Of a DNA stretch of 64,000 nucleotides, positions 1-64,000 are shown piece after piece. The DNA is from Methylocystis sp. L43 (GTDB lineage: Bacteria; Pseudomonadota; Alphaproteobacteria; Rhizobiales; Beijerinckiaceae): assembly GCF_015709525.1 (NCBI RefSeq), contig NZ_JADNRA010000033.1, positions 62,001 through 126,000 of the forward strand, read 5' to 3'. A program made the translations under genes and the position numbers. The number at the start of each line of letters is the position of its first letter. Position 1 is the first letter of the stretch. Under the pieces are notes generated by a model. That model saw only the letters and a list, made by a program, of their open reading frames with translations. It did no database searches and was not told the origin of the DNA.

Positions 1-97
1 GGACGACCTTGTCGGGGGTGCAAACAAGCCGACATGGACGCCGAATGGCTGCTATTGAGCGATCCGGCGACGTTGAAACTTTGCTGTACGAGGAACA

Positions 98-898
98 ATG
101 GCGATCATATCTCCGACCCCGAAGCTGCGCGTCACAATCGAATTCGGCGTCGCGCGCCTCTATATCGAAAATCCCGCCAAGCGGAACGCGTTCGACTTCG
201 AGATGTGGCGCGCGCTGCCGTCACTGCTGCGGGCCGTCGACGCCGCGGAGGACGCGCGCGTTCTCGTCATCAGCGGGGCGCCGGGTCTGCCGTTCTGTTC
301 CGGCGCCGACATCAGCGAATTCTCCAACCTGCGCGCGACGAGCGAGGGCGGGCGCATCTATGAGGACGCCAATGTCGAGGCCTTCGACTCGATTTCGAAT
401 CTCTCCAAGCCGACGATCGCGGCCGTGTCGGGCTTCTGCATGGGCGGCGGATTCGGAATCGCCGCGGCTTGCGATCTGCGCATCGCCGATGGGCAAGCGA
501 CATTCGCGATTCCGGCGGCGAAGCTCGGCGTCGGCTATCCGCCCTCGGCGATGGCCTATGTCGTCGCCGCGGTCGGCCCGCAACTCGCGTTCGATCTCTT
601 TTACACGGCGCGCCGCCTGACTGCTGATGAAGCCAAGGAGCGCGGCTTCGTCAGCCGCCTCTTCGCCACCGAGAGTTTTGAAGGCGCCGTGCATGCGCTC
701 GCCGAAACCATCGCCGCTGGCGCGCCTCTGACACTGCGCGCCGCCAAGGCGGCGATCCGCGCCGCCGCGCGCCTGCCCGGCGCGTCGTCGCATGCGCAGT
801 GCGAAGCGCTGACGAGCGCCTGTTTCGACAGCGCGGATTACATGGAAGGGCGCGCCGCGTTCCTCGAGAAGCGCGAGCCGAACTTTTCCGGGCGCTGA
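98..898 (+). CDS. Enoyl-CoA hydratase/isomerase (crotonase) family protein, atypical active site
   Basis: 266-residue crotonase-fold protein. The ATG follows a GAGGAAC ribosome site. The oxyanion-hole regions are visible (SGADISEF near residue 67 and GFCMGGG near residue 110), as is the C-terminal helical part with LTADEAKERGFV. Family members act on acyl-CoA thioesters through an enolate intermediate. Aligned by eye to mitochondrial short-chain enoyl-CoA hydratase, the two catalytic glutamates are absent: the GGGCEL position reads GGGFGI and the QPE position reads IPA. A simple hydratase role is therefore doubtful; isomerase, decarboxylase, hydrolase or a non-catalytic role are open. The fold call is firm, the substrate unknown. 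The 97 bases upstream show no supportable gene, and there is no partner gene for a fatty-acid operon. Confidence 0.85.
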   Translation: MAIISPTPKLRVTIEFGVARLYIENPAKRNAFDFEMWRALPSLLRAVDAAEDARVLVISGAPGLPFCSGADISEFSNLRATSEGGRIYEDANVEAFDSISNLSKPTIAAVSGFCMGGGFGIAAACDLRIADGQATFAIPAAKLGVGYPPSAMAYVVAAVGPQLAFDLFYTARRLTADEAKERGFVSRLFATESFEGAVHALAETIAAGAPLTLRAAKAAIRAAARLPGASSHAQCEALTSACFDSADYMEGRAAFLEKREPNFSGR

Positions 899-962
899 CG
901 TTACTCGCAGCCGTGGCGCGCGCCGTGGCGATGGGGTCGTCGCCAGCGTAAACGCGCGCTTT

Positions 963-1183
963 GCTTAGCCAGTGCTTCGAACTGGGGTTAATTTCAGCTC
1001 GCTTTCAGCCGTCATGCCCGGCCTTGCGCCGGGCATCCACGCCGGGACATCGCGAAACGCATCGCGCGGAGGCATTCGGCTCATGTTCTGACATTTGCAT
1101 CATGTCGTCGCGTGGATGGCCGCGACAAGCGCGGCATGACGCGGTGAGATGACGCCTTGTTCACCTGAATTCGGAGCCCTGTT
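963..1183. repeat. Palindromic dispersed repeat, family A, tandem copy 1
   Basis: First of two adjacent direct copies (about 222 bp each) filling most of the 611-base gap between the crotonase and the next gene. The unit starts GCTTAGCCAGTGCTTCGAAC and ends GAGCCCTGTT. Its core is a long imperfect palindrome: GTCATGCCCGGCCTTG on the left is mirrored by GCGACAAGCGCGGCATGAC on the right. Copy 1 has lost a base in the right arm. No credible coding frame crosses it. A shorter relative lies at 54122-54236. Confidence 0.85.
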
Positions 1184-1406
1184 GCTTATGCCAGTGCTTC
1201 GAACTCGGGTTCAGCTTTCTTTCAGCCGTCATGCCCGGCCTTGTGCCGGGCATCCACGCCGGGACATCGCGAAACGCATCGCGTGGAAACGGCATGCTCG
1301 GCTCATGTTCTGACATTTGCATCATGTCGTCGCGTGAATGGCCGCGACAAGCGCGGCCATGACGCGGTGAGAGGACGCCTTGTTAACCTGGATTCAGAGC
1401 CCTGTT
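1184..1406. repeat. Palindromic dispersed repeat, family A, tandem copy 2
   Basis: Second copy, beginning GCTTATGCCAGTGCTTCGAAC directly after the GAGCCCTGTT end of copy 1 and ending with the same GAGCCCTGTT. It differs from copy 1 at scattered positions, including a few inserted bases (GTGGAAACGGCATGCTC against GCGGAGGCATTC). A short fragment of a third unit (GTTTATGCAGG) follows. The remaining bases to 1509 show nothing I can name. Confidence 0.85.
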
Positions 1407-1509
1407 GTTTATGCAGGTCGGCTTGACGGCGTGGGCATAGCGGTTACTGTTTCAGTGACTATTGGCGATGCCTATCCCCGTGTAGCGGCGAATTACGGGA
1501 AGGATTGTC

Positions 1510-2271
1510 TTGAGGCCTTTCAACAAGCGTTTGCGCAGATCATCGTCTGCCGCTGGAGGCAGGCTGCGCCTCGGCGCGCTTCTGCTCGCCGCGATGCTTT
1601 TCGGCAGGGCTGCTCCGGCCGAAGCGGCAGAGACCTATAGGGGCGATGATCCCGACTCCTACGAGTGCAGTTCGGACTACAAAATCCTCAACCGATTTTC
1701 CGCGCCGCCGGGCGTTTCCGCGGCGCGCTCGACTAAATATTCTGACATAAAGTTCACCCGCGAGAACAACGTCATCTCGGTCAAGGACGCGTCGACTTCG
1801 AAGGACTTGGCGTACATCTCGGTGGGAGAAAATACAAAATATTGCGCTTTCAAAGATGTGCACGTTATTGAAGAGAAAAAATTGTGGCGCAAGGAATGTA
1901 ATACGAAATACCACGGATTTCGCCTGAGAGTCATCGTAGACGAGCAACTACCTGTAAGGCCGTTTGGTTTTCCCGGCAGATTGCCGGCGGAAAAGCAACC
2001 CTTCGATAAAATGGACCATTCCATTAATGTTAAACTTTACCGAACAGCGGATGGGAAAAAGAAGGATTTAGCGCCGCAGTGTATGGACGCAAGCGGAACG
2101 CCAGAAGTCTCTTATAGGCTTCGTTATTTGGACCAGATTGCGACGGGCAATAAATCGGCCGTGTCCATAAGTGAAGAAGCGCCGTTCGACGTCAGAGAAG
2201 CCGGCGGCTATTCCAAGTATGAGCGTGAAGCTCTGAAGAAGGCGGGGCCGGGAGTTCCGCAGCCGAAGTAG
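1510..2271 (+). CDS. Exported protein of unknown function
   Basis: 253 residues, not recognised. The start is TTG at 1510, chosen because GGGAAGGA lies about six bases upstream and because it gives a clear signal peptide: a basic N-terminus (RPFNKRLRRSSS), a hydrophobic stretch (LGALLLAAMLF), then a signal-peptidase-like APAEAAE near residue 40. The mature part is rich in Lys, Tyr and Asp, with four or five cysteines (YECSSDY, YCAFK, KECNTK, QCMD) that could form periplasmic disulfides. Base composition is visibly AT-richer than neighbouring genes, and the gene sits directly after the tandem repeats, together suggesting acquired or lineage-specific DNA. It may be co-transcribed with the gene at 2305. 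Confidence 0.7.
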   Translation: MRPFNKRLRRSSSAAGGRLRLGALLLAAMLFGRAAPAEAAETYRGDDPDSYECSSDYKILNRFSAPPGVSAARSTKYSDIKFTRENNVISVKDASTSKDLAYISVGENTKYCAFKDVHVIEEKKLWRKECNTKYHGFRLRVIVDEQLPVRPFGFPGRLPAEKQPFDKMDHSINVKLYRTADGKKKDLAPQCMDASGTPEVSYRLRYLDQIATGNKSAVSISEEAPFDVREAGGYSKYEREALKKAGPGVPQPK

Positions 2272-2304
2272 CACTCGGTTGTCCCGAAAAAATATGGCAG
2301 TGGA

Positions 2305-2823
2305 ATGATTGTCAGCAAAACTGAAAGACGCGCGTACTATTTTGTGCTTACTATGGTCGTTCTATCGTTTGTGATTATTGGCGTTTTGCCGTTGTTTCGC
2401 CTTGCTCAATATTTATGGCCCCAAGACTCTGGGCATGACATCACAGCGTTCGTATTGTCAGCGCCTCGTCAAAATCAGCTCTTGAATCTGAACCAGCTGT
2501 TTTCGGCGGACACGATCTGCATTGTGCCGCCGGAGGCCAATATCAACGAATATATTCGGCGGGCGCTGCCCGAAAAGCAGATCCCAGTTCCGGGCGATGA
2601 TGACGATTACGAGGACAATGTGGCGCGCTGGCGCATTGTCGCGAGCTGGGACGCCACGCGGCTCGTGAAAGTTTTCGACGTATGGTCAACGACGACCTCA
2701 AAGAGAAAATATCCTTTAGAGCTGTCCGCCAAAGATAGAGATGCGCTAGGCGCCATCTGTTCCAGGCGACTACGATTGAAAATAGAAACAATAAACGGAG
2801 AAGTGACAGCGACAGTGCAGTAG
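2305..2823 (+). CDS. Membrane-anchored protein of unknown function
   Basis: 172 residues, not recognised. The N-terminus has one strong membrane segment (YYFVLTMVVLSFVIIGVLPLF, about residues 11-31), so the rest is probably periplasmic. The soluble part has acidic patches (DDDDYED) and a single conserved-looking Trp/Arg stretch (ARWRIVASW). It starts 34 bases after the stop of the exported protein upstream, on the same strand and with the same AT-richer composition, so the two probably form a small operon. The ribosome site is weak (AGTGGA). Confidence 0.65.
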   Translation: MIVSKTERRAYYFVLTMVVLSFVIIGVLPLFRLAQYLWPQDSGHDITAFVLSAPRQNQLLNLNQLFSADTICIVPPEANINEYIRRALPEKQIPVPGDDDDYEDNVARWRIVASWDATRLVKVFDVWSTTTSKRKYPLELSAKDRDALGAICSRRLRLKIETINGEVTATVQ

Positions 2824-2865
2824 CGTTGGCGGACCGCCGGTTAGCAGCAGCCCCCGGCTGGCGGG

Positions 2866-4572
2866 TCATCGATCGGCGCTCGCCTCGACCTCGAGGCTTT
2901 CCAGAATTTCGCTCGGCTTTCGCGCCAGCACGTCGATGGCGTTGACGCCCTTTGGCGCGGCAAAGCGCAGATGCAGGCGTTTCGGCTTCTCGATATAGGC
3001 CGAGACCGCGTCGGCGATGCGCTTGGCGTTTGCCCCTGCGCCGCCGAGCGCCGTGATCGCCGTCGCGGCGGCCTTGGCGTAATCGGCGCGCGCCTTGTCG
3101 ACGGACGTTTTCTGCTCCTTGGCTTCAAGTGCGAGCACGCGATCGACGAGACCATCGCCTTCGAGCGTCAGATCGACTGATTTGACTGACGCGGTGAGCA
3201 TGGCGGCGCGCGAGATGAGGGGCGAAGACGAGAAGGCCGCGCTCGACACATTGCCGAAGAGCGCCGAAAGATGCGCGACGCCCATGTCTTTGGCGTCGAT
3301 CGCGACGGGCTCCAGCGCCGCTTCCGACGTCTTCTCGCGCCATTCTCCAGCGGCGACGCCGGAGAGCGCGAGCTCGCGATAGCCGAGCGCCAGGAAATGC
3401 GATGTCGTCTGCGTTTCGCCGCGCGCCGAAAGATCGACGACGAAATTATCGACGCGGCCGGAGAATTTCGTCGGCGTCATGCCAAGAAAATTGTCGAACG
3501 TCGCGCTGGCGTTCTCGACGCTGAATTTCATGCGCGATGGTTCACTGATCTTTGGGTCGGGAATATCGCCGGCGACGCCGCGCAGCTCGATGCGCGCGAG
3601 CTTGGGATAGGCGGCGCCCTCTAAAACCGGCGCCAGTTGCACGTCATTCAGCGCAAATCGCTTCACCGACAGATGGCCGCCGTCCGATGCGGCGAGCGAA
3701 AAATCGTCCAAAAACATCTCGCCGGCGCCGGCGCCCGCCACTTTGCGCAGACCGACGCGCGCGATCTTCGCCGTGAACGGCTTCCCTGCGGGTTCGCCCT
3801 TGCCGGTCGCGACGATGTCATCAACGTCGATCGACGCCGCCTCGAAGGATTGAAGCGCATCCAGGACATCGCGCCTCAGCGCGGGATCGTCTTCGGGCTT
3901 CGCCGGATCGAGCTTGGCGAATCTTTCAATGAGTTTGCCGGCGGGAGTCCGCAGCGCGCGGCCGCGCACGCCCTCGATCTTCAAACGGCCCGTCGTCAGA
4001 ACGAGATTGGCGCTTGCGTCTTCAAGGCGCGAAGACTCGACGACTTCCTCATCGACCAACGGCTTCAGCGGTTCATTGGCCTCGCCGCGCGCGGAGAGCG
4101 CCAGACGCGCGAGTTCGGCGAGATCGACGCCCTTGGCGACAGAGGCCCCCCAGGAGACGCGCTGAACGCCGCCTTTCGTGGATTCGATCGTTTCCTCGCC
4201 GCCGTCGCCGCGTACGGTCGCGGCCCGCCCTGAAACGACATTCTCGAACAGCAGCTTGCGATACGCGGCGCGTTCGCTGTTCGACTCATTGCGGCTTTCG
4301 CTCGACATGGAAGGCACGGCGATTCGCCGCGCCGAAATGCGCGCAAGACGCGCCGCGACATTTGCGTCGCCGCTCAAAAACAGCGCGGCCAACTCCATCG
4401 CCGGCAGACTCGCGCCTTCGATTTCGATGCGCGGGATATGATAGGTCGTCGCGCCGAGCGTGATGACGAGGTTGTCGAGCGTGAGCGGCTTTTCGCCGGC
4501 GCCCGGCGCAGGCGCCGCGAAACTCATGAGCGAAAGCGACGTCACGACGCCGATGGCGAGGGATTTGCGCAT
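2866..4572 (-). CDS. Large exported protein of unknown function
   Basis: 568 residues. The N-terminus is a signal peptide (basic MRKSL, hydrophobic AIGVVTSLSLMSFAA, cleavage near APGAG), so the protein is periplasmic or envelope-associated. The body alternates short beta-like stretches (LTLDNLVITLG, ARIELRGVAGDI, LALGYRELALSG) and ends in a helical, Lys/Arg-rich region (residues about 480-545). This style recalls AsmA/DUF945-like lipid or envelope proteins, but I see no diagnostic motif. It is divergent from the phosphatase gene at 4712 and convergent with the gene at 2305. AAGG about eight bases upstream supports the ATG at 4572. Confidence 0.7.
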   Translation of the reverse strand: MRKSLAIGVVTSLSLMSFAAPAPGAGEKPLTLDNLVITLGATTYHIPRIEIEGASLPAMELAALFLSGDANVAARLARISARRIAVPSMSSESRNESNSERAAYRKLLFENVVSGRAATVRGDGGEETIESTKGGVQRVSWGASVAKGVDLAELARLALSARGEANEPLKPLVDEEVVESSRLEDASANLVLTTGRLKIEGVRGRALRTPAGKLIERFAKLDPAKPEDDPALRRDVLDALQSFEAASIDVDDIVATGKGEPAGKPFTAKIARVGLRKVAGAGAGEMFLDDFSLAASDGGHLSVKRFALNDVQLAPVLEGAAYPKLARIELRGVAGDIPDPKISEPSRMKFSVENASATFDNFLGMTPTKFSGRVDNFVVDLSARGETQTTSHFLALGYRELALSGVAAGEWREKTSEAALEPVAIDAKDMGVAHLSALFGNVSSAAFSSSPLISRAAMLTASVKSVDLTLEGDGLVDRVLALEAKEQKTSVDKARADYAKAAATAITALGGAGANAKRIADAVSAYIEKPKRLHLRFAAPKGVNAIDVLARKPSEILESLEVEASADR

Positions 4573-4711
4573 TAGAAAACCTTGGGAAGACGAACGGGGA
4601 GAGCTTGCACGCCGCGCCTTTCGGGGTAAAGAGGCGCGTAGTTTCGTCGCAGCCGGCGTTTAGCGAGGGGCGGCGCGTGGCGGCGCGGCGACGCCGTGAT
4701 AGAGAGGCCGC

Positions 4712-5248
4712 ATGCGTCGACTCCTGCTCCTGCGCCATGGCAAGGCCGACCGGCATTCGGCCGGCGGCGACCGCCAACGTCCGCTCACCCGGCGAGGGAT
4801 GGAGGATGCGCGGCGCATGGGCGAATATCTGCGAGACGCCGACATTATGCCGGGCCTCGCCGTCGCCTCCGATGCGCGTCGCGCCAAGCAGACCCTCGAC
4901 CAGGTGCTGGAAGCGTTCCCAGGCCATGTCACGCATCTGATCGAGAATACGATTTATCTTGCGACCGTCGACCATCTGGTCGAGATTTTGCGGCAGACGC
5001 CTGACAGGGTCGCGACGCTGCTCGCCGTCGGTCACAATCCGGGCTTCGCCGAACTTGCCTCCTGGCTCGCCGGTTCGGGCGAGGCGGAAGATTTGGCGCT
5101 GATGCGCTCAAAATTCCCAACGGCGGCGCTGGCGATGCTCGACTTCGAGACCGATCATTGGGCGGACGTCGGCAGGGGCGGGGCGCGACTTGCGCGCTTC
5201 GTCACGCCGGGCATTCTACGGGGCGAGGCGACGGAAGACCCCGACTAG
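4712..5248 (+). CDS. SixA-like histidine phosphatase family protein
   Basis: 178 residues, the usual length for SixA-type phosphohistidine phosphatases. The phosphate-accepting histidine motif LLLRHGKAD is at residues 4-12, and the second catalytic histidine is in VGHNPGFAEL near residue 110. SixA enzymes remove phosphate from phosphohistidine, classically on HPt domains or the nitrogen PTS; the substrate here is not shown by context. GAGAGG sits about five bases before the ATG. The gene is divergent from the exported protein at 2866-4572 and is followed 27 bases later by another + strand gene. Confidence 0.85.
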   Translation: MRRLLLLRHGKADRHSAGGDRQRPLTRRGMEDARRMGEYLRDADIMPGLAVASDARRAKQTLDQVLEAFPGHVTHLIENTIYLATVDHLVEILRQTPDRVATLLAVGHNPGFAELASWLAGSGEAEDLALMRSKFPTAALAMLDFETDHWADVGRGGARLARFVTPGILRGEATEDPD

Positions 5249-5275
5249 CGCAGTTCGCAAACCCCCAAGGCGGCC

Positions 5276-6388
5276 ATGCTGATCGAAGCGCTCCTGACGA
5301 TGCTGGCCGTAGCTGCGCCCCATAAGGCGCCGGCGGCGATGGTCGCGCCCTGGTCGATGTTCGCCGCGACGCCAAGCCCCGCCTATCAGCCTCAAGCGCG
5401 CGCCGTGGACAATTGGCGCTTCGAAAGCGCCCTGGCGCTGGAGATGGGGCCCGTCGCCGCGATCCGCCGGGCGCTCGGCGCCGAAGCGGGCGAACCGGCC
5501 CGCTGCGTCAAGCTCAACAATTACTGGTGCATCAAGAGCGCGGGGTGGAACGGCGAGATCGCCGCCGACGCAGACGGCCATGTCGCTTTCGCTTCGGCGG
5601 AGGAGGGCGCCGCCGTCGCCGCGCTGCTGCTGCGCCGATATTACGTCAACTATGGGCGGCGCACGGCGCGCGCCATCGTCGAGCGCTGGGCGCCGGCGCA
5701 ATGTTCGCTCGTGTTCGCGCCCGCCGCGCGGCGGCCGGTGGCCGCCGTAAGTCCCGATTCCAGTTCGGCGAAACCGCGCGCCCTCGCGCGCATGTTGCCG
5801 CAGCGCGTCGCCCGCAATGGGATTGCGCCGCGCGGCATCCAAAATACGCTTCGCGCGCGCTGGCTGGCGTCGCATGGGCGCGGCGGGGTCAATCTGAAGA
5901 CGGCCCGGCGACCGCTCGGAAAGCCCGTCGACCTCATGCCGGCGCCCTCGATCATGGCCGGCGTCTCCGAGCTTCCCGCGCGGCGGGAAAAGCTCGCCGA
6001 GCTGATCGAACCGTCGCCTCGGACAACCCTCGCCGACCTGCCGCCGTCGCCCGCGCCGCGCCTGCCGCCGCTTGGCGTTTCGAATTGCTCCGGGGAGCAG
6101 GCGCGGATCGCCACTTACGCGGCCAACCTGGCCCAGGGCGTCGTCGGCGGTCCGAACGAGGATCTGGCGCTGTTCACCGCCGAGGGGGCGCCGACCGAAA
6201 ACCTGGCCATGGTGATGGCGAATATGGCGGCGGTCGAGATCGGGCCGGCGCGACCGCGCGAAGCGCTGATCCGGATCGCCGTCGCGCAACTGCGCCAGCT
6301 GCTGGAGGCGCCCGCGAAGCCGGGAGGCGATGCTGCGCCGGCTCCCCGGGCGCAGGCGCCGGCGCGCCCGGCGCATGCGGGGCCATGA
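5276..6388 (+). CDS. Hypothetical protein with a phage structural P5-like N-terminal module
   Basis: 370 residues. Residues about 75-145 (KLNNYWCIKSAGWNG ... HVAFASAEEGAAVAALLLRRY ... ARAIVERWAP) have the layout of the small P5-like domain seen beside phage structural or lysis proteins: a Trp-containing start, an FAS-EEG-A-A core, a long helix and a WAP end. That domain usually begins NNPGNIR, which is not kept, so the match is by pattern only. The rest is Pro/Ala/Arg-rich and probably disordered, with a helical patch at residues 285-345. The N-terminus is hydrophobic, possibly a signal. Both other long frames here are Arg-rich shadows. No phage neighbours are present. Confidence 0.55.
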   Translation: MLIEALLTMLAVAAPHKAPAAMVAPWSMFAATPSPAYQPQARAVDNWRFESALALEMGPVAAIRRALGAEAGEPARCVKLNNYWCIKSAGWNGEIAADADGHVAFASAEEGAAVAALLLRRYYVNYGRRTARAIVERWAPAQCSLVFAPAARRPVAAVSPDSSSAKPRALARMLPQRVARNGIAPRGIQNTLRARWLASHGRGGVNLKTARRPLGKPVDLMPAPSIMAGVSELPARREKLAELIEPSPRTTLADLPPSPAPRLPPLGVSNCSGEQARIATYAANLAQGVVGGPNEDLALFTAEGAPTENLAMVMANMAAVEIGPARPREALIRIAVAQLRQLLEAPAKPGGDAAPAPRAQAPARPAHAGP

Positions 6389-6410
6389 CGCGCTTAAGCG
6401 CTTCTCCGCT

Positions 6411-7229
6411 TTAAGAGCGCGCCATCAATTCCAGCGCCAGCCCATAGACTTTCGTGCGGGCGGGTTCGGGCAGGGTTTTCAGCACCTCGAAATAGGTCTG
6501 CCCGGCGCCGCACATGCGGGCGTCTTCGAGCGGCGGCGTGGGCATCTTGCCGTCGAGCAGCGCGTCGATCTCGATCTTGCTCAGACCCCGCGCGGCGAGC
6601 GCGGTCTCCAACACCCGGAAGTCCGCCTCTGTCGGCGCGGTCCGATCGATCTTTTTGGCTTGTCCGCTGACGATCGCCTCTAATCCCGCAAGCGCCATGT
6701 CCGAGACGATCTGGCGGCGGGAGGCGGCGAATCGCTGAAAGTCGAGATTGGTCGCGCCGTAGAGGAAGGCGACGCACATGCGCTTATCCTCCCGCGCCAC
6801 CGCCTGCAGCACTTCCAGCTGCTTTTCGAAGACGCGGGCGATCGGCTCAGGCTCGGCCTTCGCCGCCAGGGCGCCGCGCGAGGTGCGGATGCGGCGCACC
6901 GCCTCGGACAGATAATAATCGACGCTCTGCTCTTCTTTCGTCTGCGCGAGGCGGGTGGCGAAATCATTGATCGCCGCTTCGTAATCGGCCGTGAAGGTCT
7001 CGCGAAGTCTTGCGAAGTAGCGCGCATAATCCGGCGTCGAGGCGATCAGGGCCTCGATCTGCTGCCGCGCGCTTCCCTTGTCGACTTGCCCATTGGCGGG
7101 CGCCGCGATCCCCGATCCCGCATCGGCCATGCGCGGCGTGGGATTGAGGGCCAGCCAGGTCAGGCCGATGCCGGCTCCGACCGCGACGAGCGCCGCAGCC
7201 AGCAGCGCCAGAATTTTCTCCAGATACAT
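6411..7229 (-). CDS. Membrane-anchored protein of unknown function
   Basis: 272 residues with one N-terminal membrane segment (ILALLAAALVAVGAGIGLTWLAL, about residues 6-28). The rest is predicted mostly helical and periplasmic, with two cysteines (KRMCVAF and ARMCGAG) that could pair. Proteins of this style are conserved in Rhizobiales without a known role; I see no enzyme motif. The stop lies 22 bases from the stop of the convergent gene at 5276, and the gap contains an imperfect inverted repeat with no T-run. An AGG lies a few bases before the ATG. Confidence 0.65.
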   Translation of the reverse strand: MYLEKILALLAAALVAVGAGIGLTWLALNPTPRMADAGSGIAAPANGQVDKGSARQQIEALIASTPDYARYFARLRETFTADYEAAINDFATRLAQTKEEQSVDYYLSEAVRRIRTSRGALAAKAEPEPIARVFEKQLEVLQAVAREDKRMCVAFLYGATNLDFQRFAASRRQIVSDMALAGLEAIVSGQAKKIDRTAPTEADFRVLETALAARGLSKIEIDALLDGKMPTPPLEDARMCGAGQTYFEVLKTLPEPARTKVYGLALELMARS

Positions 7230-7303
7230 CGCCGGCCTTTGCGTCTCTGATCGAAAGCGTGAAGCTTAAAGCATTGCGCAGGAGGGCGGAAGCGCGGGCG
7301 CGC

Positions 7304-7636
7304 TCATGCGCGATTCAACAGGCGATGAAGCCGGGCGGTCTCGGCGCGATGGGCGACGAGCAGGCTGATATGCCGGTTGAGATCATAGCTCCAATGCCCT
7401 CGCCGGGCGCGTTCGCCGCGCATCGCGCGCTCGATTTCCTTGAGCGCGGCGCGCGCCGCATCGGGCGATTCGCTGGCGATCGTCTGAGGCGACAGGCGAT
7501 GGAAACGCGCCAGCGCGCGCGTGCGATCATAGGCGTTGAGACCCGCGACGAGGGCGGCGTCGAGCGCCGCGCCGGCTGCTGTGGCGAAGCGGGCGGGGCG
7601 GTCGTCTTGCGGGGCGTGAACTGGCTTGTGCGTCAT
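7304..7636 (-). CDS. DUF6477-like small protein
   Basis: 110 residues, helical, Ala/Arg-rich, no membrane segment. The pattern RPARFATAAGAAL ... LNAYDRTRALARF ... SYDLNRHISLLVAH resembles the DUF6477 family of alphaproteobacteria, whose function is unknown; the assignment is by eye. A strong GGAGGATG precedes the ATG by about six bases. It is divergent from the helix-turn-helix/DUF6456 pair at 7755-8953, and the three may share the 118-bp intergenic control region. The 74 bases between this gene and the one at 6411-7229 show nothing notable. Confidence 0.6.
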   Translation of the reverse strand: MTHKPVHAPQDDRPARFATAAGAALDAALVAGLNAYDRTRALARFHRLSPQTIASESPDAARAALKEIERAMRGERARRGHWSYDLNRHISLLVAHRAETARLHRLLNRA

Positions 7637-7754
7637 GGATCATCCTCCGTGACGCAGAGAATGTTCTCCCGCGAACGGATGAGGATAAGCTTTTTGTCCT
7701 TGAATAGGATTATTTTCCAGCTTACGGTTGCCCGCCACCCAGCTGGAGACCTCG

Positions 7755-8099
7755 ATGTTTCTCGATCCGACGCTCATTCCGGGGCTTAGCGCCGCCGCGG
7801 CCGCCGCCGCGAAGGGCGCGCCCTTCGCCGATCTCTTTTCTCCCCGCCGCTCCCGCGCTTCGGTCGCGCGGGCGCGTCAGCTCGCCGTCTATCTCCACCA
7901 TGTCGCGCTCGGCGCCAGCGTTTCGGCCTGCGCCAAAGCTTTCGCGCGCGACCGCGCCACCGTCCGTCACGCCTGCGCGACGATCGAAGATCTGCGCGAC
8001 GATCCGCTGTTTGACGCCGGCGCCCGCCGGCTCGAAACCGCGCTGGCCGCGCAGCGCGACATGATTTGCGCCCTCCTTTCCCAAGGGAGCGCGCAATGA
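7755..8099 (+). CDS. Helix-turn-helix protein resembling DnaA domain IV
   Basis: 114 residues from the ATG at 7755, preferred over the upstream TTG because CTGGAGA lies about six bases before it. Residues about 35-85 (ASVARARQLAVYLHHVALGASVSACAKAFARDRATVRHA) have the pattern of the DnaA C-terminal DNA-binding domain: an R-x-A-x-YL helix, then a turn, then a DR-T-V-xHA recognition helix. There is no AAA+ domain, so this is a stand-alone DNA binder, perhaps recognising DnaA-box-like sites. Its stop overlaps the start of the next gene (ATGA), implying translational coupling to the DUF6456 protein. Confidence 0.7.
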   Translation: MFLDPTLIPGLSAAAAAAAKGAPFADLFSPRRSRASVARARQLAVYLHHVALGASVSACAKAFARDRATVRHACATIEDLRDDPLFDAGARRLETALAAQRDMICALLSQGSAQ

Positions 8100-8953
8100 A
8101 GAAAAGCGCGGGGACCCCAACCCGGGAGGAAACCGGCCGCGCCATGCGCCGGCTGCTGCAGGCGCTTGCCGAGCCGGGGGCGCGCGGTGCGCTCAGCGCG
8201 CTCGAGCCCTCGACGCTCGTCGTGCTCGCCGCGCGTAAAGGCGTCACCGTGGCGCGCGCGCGATTTGCGGCCGCCGCCTGCGACGCCGCGCTCGCCGAGG
8301 GGCTCGTGCGATGGGAGCAGGAAGGCGGCGAGCGTCGGTTGGCGCTCACCGACGCCGGCCGCGCGCATCTGCGCCGATTGTCCGCGCCCGACGTCGATCA
8401 GGCCGAGCCGTTTCGCGCCCAGCACGCATCCTATGCGCTGCGCCAGCTCGAAAAGGCCGCGCGTCCGACGCTCGTCAATGACGCGGAAAGCCCGCTCGCC
8501 TGGCTGGCGCGGCGAAAGGACCGCGAGGGGCGAAGCTTTCTCGACGCCGCGCAGCTCGAAGCCGGCGAGCGCTTTCGCCGCGACATCGAACAGGCGCAGC
8601 TCTTGCAGCGCGTGACCGCGAATTGGGAGGCGTCGATCAACGCCGCCCGCCGCGGCGCCGACGCCGGCGCCGTCTCCGAGGTTGCCATCGACGCGCGCCG
8701 GCGTCTTGCGCGCGCCGTCGACGCGGTGGGGCCGGAACTGGCGGGCCTCTTGACCGACGTCTGCGGCTATCTGAAAGGCATGGAGATTGTCGAAAGCGAA
8801 CGCGGCTGGCCGCCCCGCGCGGCGAAAGTCGTGCTCAAAATCGCGCTTGATCGATTGGCGCGCCATTACGGGCTCGCGATCGAAGCGCGCGGCCGCGACC
8901 GCGCGCAGGCGCTGCTGCATTGGGGCGCCGAGGATTATCGGCCGAGAGTGTGA
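8096..8953 (+). CDS. DUF6456 domain-containing protein
   Basis: 285 residues from the ATG at 8096, chosen because it overlaps the upstream stop as ATGA and has AAGGGAG six bases before it. The N-terminal third looks like a winged-helix module (residues 15-105, ending GRAHLRRL); the C-terminal half (ESPLAWLARRKDREGRSFL ... LQRVTANWEASI ... VCGYLKGMEIVESERGWP ... VLKIALDRLARHYGL) matches the DUF6456 pattern, a family of unknown function common in alphaproteobacteria. The coupling to a DnaA-domain-IV-like protein suggests DNA binding or replication/cell-cycle control, which is inference only. Confidence 0.75.
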   Translation: MKKSAGTPTREETGRAMRRLLQALAEPGARGALSALEPSTLVVLAARKGVTVARARFAAAACDAALAEGLVRWEQEGGERRLALTDAGRAHLRRLSAPDVDQAEPFRAQHASYALRQLEKAARPTLVNDAESPLAWLARRKDREGRSFLDAAQLEAGERFRRDIEQAQLLQRVTANWEASINAARRGADAGAVSEVAIDARRRLARAVDAVGPELAGLLTDVCGYLKGMEIVESERGWPPRAAKVVLKIALDRLARHYGLAIEARGRDRAQALLHWGAEDYRPRV

Positions 8954-8955
8954 AT

Positions 8956-9118
8956 TCACCCTCCCCTTGAGGGGGAGGGTCGAAGCGCGCAGCGCTTCGG
9001 GGTGGGGTGACAAATGCGAAGCGCCGAAGAAAGACGATGCGGCAAGAGCGTTGGATGGGGGTTCACCCCACCCCGAACTGCTTCGCAGTCCGACCCTCCC
9101 CCTCTAGGGGAGGGTGGG
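8956..9118. repeat. Inverted pair of palindromic repeats, family B
   Basis: Two copies of a 55-60 bp element in opposite orientation. The first (8956-9011) runs CACCCTCCCCTTGAGGGGG ... GCAGCGCTTCGGGGTGGGG; the second (9060-9118) is its mirror (CACCCCACCCCGAACTGC ... CTAGGGGAGGGTGGG). About 48 unrelated bases separate them. Each copy is itself two small hairpins. The same paired arrangement occurs inside cobN at 44881-45010. Confidence 0.9.
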
Positions 9119-9158
9119 CAGCGCCGCGCAGCGTTGATCGCAATACCCCAGCATCGAC

Positions 9159-9213
9159 GAAGCGCAGCGTCTGACTCCCTCTCCCGCGAAGCGGGGGAGG
9201 GCTGGGGAGGGGG
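9159..9213. repeat. Palindromic repeat, family C
   Basis: Element containing CTCCCTCTCCCGCGAAGCGG followed by GGGAGGGCTGGGGAGGGGG. It ends where the sufE stop begins. A near-identical copy lies in frame inside cobB at about 36338-36376. It is probably non-coding here. Confidence 0.85.
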
Positions 9214-9636
9214 CTACGCCGCCATCGCCTCTTTGGCTTCTTTCTTGATGCGCTCGACCATCGAGCGCAGTCCGTTGGCGCGCTGCGGCGTCAGATGTTC
9301 GGCGAGGCCGAGCTCCTTAAAGAGCGGCGCCGCGTCGGTTTCGACGATCTCCTGCGCCGGCCGCCCCGAATAGAGCGCCAGCACGAGCGCGACGAGGCCG
9401 CGCACGATATGCGCGTCGCTGTCGCCGCGAAACGCGAGCGCGGTGCGCCCGTCGGCGTCGCGCGTCGGCGTCGTTTCGAGCCACACCTGGCTGGCGCAGC
9501 CGCGCACCTTGTTCGCGTCCGTATAGGCGTCTTTCGGCAGCGGCTCGAGCGTGCGCCCAAGCTCGATGAGATAGCGGTAGCGGTCCTCCCACTCATCGAG
9601 CAGCTCGAAATTGCCAATGATCTCGTCGATCTGCAT
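9214..9636 (-). CDS. sufE: SufE family sulfur-acceptor protein
   Basis: 140 residues from the ATG at 9636, where GGAG sits four bases upstream; a start four codons earlier has its ribosome site too close. SufE accepts persulfide sulfur from the SufS cysteine desulfurase and passes it on during Fe-S cluster assembly in the cytoplasm. The catalytic cysteine is in KVRGCASQVWL near residue 51, with the typical N-terminal LDEWEDRYRYLIELGR and the C-terminal GLAEHLTPQRANGL. No other suf genes are adjacent. The stop abuts a family C repeat. Confidence 0.93.
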   Translation of the reverse strand: MQIDEIIGNFELLDEWEDRYRYLIELGRTLEPLPKDAYTDANKVRGCASQVWLETTPTRDADGRTALAFRGDSDAHIVRGLVALVLALYSGRPAQEIVETDAAPLFKELGLAEHLTPQRANGLRSMVERIKKEAKEAMAA

Positions 9637-9773
9637 TTTGCTCCGCATCCTTCCCGCGAAGGCGCATTCTACCTCATTTCGGCGCTGCGCCGCGCCCTTT
9701 CCTTGGCGACGGCCACGCCTTACATTCCGCGCGATGATCGCTGGCGCGCCGCGCCGCTCTTTAGGAGTTTTAT

Positions 9774-10370
9774 ATGAGCGACTTTTCCCGCTGGCGCGCC
9801 GTCGCCGCCGCGATTTTTCTTAGCTTGGGTCTTGCCGGCTGCGGCTACAACACGATTCCGACGCTCGAAGAAAACGCCAAGGCGAAATGGTCGGACGTGC
9901 AGTCGCAATATCAGCGCCGCGCCGATCTCATCCCAAATCTCGTGGAGACCGTGAAGGGCTACGCCAAGCAGGAGAAGGACGTGCTCACCTCCGTCGTCGA
10001 GGCCCGCGCCAAGGCGACGTCGGTCAAGATCGACGCGGGTTCGCTGACCGATCCTGAAAAAATGAAACAGTTCCAGGAGGCGCAAAATCAGCTGACCGGC
10101 GCGCTCGGCCGGCTGATCGCGGTGAGCGAAGCCTATCCGGACTTAAAATCGAACCAGAACTTCCTCGCCCTGCAGTCGCAGCTCGAAGGCACTGAGAACC
10201 GCATCACTGTGGCGCGCCGCGACTACATCGACGCGGTGCGGGAATTCAACACCTCGCTGCGCACCTTTCCGACGCTCCTCTGGGCGAAGACGTTCTTCGC
10301 CGGCACGAAGCCGATGGCGGAATTCTCCGCGGCCGGCGCCGCGCAATCGCCGCCAGAGGTGAAGTTCTAA
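9774..10370 (+). CDS. LemA family lipoprotein
   Basis: 198 residues. A lipoprotein signal ends with lipobox LAGC at about residues 20-23, so the protein is probably lipid-anchored in the envelope. The LemA signature is clear: WSDVQSQYQRRADLIPNLVETVKGYA followed by EKDVLTSVVEARAKA and a long helical bundle ending REFNTSLRTFPTLLWA. The role of LemA proteins is unsettled; many sit next to TPM-domain or M48 peptidase genes, but here the next gene is cysE, three bases downstream. AGGAG lies about ten bases before the ATG. Confidence 0.92.
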   Translation: MSDFSRWRAVAAAIFLSLGLAGCGYNTIPTLEENAKAKWSDVQSQYQRRADLIPNLVETVKGYAKQEKDVLTSVVEARAKATSVKIDAGSLTDPEKMKQFQEAQNQLTGALGRLIAVSEAYPDLKSNQNFLALQSQLEGTENRITVARRDYIDAVREFNTSLRTFPTLLWAKTFFAGTKPMAEFSAAGAAQSPPEVKF

Positions 10371-10373
10371 ACG

Positions 10374-11213
10374 ATGAGCGCCGACGCGCCGACAGAAGAG
10401 CTGATCGCGCGGGAGGCGATGTGGGCGCATATGCGCCGCGAAGCGGAGGAGGCGCTGCGTCTCGACCCGTCGCTGACGCCGCTGATGCTCGGCGCGATCC
10501 TCAATCGCGCGTCGCTTGAAGAGGCGGTGGTCCATCGCATCGCCGCGCGACTCGGCGCCTCGGCGGTGGATGCGGAGACGATCGCCGACGCCTTCATGCA
10601 AGCTGTGAGCGACGATGAGACGATCGCGGCGGCCTTTCGCGCCGATCTCGCCGCCTATGTCGAGCGTGATCCCGCCTGCGGGCGGATGATCGAACCGCTG
10701 CTCTATTTCAAGGGCTTTCACGCCATCCAGTCGGCGCGGCTGGCGCATGCGCTGTGGGGCGGGCGGCGCCACGATTTCGCTTTCTACATCCAGAGCCGCG
10801 CCTCGGACGCGCTGGCGGCGGACATTCATCCGGCCGCGCGTTTCGGCAAGGGGCTGTTCCTCGATCATGGCACGGGCTTTGTCGTCGGCGAGACGGCGGT
10901 CGTCGACGACGACGTTTCGATCCTGCACGGGGTGACGCTCGGCGGCACGGGCAAGGTCGCGGGCGACCGTCATCCGAAGGTCGGGCGCGGCGTGATGATC
11001 GGCGCGGGCGCCAAGATTCTCGGCAATATCGAGATCGGCGCCTGTTCGCGGATCGCTGCGGGCTCGGTGGTGCTGCAGTCGGTTCCGCCCAATTCCATCG
11101 TCGCCGGCGTTCCGGCGAAGGTGGTCGGGACCGAATCGCTTATGGAGCCGGCGCGCGACATGGACCAGATCCTTCGCGGCCTCGCCTATGATTCTTTCGA
11201 TTACGTCATCTGA
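10374..11213 (+). CDS. cysE: Serine O-acetyltransferase
   Basis: 279 residues, normal length. CysE acetylates L-serine with acetyl-CoA to O-acetylserine, the first committed step of cysteine synthesis. The N-terminal helical domain (WAHMRREAEEAL) precedes the left-handed beta-helix hexapeptide domain (ADIHPAARFGKGLFLDHGTG, GVTLGGTGK, HPKVGRGVMIGAGAKILGN). The protein ends in isoleucine (FDYVI), the residue that typically docks into O-acetylserine sulfhydrylase in the cysteine synthase complex and allows feedback control. It starts three bases after the LemA stop. Confidence 0.95.
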   Translation: MSADAPTEELIAREAMWAHMRREAEEALRLDPSLTPLMLGAILNRASLEEAVVHRIAARLGASAVDAETIADAFMQAVSDDETIAAAFRADLAAYVERDPACGRMIEPLLYFKGFHAIQSARLAHALWGGRRHDFAFYIQSRASDALAADIHPAARFGKGLFLDHGTGFVVGETAVVDDDVSILHGVTLGGTGKVAGDRHPKVGRGVMIGAGAKILGNIEIGACSRIAAGSVVLQSVPPNSIVAGVPAKVVGTESLMEPARDMDQILRGLAYDSFDYVI

Positions 11214-11351
11214 CCCGCGCCTCAGCGTCCGCTGAGCGCCGGGGCGATTGAGGGTTGCGCAGGGCCACGGTTCTCCTGCTATGTGTCGCCGGGCGGCGGC
11301 GCCGTTCCCAAGGGCCGGCGCAGGGCGGCGGCGGCCGGAGCAGGGGGATCG

Positions 11352-12329
11352 ATGCTCGAGATCGCGGTCCAGATGGACCCCTTGGAACGCATTAATTTTG
11401 CTGGAGATTCGACCTTCGGGCTGATGCTGGAGGCGAAGCGCAGGGGCCATCGCCTGTGGTTCTACACGCCGGATCAACTGTCGCTTGAAGGCGACCGGCT
11501 GACGGCGCGGGCGCGTCGCATCGACGTTTTCGACGATCCTTCGCGCTATTACACGCTTGGCGAGGCCACCGATCTTGAACTCGGCGCCATGGACGTGGTG
11601 CTGCTGCGTCAGGATCCGCCGTTCGATCTCGCCTATATTACCTCCACGCATTTTCTGGAGCGGCTCGCGCCGAGGACTCTCGTCGTCAACGACCCTGCGC
11701 ATGTGCGCAACGCGCCGGAAAAAATCTTCGTAATGGAGTTCGCCGATCTGATGCCGCCGACGCTGATCACGCGCGACCGCGCGGCGATGGAGCGCTTCCG
11801 CGCCAAGCATGGCGAGATCGTCATGAAGCCGCTCTACGGCCATGGCGGCGCCGCGGTGTTCAAGGTCGCGCCACGCGATCCGAATTTCGGTTCGCTGTTC
11901 GACATGTTCGCGACGACTTTCCGCGAGCCATGGGTCGTGCAGCGGTTCCTGCCGGAGATCGTTAAGGGCGACAAGCGCATTCTTCTCATTGACGGCGAGG
12001 CGATGGGCGCGATCAACCGCATTCCGGCCGATGACGACATCCGCTCCAACCTGGTGCGCGGCGGGGCGCCGGCGGCGTCCGAACTCAACGCGCGCGAAAG
12101 AGACATTTGCGCGAGGCTCGGGCCCGAGCTGAAACGGCGCGGATTGGTCTTCGTCGGCATCGACGTGATCGATGGCTGGCTCACCGAGATCAACGTGACC
12201 TCGCCGACGGGGCTCCGCGCGCTAAAACGCATCGGCGGGCCGGATCTTGCGCCGCCGCTCTTCGACGCCATCGAGGCGCGTCTGCGCGCCCTGCGCGCAT
12301 CGGGCCGATCGCCGGAACTGACTCTATGA
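11352..12329 (+). CDS. gshB: Glutathione synthetase
   Basis: 325 residues from the ATG at 11352, preceded by AGGGGGATCG; this matches the standard N-terminus ([20 protein letters not shown]). GshB is an ATP-grasp enzyme joining gamma-glutamylcysteine and glycine. Visible are the N-terminal substrate domain ([18 protein letters not shown]), the ATP-grasp core ([18 protein letters not shown]) and the metal-binding end ([21 protein letters not shown]). The stop overlaps the glnD start as ATGA. Confidence 0.95.
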
Positions 12330-15136
12330 ACGAAGCAGCGCCGCTCAGCGTTTTCGCCGGGCTCGATCCCGATAAGCAGTTTCGTGGACTACGCGAGGCT
12401 CTCGCGCCATCGGTCGCCGCGATCTGCAAGGGTGAGCGCGGCCATGCGCGGCGCACGGCGATCGTCGAATTGTTTCGCTCGGTCTTGGCGGAAGGACGCG
12501 AGATCGCGCGCGCCCGGCTTGAGGCGCGCGGCTCGGGACTGGCGTGCGCGAGATTGATTTCAGGGCTCGAAGACGAGTTGATCGGCGCCATCTACGACTA
12601 TGTCGTGCGCTACGTTTACGTCGTCGACAATCCGACATTTGCTGAGCGTCTCGCCATTATCGCGGTTGGCGGCTATGGACGCGGGACGCTGGCGCCGGGC
12701 TCCGACATCGATCTGCTGTTTCTCGTGCCTTACAAACAGACTCCGTGGGGCGAAAGCGTCATCGAGGCGATCCTTTATATTCTTTGGGATCTGCGTCAGA
12801 AGGTGGGCCATGCGACGCGCTCCGTCGCCGAGTGCATGCGTCAGGCCCGCGCCGACATGACCATTCGAACCACGCTTCTCGAAGCGCGCTTCATTCTCGG
12901 CAACGCCGAGCTGTTCAGCGAGTTCCGTGAGAGCTTCGACCGCGAGATCGCCCGTTCGGATACGCGCGAATTCGTCTCCGCCAAGCTCGCCGAACGCGAC
13001 GCGCGGGTGATGCGCGCCGGCGCCTCGCGATATCTCGTCGAACCAAATGTGAAGGAAGGCAAAGGCGGCCTGCGCGATCTCAACACGCTGTTTTGGATCG
13101 CCAAATATGTCTATCGCGTCCGTGAGGCGAAGGAGCTCGTCGCCGCGGGCCTCTTCACCGCGGCGGAGCTGAGCCTGTTCGAGCGCTGCGAGGAGTTTTT
13201 GTGGCGCGTGCGATGTCATCTGCATTTCGCGACGGGGCGCGCCGAAGAACGGCTGGCCTTCGACGTGCAAACGACGATCGCCAGGCGCCTGGGCTATCAC
13301 GACCGGAGCGGGCTATCGCCGGTCGAGCGCTTCATGAAGCACTATTTTCTCGTCGCCAAGGAAGTTGGCGATCTCACCGCGATCGTCTGCGCGGCGCTTG
13401 AAGAAAAGCAGGCGAAGCCGCGCGCCATCTTCGAGCGCTTCCTGCAGCCGTTTCGGCGCCGGCGCAGTCGCGCCCCGCAAGGCGACTTCATCGTCGATCA
13501 CGACCGCATCAGCATCGTCGACGCCGATGTGTTCAAGCGCGATCCCGTCAACATCATCCGGCTGTTCTGGATGGCCGATCATCATGGCCTGCCGCTGCAT
13601 CCCGACGCTTTGCGGGCGGTGACTCTGTCGCTGCGTCTCATCGACGCCGATCTGCGCGCGAATAAGGAAGCCAATCGGCTGTTTCTCGAAATCCTGCTCT
13701 CGCGCAACATGACCGAAATTACGCTGCGCCGGATGAATGAGACCGGCGTGCTTGGGCGTTTCATTCCGGATTTCGGCAAGATCGTCGCGATGATGCAATT
13801 CAATATGTATCATCATTATACGGTCGACGAGCATCTGCTGCGCGTGGTCGGCGGACTGTCCGATCTCGAAGCCGGACGCATGCCGGAGCATCAGCAGCTG
13901 GTTGACGAAATCCTGCCGACGATCGTTAACCGCAAGGTGCTTTATCTGGGCCTGCTCCTGCACGACATCGCCAAGGGCCGAAAGGAGGACCACTCGCTCG
14001 CCGGCATGGAGGTGGCGCGCAGCCTGTGTCCGCGTCTGGGCTTTACCCCGGGCGAGACCGAATCCGTCGCCTGGCTCGTCGAGCATCATCTCACCATGTC
14101 GAGCTTCGCGCAGAGCCGCGATCTCTCCGACCGCGTCACCATCGAAAATTTCGCCGCTATCGTTCAAACGATGGAGCGGCTGAAGATGCTGTTCGTTCTT
14201 ACCGTCTGCGACATCAACGCGGTCGGGCCCGGCGTGCTCGACGCCTGGAAAGCGCAGCTGCTGCGCGTGCTCTACTGGGAGACCGAGGTTGTGCTCGGCG
14301 GCGGCCATTCCGCGGTCGATCGCAAGAGTCGCGTCGCCGCCGCGAAGGCCGAGCTGCGCGCGGCGCTTCCAGAGTGGAGCGACGACGAGTTCGACGCCTA
14401 CGCCAAGCGTCACTATCCGGCCTATTGGCTCAAGGTCGACATCGCCCGCAAGCTGCGCCACGCGGAGCTGCTTCGCCAGATGAATGGCGCATCGGCGCCG
14501 CTGGCGACCGCGGTCGAACTCGACAGGACGCGCGGCGCCGTGGAGCTGACCGTCGTCGCGCCCGACAATCCGCGTCTGCTGTCGATCATCGCCGGCGGCT
14601 GCGCCGCAGGCGGCGCCAATATCGTCGACGCGCATATCTTCACCACCGCGGATGGTCTCGCGCTCGACACGATCTTCTTCTCGCGCGCCTTTGATTTTGA
14701 CGAAGACGAGATGCGCCGCGCCGGGCGAATCGCCGGCCTCATCGCCAGAGCGCTGCGCGGCGAGGTCATCGTGTCCGAAGAGCTGCGGGCGCGCGCCAAA
14801 ACGCATCTGCCGACCGACGCCTTCTCGGTCGCGCCTGAGGTCGTCGTCGATAACAGCCTGTCAAACGTCTATACGGTCATCGAGGTCTCGGGACTCGACC
14901 GGGAGGGGCTGCTGTTCGAACTCACCAACGCGATTTCGCGGCTCAATCTCAATATCGCCTCGGCGCATATCGTCACCTTCGGCGAGCGCGCCGTCGACGC
15001 CTTCTATGTCACGGATTTGACGGGAGCGAAGATCGCCTCACCGCAGCGGCAGGCGACGATCAAGCGCCAGCTCCTGGATGTGTTTCGCGGTCCCGGCGCG
15101 CGCGGGGCCAAAACGCCCGCCGCCGCCGCGACTTGA
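12326..15136 (+). CDS. glnD: Bifunctional [protein-PII] uridylyltransferase / uridylyl-removing enzyme
   Basis: 936 residues from the ATG overlapping the gshB stop, normal for alphaproteobacteria. GlnD senses glutamine and adds or removes UMP on PII proteins, controlling nitrogen assimilation. The nucleotidyltransferase site is [19 protein letters not shown] (about residues 115-133). The uridylyl-removing HD domain shows [18 protein letters not shown] (about 545-562). Two C-terminal ACT domains follow ([17 protein letters not shown] near 750 and [20 protein letters not shown] near 860). The coupling to gshB is common in this class. A long antisense frame inside it is a codon-bias shadow. Confidence 0.96.
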
Positions 15137-15192
15137 TTTTGACGTTTCGCGCGCAGATATCGAAGCCTTTACGAAAGAATGATGGTGACAGC

Positions 15193-15789
15193 ATGAGCGA
15201 TCCAACGAACGCAGACAAGAAGGCTGAGTCGACGGAGAATCGGGGAGGCGCAGAGCCTTCGTCCTTGTCGCAGCCGTCGGCCGAATCCGACATTGCGCAG
15301 CCGGAGCCGTTCACCGAGCTCGAAAATCTCTATGCGGAAAACGCTGGGTTAAAGGACAAGCTTCTTCGCGCGCTCGCCGAAGTCGAGAATGTCCGCCGTC
15401 GGGCCGAGCGCGAGATCGCCGACGCGAAAACTTATGGCGTGGCGAATTTCGCGCGGGAGATGCTGTCCTTCGCCGACAATCTACGTCGCGCGATCGAGAG
15501 CGTGCCGGAGGAGGCGCGCGCCGAGCCGGCGGTCGCGTCGCTGCTTGAGGGGGTCGACGTGATGGAGCGTGATTTTCTTGCGCGGCTCACGCGCTTCGGC
15601 GTCAGGAAGATCGACGCAAAGGGCGCGCGCTTCGATCCTAATCAGCATGAAGCGCTGTTCGAAATTCCCGACGAGACGCAACCCGCGGGCACGGTGGCTC
15701 AGGTCGTTGAGCAAGGCTACATGATCGGCGAACGCGTGTTGCGTCCTGCAAAAGTCGGCGTGGCGCGCGGCGGATCAAAGCCGTCCTGA
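15193..15789 (+). CDS. grpE: Nucleotide exchange factor GrpE
   Basis: 198 residues from the ATG at 15193; the TTG 60 bases upstream would add a non-conserved extension. GrpE releases ADP from DnaK and acts as a thermosensor in the Hsp70 cycle. The acidic disordered N-terminus is followed by the coiled-coil helix (ENLYAENAGLKDKLLRALAE) and the beta-domain end (RFDPNQHEALFEIP ... VVEQGYMIGERVLRPAKVGV). No dnaK or hrcA is in the window. GGTGAC upstream is a weak ribosome site. Confidence 0.95.
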   Translation: MSDPTNADKKAESTENRGGAEPSSLSQPSAESDIAQPEPFTELENLYAENAGLKDKLLRALAEVENVRRRAEREIADAKTYGVANFAREMLSFADNLRRAIESVPEEARAEPAVASLLEGVDVMERDFLARLTRFGVRKIDAKGARFDPNQHEALFEIPDETQPAGTVAQVVEQGYMIGERVLRPAKVGVARGGSKPS

Positions 15790-15803
15790 CCGGGGCAGGG
15801 TGC

Positions 15804-16808
15804 ATGGACGAGCGAGCGAGCGCGACGAAGCCTACGGAAGCCGGGGTCGTCGCAGCGGCGGTCTATCACACTGGACGTAAGATCGCCGATATCGAGATCG
15901 ACGAGGCCGGCGAGTGGACCAAGCGCGAAGGCTATGTCGTCTGGATCGGACTCTACGAGCCGTCACAAGAGCTGTTGGAGCGAGTCGGCGAACAGTTCGC
16001 GTTGCATCATCTCGCGATCGAGGACGCATTCAAGGCGCATCAGTTTCCCAAGCTCGAAGAATATGAAGACAGCGTTTTCATCGTCGCGCGCACCGCGCAG
16101 ATGGTTGATGGGCGCATCGCCTTCGGCGAGACGCATATTTTCATCGGCGCCGGCTATGTCGTGAGCGTGCGCCATGGCGCATCGAGCTCGTATGCGCATG
16201 TGCGAGAACGTTGCGAGGCGCGCGCGGAACGCCTTTCGGAGGGCGAAGACTTCATTGTCTACGCCATTCTCGATTTCATCGTCGACAATTACTTTCCGGT
16301 GCTCGACGCGATCAACGATCAGGTCGAGGACATCGAGGATCATGTTCTCGCGACGACGATGGGCAAGCCGGAAATCGAGCAGCTCTATAGTTTGCGGCGC
16401 GACCTCTTGCATCTGCGCAACGCCGTAACGCCGCTTTCAGACGTCTGCCGTCGCTTGGAGCGCAGCGACGTCGTCGCCATCGATCGGGAAATGCGGCCGC
16501 ATTTTCGCGACGTTCGCGACCATCTGCGCCGCGTCCAGGAACGCATCGACACGATGCGTGAGACGCTCGCCTTCGCTTTCGAGTCGAGCCTGATGAACGC
16601 GCAGATTCAGCAAACCGACATTTCGCGGCGGCTCGCCGCCTGGGCCGCAATTCTGGCGGTGCCGACGGCAATCGCCGGCATTTACGGCATGAACTTCCGG
16701 CACATGCCCGAACTCGACTGGAAATACGGCTACTACGTCGTCCTCGGCGTGACGGTGAGTATCTGCGGCTATCTATACTATCGGCTGCGTCGCGCCGGCT
16801 GGCTGTGA
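15804..16808 (+). CDS. corA: CorA family magnesium/divalent cation transporter
   Basis: 334 residues. CorA proteins are pentameric inner-membrane Mg2+ channels. The long cytoplasmic N-terminal domain and stalk helix are followed by two C-terminal membrane segments (AAWAAILAVPTAIAGIYGM and YYVVLGVTVSICGYLYYRL). The selectivity signature GMN is present (IYGMNFRHMPELDW, near residue 295). It starts 14 bases after grpE on the same strand. It could carry other divalent ions such as Co2+ or Ni2+, which the sequence does not settle. Confidence 0.93.
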   Translation: MDERASATKPTEAGVVAAAVYHTGRKIADIEIDEAGEWTKREGYVVWIGLYEPSQELLERVGEQFALHHLAIEDAFKAHQFPKLEEYEDSVFIVARTAQMVDGRIAFGETHIFIGAGYVVSVRHGASSSYAHVRERCEARAERLSEGEDFIVYAILDFIVDNYFPVLDAINDQVEDIEDHVLATTMGKPEIEQLYSLRRDLLHLRNAVTPLSDVCRRLERSDVVAIDREMRPHFRDVRDHLRRVQERIDTMRETLAFAFESSLMNAQIQQTDISRRLAAWAAILAVPTAIAGIYGMNFRHMPELDWKYGYYVVLGVTVSICGYLYYRLRRAGWL

Positions 16809-16892
16809 GCACCGCCCGCCATCGCGGCCGAGGCGCGTCGCCAATGCTCTCACGCCGCGCGTGTCTCAGGCGCAGTCGCCCGCGATCTTTTC

Positions 16893-16932
16893 CTTGGGCC
16901 TAGCGCCCGACAGCTTTCTTGGGCCTAGCGCC
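16893..16932 (+). repeat. 15-bp direct repeat upstream of degP
   Basis: CTTGGGCCTAGCGCC occurs twice, at 16893-16907 and 16918-16932, with a 25-bp period. The position upstream of degP and near an OmpR-type regulator gene makes it a candidate binding site; a chance duplication is equally possible. Confidence 0.5.
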
Positions 16933-16975
16933 TTACGAAAGTTTCATCCCGCCGCCATTGGCCCGCAAAGCGGTG

Positions 16976-17041
16976 ATCTCCATCTTTCATCTTGCGGCGA
17001 CGTTGCGCTTCTCCTCCCGCGGCGTCGTTCAAGATGGAGAT
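16976..17041 (+). promoter_or_regulatory. Leader inverted repeat before degP, candidate RNA switch
   Basis: A perfect 11-bp inverted repeat, ATCTCCATCTT (16976-16986) and AAGATGGAGAT (17031-17041), ends ten bases before the degP ATG. CATCTTG (16989-16995) can pair with the same right arm, giving two alternative folds. The right arm contains the only good purine-rich GGAG near the start, so pairing would mask it. A thermometer or attenuator is inferred, not shown. Confidence 0.5.
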
Positions 17042-17050
17042 TTTTGAGAA

Positions 17051-18565
17051 ATGCCTATCGCAAACAATCCTCGCGACCGCGCCATTGAAGCGCCGCGCCG
17101 CGCATCCCGCCTGGCGCTGATGGGCGCCGCGGCCGCATTCGCGCTCAGCGCTGCGATCGGTCCGGCGCCGCTGACGCCGGCTTACGCCGAAGCGCCGCTT
17201 TCAGGGTCTGTGACCGCCGCTGGGCCCGCCTCCTTTGCCGACGTAGTCGAGCGCGTCAAGCCCGCCGTCGTCGCCATCAAGGTCAAGGCCGTCGATGATC
17301 AGCACGGCGGCGGCATCTTCGAGATGCCGGACGTATCGCCCGACGACCCCATGTATCGCTTTTTCAAGCGCTTCGGCGAAGGTCAGGGCCGCCCGCAACA
17401 ACACATGACGATGTCGCAGGGCTCCGGTTTCATCATCAGCCCGGACGGTTATGTCGTCACCAATAACCACGTTGTGGAACACGCCAGCGAAGTCGACGTT
17501 GCGCTCGACGACGGAAGAACGCTGCCCGCCAAGGTGGTCGGCACGGACAAGCGCACCGACCTGGCGCTGCTCAAGATCAGCGATGGCGCAAAGCTGCCAT
17601 ATGTCGAGTGGGGCTCTGCGGCGCCGCGCGTCGGCGACTGGGTGATCGCGGTCGGAAACCCGTTCGGCCTCGGCGGCTCAGTCACCGCCGGCATCGTTTC
17701 GGCGCGCGGCCGCGACATCGGCGCAGGCCCTTACGACGACTTCTTGCAGATCGACGCCCCGGTCAATCGCGGCAACTCCGGCGGTCCGGCCTTTGATTCG
17801 CGCGGCAATGTCATCGGCGTCAACACGGCGATCTATTCGCCTTCTGGCGGTTCGATCGGCATCGGCTTCGCCATTCCGGCCGAGGTGGCCAAGGACGTCG
17901 TCGCGGCGCTCAAGGAAAAGGGCTCCGTGTCGCGTGGTTGGATCGGGGTCAAGATTCAAAACGTGACGCCGGAAATCGCCGACAGCATGGGGCTGAAGTC
18001 CGCGAAAGGCGCGCTCATCGCGCAGCCGCAGCGGGGCGCGCCGGCGGAAGAGGCCGGCCTGAAGTCTGGAGACATCATCGTCGCCGTCAACGGCGAAAAG
18101 ATTGACACGTCGCGTGATCTCGCGCGCCGCATCGCGATCCTTGGCCCTGGCAAGACGGCGGACATCACCTATCTGCGCTCGGGCGCCGAAAGGACCGTGA
18201 AGCTGAAACTCGGCGCCCTTCCCGACGAACGGCAGGCGCGCGCTGACGATGAAGGCTTCTCCGAGCGGGGCCCGGAAATGTCCGGCCTTGGGCTTGAGCT
18301 CGCTCCGGCGGCTGAGGTGCGCGGCGCGGGCGGGGAAGGGCTGTTCGTGACTGATCTCGATCCCTCCGGCGCCGCCGCGCAAAAGGGATTGCGCAGGGGC
18401 GACGTGATTATCGAGGCCGCCGGGCAGCCGGTGAGTTCGCGTGGCGAGTTCGCCTCCGCACTCGAGGCCGCCCGCAAGGAGGGACGGCGTTCGGTGCTGC
18501 TGCGTGTGAAATCTGCGGAGGGCGCGAAATTCATCGCCATCCCGGTGAGAGGCGGAGCCGGCTAA
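17051..18565 (+). CDS. degP: Do-family periplasmic serine protease (DegP/HtrA)
   Basis: 504 residues. A signal peptide ends near AYA-EAP (about residue 47). The trypsin-like domain keeps the catalytic triad: His in TNNHVVEH (about 140), Asp in KRTDLALLK (about 170) and Ser in NRGNSGGPAF (about 243). Two PDZ domains follow (GWIGVKIQNVTPEIADSMGL and GLFVTDLDPSGAAAQKGLRRG). DegP degrades or refolds damaged envelope proteins. The gene is preceded by the unusual leader described separately and followed by a strong terminator, then a two-component pair; in rhizobia degP and such a pair are commonly adjacent. Confidence 0.95.
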   Translation: MPIANNPRDRAIEAPRRASRLALMGAAAAFALSAAIGPAPLTPAYAEAPLSGSVTAAGPASFADVVERVKPAVVAIKVKAVDDQHGGGIFEMPDVSPDDPMYRFFKRFGEGQGRPQQHMTMSQGSGFIISPDGYVVTNNHVVEHASEVDVALDDGRTLPAKVVGTDKRTDLALLKISDGAKLPYVEWGSAAPRVGDWVIAVGNPFGLGGSVTAGIVSARGRDIGAGPYDDFLQIDAPVNRGNSGGPAFDSRGNVIGVNTAIYSPSGGSIGIGFAIPAEVAKDVVAALKEKGSVSRGWIGVKIQNVTPEIADSMGLKSAKGALIAQPQRGAPAEEAGLKSGDIIVAVNGEKIDTSRDLARRIAILGPGKTADITYLRSGAERTVKLKLGALPDERQARADDEGFSERGPEMSGLGLELAPAAEVRGAGGEGLFVTDLDPSGAAAQKGLRRGDVIIEAAGQPVSSRGEFASALEAARKEGRRSVLLRVKSAEGAKFIAIPVRGGAG

Positions 18566-18677
18566 GGCCGCTTAAGGACTTCTTGCGTCGAGGCCGTCAC
18601 ACTGCACCCGCCCGCAGCCGGTCTCCGCAACGAAGAGCGTCGGGCAGAGCCAGTCCCCTCCTGGCTTCCGAACGCGG

Positions 18678-18716
18678 GGCAGGCTGGCGCACAATGCGCC
18701 GGCCTGCCGTTTTTTT
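18678..18716 (+). terminator. Intrinsic terminator after degP
   Basis: A 14-bp stem, GGCAGGCTGGCGCA and TGCGCCGGCCTGCC with one T-G pair, loop CAA, then G and seven T. It lies 113 bases after the degP stop and separates degP from the response regulator. Confidence 0.9.
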
Positions 18717-18738
18717 GCAATCTCAGCTATAGTGAAAC

Positions 18739-19422
18739 ATGCGCATTTTGATCATCGAAGACGACAGCGAAGCGAGCGAATACCTCGTCAAGGCGTTCCG
18801 CGAGCAAGGCCATGTCGCCGAACACGCCGCCGATGGGCTTTCTGGCTATGGACACGCCAGCGAAGGCGGCTACGACGTGCTGATCGTCGACAGGATGCTG
18901 CCCAAAATGGATGGGCTGTCGCTGATCTCGGGCCTGCGCGAGCAAGGCGTTCAAACGCCCGCGCTCATTCTCTCGGCGCTCGGCCAGGTCGACGACCGGG
19001 TGAAGGGTCTGCGCGCCGGGGGCGACGACTATTTGCCGAAGCCCTACGCCTTTTCGGAACTGCTGGCGCGGGTCGAGGCGTTGGCGCGCCGCCGGGTCGG
19101 GCCCAAGGGCGAAGAAACTCAATACCGCGTCGGCGATCTGGAGCTCGATCGCTTGTCGCATAAGGTGACGGTCGGCGGCCAAGAGGTGGTGCTTCAGCCG
19201 CGCGAGTTCCGGCTGCTGGAATATCTGATGAAACATGCCGGCCAAGTGGTGACCCGCACCATGCTCCTTGAAAACGTCTGGGATTATCACTTCGATCCGC
19301 AGACCAATGTCATCGACGTGCATATTTCCCGTTTACGCTCCAAGATCGACAAAGGTCGCGAGAACCCGCTTCTGCACACCATCCGCGGGGCTGGGTATAT
19401 GATCCGTGACGGCGCTCGGTAA
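18739..19422 (+). CDS. OmpR-family response regulator
   Basis: 227 residues. The receiver domain has the acidic pair EDD at residues 7-9, the phosphorylated Asp51 (LIVDRMLPKMDG) and the lysine in LPKPYAF. The C-terminal winged helix is typical (VLQPREFRLLEYLMKHAGQVV ... NVIDVHISRLRSKID ... TIRGAGYMI). It is a DNA-binding transcription factor controlled by the kinase that overlaps its 3' end. No clear Shine-Dalgarno precedes the ATG, and a TATAGT hexamer lies only a few bases before it, so a leaderless transcript is possible. The target genes are unknown; degP upstream is an obvious candidate. Confidence 0.95.
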   Translation: MRILIIEDDSEASEYLVKAFREQGHVAEHAADGLSGYGHASEGGYDVLIVDRMLPKMDGLSLISGLREQGVQTPALILSALGQVDDRVKGLRAGGDDYLPKPYAFSELLARVEALARRRVGPKGEETQYRVGDLELDRLSHKVTVGGQEVVLQPREFRLLEYLMKHAGQVVTRTMLLENVWDYHFDPQTNVIDVHISRLRSKIDKGRENPLLHTIRGAGYMIRDGAR

Positions 19423-20709
19423 GCTTTTCCGCACGACAGCGTTCAAACTGTCGATAGCCTATCTCGTGCTGTTCTCGATTGGCGCGGGTCTCGTGCTCGC
19501 GCGCGTCGGCGCCCGCGTCAAGGAAGTGCTCGACGAACAGATCGAGCAGACCGTCGACGCTGAAATCCGGGCGCTATCCGAACAATATGCGCAGGGCGGC
19601 CTGCGCCAGCTCGTCAATGCGGTGGAGCGCCGCGTGCGCGCGCCCGGCGGTTCGCTCTATCTGCTCTCAAGTCATGCCGGGGACGTCATCGTCGGCAATA
19701 TCGAGCCGCCGAATTTCACGCCCTCCGGCGGCACGGAACTCGTCGAGACGCCCTATGAGCGACGCGGCGAGCCGGGCGTCAAGCATCCCGCCTTGCTGCG
19801 GCTGTTTCTTCTGCCCGGCGGCTTTCGCCTTCTCATCGGCCATGACATCGAAGACCATGAAGTGCTTCGCGGCATATTGCGCCGCGCGCTCGGCGTGTCG
19901 CTCTTCTGGCTCGCGCTCGTCGGGGCGCTTGGCGGCTTGTTCGTTTCGCATCGCATGCTGGAGCGCGTTGACGTGATGTCTGGCTCGGCGCGCCGCATCA
20001 TGGCGGGCGATATGCACGAACGACTCGCCATCTCAGGCGCCGGCGACGAACTCGACCGCCTGGCGGAAAATTTCAACGCCATGCTTGAGCGCATCAGCGA
20101 GCTGATGGCCGGTTTGCGCGAAGTTTCCGATAATATCGCGCATGACCTCAAGACGCCTTTGACGCGATTGCGCAACCGCGCCGAGGCGGCGTTGCGGGCG
20201 GGCTCAGACGACAGCACGCATCGTGCGGCGCTCGCCGCCGTGATCGAAGAGTCCGACAATCTCATTGGCGTCTTCAACGCCTTGTTGATGATCGCGCGGG
20301 CGGAGGCCGGATATTCGAGCGACAATATGGCCGTCTTCGACGCCGACTCCGTCGTGCGCGACATCGCCGAGATGTATGAGCCCGTCGCCGAAGAGCAGGG
20401 CGTCCGTCTCGATGTCGCGGCGCAGGACGGACTTGCGGTCACCGGCAGCCGCGAACTGCTCGGGCAGGCGCTCGTGAATCTCGTGGACAACGCGTTGAAA
20501 TATGGCGGGACAGGCGACGAGCCGCGCATCGCCATCGAGGCGCGGCGCGTCGGCGATCGTGTGGAAATCATCGTCGCCGATCGCGGACCGGGCATCGCGG
20601 CATCGGATCGCGAGCGCGTGGTGGGACGTTTCGTGCGGCTTGAGAATTCCCGTTCGCGGCCGGGCTCAGGTCTTGGCCTGTCGCTGGCGGCGGCGGTTGC
20701 GCGGATGCA

Positions 20710-23148
<2,439 letters not shown>

Positions 23149-23271
23149 CGATAGCCTCCAAAATGATTGTGATGCGAACGCGGCTCTACGAGCGAATCAC
23201 CTTCATTCGAATCTCTCGACGCGCGATTGTCCAGACCTTAACGCGACGTTAATGACTCTTTTTTGGGCGCC

Positions 23272-25908
23272 TCAACCAAGCGCTCGCGTCGCGATATCGC
23301 GCAGGTCCGCCGAGAGATTTTTCTGCGCGACGATATGCTTGAGCCGGGCTTCAATGAGTTCGCGGCGCCGCGACTCCATCGTGCGCCACGACCGCAGCGC
23401 CGAGAGAAGCCGCGCGGACACCTGGGGATTCTTCGGATCGACTTCGAGAACCACGGCCGTCAGCAAATCATATCCTGACCCGTCGAGCGCATGAAAGCGC
23501 GTGAGATTGCCGTTGGCGAAGGCGCCGATCAGCGCGCGCACCCGATTGGGATTGCTCATCGAGAATTCCCGGTGCGTCATCAGACCCAATACGCGCTGAG
23601 TGGTCGCCGCTTCCGGAATCATCGCCTGCAGCGAGAACCATTTGTCGATGACGAGCGCGTCTCCGGCATATTGGTCGTAGAATCGGGCGAAGGCCTCCTC
23701 GCGCGCATGGCCGCCGAGAAGCGCCAATGTGGCGAGCGCGGCGAGCTTGTCGGTCATATTGCCGGCAGTTTCGAACTGCGCCGTGGCCAGCGACCGCCCT
23801 TTTTCAGCGTCGCCCGCGGCCAAAAGATCGAGCGTCACATTGCGTAAAGCGCGGCGTCCCGCGCTCGCAGCGTCGGGCGTAAAGGCGCCAGCGGCGGCAA
23901 AGCGCGCGTGAATCGCGTCGAGCTCTGAACCGAGCGAACTGCCGATGTCCGCGCGCAACGCCATGCGCGCCTCAAAGAGCTGATCCGGATCGACGTCGCT
24001 GCCCTTTTCGCGCGCAAGGTCGACGTCCGACGGCAGCGACAGCGCCTGTGCGACCAACGCCGGATCGTCCTCGGCCTTGGCGAGCAGCAGTCGCAGCGCC
24101 TCGCTCAACCCCCGGGCGTCAAGAGCGCCGGTTTCGAGTCGGCCGAAGATCGCCCGCAGGGCGAGGCTTTGCGACGCCTGCCAGCGATTGAACGGATCGT
24201 CGTCACAGGCGAGCAGACGTTCGAGATCCTCGCTCGTCGGCGCGGGTTCGAGGCGCACAGGCGCGGAAAAGCCGCGCAGCAGCGAGACCACGGGCCGTGA
24301 GGGAATCTCGCGGAAACGGATGACGCGCTCGGCGCGGTCGAGTTCGATCAAACCACGGGCAAGTTCAGTCGGCGCGGCGTCTTCGCTGACGAGATCGAGC
24401 TTTTGCCCGTTCTCGCCAAAGAGCGCGAGCGCCAGCGGGATCACGACCGGCTTCTTGTCGCTTTGACCCGGCGTCGGCGCCGTCTCCTGACGTAACTTCA
24501 AAGTGAATGCCTTGGCGATCGGGTCATAGTCGCCCGATGTCGTCACCACAGGCGTTCCCGCCTGACTGTACCAAAGCGCAAAATGGGTCAGGTCGCGGCC
24601 GGACGCGGCGGCGAAGCAGGAGAGGAAATCTTCGATCGTCGCGGCCGTCCCGTCGAAGCGTTCGAAATAGAGATCCATGCCGCGGCGGAAGCTGTCTTCG
24701 CCGATCAGCGTCCGCAGCATCCGGATGATTTCAGCGCCTTTCTCGTAAACGGTCGACGTATAGAAATTGTTGATTTCCTGATAGACGTCCGGACGCACGG
24801 GATGCGCGAGCGGACCTGCGTCTTCGGGGAATTGCGCGAGACGCAGGCCGCGCACGTCGCCGATGCGCTCAACCGCGCGCGAGCGCATGTCAGCCGAAAA
24901 TTCCTGGTCGCGGAAAACCGTCAACCCTTCCTTGAGGCACAGCTGGAACCAATCGCGGCAGGTGATGCGATTGCCCGTCCAATTGTGGAAATATTCGTGC
25001 GCGATCACCCCTTCGATGCCGGCGTAATCGCCGTCGGTCGCGGTGTCGGGCGAGGCGAGCACATATTTGTCGTTGAAGATGTTGAGCCCCTTGTTCTCCA
25101 TCGCGCCCATGTTGAAGTCGGAAACGGCGACGATGTTGAACACGTCGAGATCATATTCGCGGCCGAATTTCTCTTCGTCCCAGCGCATCGAGCGCTTCAG
25201 CGCGTCCATCGCATAGGCCGCGCGCGATTCCTTGCCGTGTTCTACATAGATGGCGAGTTCGACGCCGCGCCCCGTCATCGTCGTGAATCTGTCGCGCACG
25301 ACGCCGAGATCGCCGCCGACGAGCGCGAACAAGTAAGAGGGCTTTGGGAAAGGATCGCGCCAGAGGGCATAGTGGCGATTGGACCCCGCAAGGTCGCCAT
25401 GCTCGACGGGATTGCCGTTCGACAGCAGGATCGGCGCTTCGCCTCTCTCGGCTTCGATGCGCGTCGTATAGACGCTGAGCACGTCCGGCCGGTCCAGGAA
25501 ATAGGTGATGCGGCGAAAACCCTCCGCCTCGCATTGCGTGCAATAGGCCGAGCCGGAGCGATAGAGTCCGGAAAGCTGCGTATTGCCGCTCGGATTGAGC
25601 TCCGTATCGATGTCCAGCGTGAAGGGCGCGTCAGGAACTTTGGCGAGAGTGAGGCGATCTTGCGTCGCTTCATAGTCGCCGGGTCCGAGCGTGCGGCCGT
25701 CGAGCTTCACGCCCAACAGCATCAACTCGTCGCCGTCGAGCACGAGTGGCGCAGAAGGGTCCCCCGCGGGATTGCGGCGCACCGCCAGTCGCGCGGAGAC
25801 GCGGGTCTTGGTCGGATGCAGGCTGAAATCGAGTTCGACCGAATCGATCGCGAAATCGGCAGGACGGTAGTCGGCGAGCCGGATGGCGGCGGTCGAAGGA
25901 TGACGCAT
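23272..25908 (-). CDS. pepN: Aminopeptidase N (M1 family)
   Basis: 878 residues from the ATG at 25908, chosen because GAGGAG lies five bases upstream and the product then begins like other PepN proteins (MRHPSTAAIRLADYRP); the frame is open 29 codons further. PepN is a zinc aminopeptidase that trims N-terminal residues in the cytoplasm. The exopeptidase motif GAMENKGLNIF (about 260) and zinc site HEYFHNWTGNR with downstream KEGLTVFRDQEF (about 300-330) are intact. The C-terminal helical DUF3458 region is present. The PAS kinase gene follows 123 bases later on the same strand; cotranscription is possible. A long antisense frame is a shadow. Confidence 0.95.
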   Translation of the reverse strand: MRHPSTAAIRLADYRPADFAIDSVELDFSLHPTKTRVSARLAVRRNPAGDPSAPLVLDGDELMLLGVKLDGRTLGPGDYEATQDRLTLAKVPDAPFTLDIDTELNPSGNTQLSGLYRSGSAYCTQCEAEGFRRITYFLDRPDVLSVYTTRIEAERGEAPILLSNGNPVEHGDLAGSNRHYALWRDPFPKPSYLFALVGGDLGVVRDRFTTMTGRGVELAIYVEHGKESRAAYAMDALKRSMRWDEEKFGREYDLDVFNIVAVSDFNMGAMENKGLNIFNDKYVLASPDTATDGDYAGIEGVIAHEYFHNWTGNRITCRDWFQLCLKEGLTVFRDQEFSADMRSRAVERIGDVRGLRLAQFPEDAGPLAHPVRPDVYQEINNFYTSTVYEKGAEIIRMLRTLIGEDSFRRGMDLYFERFDGTAATIEDFLSCFAAASGRDLTHFALWYSQAGTPVVTTSGDYDPIAKAFTLKLRQETAPTPGQSDKKPVVIPLALALFGENGQKLDLVSEDAAPTELARGLIELDRAERVIRFREIPSRPVVSLLRGFSAPVRLEPAPTSEDLERLLACDDDPFNRWQASQSLALRAIFGRLETGALDARGLSEALRLLLAKAEDDPALVAQALSLPSDVDLAREKGSDVDPDQLFEARMALRADIGSSLGSELDAIHARFAAAGAFTPDAASAGRRALRNVTLDLLAAGDAEKGRSLATAQFETAGNMTDKLAALATLALLGGHAREEAFARFYDQYAGDALVIDKWFSLQAMIPEAATTQRVLGLMTHREFSMSNPNRVRALIGAFANGNLTRFHALDGSGYDLLTAVVLEVDPKNPQVSARLLSALRSWRTMESRRRELIEARLKHIVAQKNLSADLRDIATRALG

Positions 25909-26211
25909 TTCGCTCCTCAGGGCTAGGGCCACGTTTCTGCGATGATTATAGAACGGGAGCCGTCGTTTGCGACGTCCAGAGCCGCCGAATGCCAAAGCGC
26001 ACAGCCGGTTTTTTTGGAAAATCTCCGGCGAAGGGCCGAATTGCCTTGAGCCTGTCGCCGCATCCGGGCAAGATCAACCCATCGCGGCGCCGTAGGAATG
26101 CGGCGGCCCCTGTCGCGCGCGTCACTTCAGCGTGCGCCGCTTCGCCTTTGGAACGCGTCCCGCTGCCCTCAACAGCGGAAGGCAGGCGAACGGCCTGTAA
26201 AGCGAAGGTTC
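25909..26211. other. Divergent intergenic region, no feature recognised
   Basis: 303 bases between pepN and the RND operon. Apart from the GAGGAG ribosome site of pepN and GAAGG before the adaptor start, I see no hairpin, repeat or near-consensus promoter. Control regions for both divergent units must lie here. Confidence 0.5.
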
Positions 26212-27381
26212 ATGATCACTCACATGCGGCGGACGCTTGCTCCTTTCCTTGGCCTTTGCATTCTCTCGGGCTTTTTTATGCCTGGCGGCCTTCTGACTTT
26301 CAGCGCTCCAACAGCGCAAGGCGCCCCCGCCGAAACACAGAACTTGCAACCGATCCTCGTCAAAATCAGCGAAGATCAAATGCGTGTCGCCGGCGTTGAG
26401 ACTCAGCCCGTTGAGCGGGAGTCAGGCATGGGCGAGCTCGTCGTGCCGGGCGTCGTCGCCGTGCCGCCGCAGCAGCTCCTCATCGTGGCGGCCCCCGCCG
26501 CCGGTCTGGTCGAGACTCTGCTCGTCGCAATCGACGAGGATGTCAAACAAGGCGCGCCGATCGCGACACTGAAGTCGTCGGAACTCATCGAAGCCCAGCG
26601 CGCCTTCCTGCACGCTGTCTCGGAGGCGAATCTCGCGGCGGAGAAGTTGCGGCGCGACGAGCAGCTGTTCAAGGAGCACATCATCGCGGAGCGGCGATTG
26701 ATCGTCACGCGCGCCGAGGCCACTCAGGCGCGTTCGGCGCTGGATGAGCGCGGGCAAATTCTGTCGCTGGCCGGCATGACGGATAAGGAGATCGAGACGC
26801 TGAAGCGCGAGCGCAAGCTCGCTAGCTCGCTTGTCGTGCGCGCGCCGGTTGCCGGCACCGTTCTGCAGCGGCACGGAACGACCGGAGAGCGCGTGCAGGC
26901 GTCGGCGCCGCTCATCACCATTGCGCGGCTCGACCCCATTTGGGTCAATCTACAGGTGCCCCTTGGCCGCGCCGCAGCCCTCGACAACGTCGACCGCGTG
27001 CATTTGCCTCTGGCGGGCATCGACGGCAGACTTATTCGCATCGGCCGCACCGTGGACGCGGCGACTCAATCGGTCACAGCCGTCGCCGAGTTTCGGACCG
27101 GATCGAGTCCGCTGCGCCCTGGCCAAGCGGTTCAGGCGATCCTGCGCCTTAAGGGCGGCGACGCTTCCCAGTGGCGGGTTTCTTCGGACGCTTTGGTGAA
27201 CTTCAAGAATCACAATTGGGTGTTCGTGCGCTCACCGGAAGGCTTTGTCGCGACGCCGGTGACGCTACTTTCCGAGACGCCGCAGTCCGCGTCCGTCCAG
27301 GGCGCGCTCAAGGCAGGCGAGCGCGTTGCGACCCGCGGCCTGCTGACCTTGCTGGCGGAACTCGCCGAGGCCGAAAGGTGA
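26212..27381 (+). CDS. RND efflux periplasmic adaptor subunit (CusB/CzcB-like)
   Basis: 389 residues from the ATG at 26212, preceded by GAAGG. A hydrophobic N-terminus (about residues 6-35) should act as signal or anchor. Domains in order: barrel-sandwich/lipoyl half (VPPQQLLIVAAPAAGLVETL), a helical hairpin (ELIEAQRAFLHAVSEANLAA ... LKRERKLASS), the second lipoyl half (LVVRAPVAGTVLQRH), then a beta-barrel (VNLQVPLGRAA ... GRTVDAATQSVTAVAEF). The adaptor links the pump to the outer-membrane channel. I see no Met/His-rich metal-binding N-terminal tail. First gene of a three-gene operon. Confidence 0.92.
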   Translation: MITHMRRTLAPFLGLCILSGFFMPGGLLTFSAPTAQGAPAETQNLQPILVKISEDQMRVAGVETQPVERESGMGELVVPGVVAVPPQQLLIVAAPAAGLVETLLVAIDEDVKQGAPIATLKSSELIEAQRAFLHAVSEANLAAEKLRRDEQLFKEHIIAERRLIVTRAEATQARSALDERGQILSLAGMTDKEIETLKRERKLASSLVVRAPVAGTVLQRHGTTGERVQASAPLITIARLDPIWVNLQVPLGRAAALDNVDRVHLPLAGIDGRLIRIGRTVDAATQSVTAVAEFRTGSSPLRPGQAVQAILRLKGGDASQWRVSSDALVNFKNHNWVFVRSPEGFVATPVTLLSETPQSASVQGALKAGERVATRGLLTLLAELAEAER

Positions 27382-27390
27382 CAATACGCA

Positions 27391-30300
27391 ATGCTTGAAA
27401 GACTGATTCGTGTCGCGCTCCAGCAGCGGCTGCTCGTCTTTCTTGGCGCGCTCGGCCTCGCCGCTTGGGGGGCGGTCAGCTATTTCAAACTGCCGATCGA
27501 CGCATTTCCGGACGTCGCGCCGGTGCAGGTGATGGTCGCCATGCGCGCGCCGGGGCTCACGCCAGAGGAGTTGGAGGCGCGCGTCACCGTGCCGATCGAG
27601 CTCGCGGCGAAAGGTATTCCCAGCCTCGTTCGCATGCGCTCGATGACGCGTTATTCGGTGACGCTGATCACCTTCGAATTTTCAGAAGGGACCGACATCT
27701 ACTGGGCGCGCGCGCAGGTGAACGAGCGTCTGGCGCAAGCGCAAAGTCAGTTGCCGGACGGCGTCTCCGGCGGCCTCGCGCCGATTGTCACGCCGCTTGG
27801 CGAGATGGTGATGTTCACCATTGTCGGCGGCGACCTCACGCCGACCGAGCAACGCACGTTGCTCGACTGGACGATACGCCCGGCGATCCGCGGCCTGCCG
27901 GGCGTCGCCGACCTCAACGTGCTCGGCGGCTTCGTGCGCACCTTTGAAGTCGCGCCGTTCCCCGCCGCCATGGCGTCTCGCGGCGTCACCGTGGAGATGC
28001 TCCAGTCGGCGCTTTCCAACAACAATAAGAACGACGGCGCGGGGCGCGTGCGCGATGGCGAGGAAGCGTTGCTCGTGCGCGCCGAAGGCCGCTTGCGATC
28101 GCTGGAGGAAATACGGTCCGTCGTCATCGCCGCGCGGGATACCGGCATCGTCCGCGTCGGCGACGTCGCCGAAGTACGAAATGGCGCGTTGCCGCGCAAC
28201 GGCGTCGTCGTGCGTAACGGCGAAGGCGAGGCGGTGTGGGGGCTCGTTCTGGGTCTGCGCGGCGCCGACGCGAGCATGGTCGTCAAGGGCGTCAAGGAGC
28301 GGCTGGCGGAACTCGAGCCGACGCTGCCGAAAGGCACCAAGATTGAAATCTTCTATGATCGCAGCGAATTGATCGGCAAGGCGGTCTGGACCGTACAGAA
28401 AGTGCTGATCGAGGCCATCGTCCTCGTCGTCATCCTGCTCGTCTTGTTCCTCGGCGATCTTCGCGCCGCGATTGTCGTGTCGGTCATTTTGCCGCTCGCC
28501 GCGCTCGCGACGTTCGGCATCATGCGCTGGTGGGGACTCTCGGCGAATATCATGTCGCTCGGCGGTCTTGCGATCGCCATCGGACTTTTGGTCGACTGCG
28601 CGGTCGTCGTCGTGGAGAACGTCGAACATCGCATGGCGCATGCGCATGACGTCAGTCTTTCCGATCGCATCTTCATGACGCTTGAGGCGACTCGCGAGGT
28701 CGCCGTCCCGCTGACGTCCGGCGTGATCATCATCGTCACGGTGTTTCTGCCGCTGCTGTCTCTCGAAGGGCTCGAGGGTCGTCTGTTTGCGCCGGTGGCG
28801 CTGACCATCGCCTTCGCGCTCGGATCGGCGCTCGTGCTGTCGCTCACCGTCGTTCCGGCGCTGAGCGCGACATTGTTGAAGCCCGGCCATGCCGACGAGC
28901 CCTGGCTTGTGCGCAAGCTCGCCGCGATTTACGAGCCGCTGCTCAGACGCTCGCTCGACAAGCCCTTAATTGTCGGCGCCGCCGCTGTCATCGGCCTCGT
29001 CGTCGCCTTCACCGCCTATGCGGGCATCGGCCAGACCTTTATGCCGGTGATGAACGAGGGCACGCCCGTCATCACCATCCGCAAACATCCGACGATCAGC
29101 GTCAATATGGCCGCGGAGACCGACATGCGTATTCAGCGCGCAATCATGGAGCGCGTGCCGGAAGTCAAGGGAATGATGGCCCGGGCTGGCGCCGACGAGC
29201 TCGGCATCGATCCCGTCGGCCTCAACGACACCGATAATTTCCTGACGCTGGCGCCGCAAAGCGAATGGCGCGGCAAGGATATCGATTGGCTGATGGGCGA
29301 GATTCGCGCCGTGCTCGATAGCATGCCCGGCATTTCCTACGCCTTTTCGCAGCCGATCGACATGCGCGTGCAGGAAATGATCATCGGCGCGCGCGGCGAT
29401 ATCGTCGTCAAGATATTTGGCGACGATATCGATGAACTCAACCGCCTCACCCGCGAGGTTACCGCGACATTGCGCAAGATCAAGGGGTCGCGCGACGTTT
29501 TCGGTCTGCAGAACGACGGCATGCGCTATCTGACGGCGCGCGTCGATCGTTTGGCTGCTGGACGCTTTGGCCTGAACGCCGGCGAGATTCAGGACGCGCT
29601 GCGCGTTTGGGTCGACGGTCAGCCGGTCGGCATCGTGCTGGAAGGGCCGATCCGCACGCCGCTCGTCATACGCGGCTCGGAGACCTCGCGCCGCTCATCC
29701 GTCGATTTCGCGCGCCTGCCGATGGTGTCGTCGGAAGGCAAAGTCGTCGAACTGTCGCAACTCGCCGACGTGCGCGTGGAAAACGGGCCGATCCAGATCA
29801 TTCGCGAGGAAGGCCGTCGCTTCGCCACCGTCCTCGCCAATGTGACGGGACGGGATCTTGTCGGATTCGTCGACGAAGCCAAGAAAGCCGTCGCCAAAAA
29901 CGTAAAGACGCCGCCGGGATATCGCTATCAATGGGGCGGCCAGTTCGAAAACCAGCAACGCGCATCGGCCCGACTCGCGATCGTCGTGCCGATCGCGCTG
30001 GCGCTGATTTTTCTCTTGCTTTATCTAACCTTCAACTCGGTGCTACAGGCGACGCTGGTGTTCTGCAATGTGCCTTTCGCGGCGATCGGAGGCATTTTGG
30101 GCCTGTGGCTTTCGGGAGAATTCATGTCCGTGCCCTCGTCGGTCGGCTTTATCGCGCTTATCGGAATCGCGGTTCTCAATGGCGTCGTGCTCATCTCCTA
30201 CATCAACAAGCTTGTGGCTGAAGGCACGCGCAGCACGCGCGAAGCGGTGTTAGAGGGCGCGCGTCGGCGCATGCGGCCCGTTATGCTCACCGCCACCATC

Positions 30301-30537
30301 GCGGCTTTCGGCTTGATACCGTTCCTGTTCGCGCATGGGCCCGGCGCCGAGATCCAGCGCCCGCTCGCCATCGTCGTCATTGGAGGGTTGATCTCGGCCA
30401 CGGTGCTGACCTTAATCCTGCTGCCGATTCTTTATGACCGCACCGCCAATCTTGGCTTGGTCATTCGTCAGAAGTTCCGCGCGCGAGCGATGCGGCAACC
30501 CGCGCCGATGCGTGCGCGCGAGGACGTTCGCGCATGA
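27391..30537 (+). CDS. Heavy-metal-type RND efflux pump (CusA/CzcA family)
   Basis: 1048 residues, normal length for HME-RND pumps, which use the proton gradient to export cations from the periplasm. The first membrane helix is at residues 10-30, the first porter region follows (AFPDVAPVQVMVAM), and helices IV-VI carry the proton-relay Asp in AIGLLVDCAVVVVENVEHR (about 405). The DFG that precedes this motif in many Zn/Co/Ni pumps is absent. The second half repeats the layout, with a Met-rich porter (RVQEMIIGARGD, EVKGMMARAGAD). The metal cannot be called from this. It lies nine bases after the adaptor and overlaps the channel gene as ATGA. Confidence 0.92.
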   Translation: MLERLIRVALQQRLLVFLGALGLAAWGAVSYFKLPIDAFPDVAPVQVMVAMRAPGLTPEELEARVTVPIELAAKGIPSLVRMRSMTRYSVTLITFEFSEGTDIYWARAQVNERLAQAQSQLPDGVSGGLAPIVTPLGEMVMFTIVGGDLTPTEQRTLLDWTIRPAIRGLPGVADLNVLGGFVRTFEVAPFPAAMASRGVTVEMLQSALSNNNKNDGAGRVRDGEEALLVRAEGRLRSLEEIRSVVIAARDTGIVRVGDVAEVRNGALPRNGVVVRNGEGEAVWGLVLGLRGADASMVVKGVKERLAELEPTLPKGTKIEIFYDRSELIGKAVWTVQKVLIEAIVLVVILLVLFLGDLRAAIVVSVILPLAALATFGIMRWWGLSANIMSLGGLAIAIGLLVDCAVVVVENVEHRMAHAHDVSLSDRIFMTLEATREVAVPLTSGVIIIVTVFLPLLSLEGLEGRLFAPVALTIAFALGSALVLSLTVVPALSATLLKPGHADEPWLVRKLAAIYEPLLRRSLDKPLIVGAAAVIGLVVAFTAYAGIGQTFMPVMNEGTPVITIRKHPTISVNMAAETDMRIQRAIMERVPEVKGMMARAGADELGIDPVGLNDTDNFLTLAPQSEWRGKDIDWLMGEIRAVLDSMPGISYAFSQPIDMRVQEMIIGARGDIVVKIFGDDIDELNRLTREVTATLRKIKGSRDVFGLQNDGMRYLTARVDRLAAGRFGLNAGEIQDALRVWVDGQPVGIVLEGPIRTPLVIRGSETSRRSSVDFARLPMVSSEGKVVELSQLADVRVENGPIQIIREEGRRFATVLANVTGRDLVGFVDEAKKAVAKNVKTPPGYRYQWGGQFENQQRASARLAIVVPIALALIFLLLYLTFNSVLQATLVFCNVPFAAIGGILGLWLSGEFMSVPSSVGFIALIGIAVLNGVVLISYINKLVAEGTRSTREAVLEGARRRMRPVMLTATIAAFGLIPFLFAHGPGAEIQRPLAIVVIGGLISATVLTLILLPILYDRTANLGLVIRQKFRARAMRQPAPMRAREDVRA

Positions 30538-31904
30538 GGATAGGCGCGGTCTTCACGGCATTTTCCTTATTTGCGTTCGCTTTGCCTTTCGAGACGGGAG
30601 TCTTTGCACAGGAGCAGGGCGAGCCGGCGGAGATGGAGATCAAAGCGTCTGTCAAAGCTGCGCCCAAGAAAGCGCGCGTGAAATCGCCCAAGAAAGCCGG
30701 CGCGCGGCCGCCATCCCAGCGAAGCGGCGGCGTGTTGGCGAAACATCTTGAGATGGCCGTCTTGGTTGATGCGCAGAGCCGTTCGCTCGAAGCGCAGTTT
30801 CGCGCCACTTCGGCGCGCTATGCGACGGCCAATTCGATTACGCCAGGTTCGCCCTATGTCGAGGGCTGGCAGCGAAACTCGGCCGCCGGAAATTTACGCA
30901 ACTTCAATGAAACCGAACTTGAGGTCGGCATGCCCTTGTGGCTGCCCGGGCAGCGGGACGCCTATGCGGGAACTGTCACGACCGGACTCTTCGAGGTTGA
31001 AGAGCGACTGGCGCTTCGTCGATTGGAAGTCGCCGGCGTTTTGCGCGACGCGTGGTGGACTGCGCAGCGCGCGGCGCGCGAAGTCTCCGTTGCGCGCAAT
31101 CGCGTCGCCACCGCCCGCGACATCGGCGCGGATATGACGCGCCGCGTCGAGCTCGGCGACGCCGCTCAGACCGATGCGCTGCTTGCCAGGAACGAAACGC
31201 TCGCCGCCGAAACGGAGCTTGCGCAGTCGGAGGGCGCGGTCAAGGTGGCGCGCGCCACCTACGCGGGCCTGACCGGCGGCGCGCAGCCGGATGGGAAGCT
31301 TGAATCCGTGCGGCCGCCGATCGACATCGAGGAGCATCCTGCGCTGCGCGCGCCCGTCGCCGCGCTTGCGCGCGCCAGAGCGCAGGCGGAGCTTGTCGAC
31401 GCGACGCCGATCCCCAGTCCGGAGATCGGCATTTTCGGCCGGCAGGAACATAATGATCAATATGCGACGGACCGCTCGCTTGATCTCTTGGATCCGATCA
31501 CGAACCAGCGCACGGATGCGACCACGGTGGGGGTGCGCATCCGCATTCCGCTCCCGACCGCCGGCCGAAATGAGCCGAGACGCGCCGAGGCGCTCGCCGA
31601 AATGGATCGCGCCACCGCTGAATATGAGCGCGCGAAGCTCGTCGTGCTCGCCGAGATCAAGGCGGCGCGCGCATCGCTAGCGGCGGCGCAAAGCGCGGCG
31701 AAACTGGCCAACAGCCGTCTTACCGTCGCCAATGAACAGTTTGAACTGTCGCGCAAAGCCTTCAAGCTCGGAGAGATCAGCGCCTTCGATCTTTATCGCG
31801 TGCGGCAGATTCAACTCGAGGCGCAGCGCATGGAGGCGAACGCCGAAATCAATGTCGGCGTCGCGATCTCCCGACTTAATCAGGCGCAGGGGTATGCGCC
31901 TTAG
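30534..31904 (+). CDS. Outer-membrane efflux channel, TolC/CusC family
   Basis: 456 residues. An N-terminal signal (AVFTAFSLFAFALPFETGVFA) is followed by an unusual basic linker (residues about 35-65: KAAPKKARVKSPKKAGARPP), then the duplicated long-helix repeats of outer-membrane efflux proteins (EVEERLALRRLEVAGVLRDA, ALLARNETLAAETELAQSEG, ANEQFELSRKAFKLGEISAF). The coupled ATGA start places it as the last gene of the adaptor-pump-channel operon. The lysine-rich stretch is not typical and might contact peptidoglycan or LPS (inference). The stop codon lies at the edge of a family D repeat. Confidence 0.9.
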   Translation: MRIGAVFTAFSLFAFALPFETGVFAQEQGEPAEMEIKASVKAAPKKARVKSPKKAGARPPSQRSGGVLAKHLEMAVLVDAQSRSLEAQFRATSARYATANSITPGSPYVEGWQRNSAAGNLRNFNETELEVGMPLWLPGQRDAYAGTVTTGLFEVEERLALRRLEVAGVLRDAWWTAQRAAREVSVARNRVATARDIGADMTRRVELGDAAQTDALLARNETLAAETELAQSEGAVKVARATYAGLTGGAQPDGKLESVRPPIDIEEHPALRAPVAALARARAQAELVDATPIPSPEIGIFGRQEHNDQYATDRSLDLLDPITNQRTDATTVGVRIRIPLPTAGRNEPRRAEALAEMDRATAEYERAKLVVLAEIKAARASLAAAQSAAKLANSRLTVANEQFELSRKAFKLGEISAFDLYRVRQIQLEAQRMEANAEINVGVAISRLNQAQGYAP

Positions 31905-32010
31905 AGCGCCTCCCGATCACATGGAATCAAGTGATCGATAGAATCGCCCAATCATCATGTTGGAGCAGGTTCTCATCGAAAAAAGTCTGTCAACGTTTTC
32001 GAAACCTGCC
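31902..32010. repeat. Dispersed two-hairpin repeat, family D, copy 1
   Basis: Begins with the TAG stop of the channel gene (TAGAGCGCCTCCCGATCAC). Hairpin one is GATCAC ... GTGATC around GGAATCA; hairpin two is GCAGGTT ... AACCTGC. It is closely related to 61224-61334 and of a type common in rhizobial intergenic regions. Confidence 0.85.
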
Positions 32011-32032
32011 CGAGTGATCGGCGAAGCGCGAT

Positions 32033-32914
32033 TTATGGACGTTGGCGCACGAAGTCCGCGATGCGCGCAATCGTCGGCTGATCAAGCAGCAGCGGCGCGT
32101 GCGCCTGGCCTTCGACCCAGGCGCGCTCAAGGCGCGGCGCGCGCCGGGCCATCTCGTCAAAGACTTCGGGCGAGAGAATGTCCGAGTTCGCGCCGCGGAT
32201 GGCGAGAATCGGAACATTCGACAGCGCGGCGAAGTCCTCCCAATATTCTTCGGGCTCCACATCGGGCGCCACGGCGTCGAGCGTATGCGACAGGTCGGGA
32301 TCGTAGCGCAGCTGAACCTTGCCGTCTTTCTCGACAAAGGTGAGGCGCGCATAATCCTCCCACTCCTGCGGCGAGACGCCGGAAAAATCGACGCCGGCGG
32401 TCATCCGCATCAAGGCGATCGCTTCGCGCATGGAGGCGATCGGCGGCAGTCTCCCAACATAGCGCTTAATGCGGAGCAGGCCGGCGTGCTCGATCTTCGG
32501 TCCGATGTCGTTAAGCACGGCGCCGCGCACAACGCCGGGCTGGCGCGCCGCGATGCGCATCGTGTGAAGACCGCCGCGCGACGTCCCGATGAACACCGCT
32601 TGCTCGACGCCCGCGTCGGCAAGTTGAGCCATGATGTCGGCTTGCTCGACGTCGAAGTCATAGCGGCGCCAGTCCTGATCCCAGTCGGACCGGCCGCGTC
32701 CACGATAGTCGAGGGCAAGAACCCTCCGGCCGTCAGCTTGCAGGGTCCTGGCGATGCGATCGAAATCATCGGCTGAGCGCGCAAGTCCCGGCAGGCACAC
32801 AACCGGGAGCAGACCCCCGCCGCCGCCCGGCGGCGCGGGATAGTCCAAATAATGTAGGCGGAGCCCGTCGGCCGCGCGAATGTAGCGGCTAACCGGCTCT
32901 TGCGCAGACGCCAT
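32033..32914 (-). CDS. Alpha/beta hydrolase
   Basis: 293 residues from the ATG at 32914; an upstream TTG at 32986 lacks a ribosome site and adds a non-conserved leader. The fold is clear: VVCLPGLARSADDFDRIA (oxyanion region), YRGRGRSDW, nucleophile elbow GTSRGGLHTM (Ser near 116), an acid in LAIRGANSDILSPEVF, and a terminal His in VEGQAHAPLL. It is likely an esterase or C-C hydrolase; the substrate is unknown. It is divergent from accA with a 172-base gap in which I see no promoter close to consensus. Confidence 0.88.
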   Translation of the reverse strand: MASAQEPVSRYIRAADGLRLHYLDYPAPPGGGGGLLPVVCLPGLARSADDFDRIARTLQADGRRVLALDYRGRGRSDWDQDWRRYDFDVEQADIMAQLADAGVEQAVFIGTSRGGLHTMRIAARQPGVVRGAVLNDIGPKIEHAGLLRIKRYVGRLPPIASMREAIALMRMTAGVDFSGVSPQEWEDYARLTFVEKDGKVQLRYDPDLSHTLDAVAPDVEPEEYWEDFAALSNVPILAIRGANSDILSPEVFDEMARRAPRLERAWVEGQAHAPLLLDQPTIARIADFVRQRP

Positions 32915-33086
32915 GGAACGACCATTCCCGCATGATGAACCTGCCCCCGTCGCAGCGACATTGACGCGATGAATCGGGTTTTTCAACTGCGCCGCTGGCG
33001 CTTTGTGTTCCTTGACTTCAAAGCCGGTTGCGGCGAGTTTGCCCGCGCCCGCGAGGCGTCCCTCGCCTAAAGGAAACGCCGCCTCA

Positions 33087-34052
33087 ATGCGCTCCTATCT
33101 CGACTTCGAAAAGCCCGTCGCAGAACTCGAAACCAAGGTGGACGAACTGCGTGCGCTGGCCGAAAACGGAGAGGCCGTTTCGATCGGCGAGGAGCTCAAC
33201 AAGCTCCAGGCCAAAGCCGCGAAGGCGCTCGCGGATCTCTACGCCGGCCTGACGCCCTGGCAAAAGATCCAGGTGGCGCGGCACCCGCAGCGACCACATT
33301 TTTCCGATTATGTGCGGCAGCTTTTCGACGAGTTCACGCCGCTCGCCGGAGACAGGCTGTTCGGCGAGGACTTCGCGATCGTCGGCGGCTTCGGGCGCTT
33401 TCGCGGCGAGCCGATCTGCATCATCGGCCAGGAGAAGGGCTCGGACACCTCGAGCCGCCTTCATCACAATTTCGGCATGGCGCGGCCGGAAGGCTATCGC
33501 AAGGCGGTCCGCCTGATGGAGCTCGCCGACCGGTTCGGTTTGCCGGTGGTCTCGCTTGTCGATACGGCTGGCGCGTTTCCGGGCATTGACGCCGAAGAGC
33601 GCGGGCAGGCCGAGGCGATCGCCCGCTCCACCGACGTGTCGCTCTTGCTCGGCGTGCCCAATGTCGCGGTGGTGGTGGGCGAGGGCGGCTCCGGCGGCGC
33701 AATCGCGATCGCCGCCGCCAACAAAGTGCTGATGCTTGAGCACTCGGTCTACACCGTCGCGTCGCCCGAAGCCTCGGCCTCGATTCTGTGGCGCGACTCC
33801 GCCAAGGCGCAAGAGGCGGCGACGAGCATGAAAATCACAGCGCAGGATCTCTTAAAGTTCGGCATCATCGACCTGATTGTGACGGAGCCGCCGGGCGGCG
33901 CCCATCGCGATCCCCAGGCTGCCATTGGCGCAGTCGGAGAGGCGCTCGCCAAGGAACTCGCCGGCCTGGCGAATTTGTCGCGCGAACAGCTGAGGCAATT
34001 CCGCGCCGACAAGTTCTTGGCCATGGGCCGGAAACTTGAAGAGAAGCGTTAA
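33087..34052 (+). CDS. accA: Acetyl-CoA carboxylase carboxyltransferase subunit alpha
   Basis: 321 residues from the ATG at 33087 (AAAGGA upstream), matching the conserved start MRSYLDFEKPVAELE. AccA with AccD transfers CO2 from carboxybiotin to acetyl-CoA, giving malonyl-CoA for fatty acid synthesis. Visible are the N-terminal helical pair, HPQRPHFSDYVRQLF, GFGRFRGEPICIIGQEKG, the oxyanion segment SLVDTAGAFPGIDAEERGQ and GEGGSGGAIAIAAAN. It is unlinked to accD here. Confidence 0.96.
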   Translation: MRSYLDFEKPVAELETKVDELRALAENGEAVSIGEELNKLQAKAAKALADLYAGLTPWQKIQVARHPQRPHFSDYVRQLFDEFTPLAGDRLFGEDFAIVGGFGRFRGEPICIIGQEKGSDTSSRLHHNFGMARPEGYRKAVRLMELADRFGLPVVSLVDTAGAFPGIDAEERGQAEAIARSTDVSLLLGVPNVAVVVGEGGSGGAIAIAAANKVLMLEHSVYTVASPEASASILWRDSAKAQEAATSMKITAQDLLKFGIIDLIVTEPPGGAHRDPQAAIGAVGEALAKELAGLANLSREQLRQFRADKFLAMGRKLEEKR

Positions 34053-34207
34053 CTTAAATTCCAGAATATTGGCCCTAAAAGCCCGTACGCGTGCGATTCT
34101 TTGCTAGTGCGGACATGTTCTCGTCCCATTATTTGTTTTTCGTGACCAGGCGCGGCGGCTCGCTTCCGAGACCTTCGCGAGGCGACTGCGCCGCCAGAGG
34201 GGATATT

Positions 34208-35467
34208 ATGAAGACTCGAGGCATAGCGCCGGCGCTGGGGCTTGCCGTCCTCGCGGCCTTTGCGCTCTCGGCCTGCGAGCAGAGCGGTCTCGCGCATCGC
34301 TCGCTTGCGCCGATCCCTGCCGAGACTGTCGCGCTGATGGAGCAGGCCGGCACGACCAAGGAAGCGCCGATGCTGATCCGCGCCTACAAAAAGGAAGCGG
34401 AGCTCGAAATCTGGAAGATGCGGTCCGACGGTCATTACGTCCATCTGAAGACGTTTCCGATGTGCCGCTGGTCGGGTCAGCTCGGCCCCAAGCGTCGCCA
34501 GGGCGACCGCCAAGTGCCGGAGGGCTTTTACGCCATCGGCCCCGCGCAGATGAATCCGAACTCAAGCTATTATCTGTCGTTCAATGTCGGCTATCCGAAC
34601 GCGCTCGACCGCGCGCTTGGCCACACCGGCGGCGACATCATGGTGCATGGCGCCTGCTCATCGGCCGGCTGCTTCTCGATGACCGACAAACAGATCGCCG
34701 AGATCTACGCGATCGCCCGCTCGTCGCTCGCCGGCGGTCAGCGCGCGATCCAGATGCAGTCCTTCCCCTTCAAGATGACGGCGGAAAATCTCGCCAAGCA
34801 TCGTCTCGACCCCAACATCGACTACTGGAAGCAGCTCAAGGAAGGCTCCGACCATTTCGAGGTGACCTTGCAGGAGCCGCAGGTCGCCTTCTGCAATCGG
34901 CGCTACGTGTTCAACGCCGCCGGCGCGGCCAATCTTGATCCGGACGCCGCCTGTCCGCCGCTCAAACAGGACCCGGAGATCGCCCAGGCGGTGGCTCAGA
35001 AGAGCGCCCAGGATGAAGCCAAAATCGCCCAGCTCGCGCAAAGCGGCGTGAAGCCGGTGCGGATCGTTTATCAGGACGGCGGCCAGCACCCGGCCTTTGC
35101 GTCGCGGGTTCCGGAGGTCAGCCGGCCGGAAACGATCCTTCCGCCGACCGAGATCGCCCTCGACGAGAAGCCGAACCGAGGCGCGGGGTCAGCGGTCGCC
35201 AAACTCGCCGCAAAATCGCCGATCGTGACCTTGGCCGGGGCGAAGGCCGCTGATGAAAGCCGGCAGACCCGCGTCGTCGCAATGGCGCCGATGCGCAGCG
35301 ACCACCGCGACATGTCCGCGCTCGCAGTCTCGGATCCAAGCCCCACCAACAGCGTAAAAAAATTGGCGCGTTACAGCAGGGACACACCGGCGGGAAATAT
35401 TCCGACGCCGCCGGCCTCTATCGGCGTCAGGAAATCCGCCGCCGCTCATTCGTCCAAATCTTTTTAA
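34208..35467 (+). CDS. YafK-type L,D-transpeptidase family lipoprotein
   Basis: 419 residues from the ATG at 34208, with AGAGGGGAT just upstream; the frame is open 39 codons further but without a start context. Lipobox LSAC near residue 22 predicts a lipid-anchored envelope protein. The YkuD/YafK catalytic core is at about 55-215: ELEIWKM, CRWSGQLGPKR, GDRQVPEGFYAI, then the catalytic HGACSSAGCFSM with Cys near 155. Such enzymes cross-link peptidoglycan or attach or release outer-membrane lipoproteins. The C-terminal 150 residues are Ala/Pro/Lys-rich and probably disordered. A terminator follows 20 bases after the stop. Confidence 0.88.
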   Translation: MKTRGIAPALGLAVLAAFALSACEQSGLAHRSLAPIPAETVALMEQAGTTKEAPMLIRAYKKEAELEIWKMRSDGHYVHLKTFPMCRWSGQLGPKRRQGDRQVPEGFYAIGPAQMNPNSSYYLSFNVGYPNALDRALGHTGGDIMVHGACSSAGCFSMTDKQIAEIYAIARSSLAGGQRAIQMQSFPFKMTAENLAKHRLDPNIDYWKQLKEGSDHFEVTLQEPQVAFCNRRYVFNAAGAANLDPDAACPPLKQDPEIAQAVAQKSAQDEAKIAQLAQSGVKPVRIVYQDGGQHPAFASRVPEVSRPETILPPTEIALDEKPNRGAGSAVAKLAAKSPIVTLAGAKAADESRQTRVVAMAPMRSDHRDMSALAVSDPSPTNSVKKLARYSRDTPAGNIPTPPASIGVRKSAAAHSSKSF

Positions 35468-35487
35468 GCTCTCGGATCCTTCGAACT

Positions 35488-35516
35488 AAGCCGCGCTTCG
35501 GCGCGGCTTTCTTTTT
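35488..35516 (+). terminator. Intrinsic terminator after the L,D-transpeptidase gene
   Basis: A perfect 9-bp stem, AAGCCGCGC and GCGCGGCTT, with a stable TTCG loop, followed by TCTTTTT. Confidence 0.92.
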
Positions 35517-35570
35517 GCCCAAGGCGGTGGGTGCTACTAGCTGAAGCTTTGCAGTGTAGCGAAAAAAACC

Positions 35571-35599
35571 TTGACTCTTGTGCGGCGCAGCAATATAAC
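35571..35599 (+). promoter_or_regulatory. Sigma70-type promoter of a candidate sRNA
   Basis: A -35 box TTGACT at 35571-35576, exactly 17 bases, and a -10 box TATAAC at 35594-35599: ten of twelve consensus positions with ideal spacing. It is preceded by an A-tract (GAAAAAAACC). The predicted start is near A35606. No open reading frame follows before the terminator at 35663. Confidence 0.8.
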
Positions 35600-35605
35600 A
35601 GTGCG

Positions 35606-35693
35606 ACGCAGCGAGAGTTCTCTTGCTTCGTAGCCCTCCTTGGGCGTTTCCTCCCTTGACTTGGGCCGCTGGTTCGTCCGGCGGCCCTTTTTT
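35606..35693 (+). ncRNA. Candidate trans-acting small RNA with CCUCC anti-Shine-Dalgarno motifs
   Basis: About 88 nt between a near-consensus promoter and a strong terminator, with no ORF. A 5' hairpin is formed by ACGCAGCGAGAG and CTCTTGCTTCGT (one mismatch, one G-U). Next, GCCC-TCCTT-GGGC puts a CCUCC motif at a small loop, and a second CCUCCC lies single-stranded before the terminator stem. This design matches the established logic of alphaproteobacterial alpha-r14 and CcsR (cuckoo) sRNAs, which pair with ribosome binding sites. I could not assign it to a named family. Confidence 0.65.
35663..35693 (+). terminator. Intrinsic terminator of the candidate sRNA
   Basis: A 7-bp GC-only stem, GGGCCGC (35663-35669) and GCGGCCC (35681-35687), then six T. 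The T-run touches the stop codon of convergent cobB. A separate terminator already ends the transpeptidase gene at 35516, so this one serves the sRNA. Confidence 0.88.
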
Positions 35694-37062
35694 ATGCCAA
35701 CAGGTGGAAAAATGAGCCGGAGACGCGGTTTCTCGCCAGTCCGGCCGGGCGTTCATCGTCGCTATAGGCGTCGCGCGTCAGCGCGAAGGGCTGGCCTTCT
35801 TCGCGAAGAACAGTCGCGTAGTGAAATTCATGCCCGCGCAGTCGAAATCCGACAGCGCCCAGCGGATGATCAACCGCCAAACAGGCCTGGCGATAGCCGA
35901 GATGCAATTTGCGCTTGGCGAAGCTCGTTTCCAGTTCGAGCAGTCCGGCCATTTCATGCGCCGCGCCCGCCGCGTCGATCAGCGCGCGGCCAAGAACCAT
36001 GTAGCCGCCGCATTCGCCGTGGAGCCATCCTCTCTGAGCGAAACGCCGCAACCCCTTTATGAAGCCCTGCGCCGCCGACAACCGGCCGGCGTGCAGCTCC
36101 GGATAGCCGCCCGGCAGCCAGCAGAGATCGCAATCTTCTGGCGGCGCCTCATCGGCGAGCGGCGAGAAGAAGCAAAGCTCCGCGCCGGCGTCGCGCCAGC
36201 TCTGCGCGAGATGCGGATAAAAAAAGGAGAAAGCGTCGTCGCGCGCCACCGCGATGCGCTGCGCGGGGGGCGGGAGGGCGGCAGAAGGGACTCTCACGCC
36301 GCTTTCGCGTAACGCTGATGAAGCGTGCGGCGTTGCTCCCTCTCCCGCGAAGCGGGGGAGGGCCGGGGAGGGGGCGGCGCGCGCAGTCTCGGTCACTGCA
36401 CCCACATCCACATGCGCCTCGATGAAATCTGCAAGCGCCTCGAGACGCCCATCGAGCTCTGGCGTTTCGCCTGCCTGAACCAGGCCGAGATGGCGTTCGG
36501 GCAGGGCAATCTTCTCATCGCGGGGCAGCGCGCCGAACACCGGGATGCCCAGCGCCTCGATCGCTTCGCCGGCGAGTCTGCGATGCCGCTCCGAGCCGAC
36601 GCGGTTCAATACGACGCCGGCGACCTTTACGCGCGCGTCGTGGCCGGCGATGCCGCGGACAATCGCCGCTGCGGTCTGCCCCTGGCCGGAGACGTCATGA
36701 ACGAGCACGACCGGCCAGCCGAGCAGGGCGGCGACGTCGGCGCTGGCGCCGATTCCCGCCGCCCCGCCGGGCGCGCCGTCAAAGAGCCCCATCGCGCCTT
36801 CGGCGATCACGATGTCCGCCCCTTCGCTCACCCGCGCGGCGAGCCGCGCAATCAACGCCGCATTCATCGCCCATGAATCGAGATTGACGCCGGGTCGGCC
36901 GGTGGCCGCCGCGTGAAAGGCAGGGTCGATGTAATCCGGCCCGCATTTGACGGGGGCGACGCGCAAGCCGCGCCGCATCAGCGCGCGCATCAGGCCGAGC
37001 GTCAGGGTCGTCTTGCCCGATGAGGAGCGCGCGGCGCCGATCAGCAGGCCAGGCGCGTTCAC
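35692..37062 (-). CDS. cobB: Hydrogenobyrinic acid a,c-diamide synthase
   Basis: 456 residues. CobB amidates the a and c side chains of hydrogenobyrinic acid using glutamine and ATP. The N-terminal dethiobiotin-synthetase-like ATPase domain has the P-loop [13 protein letters not shown] (about 11-23), [13 protein letters not shown] and EGAMGLFDG; the C-terminal glutaminase-like domain has [11 protein letters not shown], the cysteine in [14 protein letters not shown], and HEFHYATV. Between the domains, residues about 229-266 ([14 protein letters not shown] and following) are encoded by an inserted palindromic repeat. Last gene of the cob operon; it overlaps cobM by four bases. Confidence 0.95.
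36262..36378. repeat. Family C palindromic repeat inserted in frame in cobB
   Basis: CTCCCTCTCCCGCGAAGCGG and GGGAGGGCCGGGGAGGGGG at 36338-36376 match the intergenic element at 9175-9213 almost base for base. The left flank to about 36262 is also repeat-like (ACGCTGATGAAGCGTGCGGC). It is read through as a Pro/Ala-rich linker between the two CobB domains. Confidence 0.85.
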
Positions 37063-37823
37063 CCTTCGCCTCTCGGCCGAAAGCGGCGATCATAGTCCGC
37101 GTCGTAAAGCGCGCTTTCGCGGAAATCTTCGCTCGCGAGCGCCGGTCCGACGAGAATGAGCGCGGTGCGCTCCATCGGCGTCTCGGACGCGCGCCCTTCA
37201 ATGTCGGCGAGCGTTCCGCGCACGACGCGCTCATCGGGCCAAGAGGCGCGATAAACGAGCGCCACGGGACAGCCGTCGCCATAATAGGGCGTCAGCTCCT
37301 CCACGACCCGCGCGAGAACATGGATCGAGAGGTGGATCGCGAGCGTCGCGCCAGATTGCGCGAATGTCGCGAGGCTTTCGCGCTCAGGCATCGACGAGGC
37401 GCGCCCCGACGTGCGCGTCAGCACCAGCGACTGCGCGACTTCGGGCAGGGTGAGTTCGCGCTTCAATGCGGCGCTCGCCGCCGCGAAGGCGGGAACGCCG
37501 GGCGTCATTGTGCAAGGAATGCCGAGCGCGTCGAGGCGTCGCATCTGCTCTCCCACCGCGCTCCAGATCGAGAGATCGCCCGAATGCAGCCGCGCGACGT
37601 CGAGCCCGGCGTCATGGGCCTGCTGCATTTCTGCGATGATGGCGTCGAGCGACAGCGGCGCGGTGTCGACGATGCGCGCCTCCGGCGGACAATGCGCCAG
37701 CACGCCGGCTGGCACGAGCGAGCCGGCGTATAGGCAGACCGGGCATCGCGCGATGAGATCGCGTCCACGCAAGGTGAGCAAATCGGCGGCGCCAGGGCCC
37801 GCGCCAATGAAATGCACGGTCAT
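37059..37823 (-). CDS. cobM: Precorrin-4 C(11)-methyltransferase
   Basis: 254 residues, the standard length. It methylates C-11 of precorrin-4 using S-adenosylmethionine. The SAM-binding start is [18 protein letters not shown], followed by CLYAGSLVP and [20 protein letters not shown], then the second family region [20 protein letters not shown]. Overlaps of four bases on both sides (cobB and cobE) indicate translational coupling. Confidence 0.96.
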
Positions 37824-38218
37824 GAGTTGTTCTCTTCGCCGCGCTTCGCCAGAGCGCAGGCGGCGACCGGCGTCGTCAGGCGCGGCGCGACGAGGCGACT
37901 GTTTGGTCCGGCGCCGACAAGCGCCGCGGCTTCGGCGACGCTGCCGACTCCAAACATCGCCTGCACGCGCGGCGAATGCGTCGCCGCGGTCGCCTTACGG
38001 GCGCGCAGCGCCGCGAGCGGCAGAAAGACGAGTTCAAGCCCAAGTTCGCGCGCCGCCTCGTGCAGCCCGGTCTCCTGCGCCTTGCTTTCCAGCGCGCAGA
38101 GCCTCGCCTCGCTGAGGTCGACCTTATGCGTCTGCGCGACGCGGCGCACGAGTTCGACGATATCGTTCGCGGCGACGCCGCGTCTTGCGCCGAGCCCGAA
38201 GGCGTATGTCGCGTTCAT
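37820..38218 (-). CDS. cobE: Cobalamin biosynthesis protein CobE (CbiG C-terminal-like)
   Basis: 132 residues from the ATG at 38218, which overlaps the cobL stop as ATGA. It corresponds to the C-terminal domain of Cbi[22 protein letters not shown] at the start, [21 protein letters not shown] and a C-terminal [12 protein letters not shown] ... KRGEENNS. The exact role of CobE in the aerobic route is unresolved; it may handle corrin intermediates. Placement between cobL and cobM is typical. Confidence 0.9.
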
Positions 38219-39417
38219 CTCTTTGTCGCCCGCCATTGCGTGACCGCCATTGCCGGATCGAGCGCATGGAAGCGGCCGATCGGGCGCGCATGCGCTATCT
38301 GCAGATGTATGAGCTCTCCGCCATTGTCGCGATAGGCGTCGGCGAGCAGCGACTGAGTCTCAATCGTAACGGCGTTGACGACGATGCGTCCGAAGCGGGG
38401 CAGGGCGTCCCACGCGGCGGCAAGCGTCGCCGCATCGGCGCCGCCGCCGATGAAGATCGCCTGCGGCGCATCGAGTTCGGCGAGCGCTTGCGGGGCTTCG
38501 CCCTTGACGATGCTGAGATCCGGAACGCCGAGCGACAGCGCGTTGCGCGCGATGCGCGCCGCGCGCGTGGCGTCCCGCTCGATGGCGATGGCGCGGTTTG
38601 CGGGATCGCTCAGCATCCATTCGATCGCGACGGAGCCGGCGCCGGCGCCGACGTCCCACAGCAATTCACCCTTGCGCGGCGCGAGCGCGCAAATCGTCAC
38701 GGCGCGGATGTCGTGCTTGGTGAGCTGCCCGTCATGCTCGAACCAATCGTCGGGCAGGCCCGGCGCAAGTGGAATGACGGCTGCGTCTCCGCCGGCTTCT
38801 ATTTCGAGGGCGACCGTGTTGAGCGGCGCGATGTCATTGAGCGCGAAGGCGTCGGCGCGCGCCTCGCGCACCCGCTCATGCGCGCCGCCGAGCCGCTCGA
38901 GCACATAGAGGCGCGATCCGCCCATGCCGCGCAGGGCGAGATGGCCCGCAAGGCGCGCCGGCGTCGTCTCGTCCCAGGAGAGCGCGATGATCTTTGCACG
39001 CGGCTGCAAATGCGGCGTGACGCGTTCAAAGGCGCGGCCGTGCAGCGAAAGCAGCGCGCAATCCTGCAGGCTCCATTTGAGCCGCGCGGCCGCGAGCGAA
39101 AACGCCGAAGGCGCCGGAACGCAGAAAATTTCGTCAGGCGCGACATGGCGCGCGATGAGATCGCCGACGCCGTAGAAGAAGGGATCGCCTGAGGCCAGAA
39201 CGACCGTGGGTTTGCCGCGGTGGGCGAGAATTTGCGGCAAGGCGTCGGAGAGCGGCGAGGGCCACTGCAGGCGCTCCGCCGGCGCGTCGATCATCGCGAG
39301 ATGTCGCGCGCCGCCGACGATCAGCGAGGCTTGCGCCAGAAGCGCGCGCGCCGCCGGCGTCAGCGCGTCGGCGCCGTCTTCGCCGAGGCCGATCAGCGAC
39401 AGCCATGGCGCGTTCAT
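38215..39417 (-). CDS. cobL: Precorrin-6Y C(5,15)-methyltransferase (decarboxylating)
   Basis: 400 residues from the ATG at 39417, which overlaps the cobJ stop. CobL methylates C-5 and C-15 of precorrin-6B and removes the C-12 acetate carboxyl. The N-terminal half is a CobI/CobJ-like methyltransferase (LSLIGLGEDGADALTPAAR, VLASGDPFFYGVG, VPAPSAFSLAAARL). The C-terminal half is a Rossmann methyltransferase (GELLWDVGAGAGSVAIEWML, AIERDATRAARIARNA, AIFIGGGADA). Both domains of the fused enzyme are intact. Confidence 0.95.
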   Translation of the reverse strand: MNAPWLSLIGLGEDGADALTPAARALLAQASLIVGGARHLAMIDAPAERLQWPSPLSDALPQILAHRGKPTVVLASGDPFFYGVGDLIARHVAPDEIFCVPAPSAFSLAAARLKWSLQDCALLSLHGRAFERVTPHLQPRAKIIALSWDETTPARLAGHLALRGMGGSRLYVLERLGGAHERVREARADAFALNDIAPLNTVALEIEAGGDAAVIPLAPGLPDDWFEHDGQLTKHDIRAVTICALAPRKGELLWDVGAGAGSVAIEWMLSDPANRAIAIERDATRAARIARNALSLGVPDLSIVKGEAPQALAELDAPQAIFIGGGADAATLAAAWDALPRFGRIVVNAVTIETQSLLADAYRDNGGELIHLQIAHARPIGRFHALDPAMAVTQWRATKR

Positions 39418-40166
39418 GTCGCTTTCCGCGACGTATAGACCCAATCGCGCGCGCGATCGCGCGAAATGCGGCGTGTGCCGCTCGCGCCGATCACGACGAG
39501 CGTGGACATGTCGACCTTGTCGGCCTCGGCTTCGTCGAGACGCGTCAGAATGATCTCTTCGTTCTCGCGGCCGACGGATTTCGCGAGGCCAACGAACGTC
39601 TCGCCGGGAAGATAACGACGCAGCAGCGCAAAGGCGTCAGTGATGCGCGTCGGCCGCGCGCGCGACGCAGGATTATATAATGCGATGACAAAGTCGCCTT
39701 GCGCGGCATGTTCCAGCCGCTTGGCGATGACGTCCCACGGCTTGAGATTATCGGACAGCGAGATCGCGCAAAAGTCATGGCCGAGCGGCGCGCCGAGCCG
39801 CGCCGCCGCCGCCTGCATCGCCGAGACGCCGGGCAGCACGCGAATGTCGAGATCTCGCCACGCGCGGGGACCGCCATCGACCGCTTCGAAAACCGCCGCG
39901 GCCATGGCGAAGACGCCGGGATCGCCGCCGGAGACGACAGCCACGCGGCGACCCTGCGCGGCGCGCGCCAGCGCCTCCCGCGCGCGGTCGATCTCGACGC
40001 GGTTGTCGCTTGCAAGCCGTGTCTGACCTGCGCGCTCGGGAACGCGCGCGACGTAAGGCGCATAGCCGATAATGTCCTGCGCGGCGCCGAGCGCCTCTTG
40101 CGCCTCGTGAGTCAGCCATCGCGCGTCGGCCGGACCAAGGCCGACAATGTCAAGCGCGCCGCTCAA
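39414..40166 (-). CDS. cobJ: Precorrin-3B C(17)-methyltransferase
   Basis: 250 residues. CobJ methylates C-17 and contracts the ring, giving precorrin-4. Motifs: LDIVGLGPADARWLTHEAQ, GYAPYVARVPE, VAVVSGGDPGVFAMAAAVFE, VLPGVSAMQAAAARLGAPLG and FVIALYNPASRARP. It has four-base overlaps with cobI upstream and cobL downstream. Confidence 0.96.
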   Translation of the reverse strand: MSGALDIVGLGPADARWLTHEAQEALGAAQDIIGYAPYVARVPERAGQTRLASDNRVEIDRAREALARAAQGRRVAVVSGGDPGVFAMAAAVFEAVDGGPRAWRDLDIRVLPGVSAMQAAAARLGAPLGHDFCAISLSDNLKPWDVIAKRLEHAAQGDFVIALYNPASRARPTRITDAFALLRRYLPGETFVGLAKSVGRENEEIILTRLDEAEADKVDMSTLVVIGASGTRRISRDRARDWVYTSRKAT

Positions 40167-40927
40167 GGGCGCCGGCCTCGCCCCGGCACGAGCGCCATCG
40201 AGAAATAGGGCGCGTCATCGTCGCGCTTGTCGGCGAAGCGCATGATCTTTTCGCCGGGCATGGCGCCGCGTTCGACATAGATCGCGCGATCGATGACGCC
40301 GGCGCGCGTCATGGCGCGGCGCAGCTTGGCGAAATTACCGCCCAGCTTCATCACCACCGCGGCGTCGGTTTCGGCGAGGCGCGACGCAAGTCTGTCTTCG
40401 TCGAGAGTCGCCGGCAGAACGGTGAGAATGTCGTCGCCCCAGGCCATGGGCTGGCGCGCCGCGGCGAAACATCCCGACATGCCGGAGACGCCGGCGCAAA
40501 TCTCGACGCGAAAACGCGCGTCAAGCCGCGCGAACATATGCATGAAGGAACCGTAGAGCAGCGGATCGCCTTCGCAGAGCAGCGTCACGTCACGGCCGGC
40601 TTCGAGCACGGCGCGAATGCGCATCACGCAATCTTCATAGAAGCGCTGAAGCGACGAGACATATTCCGGGTGATCGAAAGGAATCTCAGTCGTCACCGGA
40701 TAGAGCAGCGCAATCTCTTCGCAGCCTGGCGCGAGATAGGGCGCGGCGATCGCGCGCGCGTGGCTTGCGCGTCCGCGCTTGGCGAAGAAGGCGACGACAT
40801 TCGCCGCGCCGATGAGGCGCGCGGCCTTCACCGTCACGAGCTCTGGATCGCCAGGACCGAGCCCGACGCCGATCAGCGCGCCGAGCGTCGTGACGGCTTC
40901 ATGCGAGGTCGAGGCGAGCGCGTTCAT
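40163..40927 (-). CDS. cobI: Precorrin-2 C(20)-methyltransferase
   Basis: 254 residues. CobI adds a methyl to C-20 of precorrin-2, making precorrin-3A. Diagnostic regions are GVGLGPGDPELVTVKAARLI, VVAFFAKRGRASHARAIAAP, VTLLCEGDPLLYGSFMHMF and ICAGVSGMSGCFAAARQP. Overlapping starts and stops link it to cobH and cobJ. Confidence 0.96.
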   Translation of the reverse strand: MNALASTSHEAVTTLGALIGVGLGPGDPELVTVKAARLIGAANVVAFFAKRGRASHARAIAAPYLAPGCEEIALLYPVTTEIPFDHPEYVSSLQRFYEDCVMRIRAVLEAGRDVTLLCEGDPLLYGSFMHMFARLDARFRVEICAGVSGMSGCFAAARQPMAWGDDILTVLPATLDEDRLASRLAETDAAVVMKLGGNFAKLRRAMTRAGVIDRAIYVERGAMPGEKIMRFADKRDDDAPYFSMALVPGRGRRP

Positions 40928-41556
40928 TCCTGCTCGCTCGCCAGCGCATTGATGGCGGCGGCGGCCATGGCGCTGCCGCCCTTCCGGCCTTTCACGATCA
41001 CGAAGGGAACGCGGCCGTATTCGCGCAGCGCGTCCTTCGATTCCGCCGCGCCGACGAAGCCGACCGGCATGCCAATGATGGCGGCCGGAGGCGCCGCGCC
41101 TTCGTCAATCATCTCGAGGAGACGGAACAGCGCGGTCGGCGCATTGCCGATCGCGACCAATGCGCCATCCATACGATTGCGCCACAGCTCCAGCGCCGCG
41201 GCGCTGCGCGTGGTTCCGATCTCGGCGGCGAGCGCCGGCACGCGCGGCTCGAGCAGCGTGCAAACCACCTGGTTCTCCGCCGGCAGACGCGAACGCGTGA
41301 CGCCATGCGCGACCATGTTGGAGTCGCACAGAATCGGCGCGCCCTTCTGCAGCGCGTCGCGCGCCGCCGCGACGAAATCCGGCGAGAACTCGATGTCGTC
41401 GGCGAGTTCCACCATGCCGCAGGCGTGGATCATGCGCACGGCGATCTTTTCCTGCTCGGGCGTGAAACGCGAGAGATTCGACTCGGCGCGAATGGTTGCA
41501 AACGAGCGCGCATAAATCTGCGCGCCTTCGTGGATGTAGTCGAAGCGGCGGCTCAT
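40924..41556 (-). CDS. cobH: Precorrin-8X methylmutase
   Basis: 210 residues. CobH moves the C-11 methyl to C-12, producing hydrogenobyrinic acid. The catalytic His region MVAHGVTRSRLPAENQVVC is near residue 85 of this form; the N-terminus IYARSFATIRAESNLSRF and the Gly-rich end IIGMPVGFVGAAESKDAL are typical. It overlaps both neighbours by four bases. Confidence 0.96.
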   Translation of the reverse strand: MSRRFDYIHEGAQIYARSFATIRAESNLSRFTPEQEKIAVRMIHACGMVELADDIEFSPDFVAAARDALQKGAPILCDSNMVAHGVTRSRLPAENQVVCTLLEPRVPALAAEIGTTRSAAALELWRNRMDGALVAIGNAPTALFRLLEMIDEGAAPPAAIIGMPVGFVGAAESKDALREYGRVPFVIVKGRKGGSAMAAAAINALASEQE

Positions 41557-42833
41557 TGCGTCGTCCCGCTTGCGCGCGCGGAGAGTTCGCGCATGACGGC
41601 CTCGAAGGTCAGCGATCTGAAGCGCGGCGCGCCGTCGGCGCCGCCGTTCTCGATGAGATCGAACCCTTCAGCGCAGGCAAGCAGCGTGACGGGAGAGGCG
41701 CTCTGCCGGGCGCAGCCTTTCGCGCAGCCCGAAAGATGAAGGCCAACGCCGTCAGCGCCGCCGATCTTTTGCGCCAGCGCCGCAAGATCCATGACATGCG
41801 CGCGCGTCTCGGCGGTCGCCTGCGGACATTCCGGCGCGCCGGGACAGGCGATGACGGCGAGGCGCTTGTCGTCGGCCGACGTGATGAGGTCGTGATTTTC
41901 CGCGCGCGAGATGATGCGTCGCGCATTGTCTTCATCGGGCGTGACGATCAGCAAGGCGCGCCAGGGCGTGAGGCGCAGTTCGCCCGTTCCTTCGCTTTGT
42001 GCGAAATCGGCGACCGCCCCGAGTTCGTCTGCGCGCCAGCGGCCGAACGGCGCGCCAACGCCGGCGAAAGCGACGCCGCCGCAGCACTGCGCGCCAAAAA
42101 TATGCGCACGGGACGTGGGCGCGCGCGCTTCCCTAGAGACGCGCATGACCAGTCCGGTCGCGTGGGCCAGCGCGTCGGCGCCGAGCGCCTCGACGAGCGT
42201 GCGGACGCGCCTGAAGCTATTTGCATGACGGTCGCGCAGCTCCACGAAGGCGCGCGCAAAGCGCAGCGCGACGTCGAGCGCCTCATTGGCGGCGGCGAAC
42301 ACGGCGCGATCGGGAACGTCGGCGATACGGATTGCGACGTCGCCGTCTGCAATCGCTTCGATCCGAATGTCGGCCTCGACGTCGGCGATCGACAGCGCGC
42401 CGCCATCATCGAAAAGAAAAAGAAATTTCGGCGGAAGCGCGCGCAGCGCGCCATCGCGCTGTAGCTCAGCGGCGAGCTGCGCCGCCATGGCGTTTGCGTC
42501 GAAAGCGCCAGCGACGAGTCCGGCGAGCGGCGACGTGATGACATTCGTGACGCGTTCCGCGTCGGCGCTCGGCGCGAGCATGCCGATCGCCTCGAGGCCG
42601 CGCAGGGCTTCGGCGATCGTCGCCTCGCTGATCCCGCGCAGCTGCAATTGCGCGCGCTGCGAGAGATCAATCAGCCCATTGCCGCAGTTGTCCGCAATTC
42701 TCGCGATCTCACGCGCCTGCGCCGCGCTCATGCGAGAGCCGACCGCCTTGGCGCGGATCAGCAAACCGTCGCCGCTCGGCATCGGCGCGAAGGCTCCGGG
42801 ACACCAGCCCTTGATCTCAGGCCTCGGCTGCAA
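41553..42833 (-). CDS. cobG: Precorrin-3B synthase
   Basis: 426 residues. CobG is the oxygen-using monooxygenase that converts precorrin-3A to precorrin-3B, the marker of the aerobic pathway. It belongs to the nitrite/sulfite reductase fold: ferredoxin-like half with GNGLIDLSQRAQLQLRGI, and Fe-S cysteines in ACPGAPECPQATAETRA and HLSGCAKGCARQ. Its start overlaps the cobN stop by 17 bases. Confidence 0.94.
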   Translation of the reverse strand: MQPRPEIKGWCPGAFAPMPSGDGLLIRAKAVGSRMSAAQAREIARIADNCGNGLIDLSQRAQLQLRGISEATIAEALRGLEAIGMLAPSADAERVTNVITSPLAGLVAGAFDANAMAAQLAAELQRDGALRALPPKFLFLFDDGGALSIADVEADIRIEAIADGDVAIRIADVPDRAVFAAANEALDVALRFARAFVELRDRHANSFRRVRTLVEALGADALAHATGLVMRVSREARAPTSRAHIFGAQCCGGVAFAGVGAPFGRWRADELGAVADFAQSEGTGELRLTPWRALLIVTPDEDNARRIISRAENHDLITSADDKRLAVIACPGAPECPQATAETRAHVMDLAALAQKIGGADGVGLHLSGCAKGCARQSASPVTLLACAEGFDLIENGGADGAPRFRSLTFEAVMRELSARASGTTQ

Positions 42834-45800
42834 GACGCCCTCCCTCTTGGCGTTCCATATCGCTTAAGGCGCCGCGCACGCTGTTGCGTTGAGTCTTCCA
42901 CAAGCCGCGCGCGAGCGCTTCACTAAAAACCCGCGCGATTGCGGTGAGCGCGCGGGGATTTTCCATGGCGAGAAAATCCCGTGTCGCATCATCGCCCAAG
43001 GTGGCGTCAAAAGCGAGGTCGAATTGCGCATCGCTGACGAGGCCGCTTGTCGCGGCGAAAGCATAGAGATTGTCGATCGTTTCGGCGATTTCGCCGGCGC
43101 CGCGGTGGCCGTGCCGCTTCTGGCCTTGCAGCCATTGGGGATTGGCGAGCCGCATGCGCAGGACGCGCGAGATTTCGTCTTTCAGAGCGCGCGGCCGTAA
43201 CCGTTCCGGCCGCGTCGCATCGATATGCACCAAATCGGCGTCGCCGCCAAGCATGGCGTTAGCGGCGGCAAAGCCCCCTTCGTAATCGGCGAAGGCGGGT
43301 CCGATCAGAACGTCGACTTCCGCCATGTCTTGCACATGGACATGCGCATCGGCGTCAGCGACGCGCGCGCTGAAGGCCGCGACGGCTTCGTTGCTTTCGC
43401 CGGCGCGATCATAGGCGTGACCCGCCGCGCAAAGATAGGCGCGCGCAAGATCGTCGCGGTCCGACCAGTCGCCACGCAGCGCGCGATCGCTCACGCCAAT
43501 TCCGTAAGCGCCGTCAGCGGCCCCGAAGACGCGGCGAAGATCGTCCGCCGTTTTCAGCGGATTGATCTCAGCGTCTTCATCGCGCGCGGCGACCGCGCGC
43601 ACGGCGTCGTCGAACAGCGCAATGAGATTTCCGAACATGTCGCGGAACAGCCCCGAGACCTGCAGCGTCACGTCGACGCGTGGAAACTCCAGCCGCGCCT
43701 GCGGCAGAATTTCAAAGCCGATGACGCGCGCGCTCGCCGTATCCCAGCGTGGCGCGACGCCAAGAAGCGCGAGCGCCTGCGCGAAATCCTCGCCGCCGGT
43801 GCGGATCGTCGCGCTGCCCCACAGGTCGAGCATGATGCTGCGCGGGAATTCGCCATGCAGTTGCGCGTGACGCGTCATCACCTCGGCGGCGGCGCGTCGG
43901 CCAATGTCATAGGCCGTTTGCGTGGGCGCATGGCGCGGATCGATGCAATAAAGATTGCGTCCGGTCGGCAGAACGTCGGCGCGCCCGCGCGACGGCGCGC
44001 CGGCCGGGCCGGGCTCGACGAAGCGGCCCGCAAGCGCGGCGATCAGCGCGTTGCGTTCGGCGTGCGCGCAGGCGCCCCGCGCGGGATCGGCGTCCGAATT
44101 TTCTTCGGCGCGCCCGAAGACATGGAGTCCGTCGCCGATGCGCATGTCCTTCAAATCGCACATCCAGGCGTCGAGCCGCGTCAATGTCTCGGCGATGTCC
44201 ATCTCGCGGGAGACGCTGCATTCCGCGGCAAGACCGCTGCGCTCGGCTTCGTCGATGATCGCGCCGGCGATGAGTTTTGCGCGGCGCGCGTCGAGCGCGC
44301 TTGCCGTCGCATATTCGTCGAGCAGCGTTTCAACTTTCGCCGCCGCGTCGAATAGTTCGGCGTCGACGAGCGGCGGCGTCAGATGGCCGATGGTCACGGC
44401 GCATGTGCGGCGCTTCGCCTGCGCGGCTTCGCCGGGATCATTGACGATGAACGGATAGATAAGCGGCGTTGGGCCGAGCACCGCTTCCGGCGCGCAGGTC
44501 TCGGACAGCATGACCGATTTGCCGGGAAGCCACTCGAGCGTGCCATGCGCGCCAAGATGAATGAGCGCGTCGATCTTTCGCACATGCCGCAGCCAAAGAT
44601 AGTAGGCGATATAGGCGTGACGCGGCGGTCGCTGAACGTCGTGGTAGCTCTCGTAACGCTCGGTGCGCGCGCCGCGATCGGGCTGCAGCGCGATGATCAG
44701 CTTGCCGGCTTCGAGACAGGAAAAGCGGAAGGCGCCGTCGACGACCGCAGGATCATCCTGCGGCGCGCCCCATGCGTCGTTGACGGTCGCGACGAAAGAT
44801 GCGGGCAGGGTTGAAAGCAGCGGGAGATAGTCACCGAGCGGGAAGCTGATCGCATGCGCTTTTTCTTCCAGCTCGCGCATCACTCTCCCCTTGAGGGGGA
44901 GGGTCGAACCGCGAAGCGGTTCGGGGTGGGGTGACGTTCCACAATTCGCAGAGTCACCCCCACCCGCGTCGCTTCGCGACGCGACCTCCCCCCTCAAGGG
45001 GGAGGTGGGCGCCGCGCCAACGTCATATTCCGCCTCTTGCAACGCCGAGACGATCTCATGCACGCTTGCTTCTGCATCGAGGCCGATGGCGTAGCCGCCA
45101 CGGCCGCGCCGCGCCGGATAATCCGAAAGAATGAGCGCGAGGCTCTTGTCTGCATTGGGCTTGCGGCGCAGCCGCGCCCAGTTCAATGCGAGTTCCGCGA
45201 CAAAGTCGATGCGCGAGCGTTCCGGCGCATGCCGCGTCTCGCTGAATTCCGCCGCAAGACGCAGCGGCGCTTGCTCCTTGAAGGAAATCGCACGCGTGAA
45301 GATGCGCCCGTCAACTTCCGGCAAGACGACATTCATCGCGAGATCGGCGCCGTTCGCCCCGCGCATCGAGGCGGCCCACGCATTGCGCGAAGAGGTGGCA
45401 AGAGCGACTTGCAGCACCGGCGCGTCCGCGCCATCGAGCACGCTTCCCGTGTCGCGGCGCGCCGAAAAGGCGGTGGCGTTGAGGATGACGTCGGGCGCGA
45501 ACGCCTCAAGCGCGCGCGAAACGAACGCTTCGCTCTCCGCGTCCTTCAGGCTCGCAACATAGATCGCCTCGACCGCGAACCCTCGCTCAGCCAGCGCGTC
45601 GGCGAGCGCGATGATCGGCGCGACGTCGTCGGCCAGGAACATGGCGCGATAGAAGACGATCGTCGCGCGCAATTCGCCGCCGGCGCGGCGCGCGGATTCG
45701 AATTGCCCGGCGCTGGCGACGGGAGCGCTCTCGCACCACGGCGCCGGACAGCCGACGAGAGTCGATGCGTAACAGAGAAAGGATCGCAGATTGTCTGGAC

Positions 45801-46236
45801 CGCCGTCCTGAAAGAACCGCCAGATCCGATTGAGCGTCTCCGCGCCGAGCGTCGACGCCTGCGTCAGGCGCGCGTCGGCGTGCATATCGCCGGGCGTAAT
45901 CGCGAGAGCGATTCCCTTCGCGCGCGCCAGCGCCTCGAGCTGCTCGACGCCATAGGGCCAATAGTCTTTGCCGCCGAGCAGCCGCACGACGATCAGCCGT
46001 GCATGTCGCGCCACAGTGTCGAGATAGAGATCGACGGAATAGGGGTGCTTCAATTGCGCCAGCGACGCGCAGCGAAAGCTCGGGAGAGTCGCGCCGCTTC
46101 GCTCATAAAGTCGCGCCAGCAGCCGCAGCTCTGAATCAGAGAAGGACAGAAACACGATCTCCGCGGGAGATTGTCCGAGATCGACGGCGGCGCCGGCGTC
46201 GTCGAGATTATGGAGATCGCGCGGGAGCAGATGCAT
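42817..46236 (-). CDS. cobN: Cobaltochelatase subunit CobN
   Basis: 1139 residues. CobN is the large corrin-binding subunit of the ATP-dependent CobNST complex that inserts Co2+ into hydrogenobyrinic acid a,c-diamide. The family regions VVRLLGGKDYWPYGVEQLEA, DALIHLGAHGTLEWLPGKSV, VTIGHLTPPLV, MLDLWGSATIRTGGEDFAQAL and RLANPQWLQGQKRHGHRGAGE are present. Residues about 409-452 (TSPLRGEVASRSD ... SPHPEPLRGSTLPLKGRV) come from an inserted repeat pair and interrupt nothing catalytic that I can see. cobS and cobT are not in the window. It lies six bases after cobW. Confidence 0.95.
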   Translation of the reverse strand: MHLLPRDLHNLDDAGAAVDLGQSPAEIVFLSFSDSELRLLARLYERSGATLPSFRCASLAQLKHPYSVDLYLDTVARHARLIVVRLLGGKDYWPYGVEQLEALARAKGIALAITPGDMHADARLTQASTLGAETLNRIWRFFQDGGPDNLRSFLCYASTLVGCPAPWCESAPVASAGQFESARRAGGELRATIVFYRAMFLADDVAPIIALADALAERGFAVEAIYVASLKDAESEAFVSRALEAFAPDVILNATAFSARRDTGSVLDGADAPVLQVALATSSRNAWAASMRGANGADLAMNVVLPEVDGRIFTRAISFKEQAPLRLAAEFSETRHAPERSRIDFVAELALNWARLRRKPNADKSLALILSDYPARRGRGGYAIGLDAEASVHEIVSALQEAEYDVGAAPTSPLRGEVASRSDAGGGDSANCGTSPHPEPLRGSTLPLKGRVMRELEEKAHAISFPLGDYLPLLSTLPASFVATVNDAWGAPQDDPAVVDGAFRFSCLEAGKLIIALQPDRGARTERYESYHDVQRPPRHAYIAYYLWLRHVRKIDALIHLGAHGTLEWLPGKSVMLSETCAPEAVLGPTPLIYPFIVNDPGEAAQAKRRTCAVTIGHLTPPLVDAELFDAAAKVETLLDEYATASALDARRAKLIAGAIIDEAERSGLAAECSVSREMDIAETLTRLDAWMCDLKDMRIGDGLHVFGRAEENSDADPARGACAHAERNALIAALAGRFVEPGPAGAPSRGRADVLPTGRNLYCIDPRHAPTQTAYDIGRRAAAEVMTRHAQLHGEFPRSIMLDLWGSATIRTGGEDFAQALALLGVAPRWDTASARVIGFEILPQARLEFPRVDVTLQVSGLFRDMFGNLIALFDDAVRAVAARDEDAEINPLKTADDLRRVFGAADGAYGIGVSDRALRGDWSDRDDLARAYLCAAGHAYDRAGESNEAVAAFSARVADADAHVHVQDMAEVDVLIGPAFADYEGGFAAANAMLGGDADLVHIDATRPERLRPRALKDEISRVLRMRLANPQWLQGQKRHGHRGAGEIAETIDNLYAFAATSGLVSDAQFDLAFDATLGDDATRDFLAMENPRALTAIARVFSEALARGLWKTQRNSVRGALSDMERQEGGRLAAEA
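44881..45010. repeat. Inverted pair of family B repeats inserted in frame in cobN
   Basis: Copy one (44881-44935, CACTCTCCCCTTGAGGGGG ... GCGGTTCGGGGTGGGG) and mirrored copy two (44954-45010, TCACCCCCACCCGCGTCGC ... CAAGGGGGAGGTGGG) are separated by 18 bases. The same arrangement lies between genes at 8956-9118. The cobN frame stays open through it on the minus strand. Confidence 0.92.
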
Positions 46237-46242
46237 GGCGTA

Positions 46243-47274
46243 TCACGGCTGCGCCAGCGTCGCGATCACCGCGTCGCGATTGAGACCTTTCTCGCCGATG
46301 ATCACGACGCGACTCATGCGCTGCTCATCGGGTCTCCACGCCCGATCGAAGTGATGTTCGATGCGCGCGCCGACGCCTTGCACGAGCAGGCGCATGGGCT
46401 TGCCGATAACTTCGACGAATCCCTTGATGCGCAGCACGTCATGCGCGCGCGCCGCTTCGGCGAGTCTCGCGACTAGCGCCGCCGGATCGGCGACGGCCGA
46501 GAGAGACACGACGAAACTATCGAAGTCGTCATGGTCGTGTCCGGGCTCGGCGTCATGATGCGACGGACGGTTCGCCAGATCGTCCTCCGCCGCCGCCGAC
46601 AGGCCGAGCAGCACGAGCGGATCGACTCGCCCTCCGCTGGCGCGCACGATCTTCGCCGCCTTCCGAGCGCCTTGCGCCAGACGATCCGCGACCTCGCGTT
46701 CTTCGTCGGCGCCCAGCAGATCGGTCTTGTTGAGGATGATGAGATCGGCGCAGGCGAGCTGATCTTCAAACACTTCTTCAAGCGGATTGTCGTGATCGAT
46801 CGTCTGCGTGTCTTCGCGCTCCTTGGCGATGGCGTCGAGATCGTCGGCGAAACGGCCCTCCGCCACCGCCTTGCCGTCGATGACGGCGATGACGCCGTCA
46901 ACTGTCAGCTTCGAGCGGATCGCCGGCCAATCGAACGCCTTCACCAGCGGTTTGGGCAGCGCCAGTCCCGAGGTTTCGATGATGATGTGATCGGGACGCT
47001 TGTCATGCGCGAGCAGCGCCTCGATCGCCGGGATGAAATCATCGGCGACGGTGCAGCACAGACAGCCGTTGGCGAGTTCGACGATGTTTTCTTCCGGGCA
47101 GTTTTCGACGCCGCAGGCGCGCAGGATTTCGCCGTCGACGCCGACGTCGCCGAATTCATTGATGACGAGCGCGAGGCGCCGGTCCTTGGCGTTCTCGAGA
47201 ACATGACGAATGAGCGTCGTCTTTCCCGCGCCAAGGAAGCCGGTGACAATCGTTGCAGGGATTTTGGCGCTCAT
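46243..47274 (-). CDS. cobW: CobW GTPase, cobalt metallochaperone
   Basis: 343 residues. COG0523 GTPase that is thought to deliver Co2+ for corrin metalation. Walker A VTGFLGAGKTTLIRHVLEN (about 10-28), the metal-binding CxCC motif NGCLCCTVADDF (about 68-79), LIILNKTDLLG for guanine recognition, and a His/Asp patch (HHDAEPGHDHDDFDSF) are visible. The C-terminal domain (VLRIKGFVEVIGKPMRLLVQ) is complete. Coupling to cbtA and placement before cobN support a cobalt role rather than zinc. Confidence 0.95.
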   Translation of the reverse strand: MSAKIPATIVTGFLGAGKTTLIRHVLENAKDRRLALVINEFGDVGVDGEILRACGVENCPEENIVELANGCLCCTVADDFIPAIEALLAHDKRPDHIIIETSGLALPKPLVKAFDWPAIRSKLTVDGVIAVIDGKAVAEGRFADDLDAIAKEREDTQTIDHDNPLEEVFEDQLACADLIILNKTDLLGADEEREVADRLAQGARKAAKIVRASGGRVDPLVLLGLSAAAEDDLANRPSHHDAEPGHDHDDFDSFVVSLSAVADPAALVARLAEAARAHDVLRIKGFVEVIGKPMRLLVQGVGARIEHHFDRAWRPDEQRMSRVVIIGEKGLNRDAVIATLAQP

Positions 47275-47933
47275 GAGGATTCCTGTTGGCGCGACTGGAG
47301 TCGCCAGACGAGACCGGCGAGCGCGCCGGCAAGCGCCCAGCTGATCGCCTGAACGGCGAGCGAGGCGGCCGCGAAGCGCGCGGCGAGTTCCGCCGGCGCC
47401 GTGCTCTCGGGCGTCGCGGGCTGCGGCGCGAAGAAATGCGGCGCGACGATCAGCGCGACGCCGGCGATCTTCGCCGCGGTCGAGTCAAGCCGCAACAAGG
47501 CGAAGAGTCCGGCGCCGGTCGACAGCGCGGTCGCAAGCCACCAGATCTGGCGCGCGGCGAGTTCGGTTTCCGCCATGCCGGGAAGCTGCGGCGCGAGGCC
47601 GAGACTCGTCGCGAGTCCCGTCGCGGCGAAGGCGCAGGCGCCCCAGAGCGCGGCGCGGCGCGGCGCGATGGCGTCGCCAGAGAGAAGCATCGCGGCGAGC
47701 AGGATGAGCGCATAGCCGATCGAGACGGCGATCGTCGCGGCGCTGGTCGTCGCTGTGCGGCTCAGTCCGGAAAGCGCTGCGCCCGCGTCGGCGCCGTCAT
47801 GCGCATGCTGCGCCGCCTCATAGACCTCGGCGGCGAGGATCAGCGGCGTCGTGGTGAAGTGCTGCAGGGCCGCGACCGCAAGCCCGGCGACAAGGCCGGC
47901 GATGAGGCCGGTCGTCAAAATGCGCGCGATCAA
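47271..47933 (-). CDS. cbtA: Cobalt transporter subunit CbtA
   Basis: 220 residues with about five membrane segments (LTTGLIAGLVAGLAVAALQ at the start; IAVSIGYALILLAAMLL; ALWGACAFAATGLATSLG; IWWLATALSTGAGLFALL; the C-terminal AISWALAGALAGLVW). CbtA/CbtB are predicted cobalt uptake proteins typically under B12 riboswitch control, as here. A His-rich loop (AAQHAHDGADAG) follows the first segment. Confidence 0.9.
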   Translation of the reverse strand: MIARILTTGLIAGLVAGLAVAALQHFTTTPLILAAEVYEAAQHAHDGADAGAALSGLSRTATTSAATIAVSIGYALILLAAMLLSGDAIAPRRAALWGACAFAATGLATSLGLAPQLPGMAETELAARQIWWLATALSTGAGLFALLRLDSTAAKIAGVALIVAPHFFAPQPATPESTAPAELAARFAAASLAVQAISWALAGALAGLVWRLQSRQQESS

Positions 47934-47945
47934 GCGCGTTGGCGC

Positions 47946-48131
47946 CTAGTGACAGGGGAAGGAGAGCGCGTGGCGCGTGTCATGCGCCGCGTCATGGACG
48001 CTTTCCGGATAGGCGAAGCCCGCGAGCCAAACGAGTCCGAAGCCGAGCGTGAGCGCAACGGCGGCGGCCTTCAGCGCCTCGAGTCTCGAAGCGGGGAGGG
48101 CGGCGGCGTTGGCGGATGATTTGGCGGTCAT
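47946..48131 (-). CDS. cbtB: Cobalt transporter subunit CbtB
   Basis: 61 residues from the ATG at 48131, with AGGGAG about six bases upstream. One membrane segment (AAAVALTLGFGLVWLAGFAY) and the hallmark His-rich C-terminus (ESVHDAAHDTRHALSFPCH), expected to bind cobalt. First gene of the riboswitch-controlled operon, twelve bases ahead of cbtA. Confidence 0.92.
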   Translation of the reverse strand: MTAKSSANAAALPASRLEALKAAAVALTLGFGLVWLAGFAYPESVHDAAHDTRHALSFPCH

Positions 48132-48195
48132 ATCGGTCTCCCTGCCGCCCCACCGGCGGCGATGCGATGCGCGCGGCGATCGTAAGCGATCGCCA

Positions 48196-48368
48196 GACGG
48201 CAGGTCTCCTGGCTCCCGGCTCGTCGGACCGCGCCGCCTTCCCAAGCGTTCAAGCTCAGTGGCGGATGGCGCGGGCCTCGCCGGCTACAGTTGCGGGGGC
48301 AGCCGCGGATAGGGGCGTAATGCCCGCGCCGCGTTCCCTTTTCACTTCTTGCGAAGGACCGTCCCGAC
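48196..48368 (-). promoter_or_regulatory. Cobalamin riboswitch
   Basis: Read on the minus strand, the conserved elements come in order: GGTCCTTCGCAAG, GGGAACGCGG, GGGCATTACGCCC, GCGGCTGCCCCCGCAACTG, GCCACTG, GGGAAGGCG and the B12 box GAGCCAGGAGACCTGCC. A perfect 8-bp hairpin (48175-48194, loop of four) lies just beyond the aptamer, and GCCGCC-GGTG-GGGCGGC precedes the cbtB ribosome site; no T-run is seen, so control is probably at translation initiation. Cobalamin binding should turn the operon off. Confidence 0.96.
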
Positions 48369-48370
48369 TA

Positions 48371-48399
48371 GTCATATGCGCGGCTTAGGCTTCCGTCAA
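48371..48399 (-). promoter_or_regulatory. Sigma70-type promoter of the cbtB-cobB operon
   Basis: On the minus strand, TTGACG (48399-48394), 17 bases, TATGAC (48376-48371). The predicted start near 48364 coincides with the 5' end of the cobalamin riboswitch. Confidence 0.75.
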
Positions 48400-48416
48400 A
48401 CCGCAGAGGAGCGCCT

Positions 48417-49058
48417 GTGACCGAGATGCACGAAGACGACGAGGCGCGCCGCCATCGTCTCAAGATGGAGAAGCGCAAGGCGGTTCAGGACGCCGAGGTC
48501 GCCGGCAAGACGGTCGCCCGCAAAGGCCTGCTGATGGTCCACACCGGCGCCGGCAAGGGCAAGTCGACGGCGGCCTTCGGGCTGGCGTTGCGCGCGCTCG
48601 GCCATGGCTGGAAGATCGGCGTCGTTCAGTTCGGCAAGGGCCAGTGGCAGACAGGCGAGCGCAACATGCTCGAAAAGCTTGGCCAAGAGTTCGGCCAAGA
48701 GTTCGGTCAAGTCGCCTGGCATACGCTTGGCGAGGGCTTCACCTGGGAGACGCAGGACCGCGCCCGCGACGAGGCGGCGGCGCGGCGCGCCTGGGAGAAG
48801 GCGTGCGAACTGATGGACGATCCCCACATTCGTCTGCTGGTGCTCGACGAACTGAACATTTCGCTGCGCTACGAGCATTTGCCGCTGGAGGAGGTGCTTC
48901 GCGCGCTCGCCGCGCGCCGCGACGATCTCAACGTCGTCGTGACCGGACGCAACGCCAAGCCGGAGCTCATCGCCGCAGCCGATCTCGTCACCGAGATGAC
49001 TCTCGTCAAGCACCATTTCGGCGCCGGCGTGAAAGCGCAGGAGGGAATCGAATTCTAA
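48417..49058 (+). CDS. cobO: Cob(I)yrinic acid a,c-diamide adenosyltransferase
   Basis: 213 residues from the GTG at 48417, with GAGGAG five bases upstream. CobO attaches the 5'-deoxyadenosyl group to cobalt of the corrinoid. P-loop VHTGAGKGKSTAAFGLALRA (about 41-60), GEGFTWETQDRARDE and the LLVLDELNISLRY region are intact. A 12-bp tandem duplication (48681-48704) repeats GQEF inside the variable loop before VAWHTLGEG. The gene diverges from the riboswitch operon and so is not controlled by that riboswitch. Confidence 0.95.
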   Translation: MTEMHEDDEARRHRLKMEKRKAVQDAEVAGKTVARKGLLMVHTGAGKGKSTAAFGLALRALGHGWKIGVVQFGKGQWQTGERNMLEKLGQEFGQEFGQVAWHTLGEGFTWETQDRARDEAAARRAWEKACELMDDPHIRLLVLDELNISLRYEHLPLEEVLRALAARRDDLNVVVTGRNAKPELIAAADLVTEMTLVKHHFGAGVKAQEGIEF

Positions 49059-49239
49059 CCCGAAACCTGTTCTGAACCCCGCCGGCATATCGCACTTGGC
49101 AGCGGCTCGCGTAGAGAATACGCTTTGCGGGCAGGCAGTTCCGTGACGAACAGGGACGCGCGCCAGCGACGCGAGCAGGCATCCCGAGGCGCGTCAGTTC
49201 TAGGCTGAACTCTCAACATCATCTGGACCTGAAAGCTCG

Positions 49240-50283
49240 ATGGACGTTTACGGCGCGCTCCGCTTTTCCGCTGCGAAGATCTCCAACGAACTGTTTTCGG
49301 CGGGATCGATTTTTTCGGTCTATTCCCTGGCGACGACGTTTCTCATCGCCGTTGGCGCGCTGGCCTATCAGCGCAAGATGCGGCGGGGGCGCGTCAACCT
49401 CCGGGCCATCGCGCGGGCGATCTTCGACAAGAGACTCCTGCTCTCCAAATCGTTCGCCGCGGACGTCAAGCTGCTCATCCTGAGCGTCGTTCTCATGCCG
49501 GTCGTGGTGGGCGCGCTCGTTCTATCGACGAACGGCGTTGCGACGGTCGTGAGCGGCTCGCTGCGCAATACTTTTGGCGCTTTTGCGCCGGTCTCTTGCT
49601 GTGACCTCTCGATAAAGCTTTTCTCTACCGCCGTGCTCTTTTTGGCCTATGAGATCGGCTATTGGGTCGATCACTATCTCAAGCATCGGATCCCGTTTTT
49701 GTGGGAGTTCCACAAGGTGCATCACACCGCCGAGGTGCTGACCCCGGTGACGAATTTTCGCAATCATCCGATCGACAACATCTTTTTCGGCTACATGCTC
49801 GCGATGTTCATTGGCGGCGCGTCAGGCATATTGGCGTGGGTGTTTGGGCGAACCACTGAATCCTTCACGGTCGACGGGAAGAACATCCTCTTCATCTTCT
49901 TCCTTTGGACGATCGGGCATCTTCAACATTCGCAGTTCTGGATTCCCTTTCGCGGCGTTTGGGGACACATCGTCCTGAGCCCCGCGCATCACCAGATCCA
50001 TCATTCGACAGATCCCCAGCACTTCAATCGCAACTTTGGCAGCGTTCTCGCCATTTGGGACTGGATTTTCGGATCGCTCGAGATGCCTTCGACCAAAAAC
50101 CCGCGCCTTAAATACGGGGTCGAGGAAGACGCCGCGGACCCGCATTCGTCTTTCGGACTATTGGCGACCCCGATGGTGAGAGCCGCTCTCGCGCTCTGGC
50201 GCGCGCTCGCCGATGCGTGGAATGCAGGGAGTGAGCGACTCGAGCAGCGCCGTCAAAGGCTGAAGAGCACAAGCATATTATGA
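49240..50283 (+). CDS. Sterol desaturase/fatty acid hydroxylase superfamily membrane protein
   Basis: 347 residues with an extra N-terminal membrane region (segments near 22-42, 72-95 and 122-142). The di-iron histidine clusters are all present: DHYLKH (about 143-148), HKVHH (about 158-162), HLQHSQFW (about 227) and HHQIHH (about 250-255). Members use O2 and a di-iron centre to hydroxylate or desaturate lipids. The substrate could be a fatty acyl, sphingoid or triterpenoid lipid. It is translationally coupled (ATGA) to the transporter that follows. The 181 bases upstream contain nothing I recognise. Confidence 0.88.
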   Translation: MDVYGALRFSAAKISNELFSAGSIFSVYSLATTFLIAVGALAYQRKMRRGRVNLRAIARAIFDKRLLLSKSFAADVKLLILSVVLMPVVVGALVLSTNGVATVVSGSLRNTFGAFAPVSCCDLSIKLFSTAVLFLAYEIGYWVDHYLKHRIPFLWEFHKVHHTAEVLTPVTNFRNHPIDNIFFGYMLAMFIGGASGILAWVFGRTTESFTVDGKNILFIFFLWTIGHLQHSQFWIPFRGVWGHIVLSPAHHQIHHSTDPQHFNRNFGSVLAIWDWIFGSLEMPSTKNPRLKYGVEEDAADPHSSFGLLATPMVRAALALWRALADAWNAGSERLEQRRQRLKSTSIL

Positions 50284-51209
50284 GTCGCCTTCGCGCCGAT
50301 TTGCTGCTTGTCCTGGCGGCTTTTATCTGGGGGACGGCCTTTATCGCGCAAAAAAACGCCGGCGAGCTTATGGGGCCGATCACCTTCGTCGGCGTCCGTT
50401 TTCTCCTGTCGTGCGCCGCGCTCGTTCCGCTGGCGCTCTACGAGAGCCGTCACAGTGAGTCTTGCCTAAAAAAGGGCGATTTGGCGCTCGCCGGCCTGAT
50501 CGGCTTGTGCGTCTTCCTCGCCGCGGCTTTGCAGCAGGTCGGCCTTGCCACAACGACGGCGACCAACGGCGGATTTCTCACGGCGCTATATGTCGTGCTC
50601 GTTCCAGTGTTCGTCTTTGCGCAGACCGGCGTACGACCCCGGCAGGTCGTTCTCGTCGCGGGCCTCGGGTCCATCGTGGGCGCCTGGCTGCTGACGGACA
50701 GCGGCCAGCTGCAGAGTTGGACGTCGGGCGACGCCCTGGTACTGATTGCGGATATTGCGTGGGCGGCTGGGATCAGTCTCGTCCCAACCTTTCTCGCTCG
50801 CGCCAATCGGCCGTATTTTTTGGCTTTCGCGCAGTTCGGCGTCATCGGCGTTCTTGGAACCGTCGTGGGCCTTGGCGGCGAGCCTTTTTCGCTCGAGGGC
50901 CTCATCGCGGCCCTGCCGTCAATTCTCTATGCGGGGCTGTGCTCCGGGGGGATCGCCTTCACGCTTCAAATCGTGGCGCTCAACTATACGCCAGCGGCCG
51001 AAGCCGCCCTCATCATGTCGCTGGAGAGCGTTTTCGCAGCCTTGGCGGGCGTTATCTTGCTGTCCGAGCGCCTCACCGCGTCGGCGATGGTGGGCGGATT
51101 GCTGATCTTGCTTAGCGCCGTCTTCGTCGAAGCAGGACCGGCCGCGCAAAATATTTGGGTGTCGCAATATTGGAGTCGGCTGTCGCAAGTGTGGAGTCGA
51201 GCGCGTTAG
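50280..51209 (+). CDS. DMT-superfamily (EamA) permease
   Basis: 309 residues with ten membrane segments and the duplicated EamA layout: GTAFIAQKNAGELMGPITFVGVR in the first half and GGIAFTLQIVALNYTPAAEAALIMSLE in the second. It belongs to the RhaT/YdcZ-like drug/metabolite exporters; the substrate is unknown. The ATG overlaps the hydroxylase stop, which suggests a joint role, for example moving a product or precursor across the inner membrane (inference). Confidence 0.9.
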   Translation: MSRLRADLLLVLAAFIWGTAFIAQKNAGELMGPITFVGVRFLLSCAALVPLALYESRHSESCLKKGDLALAGLIGLCVFLAAALQQVGLATTTATNGGFLTALYVVLVPVFVFAQTGVRPRQVVLVAGLGSIVGAWLLTDSGQLQSWTSGDALVLIADIAWAAGISLVPTFLARANRPYFLAFAQFGVIGVLGTVVGLGGEPFSLEGLIAALPSILYAGLCSGGIAFTLQIVALNYTPAAEAALIMSLESVFAALAGVILLSERLTASAMVGGLLILLSAVFVEAGPAAQNIWVSQYWSRLSQVWSRAR

Positions 51210-51226
51210 CCGTCTGAAAAAGTGGA

Positions 51227-51259
51227 AGCCGACGCTCGATCACGTCGAGAACGTCGGCT
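51227..51259 (-). terminator. Long hairpin between convergent genes, likely minus-strand terminator
   Basis: AGCCGACG-CTCGA and TCGAG-(AA)-CGTCGGCT form a 13-bp stem. On the minus strand it is followed within six bases by five T, so it could end the transcript of the 63-residue protein gene. Confidence 0.5.
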
Positions 51260-51299
51260 CCAAAATGATCTGCGCGGTAACCGGCCGATCACCCGCCAG

Positions 51300-51340
51300 A
51301 AAGACAAGGGCCGGGAGCTTGCGCGCCCGGCGAGTCTTTT
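51300..51340. terminator. Second hairpin between convergent genes, possible terminator
   Basis: Nested inverted repeats AAAGAC ... GTCTTT around GCCGGG ... CCCGGC, with four T on the + strand. It could end the EamA transcript. Confidence 0.45.
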
Positions 51341-51355
51341 CGGCAGGGGTATGTT

Positions 51356-51547
51356 TTACTGGATCATGCGGGCGGTAGAGCCAACGCCTTCGCCCTGGAT
51401 GCCGTTACGGTTGCCCGTGCCGTTGGTTCCTTCAGGAGAAATCCAGTCCGGAACCCAGGTCAGAGCGACGACGACGAAGGCGACGAAGGCGGCGATCCAA
51501 AGCAGCATCTTGCCGATATCGCCGGTATTGTGAACGTTGACGGCCAT
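51356..51547 (-). CDS. 63-residue single-pass membrane protein of unknown function
   Basis: Starts at the ATG at 51547, with AGGGGGAA about five bases upstream, an unusually strong site. One membrane segment (MLLWIAAFVAFVVVALTWVPDWI, about residues 14-36) ends with two tryptophans and Pro, and a Gly/Asn-rich tail follows (SPEGTNGTGNRNGIQGEG). The upstream region is AT-rich. Small proteins of this layout can be respiratory or photosynthetic accessory subunits, but no motif decides it. The open frame could extend 27 codons upstream; the ribosome site argues against that. Confidence 0.6.
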   Translation of the reverse strand: MAVNVHNTGDIGKMLLWIAAFVAFVVVALTWVPDWISPEGTNGTGNRNGIQGEGVGSTARMIQ

Positions 51548-51657
51548 GCGTTTTCCCCCTGTTCTTGATTTTACGTGAATGCTTGCCGCATCGAGAGGGA
51601 GCCTAGCTTGTTTCGGATCGGATGGCAATGCGCTCCTGCTGGGACTGAAACGCCCGC

Positions 51658-51681
51658 CAAAAAAGCAAAATTACTTTTTTG
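51658..51681. other. AT-rich perfect inverted repeat
   Basis: CAAAAAAG (51658-51665) and CTTTTTTG (51674-51681) around an AT-rich 8-base loop, followed by ATTCAATTAATTAAC. It lies between the divergent small-protein gene and rpsB; it could be a regulator site or a bidirectional stop. The AT content contrasts sharply with the genome. Confidence 0.45.
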
Positions 51682-51827
51682 ATTCAATTAATTAACATGC
51701 GACAGAACGTCGCGGCCGCTGCAAAAAATTAAGCGCATTTCCTTGTCCTCGCGTTCCTGTCCGACCCCGATCCGCCGGCACGCGTCAAACGGCTAAAGCG
51801 TCCGCGCGGGTCGGCTGGCCGCGGCCC

Positions 51828-51856
51828 TTGCCGGACGTAGGCGCATCGCCTATAAG
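51828..51856 (+). promoter_or_regulatory. Sigma70-type promoter of rpsB-tsf
   Basis: TTGCCG (51828-51833), 17 bases, TATAAG (51851-51856). Transcription from about 51863 would give a leader of roughly 107 nt before rpsB. Confidence 0.6.
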
Positions 51857-51912
51857 CGCGCCATTCCACAGGCGAGGGTTACGCGGCGTCTGCCTCAAGA
51901 CGTCGCTCCGGT

Positions 51913-51936
51913 GGCCGGCTCTCCGGCCTCTTTATT
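51913..51936 (+). promoter_or_regulatory. Leader hairpin before rpsB, candidate attenuator
   Basis: GGCCGG-CTCT-CCGGCC followed by TCTTTATT in the rpsB leader, 33 bases before the ATG. The weak T-run suggests attenuation or an S2-binding leader; neither is shown. Confidence 0.35.
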
Positions 51937-51969
51937 CTCTCGCCGAGGTTCAACCGGAGAAAAGACACT

Positions 51970-53022
51970 ATGGCTCTGCCCGATTTCACCATGCGCGGCC
52001 TCCTGGAGGCCGGCGCTCACTTCGGCCATCAGTCGCATCGCTGGAACCCGAAGATGGCGCCTTTCATCTTTGGCGCCCGCAACAACATCCACATCATCGA
52101 TCTCGCCCAGACGGTGCCGCTGCTCCATCAGGCGCTGAAGACGATTTCGGACACTGTCTCCAAGGGCGGTCGCGTGCTGTTCGTGGGCACCAAGCGCCAG
52201 GCGCAGGAGCAGATCGCCGACGCCGCCAAGCGGAGCGCTCAATATTACATCAATTCCCGCTGGTTGGGCGGCACGCTGACCAATTGGAAGACGATTTCCG
52301 GATCGATCACCCGTCTGCGCAAGCTCGACGAGCAGCTTTCGGCCGGCGCTTCGGGCATCACCAAGAAAGAGCGTCTGCTGCTGACCCGCGAGCGCGACAA
52401 GCTCGAAAAGGCGCTCGGCGGCATTAAGGATATGGGCGGCACGCCGGATCTGATCTTCGTGATCGACACCAACAAAGAGCAGCTCGCGATCAAGGAGGCG
52501 AATCGCCTAAAGATTCCCGTGGTCGCCGTGCTCGACACCAATTGCGATCCGGATGGCGTCACCCATCCGATCCCCGGCAACGACGATGCGGGCCGCGCCA
52601 TCGCGCTCTACTGCGATCTCGTGGCGAGAGCCGCCATCGACGGCATTTCGCGCAGCCAGGGCTCGGTGGGAATCGATATCGGCGCCGATGAGTCGCCGGC
52701 GCTTGAGCCCGCGCTCGAGACGCGCGCCGTGGTGCGCGAAGATTTGCGTCCCGCCGAAACCGCCGGGACGGATACCGAGACGCCTCTCGAGGCCTTCGAA
52801 CTGCTGTCGGCGCCGCGCGGCGCCCCGGACGATCTCGCCAAGCTGCACGGCGTCGGCCCGCAGCTCGTCAAGAAACTCAACGACGCCGGCGTCTATCATT
52901 ATTGGCAGCTTGCCGCGATGACTCCGGCGGACGTCGAAAAACTCGACGGCGAATTGAAGCTAAACGGCCGCATTGCGCGTGACGGCTGGGTCGATCAGGC
53001 GAAGGCGCTCCTCGCCGGCTAA
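51970..53022 (+). CDS. rpsB: 30S ribosomal protein S2 with C-terminal extension
   Basis: 350 residues, about 100 longer than E. coli S2. The N-terminal 230 residues are standard ([71 protein letters not shown]). After an acidic linker comes a helix-hairpin-helix-like module ([20 protein letters not shown] ... [15 protein letters not shown]), a known alphaproteobacterial addition. S2 assembles late on the 30S head. GGAG lies about ten bases before the ATG; tsf follows 92 bases later. Confidence 0.96.
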
Positions 53023-53114
53023 GTCGATCCGTCAAGTCCAATGCTTTAAGACGCGCGCGCCGGTCCAAGTGGGCCGGCGTCGTCGCATGACTCCCTTGAG
53101 AAGGAATTTCAGCC

Positions 53115-54041
53115 ATGGCTACGATCACCGCCGCCCTTGTAAAGGAACTGCGCGAGAGCACCGGCGCGGGCATGATGGATTGCAAGGCGGCGCTCACCCA
53201 GACGGACGGCGAGTTTGAAGCGGCGGTCGACTGGCTGCGCAAGAAGGGCCTCTCCAAGGCCGCGAAGAAAGCCGATCGCGTTGCCGCCGAAGGACTTGTC
53301 GCCGCGCTCGTCTCGGAGAATTCGGGCGTCGTCGTCGAGGTGAATTCGGAGACGGACTTCGTCGCCCGCAACGCCGATTTCCAGACGCTTGTGAAGAACA
53401 TCGCCGAAGTCGCCTTAAAGAGCGGCAAGAGCGACGTCGAGGCGCTCGGCAAGGAAGCCTATCCCGGCGGCGGAACGGTGAGCGAAGCGATCACCCATGC
53501 GATCGCCGGCATCGGCGAGAACCTGACGCTGCGCCGCGCCGCCGCGCTCAGCGTCGGCGAGGGCGTGGTCGGCCGCTATGTGCATGCGCAGGTCGTCGAC
53601 GGCCAGGGCAAGATCGCGGTGATCGTCGCGCTCGAATCGAAGGGCGACAAGGACGTGCTGGCGACGCTCGCGCGCCAGCTCGCCATGCATGTCGCGTCGG
53701 CGAATCCGCTGGCGCTCGACGCCTCGGGCCTCGACCCGGCGACGGTCGAGCGCGAGAAGAAGCTGCTTGCCGAGAAGAACGCCGGCAAGCCGGAGAACGT
53801 GCTGCAGAAGATCATCGACTCTGGCATCAAGACCTACGCCAAGGAGGTCTGCATGCTCGATCAGGTCTCGAACCATCCTGACCACAGCGGCAAGACCGTG
53901 GCGCAGGCGGTGAAGGAGCTAGAGGGCAAGGCCGGCGCGCCGATCGCCATCAAGGGCTTCGTGCGCTACGCGCTCGGCGAAGGCATCGAGAAACAGACGA
54001 GCGACTTCGCCGCGGAGGTCGCGGCCGCTGTGAAGGGGTAA
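53115..54041 (+). CDS. tsf: Elongation factor Ts
   Basis: 308 residues. EF-Ts recharges EF-Tu by exchanging GDP for GTP. The N-terminal UBA-like region has [20 protein letters not shown], followed by [15 protein letters not shown] and the second core [14 protein letters not shown], ending with [26 protein letters not shown] precedes the ATG. A terminator follows 36 bases after the stop. Confidence 0.97.
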
Positions 54042-54077
54042 GTCATTCCCTCCGCTTGTGGTGAAAAGGTTAGTGCG

Positions 54078-54104
54078 GGCCGGGGCGTTGACCCCGGCCT
54101 TTTT
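54078..54104 (+). terminator. Intrinsic terminator of rpsB-tsf
   Basis: A perfect 8-bp stem, GGCCGGGG and CCCCGGCC, with loop CGTTGA, then five T. Confidence 0.92.
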
Positions 54105-54121
54105 GTGTCCGCGACCTCTCC

Positions 54122-54236
54122 GCGTCATGCACCGGCCTTGTGCGGGCATCCACGCAGCGACGCTACGCGAGCCTCTCAGCGTAACTCAGCCTCTCGAAGT
54201 GGATGGCCGGGACAAGCCCGGCCATGACGGCTGAAA
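54122..54236. repeat. Palindromic dispersed repeat, family A, single shorter copy
   Basis: Left arm GCGTCATGCACCGGCCTTGT and right arm GGGACAAGCCCGGCCATGAC enclose a GC-rich centre with ATCCACG and GTGGATGG. It is related to the tandem copies at 963-1406. It fills much of the 401-base gap after tsf; the rest up to 54442 shows nothing else. Confidence 0.8.
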
Positions 54237-54442
54237 GTCCGCGTCGTCACTCCCCCGCATAGGCGCAGCGACCTTCATCTCCGCCTCTCTGTGCTTCGCG
54301 CTGAGTGCGCGAAGAGGATGCAACGGCTGTTGGCGATGCTTTTGGTTATCGCCCCCACGCGAAACAATCGCGGGCGGGCGGCGTTTAGGCTCCGGATGTT
54401 GGTTTTCGTCGCAAGGCGAAGATCGAGCAGGAGGAGCATCGC

Positions 54443-55432
54443 ATGCGCGCCAAGAAGACCGCCGCAGACGACATGATTCGCGGACCGCGCGTTGCGAGCG
54501 TGATCGAAACCGACACCTCCGTGCTCGGCTTCGATGACGCGCCGTCCGCGCGGGGACTGCGCGATCCGCGCGAACTCTATCCCAAGCCGCCCTTCGAAAA
54601 GCAGACGCAGCCCTGGCCGGGTCTCGCCGGCCTCATGACGCCGCGTCCCGATCACGGCGAGGAGAGCTACCGCGGCTCGGGGCGTCTGCTTGGCCGCAAG
54701 GCGCTCATCACCGGCGGCGACAGCGGCATCGGCCGCGCCGCGGCGATCGCCTTCGCCCGCGAGGGCGCCGACGTCGCGATCAATTATCTGCCGGAGGAGG
54801 AGGCGGACGCGAAGGAGGTCATGACTCTTCTGGGCGAGGCCGACGTCAATGCGGTGGCGCTTCCAGGAGATATTCGCGACGAGGGCTTTTGCCGCAAGCT
54901 CGTCGACGATGCGGCGCGCGATCTTGGCGGCCTGGATATTCTCGTCAACAACGCCGCGCGCCAGCATGCGCGCCAATCGATTCTCGACATTACGATCGAG
55001 GATCTCGACTGGACGTTTCAAACCAATCTCTACGCGCTGTTCTGGATCACGAAAGCCGCGATTCCGCATCTCCAGCCGGGATCGTCGATCATCAATACGA
55101 GTTCGATCGTCGCCTTCGATCCTTCGCCGCAGCTTCTGGATTATTCGGCGACCAAGGCCGCCATTCTCAACTTCACCAGATGTCTGGCGAAGCAGCTCGC
55201 CGACAAAGGCATCAGGGTCAACGCCGTGGCGCCCGGCCCGTTCTGGACGGCGCTGCAGCCGAGCGGCGGACAATTTCCCGATCACCTCGCCGAATTTGGC
55301 GCCGACACGCCGCTGGGGCGCCCGGGACAACCGGCGGAAATTGCGCCGCTTTATGTGCTGCTCGCGTCCAATGAAGCGAGCTTCACGACGGGACAGGTCT
55401 TCGGCGCGACGGGCGGCGAGGTGGGGCCGTAA
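54443..55432 (+). CDS. SDR family oxidoreductase (YghA-like)
   Basis: 329 residues. A roughly 75-residue N-terminal extension with [19 protein letters not shown] precedes a classical short-chain dehydrogenase: [19 protein letters not shown] (NAD(P) binding), NNAARQ, catalytic Ser in INTSSIVAF and Tyr/Lys in [10 protein letters not shown]. This layout matches the YghA / glucose-dehydrogenase-like aldehyde reductase group, often linked to general stress. GGAGGAG lies upstream of the ATG. The substrate is unknown. Confidence 0.9.
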
Positions 55433-55591
55433 TCGCTCGCCCCAAGTCTGTACGCTTCAATTCCTGCGTCGCGGCTCCCGTTGGCTCGTGACAGTGGCTT
55501 CATTCAGAACTCGTGCGACTGCCTCACTTGCGGGCGCCGCTCGGCGTCCGTAAGAAGAACGCGCCCCGCTTCAGCCACCGAGAGACGCCTC

Positions 55592-56320
55592 ATGTCCGAC
55601 CTCACGTCGACGCGACGATTCAAGCGTGTGGTCGTCAAATTGTCCGGGGAAGCCCTGCAGGGCGCGGCGCCGCACGGGCTTGACGCCGTCACGCTCGCCC
55701 GCATCGCCGCGGACCTCGCGACCGCCGCGGACGCGGGGCATGAGATCGCCGTCGTCGTCGGCGGCGGCAATTTCTTTCGCGGCATCAAGGGCGCCGACAC
55801 CGGGATCGAGCGCGCGCGCGCCGATTCGATCGGCATGCTGGCGACGGTGATGAACGGGCTGGCGCTGGAGCAGGCGGTCGAAGGGCAGGGGCGGCAGGCG
55901 CGCTGCCTCTCCGCCGTCACCATGCCGTCCATATGCGAATCCTTTTCGCGCCGCGCCGCCCTGCATCATCTGGCTAAGGGACGCGTCGTCATTGCGGCCG
56001 GAGGCACCGGCAATCCCTTCTTCACGACCGACACCGGCGCGGTGTTGCGCGCCGCGGAGCTGTCCGCCGACGCGGTGCTCAAAGCCACGCAGGTCGATGG
56101 CGTCTACACCGCCGATCCCAAGCGCGATCCGACCGCGCAGCGCTATGACCGCTTGAGCCATGACGAGGCGATCGCCAAAAACCTGGCGGTGATGGATACG
56201 GCGGCCTTCGCGCTCGCCCGCGAGAATAAAATCCCGATTCTGGTCTTTTCGATCGCCGAGGCCGGCGCCATCGACGGGGCGCTTTCCGGTCAGGCGCGCG
56301 CCACCCTCGTCGCGCCGTAA
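55592..56320 (+). CDS. pyrH: Uridylate kinase
   Basis: 242 residues from the ATG at 55592; the frame is open 37 codons further upstream without a supporting site. PyrH phosphorylates UMP to UDP. Motifs: KRVVVKLSGEALQG, IAVVVGGGNFFRGI, DSIGMLATVMNGLAL and GTGNPFFTTDTGAVLRAAEL. It begins the pyrH-frr-uppS-cdsA-dxr-rseP-bamA run. Confidence 0.96.
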   Translation: MSDLTSTRRFKRVVVKLSGEALQGAAPHGLDAVTLARIAADLATAADAGHEIAVVVGGGNFFRGIKGADTGIERARADSIGMLATVMNGLALEQAVEGQGRQARCLSAVTMPSICESFSRRAALHHLAKGRVVIAAGGTGNPFFTTDTGAVLRAAELSADAVLKATQVDGVYTADPKRDPTAQRYDRLSHDEAIAKNLAVMDTAAFALARENKIPILVFSIAEAGAIDGALSGQARATLVAP

Positions 56321-56491
56321 GACGCTTTCGCGCGCGACGCGAAATCGTGCAATAAATCTTGCGCCGCGGAGCCGCAGCGCCGGCGAGGGCGGCGGCGTGC
56401 GCCTTTTCGCCGCGCCATGTATGAAAACATAAGAAGCCGAGCCGCGCGAGTGTTCGTGAGAGCGGCGACAGATCAAAGACAGGTTGTGAAC

Positions 56492-57052
56492 ATGGCGGAA
56501 ACTTTTGACCTTGCGGATATGAAGCGCCGCATGCAGGGCGCGGTCGCGACGCTCAAGCACGAATTCGGCGGGCTTCGCACGGGACGCGCCTCGACGAGCT
56601 TGCTCGATCCGATTCATGTTGAAGCTTATGGGCAGGTTTCGCCGCTCAATCAGGTCGCCACCGTCAGCGTGCCCGAGCCGCGGCTTCTTTCGGTGCAGGT
56701 ATGGGACAAGGCGTTGGTCATCGCCGTGGATAAGGCGATTCGCGAGGCCAATCTCGGTCTTCAGCCGACGGTTGAAGGTCAGAACTTGCGCATACGCATG
56801 CCGGAGCTGAACGAGCAGCGCCGCAAGGAACTCGTCAAAGTCGCGCATAAATACGCCGAGGAGGCGCGGGTCTCCGTGCGCCACGTGCGCCGCGACGGCC
56901 TCGACATTCTCAAGAAGTTGCTAAAGGATCACGCGATTCCCGAGGACGATGAGAAGCGTCACGAACAAGAGGTGCAGAAGGCGACGGACGAGACGGTGAA
57001 GGAGATCGACGCCGCGCTCGCCGCCAAGGAAAAGGAAATCATGCAGGTCTAG
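56492..57052 (+). CDS. frr: Ribosome recycling factor
   Basis: 186 residues from the ATG at 56492, matching the usual 185. RRF with EF-G splits post-termination ribosomes. Typical regions are [39 protein letters not shown] and [14 protein letters not shown]. The 171 bases before it contain a small inverted repeat (TATGAAAACATA) and nothing else clear. Confidence 0.97.
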
Positions 57053-57082
57053 GACGCTGCGACGTCGCCTGGCGCAGGTCCC

Positions 57083-57883
57083 ATGGCCATTCGGAACCCG
57101 AATATGACGGAAAGCGACATTCTGGAGGCGCAAACGAACGCGCAGCGCGCGCGCGCGGCGCCGCGTCATGTCGCGCTGATCATGGACGGCAACGGCCGCT
57201 GGGCGGCGAAGCGGGGCTTGCCGCGATTCGAAGGGCATCGGCGCGGCGTCGAGGCGCTGCGTCGCACGGTGCGGGCGGCGATCAAGCTCAACATCGGCTA
57301 TCTGACGGTCTATTCCTTCTCGGCGGAAAACTGGTCGCGTCCGCGCGAGGAGGTGGAAAGCCTCCTATCGCTGCTGCATCGCTTCATCCGCAACGATCTG
57401 GCGGAGTTGCACGCGAGCAATGTGCGCGTGCGGGTCATCGGCGCGCGCGCCGAGCTCGCGCCCGACATCTCGGACCTGCTGCGCGAGGCCGAGCAGATGA
57501 CGCAGGCGAACTCCGGGCTGACCCTCGTCGTCGCGTTCAACTATGGCGCGCGGCAGGAGATCGCGGCCGCGGCCCGCGCGCTCGCGGAAATGGTGGCGCA
57601 AGGCCGACTGGCGCCCGAGGAGATCGACGCCGACGCCATCGCGCAACGGCTCGATACGGCGGACATTCCCGATCCCGACCTGATTATCCGCACGTCGGGC
57701 GAGCAGCGGCTGTCGAATTTCCTGCTGTGGCAGGCGGCTTACGCCGAATTCATCTTCTTGCCGATTCTCTGGCCCGATTTCGATGAGGGGGCGCTGGCGG
57801 CCGCGATCGCCGAATACGCCCATCGCGATCGGCGCTTCGGCGGGCTTGAAGCCGCGGCGCGCAGCGCCAAGACCGCTTCATGA
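57083..57883 (+). CDS. uppS: Isoprenyl transferase (undecaprenyl diphosphate synthase)
   Basis: 266 residues; a second ATG seven codons in could be the true start. UppS builds the C55 carrier lipid for peptidoglycan. The catalytic Asp motif [51 protein letters not shown] and [19 protein letters not shown] are all present. Its stop overlaps the cdsA start by four bases. Confidence 0.96.
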
Positions 57884-58758
57884 CGGCGGATCAAAGGGAG
57901 CCAGCCATAAGCGGCGCCGGCCGGTCGAAGTCGTCTGCCGGAGGGTTCGCCGACCTCGGGCCGCGCGTCGCCTCCGCCGTGGCGATGGTCTCTGCGGCGC
58001 TCGGCGCGCTCTATCTTGGCGGCGACGTCTTCGCGCTCTTCTGGCTGGCGGCCGCTTTCGCAGTGAGTTGGGAGTGGCAGAACCTGATCGGCGGCGAGGG
58101 TCGCGCCGCCAGAATCGCCGTCGGCGGCGCGGCGGTCGCCGCCGCAATGGCGTTTGGACGGGTGTTTATGCCAGGCGCCGCCGCGCTCGCGATCGCGGCT
58201 TTTGCCCTTGCGGGCGCAGCGCTGGCGGGGGCCGAGCGTCGGCTCTGGGCGGCGACGGGCGTCGTCTACGCCGGCGCGCTCGCCTTCTCGGTATGTCTCT
58301 TGCGCGAATCGGCTGATGTCGGCGCGCTCGCGATCGCCTTCCTGTTCGCCGTGGTCTGGGGCACCGATGTCTTTGCCTATTTTGGCGGCAGGTTGATCGG
58401 CGGACCCAAGCTTTGGCCGCGCGTCTCGGCCGGCAAGACATGGTCCGGCACCATCACCGGCGTCCTCTGCGGCGCATTCCTTGGCCTCGTCGCCGTTTAC
58501 CTCGGCGCCGGCCCGCAACTTGCGAACTGGCGTGTGTTCCTGGTCGGATTGGCCGCCGCCGCCTTTTCGCAAGTCGGCGATCTTTTCGAATCTTCGGTCA
58601 AGCGCCGCTTTGGGGTGAAGGACTCGAGCCAGCTCATTCCCGGCCATGGCGGCGTCATGGATCGGCTCGACGGCTTCATCTTCGCCAGCGCCTTCGCGGC
58701 GGCGGTGGGCCTGCTGCGCGGCGCGCCGTCGGTGGCGGCCGGTCTTTTCTTCTGGTAG
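57880..58758 (+). CDS. cdsA: Phosphatidate cytidylyltransferase
   Basis: 292 residues with about seven or eight membrane segments. CdsA makes CDP-diacylglycerol, the branch point of phospholipid synthesis. The family signature [20 protein letters not shown] followed by [12 protein letters not shown] is at about residues 240-270, and [16 protein letters not shown] precedes it. The first 25 residues are polar and poorly conserved. It is coupled to uppS, and dxr starts ten bases later. Confidence 0.95.
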
Positions 58759-58768
58759 GGCGGAGCCA

Positions 58769-60016
58769 ATGGCATTAGCAAACGGACAGTTTCACGCGCA
58801 CGCCCCGGCTCAGCCGAGGGCGCTGGCCCCGCGCCGCATCGTGCTGCTGGGCGCGACGGGTTCGATCGGCCGTTCGACGGTCGACATTCTCGAACGCGAT
58901 CCGGAGGGGTTTTCGGTGTCGGCGGTGGCGGGCGGCCGCGATGTCGAGGCGCTCGCGCGCGTCGCCCGCGCGGTCAGGGCCGAATTCGCGGCGATCCGCG
59001 ACGAGAGCGCCTATGCGGCGCTCAAGGAAGCGCTCGCCGGGACCAACACTCAGGTCGCCGCGGGTCGCGAGGCGGTCATCGAGGCCGCGCTGCGCGACGC
59101 CGATCTCGTGGTCTCGGCCATCGTCGGCGCCGCCGGCGTCGAGCCGACCTACGCGGCGCTGGCCGCCGGCCGCGACGTGGCGCTCGCCAATAAGGAATGT
59201 CTCGTCTGCGCGGGCGTGCCGTTCATGCGGACGGCGGCGGAAATGGGCGTGCGGCTGCTGCCGATGGACAGCGAACACAACGCCATTTTCCAGGCGCTCG
59301 GCGGCGAAGACCCCTCCCGCATCGAACGCATGATCGTCACCGCCTCTGGCGGACCCTTCCGCACCTGGAGCAAGGAGCGCATCTCCGAGGCGAGCGTCGA
59401 GGAGGCGCTCAACCATCCCAATTGGGCGATGGGCCCGAAAATAACCGTCGACTCGGCTGGCATGATGAATAAGGGGCTCGAACTGATCGAGGCTCATCAT
59501 CTTTTCGGCATTCCGGCCGAAAAGCTCGAAGTCGTGGTCCATCCGCAGTCGATCGTCCACGGCCTCGTCGCTTTTTCCGACGGCTCGGTGACCGCGGGAA
59601 TCGCCGTGCCGGACATGCGCACGCCGATCGCCCATTGTCTGGGCTATCCCGACCGGCTGACGACCCCGACGCCGCGCCTCGATCTGGCGAAAATCGCCAC
59701 GCTGACATTCGAAGCCCCTGATTTTGATCGGTTTCCTGCGCTGAAACTGGCTCTCGACGTTCTGCGCGCCGGCGGCGGCCTGCCGACCGTGCTCAACGCC
59801 GCCAATGAAATCGCCGTCGAAGCCTTCCTCGATCGCCGCATTTCCTTCGACGGAATCGCTCGCCATGTGGCGGAGGCCTGCGAGGCCGCTTTGCGCGACG
59901 GAACCGCAAATGCGCCCGCAACAGTTGAGGATGCCCTCGCGGTGGACCATATTGTCAGAGAAAGATCACGATCGGCCTTGGCCGGGCGTGCCGCATCAGG
60001 CATGCTGCTTCAGTGA
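58769..60016 (+). CDS. dxr: 1-deoxy-D-xylulose 5-phosphate reductoisomerase
   Basis: 415 residues from the ATG at 58769 (CGGAG upstream); the open frame before it is inside cdsA. Dxr makes MEP, the committed step of the non-mevalonate isoprenoid pathway feeding UppS. NADPH site LLGATGSIGRSTVDILE; active site LLPMDSEHNAIFQALGGE and NHPNWAMGPKITVDSAGMM. The N-terminus has a roughly 20-residue non-conserved lead. Confidence 0.96.
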   Translation: MALANGQFHAHAPAQPRALAPRRIVLLGATGSIGRSTVDILERDPEGFSVSAVAGGRDVEALARVARAVRAEFAAIRDESAYAALKEALAGTNTQVAAGREAVIEAALRDADLVVSAIVGAAGVEPTYAALAAGRDVALANKECLVCAGVPFMRTAAEMGVRLLPMDSEHNAIFQALGGEDPSRIERMIVTASGGPFRTWSKERISEASVEEALNHPNWAMGPKITVDSAGMMNKGLELIEAHHLFGIPAEKLEVVVHPQSIVHGLVAFSDGSVTAGIAVPDMRTPIAHCLGYPDRLTTPTPRLDLAKIATLTFEAPDFDRFPALKLALDVLRAGGGLPTVLNAANEIAVEAFLDRRISFDGIARHVAEACEAALRDGTANAPATVEDALAVDHIVRERSRSALAGRAASGMLLQ

Positions 60017-60071
60017 TCATGGCGCGCGCCGCCGGCAGGCTGGGCGCAAGCGAGACCTGCGAGACAGCGCT

Positions 60072-61226
60072 TTGCTAGACCTCCTGACGACCTTCGCCTT
60101 TTATCTCATCCCCTTCGTGCTCGTTCTCACGCTGGTCGTGTTCGTGCACGAATTTGGACACTTCATCGTCGGCCGATGGTGCGGCGTGAAGGTGGACGCC
60201 TTCTCTATCGGCTTCGGACCGGAGCTGTGGTCTCGGGTGGATCGTCTCGGCACGCGCTGGCGCATCGCCAGCATTCCGCTCGGCGGCTATGTCAGCTTCC
60301 ATGGCGACGCCAACGCCGCAAGCGCGCCGGACCCCGAAGCCGTGCGCGCGATGCCCGAGAGCGAGCGCGCGGTGACCTTCGCGGCGCAGTCGGTATGGAA
60401 GCGCGCCGCCATCGTCTTCGCTGGTCCTTTTGCGAATTTCATTCTGGCGATCGCGATTTTCGCAATTCTCTTCGGCGTTTATGGGCGGACGGTCTATGCG
60501 CCGCGCGTCGGCTCGCTGACGCCTGGCGGCGCTGGCGCCGCTGCGGGCTTCATGGCCGGCGACCTGGTGCTGACCGTCGACGGCGCGCCGGTCGACTCCT
60601 TTTCGAATCTGCAGGAAATCGTTTCGAGCTCGGCCGACAAAAAACTCGTTTTCGTGATTCAACGCGGCGATGAGCAGCTGACGCTTCCGGTTGTTCCCGC
60701 CCTGCGCGAGGTCGAGAGCGCGATCGGCAAAATCCGAATCGGCATGCTGGGCATTCAGGCGTCAAAGGCCGCAGCCGACATCCGTCGGGAACGCTACGGA
60801 CCTGCCGACGCGGTGGCGATGGGCGTGCAGGAAACTTGGACGGTCGTGCGCCGCACCGGAAATTATATCGGCGGACTGGTCACTGGACGGGAGAGCGCCG
60901 ATCAGCTCTCCGGACCGATTGGCATCGCGCAAGTCTCGGGACAAATGGCGCAGGCGGTCTCCAAGGTCGGCATCGCGCCGCTGTTGAGCCTCATCGCGAT
61001 TCTCTCGGTTTCAATCGGCCTGCTCAACCTCATGCCGGTGCCGCTGCTCGACGGCGGACATTTGCTGTTCTTCGCGATTGAGGCGGCGCGCGGCCGCGCG
61101 CTCAACGAGCGCGCGCAGGAAGTCGCCTTCCGAGTGGGTCTCGCGATGGTCGGCGCGCTGATGATTTTCTCGACCTACAACGACATCGCGCGGCTTATTC
61201 ACAAGCTCACCGGCTCAGGCTCCTAG
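60072..61226 (+). CDS. rseP: RIP metalloprotease RseP (site-2 protease)
   Basis: 384 residues, read from TTG at 60072, the only plausible start giving the family N-terminus (DLLTTFAFYLIPFVLVLTL). RseP cuts transmembrane anti-sigma factors and signal-peptide remnants. Zinc motif FVHEFGHFIVGRWCGV (about 24-39), one PDZ domain (GGAGAAAGFMAGDLVLTVDG), and the third ligand region LNLMPVPLLDGGHLLFF near 325. The stop codon TAG lies at the edge of a family D repeat, as for the channel gene at 31904. Confidence 0.94.
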   Translation: MLDLLTTFAFYLIPFVLVLTLVVFVHEFGHFIVGRWCGVKVDAFSIGFGPELWSRVDRLGTRWRIASIPLGGYVSFHGDANAASAPDPEAVRAMPESERAVTFAAQSVWKRAAIVFAGPFANFILAIAIFAILFGVYGRTVYAPRVGSLTPGGAGAAAGFMAGDLVLTVDGAPVDSFSNLQEIVSSSADKKLVFVIQRGDEQLTLPVVPALREVESAIGKIRIGMLGIQASKAAADIRRERYGPADAVAMGVQETWTVVRRTGNYIGGLVTGRESADQLSGPIGIAQVSGQMAQAVSKVGIAPLLSLIAILSVSIGLLNLMPVPLLDGGHLLFFAIEAARGRALNERAQEVAFRVGLAMVGALMIFSTYNDIARLIHKLTGSGS

Positions 61227-61334
61227 CGCGTTTCCAAGATCACTTGGAATCATGTGATCGAAAGGAATCGCTCTAAATAAAAATGCTGGAGCGGGTTCTC
61301 ATCGAAAATGCTGTCAGCTTTTTCGGAACCTGCA
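61224..61334. repeat. Dispersed two-hairpin repeat, family D, copy 2
   Basis: Begins with the rseP stop (TAGCGCGTTTCCAAGATCAC). Hairpin one is GATCAC ... GTGATC around GGAATCA; hairpin two is GCGGGTTCT ... GGAACCTGC. The remaining 304 bases to bamA contain a short CTGCA-TT-TGCAG palindrome and no clear promoter. Confidence 0.85.
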
Positions 61335-61638
61335 TGGGCGCACGCGGCCGCTGCAACGACGTGCGCGCAGGATGCCGTTTAAGCGCGCGATTCCCGTCGT
61401 AATTTGGACATGATGACGTTTGCGGCGCCACGTCTTAACCATGCGCTGACCATGAATCGTGGCTTTAACGTCACGCCTTCGACAAATTGCAGAAACAACA
61501 TTTAATCTGCATTTGCAGGGTGGGGTAAACCTTGTAGAAGGAATCGCTCACCGCCGGCCAAGCGCCGATCGCCGGCGCATTTACATGAGTTTCGCGCCGC
61601 GGCCCGGGCGGCGACGTTGCGACGAGGACCTGCACTTT

Positions 61639-63957
61639 ATGCGCTCAATCAGCAGCATTTGGAAATCATCGTTCCTGTTCGCGGTCGTGGCCGCTCTGCT
61701 GGCGTTTAGCGTTCCGGCGTTCGCCGCCGCCGACATCAATCGGATCGCGTTCGAGGGCAACAGCAAGGTCAAAACCGACATGCTGCAGGAGCAGGTGCGC
61801 TCGCGCGCCCGCACGGAATTCAACCCGCAGATGGCCGAGGCCGACGTGGCGCGATTGACGGAAGTCTATCGCCGGTCGGGACGCGCTGCGGCGAAAGTGA
61901 GCTATCGCACGGTTGATCTGCCGAACGGACGAGTCGATCTGGTCTTCACCATCGTTGAAGGCGATAAGACCGGCGTTAAGGAGATCCGATTCATCGGGAA
62001 TGAGGTCTACTCCACACGCCGTCTCGTCGGCATGATGGAGACGACGGAAATGAACTTCCTGTCGTTCCTCAAGACAAGCGACGTTTATGATCCCGACCGC
62101 ATCGCCGCGGACCTGGAACTCATTCGTCGATTCTATCTCAAGAACGGCTACGCCGATTTCCGCGTGATCAGCTCCGACGTGCAGTTCGATCCGACGGCCG
62201 GCGGTTACATCATCACCGTCGTGGTGAACGAGGGCCCGCAGTATCGGGTGTCAACGGTCAGCGTCGAATCCCATCTTCCCGACGTGGACGGCGCCGCGTT
62301 GAATGATTTGCTGCGGCTTGCGCCGGGCGACGTCTACAACGGCGACGCGGTTGAGAAGACCGTCGAAGCGCTGACCCGCGAAATCGCCAGGAAGGGCTAT
62401 GCCTTCACCCAGGCGCGCCCGCGCGGCGAACGCAATCCAGCCGATCAGACGGTCGCGATCCAGTTCCTGCTCGAGGAAGGGCCGCGGGTCTATATTGAAC
62501 GCATCAACATTCGCGGCAACACGCGCACGCGCGACTACGTCATTCGCCGCGAGTTCGATATCGGCGAGGGCGACGCCTATAACCGCGTCCTGATCGACCG
62601 CGCCGAACGCCGGCTGAATGGCCTCGGCTATTTCAAGAGGGTCAAAATCACCAATGAGCCGGGCTCAGCGCCGGACCGCGTGATCCTGAACGTCGACGTC
62701 GAGGACCAGCCCACCGGCAACTTCGGCATCTCTGGCGGTTATTCGACGAACCAGGGCTTCATCGCCGAAGTGTCGGTGTCAGAAAGCAACTTCATGGGCC
62801 GCGGCCAGGCGGTGCGCCTTTCGGTGCAGGGCGGCCAGATCGCTCGCGGCGTGACGTTCAGCTTCACGGAGCCTTATTTCCTCGACCAGCGCATCGCCGC
62901 CGGCTTCGACGTCTTCGTGCGTCGGCAGGACGCTTATAACTACTCGATCTACAGCTCGACGTCCTACGGCGGCACGTTGCGCTTCGGCATACCGGTCACC
63001 GAAGAGCTCAGCTTCTCGCCGCACTACTCGATCTATCAGACGACGATCTCAATCCCGAACGACAAGAATCGTCCTTACAACGACTGTTTGGTGCCGGTGT
63101 TTGGCTACACGCCTGGTTTCACTCCGTTCTACCCGCAGCCCGAATATCCGAACCTCCTGGTCAACTGCCAATCGAACGGCGAAGCCTCGCTCGCGATCAA
63201 GGAGTCGCAGGGCGGGCTGCTGACGTCGCTCGTCGGCTATTCGCTGAACTACAGCACCATCGACAACTTCAAGAACCCCCATAACGGCTGGCTGGCTTCG
63301 CTCAATCAGGACGTGGCGGGTCTCGGCGGCGGCTCGCGCTATCTGCGCACGACCGGCGATATTCGCTACTTCCGCGAGATTCCCTATCTGGACGACGTGG
63401 TCGGCATCGCCCGTCTGCAGGGCGGCGATCTGTCGACCTTCGGCGGCTACAAGCCGCGCATTCAGGACAATTTCAACCTCGGCCCCAGCTTGGTGCGCGG
63501 CTTCGCGCCGGGCGGCATTGGTCCCCGCGATTCGAACATTCTGACGAGCTTCAACAACAACCGCGGCAACTCGCTGGGCGGCTCCAACTATGTCGGCGCA
63601 TCGCTCGAAGTTCAGTTCCCGTTCTGGTACCTGCCCAAGGATCTGGGCTTGAGAGGCGCGCTCTTCGCCGACGCCGGTTCGCTATGGAATTTTAGCGGCA
63701 AGACGAACTACGCCAACAATCTGCCGACGATTCCCGGCGTGACCTGCATCGGCGCCTATACGCCGCAGGCGGGCTTCGGCCAGGGCAATTGCGTGGTGCC
63801 GATCGCGAATAAATTCGCCATCCGCTCGTCGGTCGGCGCTTCGGTGTTGTGGAATTCGCCCATGGGGCCGATCCGCTTCGACTACGCGGTCGTGACCTCG
63901 AAGGTCTATGGCGACATCACCCAGAACTTCCGCTTCAGCGGCGGCACCAACTTCTAA
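61639..63957 (+). CDS. bamA: Outer membrane protein assembly factor BamA
   Basis: 772 residues from the ATG at 61639, which gives a clean signal peptide (SSFLFAVVAALLAFSVPAFA-A); GAGGAC lies about ten bases upstream. Five POTRA domains (first INRIAFEGNSKVKTDMLQEQ; later RINIRGNTRTRDYVIRREF) precede a 16-strand barrel. The L6 signature LVRGFAPGGIGPRD is near residue 625, and the last residue is Phe (SGGTNF), the C-terminal outer-membrane signal. BamA folds other beta-barrels into the outer membrane. Only 43 bases follow before the window ends; lpxD usually comes next. Confidence 0.96.
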   Translation: MRSISSIWKSSFLFAVVAALLAFSVPAFAAADINRIAFEGNSKVKTDMLQEQVRSRARTEFNPQMAEADVARLTEVYRRSGRAAAKVSYRTVDLPNGRVDLVFTIVEGDKTGVKEIRFIGNEVYSTRRLVGMMETTEMNFLSFLKTSDVYDPDRIAADLELIRRFYLKNGYADFRVISSDVQFDPTAGGYIITVVVNEGPQYRVSTVSVESHLPDVDGAALNDLLRLAPGDVYNGDAVEKTVEALTREIARKGYAFTQARPRGERNPADQTVAIQFLLEEGPRVYIERINIRGNTRTRDYVIRREFDIGEGDAYNRVLIDRAERRLNGLGYFKRVKITNEPGSAPDRVILNVDVEDQPTGNFGISGGYSTNQGFIAEVSVSESNFMGRGQAVRLSVQGGQIARGVTFSFTEPYFLDQRIAAGFDVFVRRQDAYNYSIYSSTSYGGTLRFGIPVTEELSFSPHYSIYQTTISIPNDKNRPYNDCLVPVFGYTPGFTPFYPQPEYPNLLVNCQSNGEASLAIKESQGGLLTSLVGYSLNYSTIDNFKNPHNGWLASLNQDVAGLGGGSRYLRTTGDIRYFREIPYLDDVVGIARLQGGDLSTFGGYKPRIQDNFNLGPSLVRGFAPGGIGPRDSNILTSFNNNRGNSLGGSNYVGASLEVQFPFWYLPKDLGLRGALFADAGSLWNFSGKTNYANNLPTIPGVTCIGAYTPQAGFGQGNCVVPIANKFAIRSSVGASVLWNSPMGPIRFDYAVVTSKVYGDITQNFRFSGGTNF

Positions 63958-64000
63958 TGATTGGAGACGATCGCCGGGCGAACCGCGCCCGGCGGACGGC

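Follow-up and report, generated by a model that had tools for sequence, protein, structure and literature searches.

An alpha-r8 (suhB/MmgR/Sis) small RNA gene of Methylocystis with PhaR-type operator palindromes, and family members on phage genomes

Introduction

What does the DNA between the L,D-transpeptidase gene and cobB of Methylocystis sp. L43 encode, to which family does it belong and what would control it? The initial annotation of the window (the whole stretch of 64,000 nucleotides that was analysed) proposed an independent, unannotated small RNA (sRNA) gene with two CCUCC anti-Shine-Dalgarno motifs, suggested a relation to alpha-r14 or CcsR and raised antisense interference with the cobalamin operon.

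In 2005 the RF00519 element was reported to be probably a small RNA, present in many alpha-proteobacteria; in the published accounts it corresponds to MmgR in S. meliloti and to SisA-D in Caulobacter. PhaR (AniA) is reported to bind the S. meliloti mmgR promoter (EMSA), and depletion of phaR in that species to cause overproduction of MmgR. Caulobacter SisA is described as repressing its targets via a 10-mer anti-Shine-Dalgarno motif. The consensus TGCRNYGCASMA was derived, according to its source, from sites footprinted with PhaR and from promoters of its targets in Bradyrhizobium. A switch of the PhaR type is known beforehand from one model species.

A small RNA gene of the alpha-r8 family

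The stretch 35571-35693 looks like a genuine and complete small-RNA gene (Table 1). Its promoter was claimed to match 10 of 12 consensus positions with 17-bp spacing, which is borne out; the window contains the pattern TTGAC...TATAAY with 16-19 bases between a single time, where 0.03 occurrences would be expected. A stricter promoter scan found none, having missed TATAAC because T was required as the last -10 base. The predicted start was placed from the -10 element and the S. meliloti site-to-start distance. The preceding gene has its own terminator, as had been noted, the stem (35488-35509) lying 61 bases before the -35 element. Two ORFs of at least 60 aa touch the sRNA gene; both are judged spurious, which leaves no convincing ORF there.

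Folding of 35606-35693 gives a 5' hairpin, a small GCCC/GGGC hairpin and the terminator at -42 kcal/mol, compared with -26.5 kcal/mol for shuffled sequences (z = -5.1; none of 200 shuffles as stable). The 5' hairpin, the small hairpin with its loop CCUCC and the linker CCUCCC that the initial annotation listed are all present, and the linker motif is the conserved seed of the suhB/MmgR family. The 5' hairpin does not appear in the consensus fold of 48 sequences (alignment A1, 48 of 49 references; L026 excluded). The terminator ends in six T as described; its stem is not GC-only, as it comprises nine G-C pairs and one G-U pair. A simple terminator scan is by itself no evidence, because its 2 hits in 1.8 kb compare with 1.9 expected.

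Table 1. Features of the sRNA locus and its flanks (positions in the window).
Feature	Position	Strand	Evidence
L,D-transpeptidase (YkuD domain), upstream gene	34091-35467	+	Pfam YkuD, 28.7 bits (cut-off 23.4)
Spurious ORF spanning sRNA gene	35427-35756	-	ORF list, at least 60 aa
Intrinsic terminator of L,D-transpeptidase gene	35488-35517	+	9-pair stem 35488-35509, T-rich tail
Sigma-70-type promoter TTGACT-N17-TATAAC	35571-35599	+	10/12 consensus match, pattern scan
PhaR/AniA-type operator 1, TTGTGCGGCGCAGCA, in promoter spacer	35578-35592	.	fits TGCRNYGCASMA on both strands
Second palindrome TGCGACGCA, at predicted start site	35602-35610	.	begins 21 bp after first
Predicted sRNA transcript	35606-35693	+	about 88 nt; start predicted at 35606-35608
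5' hairpin	35606-35631	+	MFE and centroid fold
RF00519 suhB/mmgR covariance-model match	35626-35701	+	69.3 bits (cut-off 41), E 3.1e-12, model 1-77 of 77
Small hairpin GCCC-UCCUU-GGGC	35633-35645	+	single-sequence fold and 48-sequence consensus fold
Spurious ORF, TTG start inside sRNA gene	35640-36062	+	antisense to cobB
Unpaired anti-Shine-Dalgarno seed GUUUCCUCCC	35646-35655	+	sequence, alignment, fold
Intrinsic sRNA terminator	35663-35693	+	stem 35663-35687, six T at 35688-35693
cobB, convergent neighbour	35692-37062	-	CbiA and GATase_3; stop codon 35692-35694

The Rfam covariance-model search that had been suggested as a check returned a full-length family match, to RF00519. 'Unannotated' is therefore true of the raw window and not of the element, which is a clear Rfam match. 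A promoter and an intrinsic terminator of its own are a feature of RF00519 members, and to judge by sequence both are present here; the family letters of the core GUUUCCUCCC are those of the alignment and of the Rfam consensus. The gene belongs to the known alpha-r8 (suhB/MmgR/Sis) family and as an sRNA is ordinary.

In the relatives search, which counts our own genome, RF00519 is over its cut-off in 51 of 61 genomes, and in the class search in 86 of 190. In the Methylocystis sp. L43 genome a single copy exceeds the cut-off; a second, weak place scores 29.3 bits, below the threshold, and has CCTCC and a terminator (L002 1501-1569; own genome C24:8223-8291). RF00519-like weak places with scores near 29.3 bits also occur in several genomes of the same genus.

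Conservation among relatives

The same-genus set comprises 25 loci, namely our own and the best-scoring 24 of the 36 same-genus genomes with a locus. Promoter and terminator (the latter counted without a shuffled control) are kept in all 25 (own plus best 24 of 36), as are the upstream TTGAC and the C of the loop CCUCC. Among the matches listed, the loop position of genome-collection copies is C in 86 of 122 and T (CCUUC) in 36 of 122; the loop copy is not fixed, and twin CCUCC as the defining design was discarded.

The terminator stem covaries, with double changes at six of nine pairs. Over both helices together 97.4% of cells are paired, and 37 double-change cells compare with 9.0 in shuffles. 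The genome-collection (L003-L121) and viral (L228-L347) copies were retrieved with a 24-mer containing one C/T position, so the invariance of the core in these two sets is by construction; L127 has no exact core. Sequence and conservation together support the proposal that this is an independent sRNA gene bearing anti-Shine-Dalgarno motifs.

Palindromes of the PhaR type in the promoter

The initial annotation described neither of the two PhaR-type palindromes at the promoter. Operator 1 overlaps the promoter, as for members of the PhaR regulon. The operator pattern, a 12-mer, is not rare in the whole genome (62 strand hits, 35 in the reversed control), and its count in the window (2, with 1.1 expected) is unsurprising; at operator 1 the hits on the two strands pair up 3 bases apart, an arrangement that the 4.06 Mb genome has at six places in all.

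All 25 same-genus upstreams (own plus best 24 of 36) contain the strict palindrome TGCRNYGCA, and 23 of the 25 contain two strict sites, spaced by 21-22 bp in 20 and by 30-31 bp in three. Outside this set, among the matches listed, the strict form is found in 66 of 121 distinct genome-collection upstreams (4.6 in shuffles), the published relaxed form YGCRNYGCR in 107 (19.6 in shuffles) and a pair of relaxed sites with a spacing of 19-22 bp in 46 (0.1 in shuffles). These sequences are related and the counts consequently not independent; after clustering at 60% identity, again among the matches listed, the strict form is present in 40 of 75 (2.7 in shuffles), the relaxed form in 62 of 75 and the relaxed pair in 23 of 75. 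The class loci were picked by model score and not by core letters (28 valid; L206 excluded, locus incomplete), and 16 of the 28 have the strict and 23 the relaxed form. The second palindrome overlaps the 5' hairpin, and its conservation may therefore partly serve RNA folding.

PhaR was found in 28 of the 29 class genomes tested; the sole genome without PhaR has no site, and nor do 4 of the 27 valid PhaR-bearing genomes. Our own genome encodes both PhaR and Hfq, and has phasin genes at three places. Paired palindromes lie upstream of two of these three, one pair flanking a TTGACT box. Taken from sequence, the distribution suggests that the link between PhaR and alpha-r8 is old in the class, often in a twin-operator form.

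An alpha-r8 copy scoring 65.5 bits is also carried by plasmid pMpar-2 of Methylocystis parvus (L225 5013-5127). This copy has two palindromes of the PhaR type, spaced by 21 bp, and transposition genes of the TniQ/TniB/Mu type lie some 1.6 kb away from it.

Proposed regulation and targets

We consider it probable, at roughly 80%, that the locus encodes an alpha-r8 sRNA that is repressed by PhaR, held by Hfq and blocks ribosome sites, and that it is tied to PHB storage. The family match, the conserved architecture with its operator-like palindromes and the genes for PhaR, Hfq and phasins were obtained here; transcription, PhaR binding, Hfq binding and the target set are extrapolated from S. meliloti and Caulobacter. 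While storage polymer is scarce, free PhaR, a PHB-granule-binding repressor, would occupy one or two of the promoter palindromes and block transcription. As PHB accumulates, PhaR would be drawn to the granules and the sRNA made, by analogy with S. meliloti. The RNA of about 88 nt, presumably held by Hfq with GUUUCCUCCC exposed, would pair through this seed with the Shine-Dalgarno regions of mRNAs and lower their translation.

Targeting of phasin mRNAs is not supported by duplex energy. Against a background of 49 start regions from the window (starts picked by script), the two phasin starts that carry operators come 26th and 34th of 50; rank 4 goes to the second gene of the C23 phasin operon and rank 11 to cobB. 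The pattern GGGAGGAAA-N2-9-ATG occurs at two places in the genome, one without an ORF of at least 80 aa there and the other before a methyltransferase-like gene. GGGAGGAAAC occurs at five genome places, among them the sRNA itself; no clear ribosome site is among the five, and no CrfA-like sponge was seen among the genome-wide perfect seed-complement places.

The same sRNA could instead answer mainly to another regulator that reads the palindromes, the RNA governing uptake or general metabolism, as SisA does, rather than PHB. Such an arrangement would accord with the strong representation of TonB-dependent receptors and other transporters among the published SisA targets, with sis promoters that are described as having no common motif, with the reported response of S. 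meliloti mmgR to NtrC as well, and with the operator-bearing phasin start regions not being outstanding as targets here. We regard it as unlikely, since the palindromes agree with both published forms of the PhaR site, and similar pairs lie before two of the phasin loci in this genome.

cobB and the gene neighbourhood

A CobB match is present in all 25 same-genus loci (own plus best 24 of 36), and the place beside cobB is a genus trait. The locus of a Methylocystis sp. MAG shares the neighbours of the gene here (L,D-transpeptidase 83%, CobB 80%, AccA 94%). FGase, the usual though not obligatory neighbour of alpha-r8, is found in none of the 25 same-genus loci (each about 3 kb or less), in contrast to five of five order loci and, within 1.5 kb, 45 of 74 testable genome-collection loci among the matches listed.

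That the 3' end of the sRNA meets the stop of cobB, as the initial annotation remarked, is correct to the extent of two bases; the antisense control derived from it is not supported, as the overlap varies between loci. A cis-antisense RNA against cobB or the cobalamin operon would be consistent with this overlap and with the CobB match in every same-genus locus. The two bases lie in the U tract, and an overlap of this size is found in 17 of 25 same-genus loci; in seven others sRNA and cobB are separated by 2 to 1016 bases, and the remaining locus, whose stop is uncertain, reads as overlapping by 40 bases. With such gaps, and with relatives outside the genus having the sRNA elsewhere, as the FGase counts indicate, antisense control is very improbable. 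That the sRNA is a member of alpha-r14 (NfeR1) or CcsR, whose sRNAs also carry CCUCC-type motifs, is not supported and extremely unlikely, since a lax Rfam rescan (to E = 1) gave RF00519 at E = 2.4e-14 and neither of those names, as far as Rfam models cover those families. SorY, SorX, sbrA and others from that scan were set aside with scores under their own cut-offs; the scan omitted, unnamed, one lower-scoring match belonging to the clan of another match listed.

Elsewhere in the window, a cobalamin riboswitch (48182-48376, minus strand, 120 bits) shares its strand with the cob genes. Within cobB, a palindromic G+C-rich sequence, CTCCCTCTCCCGCGAAGCGGGGGAGGG (36330-36385), is in frame and looks like a dispersed repeat inserted into coding sequence, with a resemblance to rhizobial palindromic elements.

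Copies on phage and viral contigs

The 24-base core (one C/T position) is found in at least 120 stretches of viral contigs (L228-L347). These copies differ from the genome-collection copies upstream of the core: among the matches listed, the strict PhaR palindrome is present in 5 of 113 distinct viral upstreams (91 clusters at 60%) against 66 of 121, and the relaxed form in 16 of 113 against 107 of 121 (Fisher p 1e-18 and 1e-32, statistics that ignore relatedness). Terminator-like stems follow the core in 112 of 119 viral copies among the matches listed, by a lenient test run without a shuffled control. Of 13 phage or viral sources searched with the Rfam models, nine are over the RF00519 cut-off of 41 bits, and the remaining four fall short of it at 40.2, 38.0, 37.5 and 32.0 bits.

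In 32 of 102 viral and 2 of 110 genome-collection instances among the matches listed, the core is preceded on its own strand by a NusG-like ORF that ends at most 600 bases upstream; seven of these viral proteins went into the search profile, and without them the viral count is 25 of 95. Two of the profile proteins and their equivalents in two Bradyrhizobium phages match PHROG 6386 (transcription antiterminator), and all four also match Pfam NusG, one just under the cut-off. In both of these phages, OP596613.1 and OP596612.1 (L348, L349), the core is located between the NusG-like gene and genes for HNH endonuclease, terminase, portal and capsid. OP596613 is over the RF00519 cut-off (62.8 bits); OP596612 keeps the seed and at 32 bits is below it. 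A box YATAGG within 60 bases upstream is present in 23 of 32 NusG-linked copies and in 2 of 123 genome-collection copies among the matches listed, and is perhaps a phage promoter element.

These observations are compatible with an alpha-r8 sRNA common to host and phage, a tentative reading to which we give somewhat less than an even chance. The chromosomal copy would be wired to PhaR, and the copies of alphaproteobacterial phages, mostly without the operator, would be terminated late-leader RNAs that bring the host anti-Shine-Dalgarno seed, and with it part of the host translation network, under phage control. The late-leader place is that of the 6S RNA of lambda. This picture does not cover all copies, because 70 of 102 viral instances among the matches listed lack the NusG neighbour and three of nine further neighbouring proteins have no family match; the low score of OP596612 weakens it as well. 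No report of phage-borne alpha-r8 was found in the literature at the level of titles and the beginnings of abstracts, where an earlier mention of phage copies or class-wide operators may have escaped notice.

PP395640.1, 'Microcystis phage Mwe-JY08' (L227 2994-3077), carries an alpha-r8 sRNA of 62.8 bits. The phage is labelled as infecting a cyanobacterium; its true host may be an alphaproteobacterium.

Comparison with known systems

MmgR of S. meliloti (alpha-r8, RF00519) is a close point of reference, the full-length covariance match being to the model named after it. In the published description mmgR likewise has a dyad between -35 and -10, and the palindrome-to-start distance here is near the 13 given for mmgR. 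The Methylocystis gene differs in its twin palindromes 21 bp apart, where the published table has one row for mmgR, in its predicted length of 88 nt, compared with 77 nt reported for MmgR, and in its neighbours, the L,D-transpeptidase gene and cobB. SisA-D of Caulobacter crescentus (alpha-R8) share the family and the type of anti-Shine-Dalgarno seed, for which direct pairing is reported in Caulobacter. Caulobacter has four paralogues, whereas the genome here has a single copy above the cut-off plus a weak place; the Caulobacter sisA lies downstream of FGase, which the same-genus loci lack.

The suhB RNA element described in Agrobacterium and others (2005) has a promoter, a short 5' helix, an unstructured conserved part and a terminator, as here, and was reported not to be bound to specific neighbours. 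There is no difference of kind from the element as published; operator palindromes are not among the features in that description. The AbcR sRNAs (alpha-r15) are described as having partial homology to RF00519 and CU-rich anti-Shine-Dalgarno motifs, and an earlier survey also gave RF00519 hits at their loci. They are reported to be 114-120 nt long with three stem loops and two anti-Shine-Dalgarno motifs, whereas the element here follows the 77-position suhB model from end to end.

Implications

The link from PhaR to alpha-r8, shown in S. meliloti, would extend to the methanotroph Methylocystis, and PHB control in such bacteria would thereby become testable with one deletion. More interest attaches to the widespread twin operator and to the phage copies than to the sRNA as such. 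If the phage copies are active, phages would have recruited a conserved host sRNA and freed it from the carbon-storage switch.
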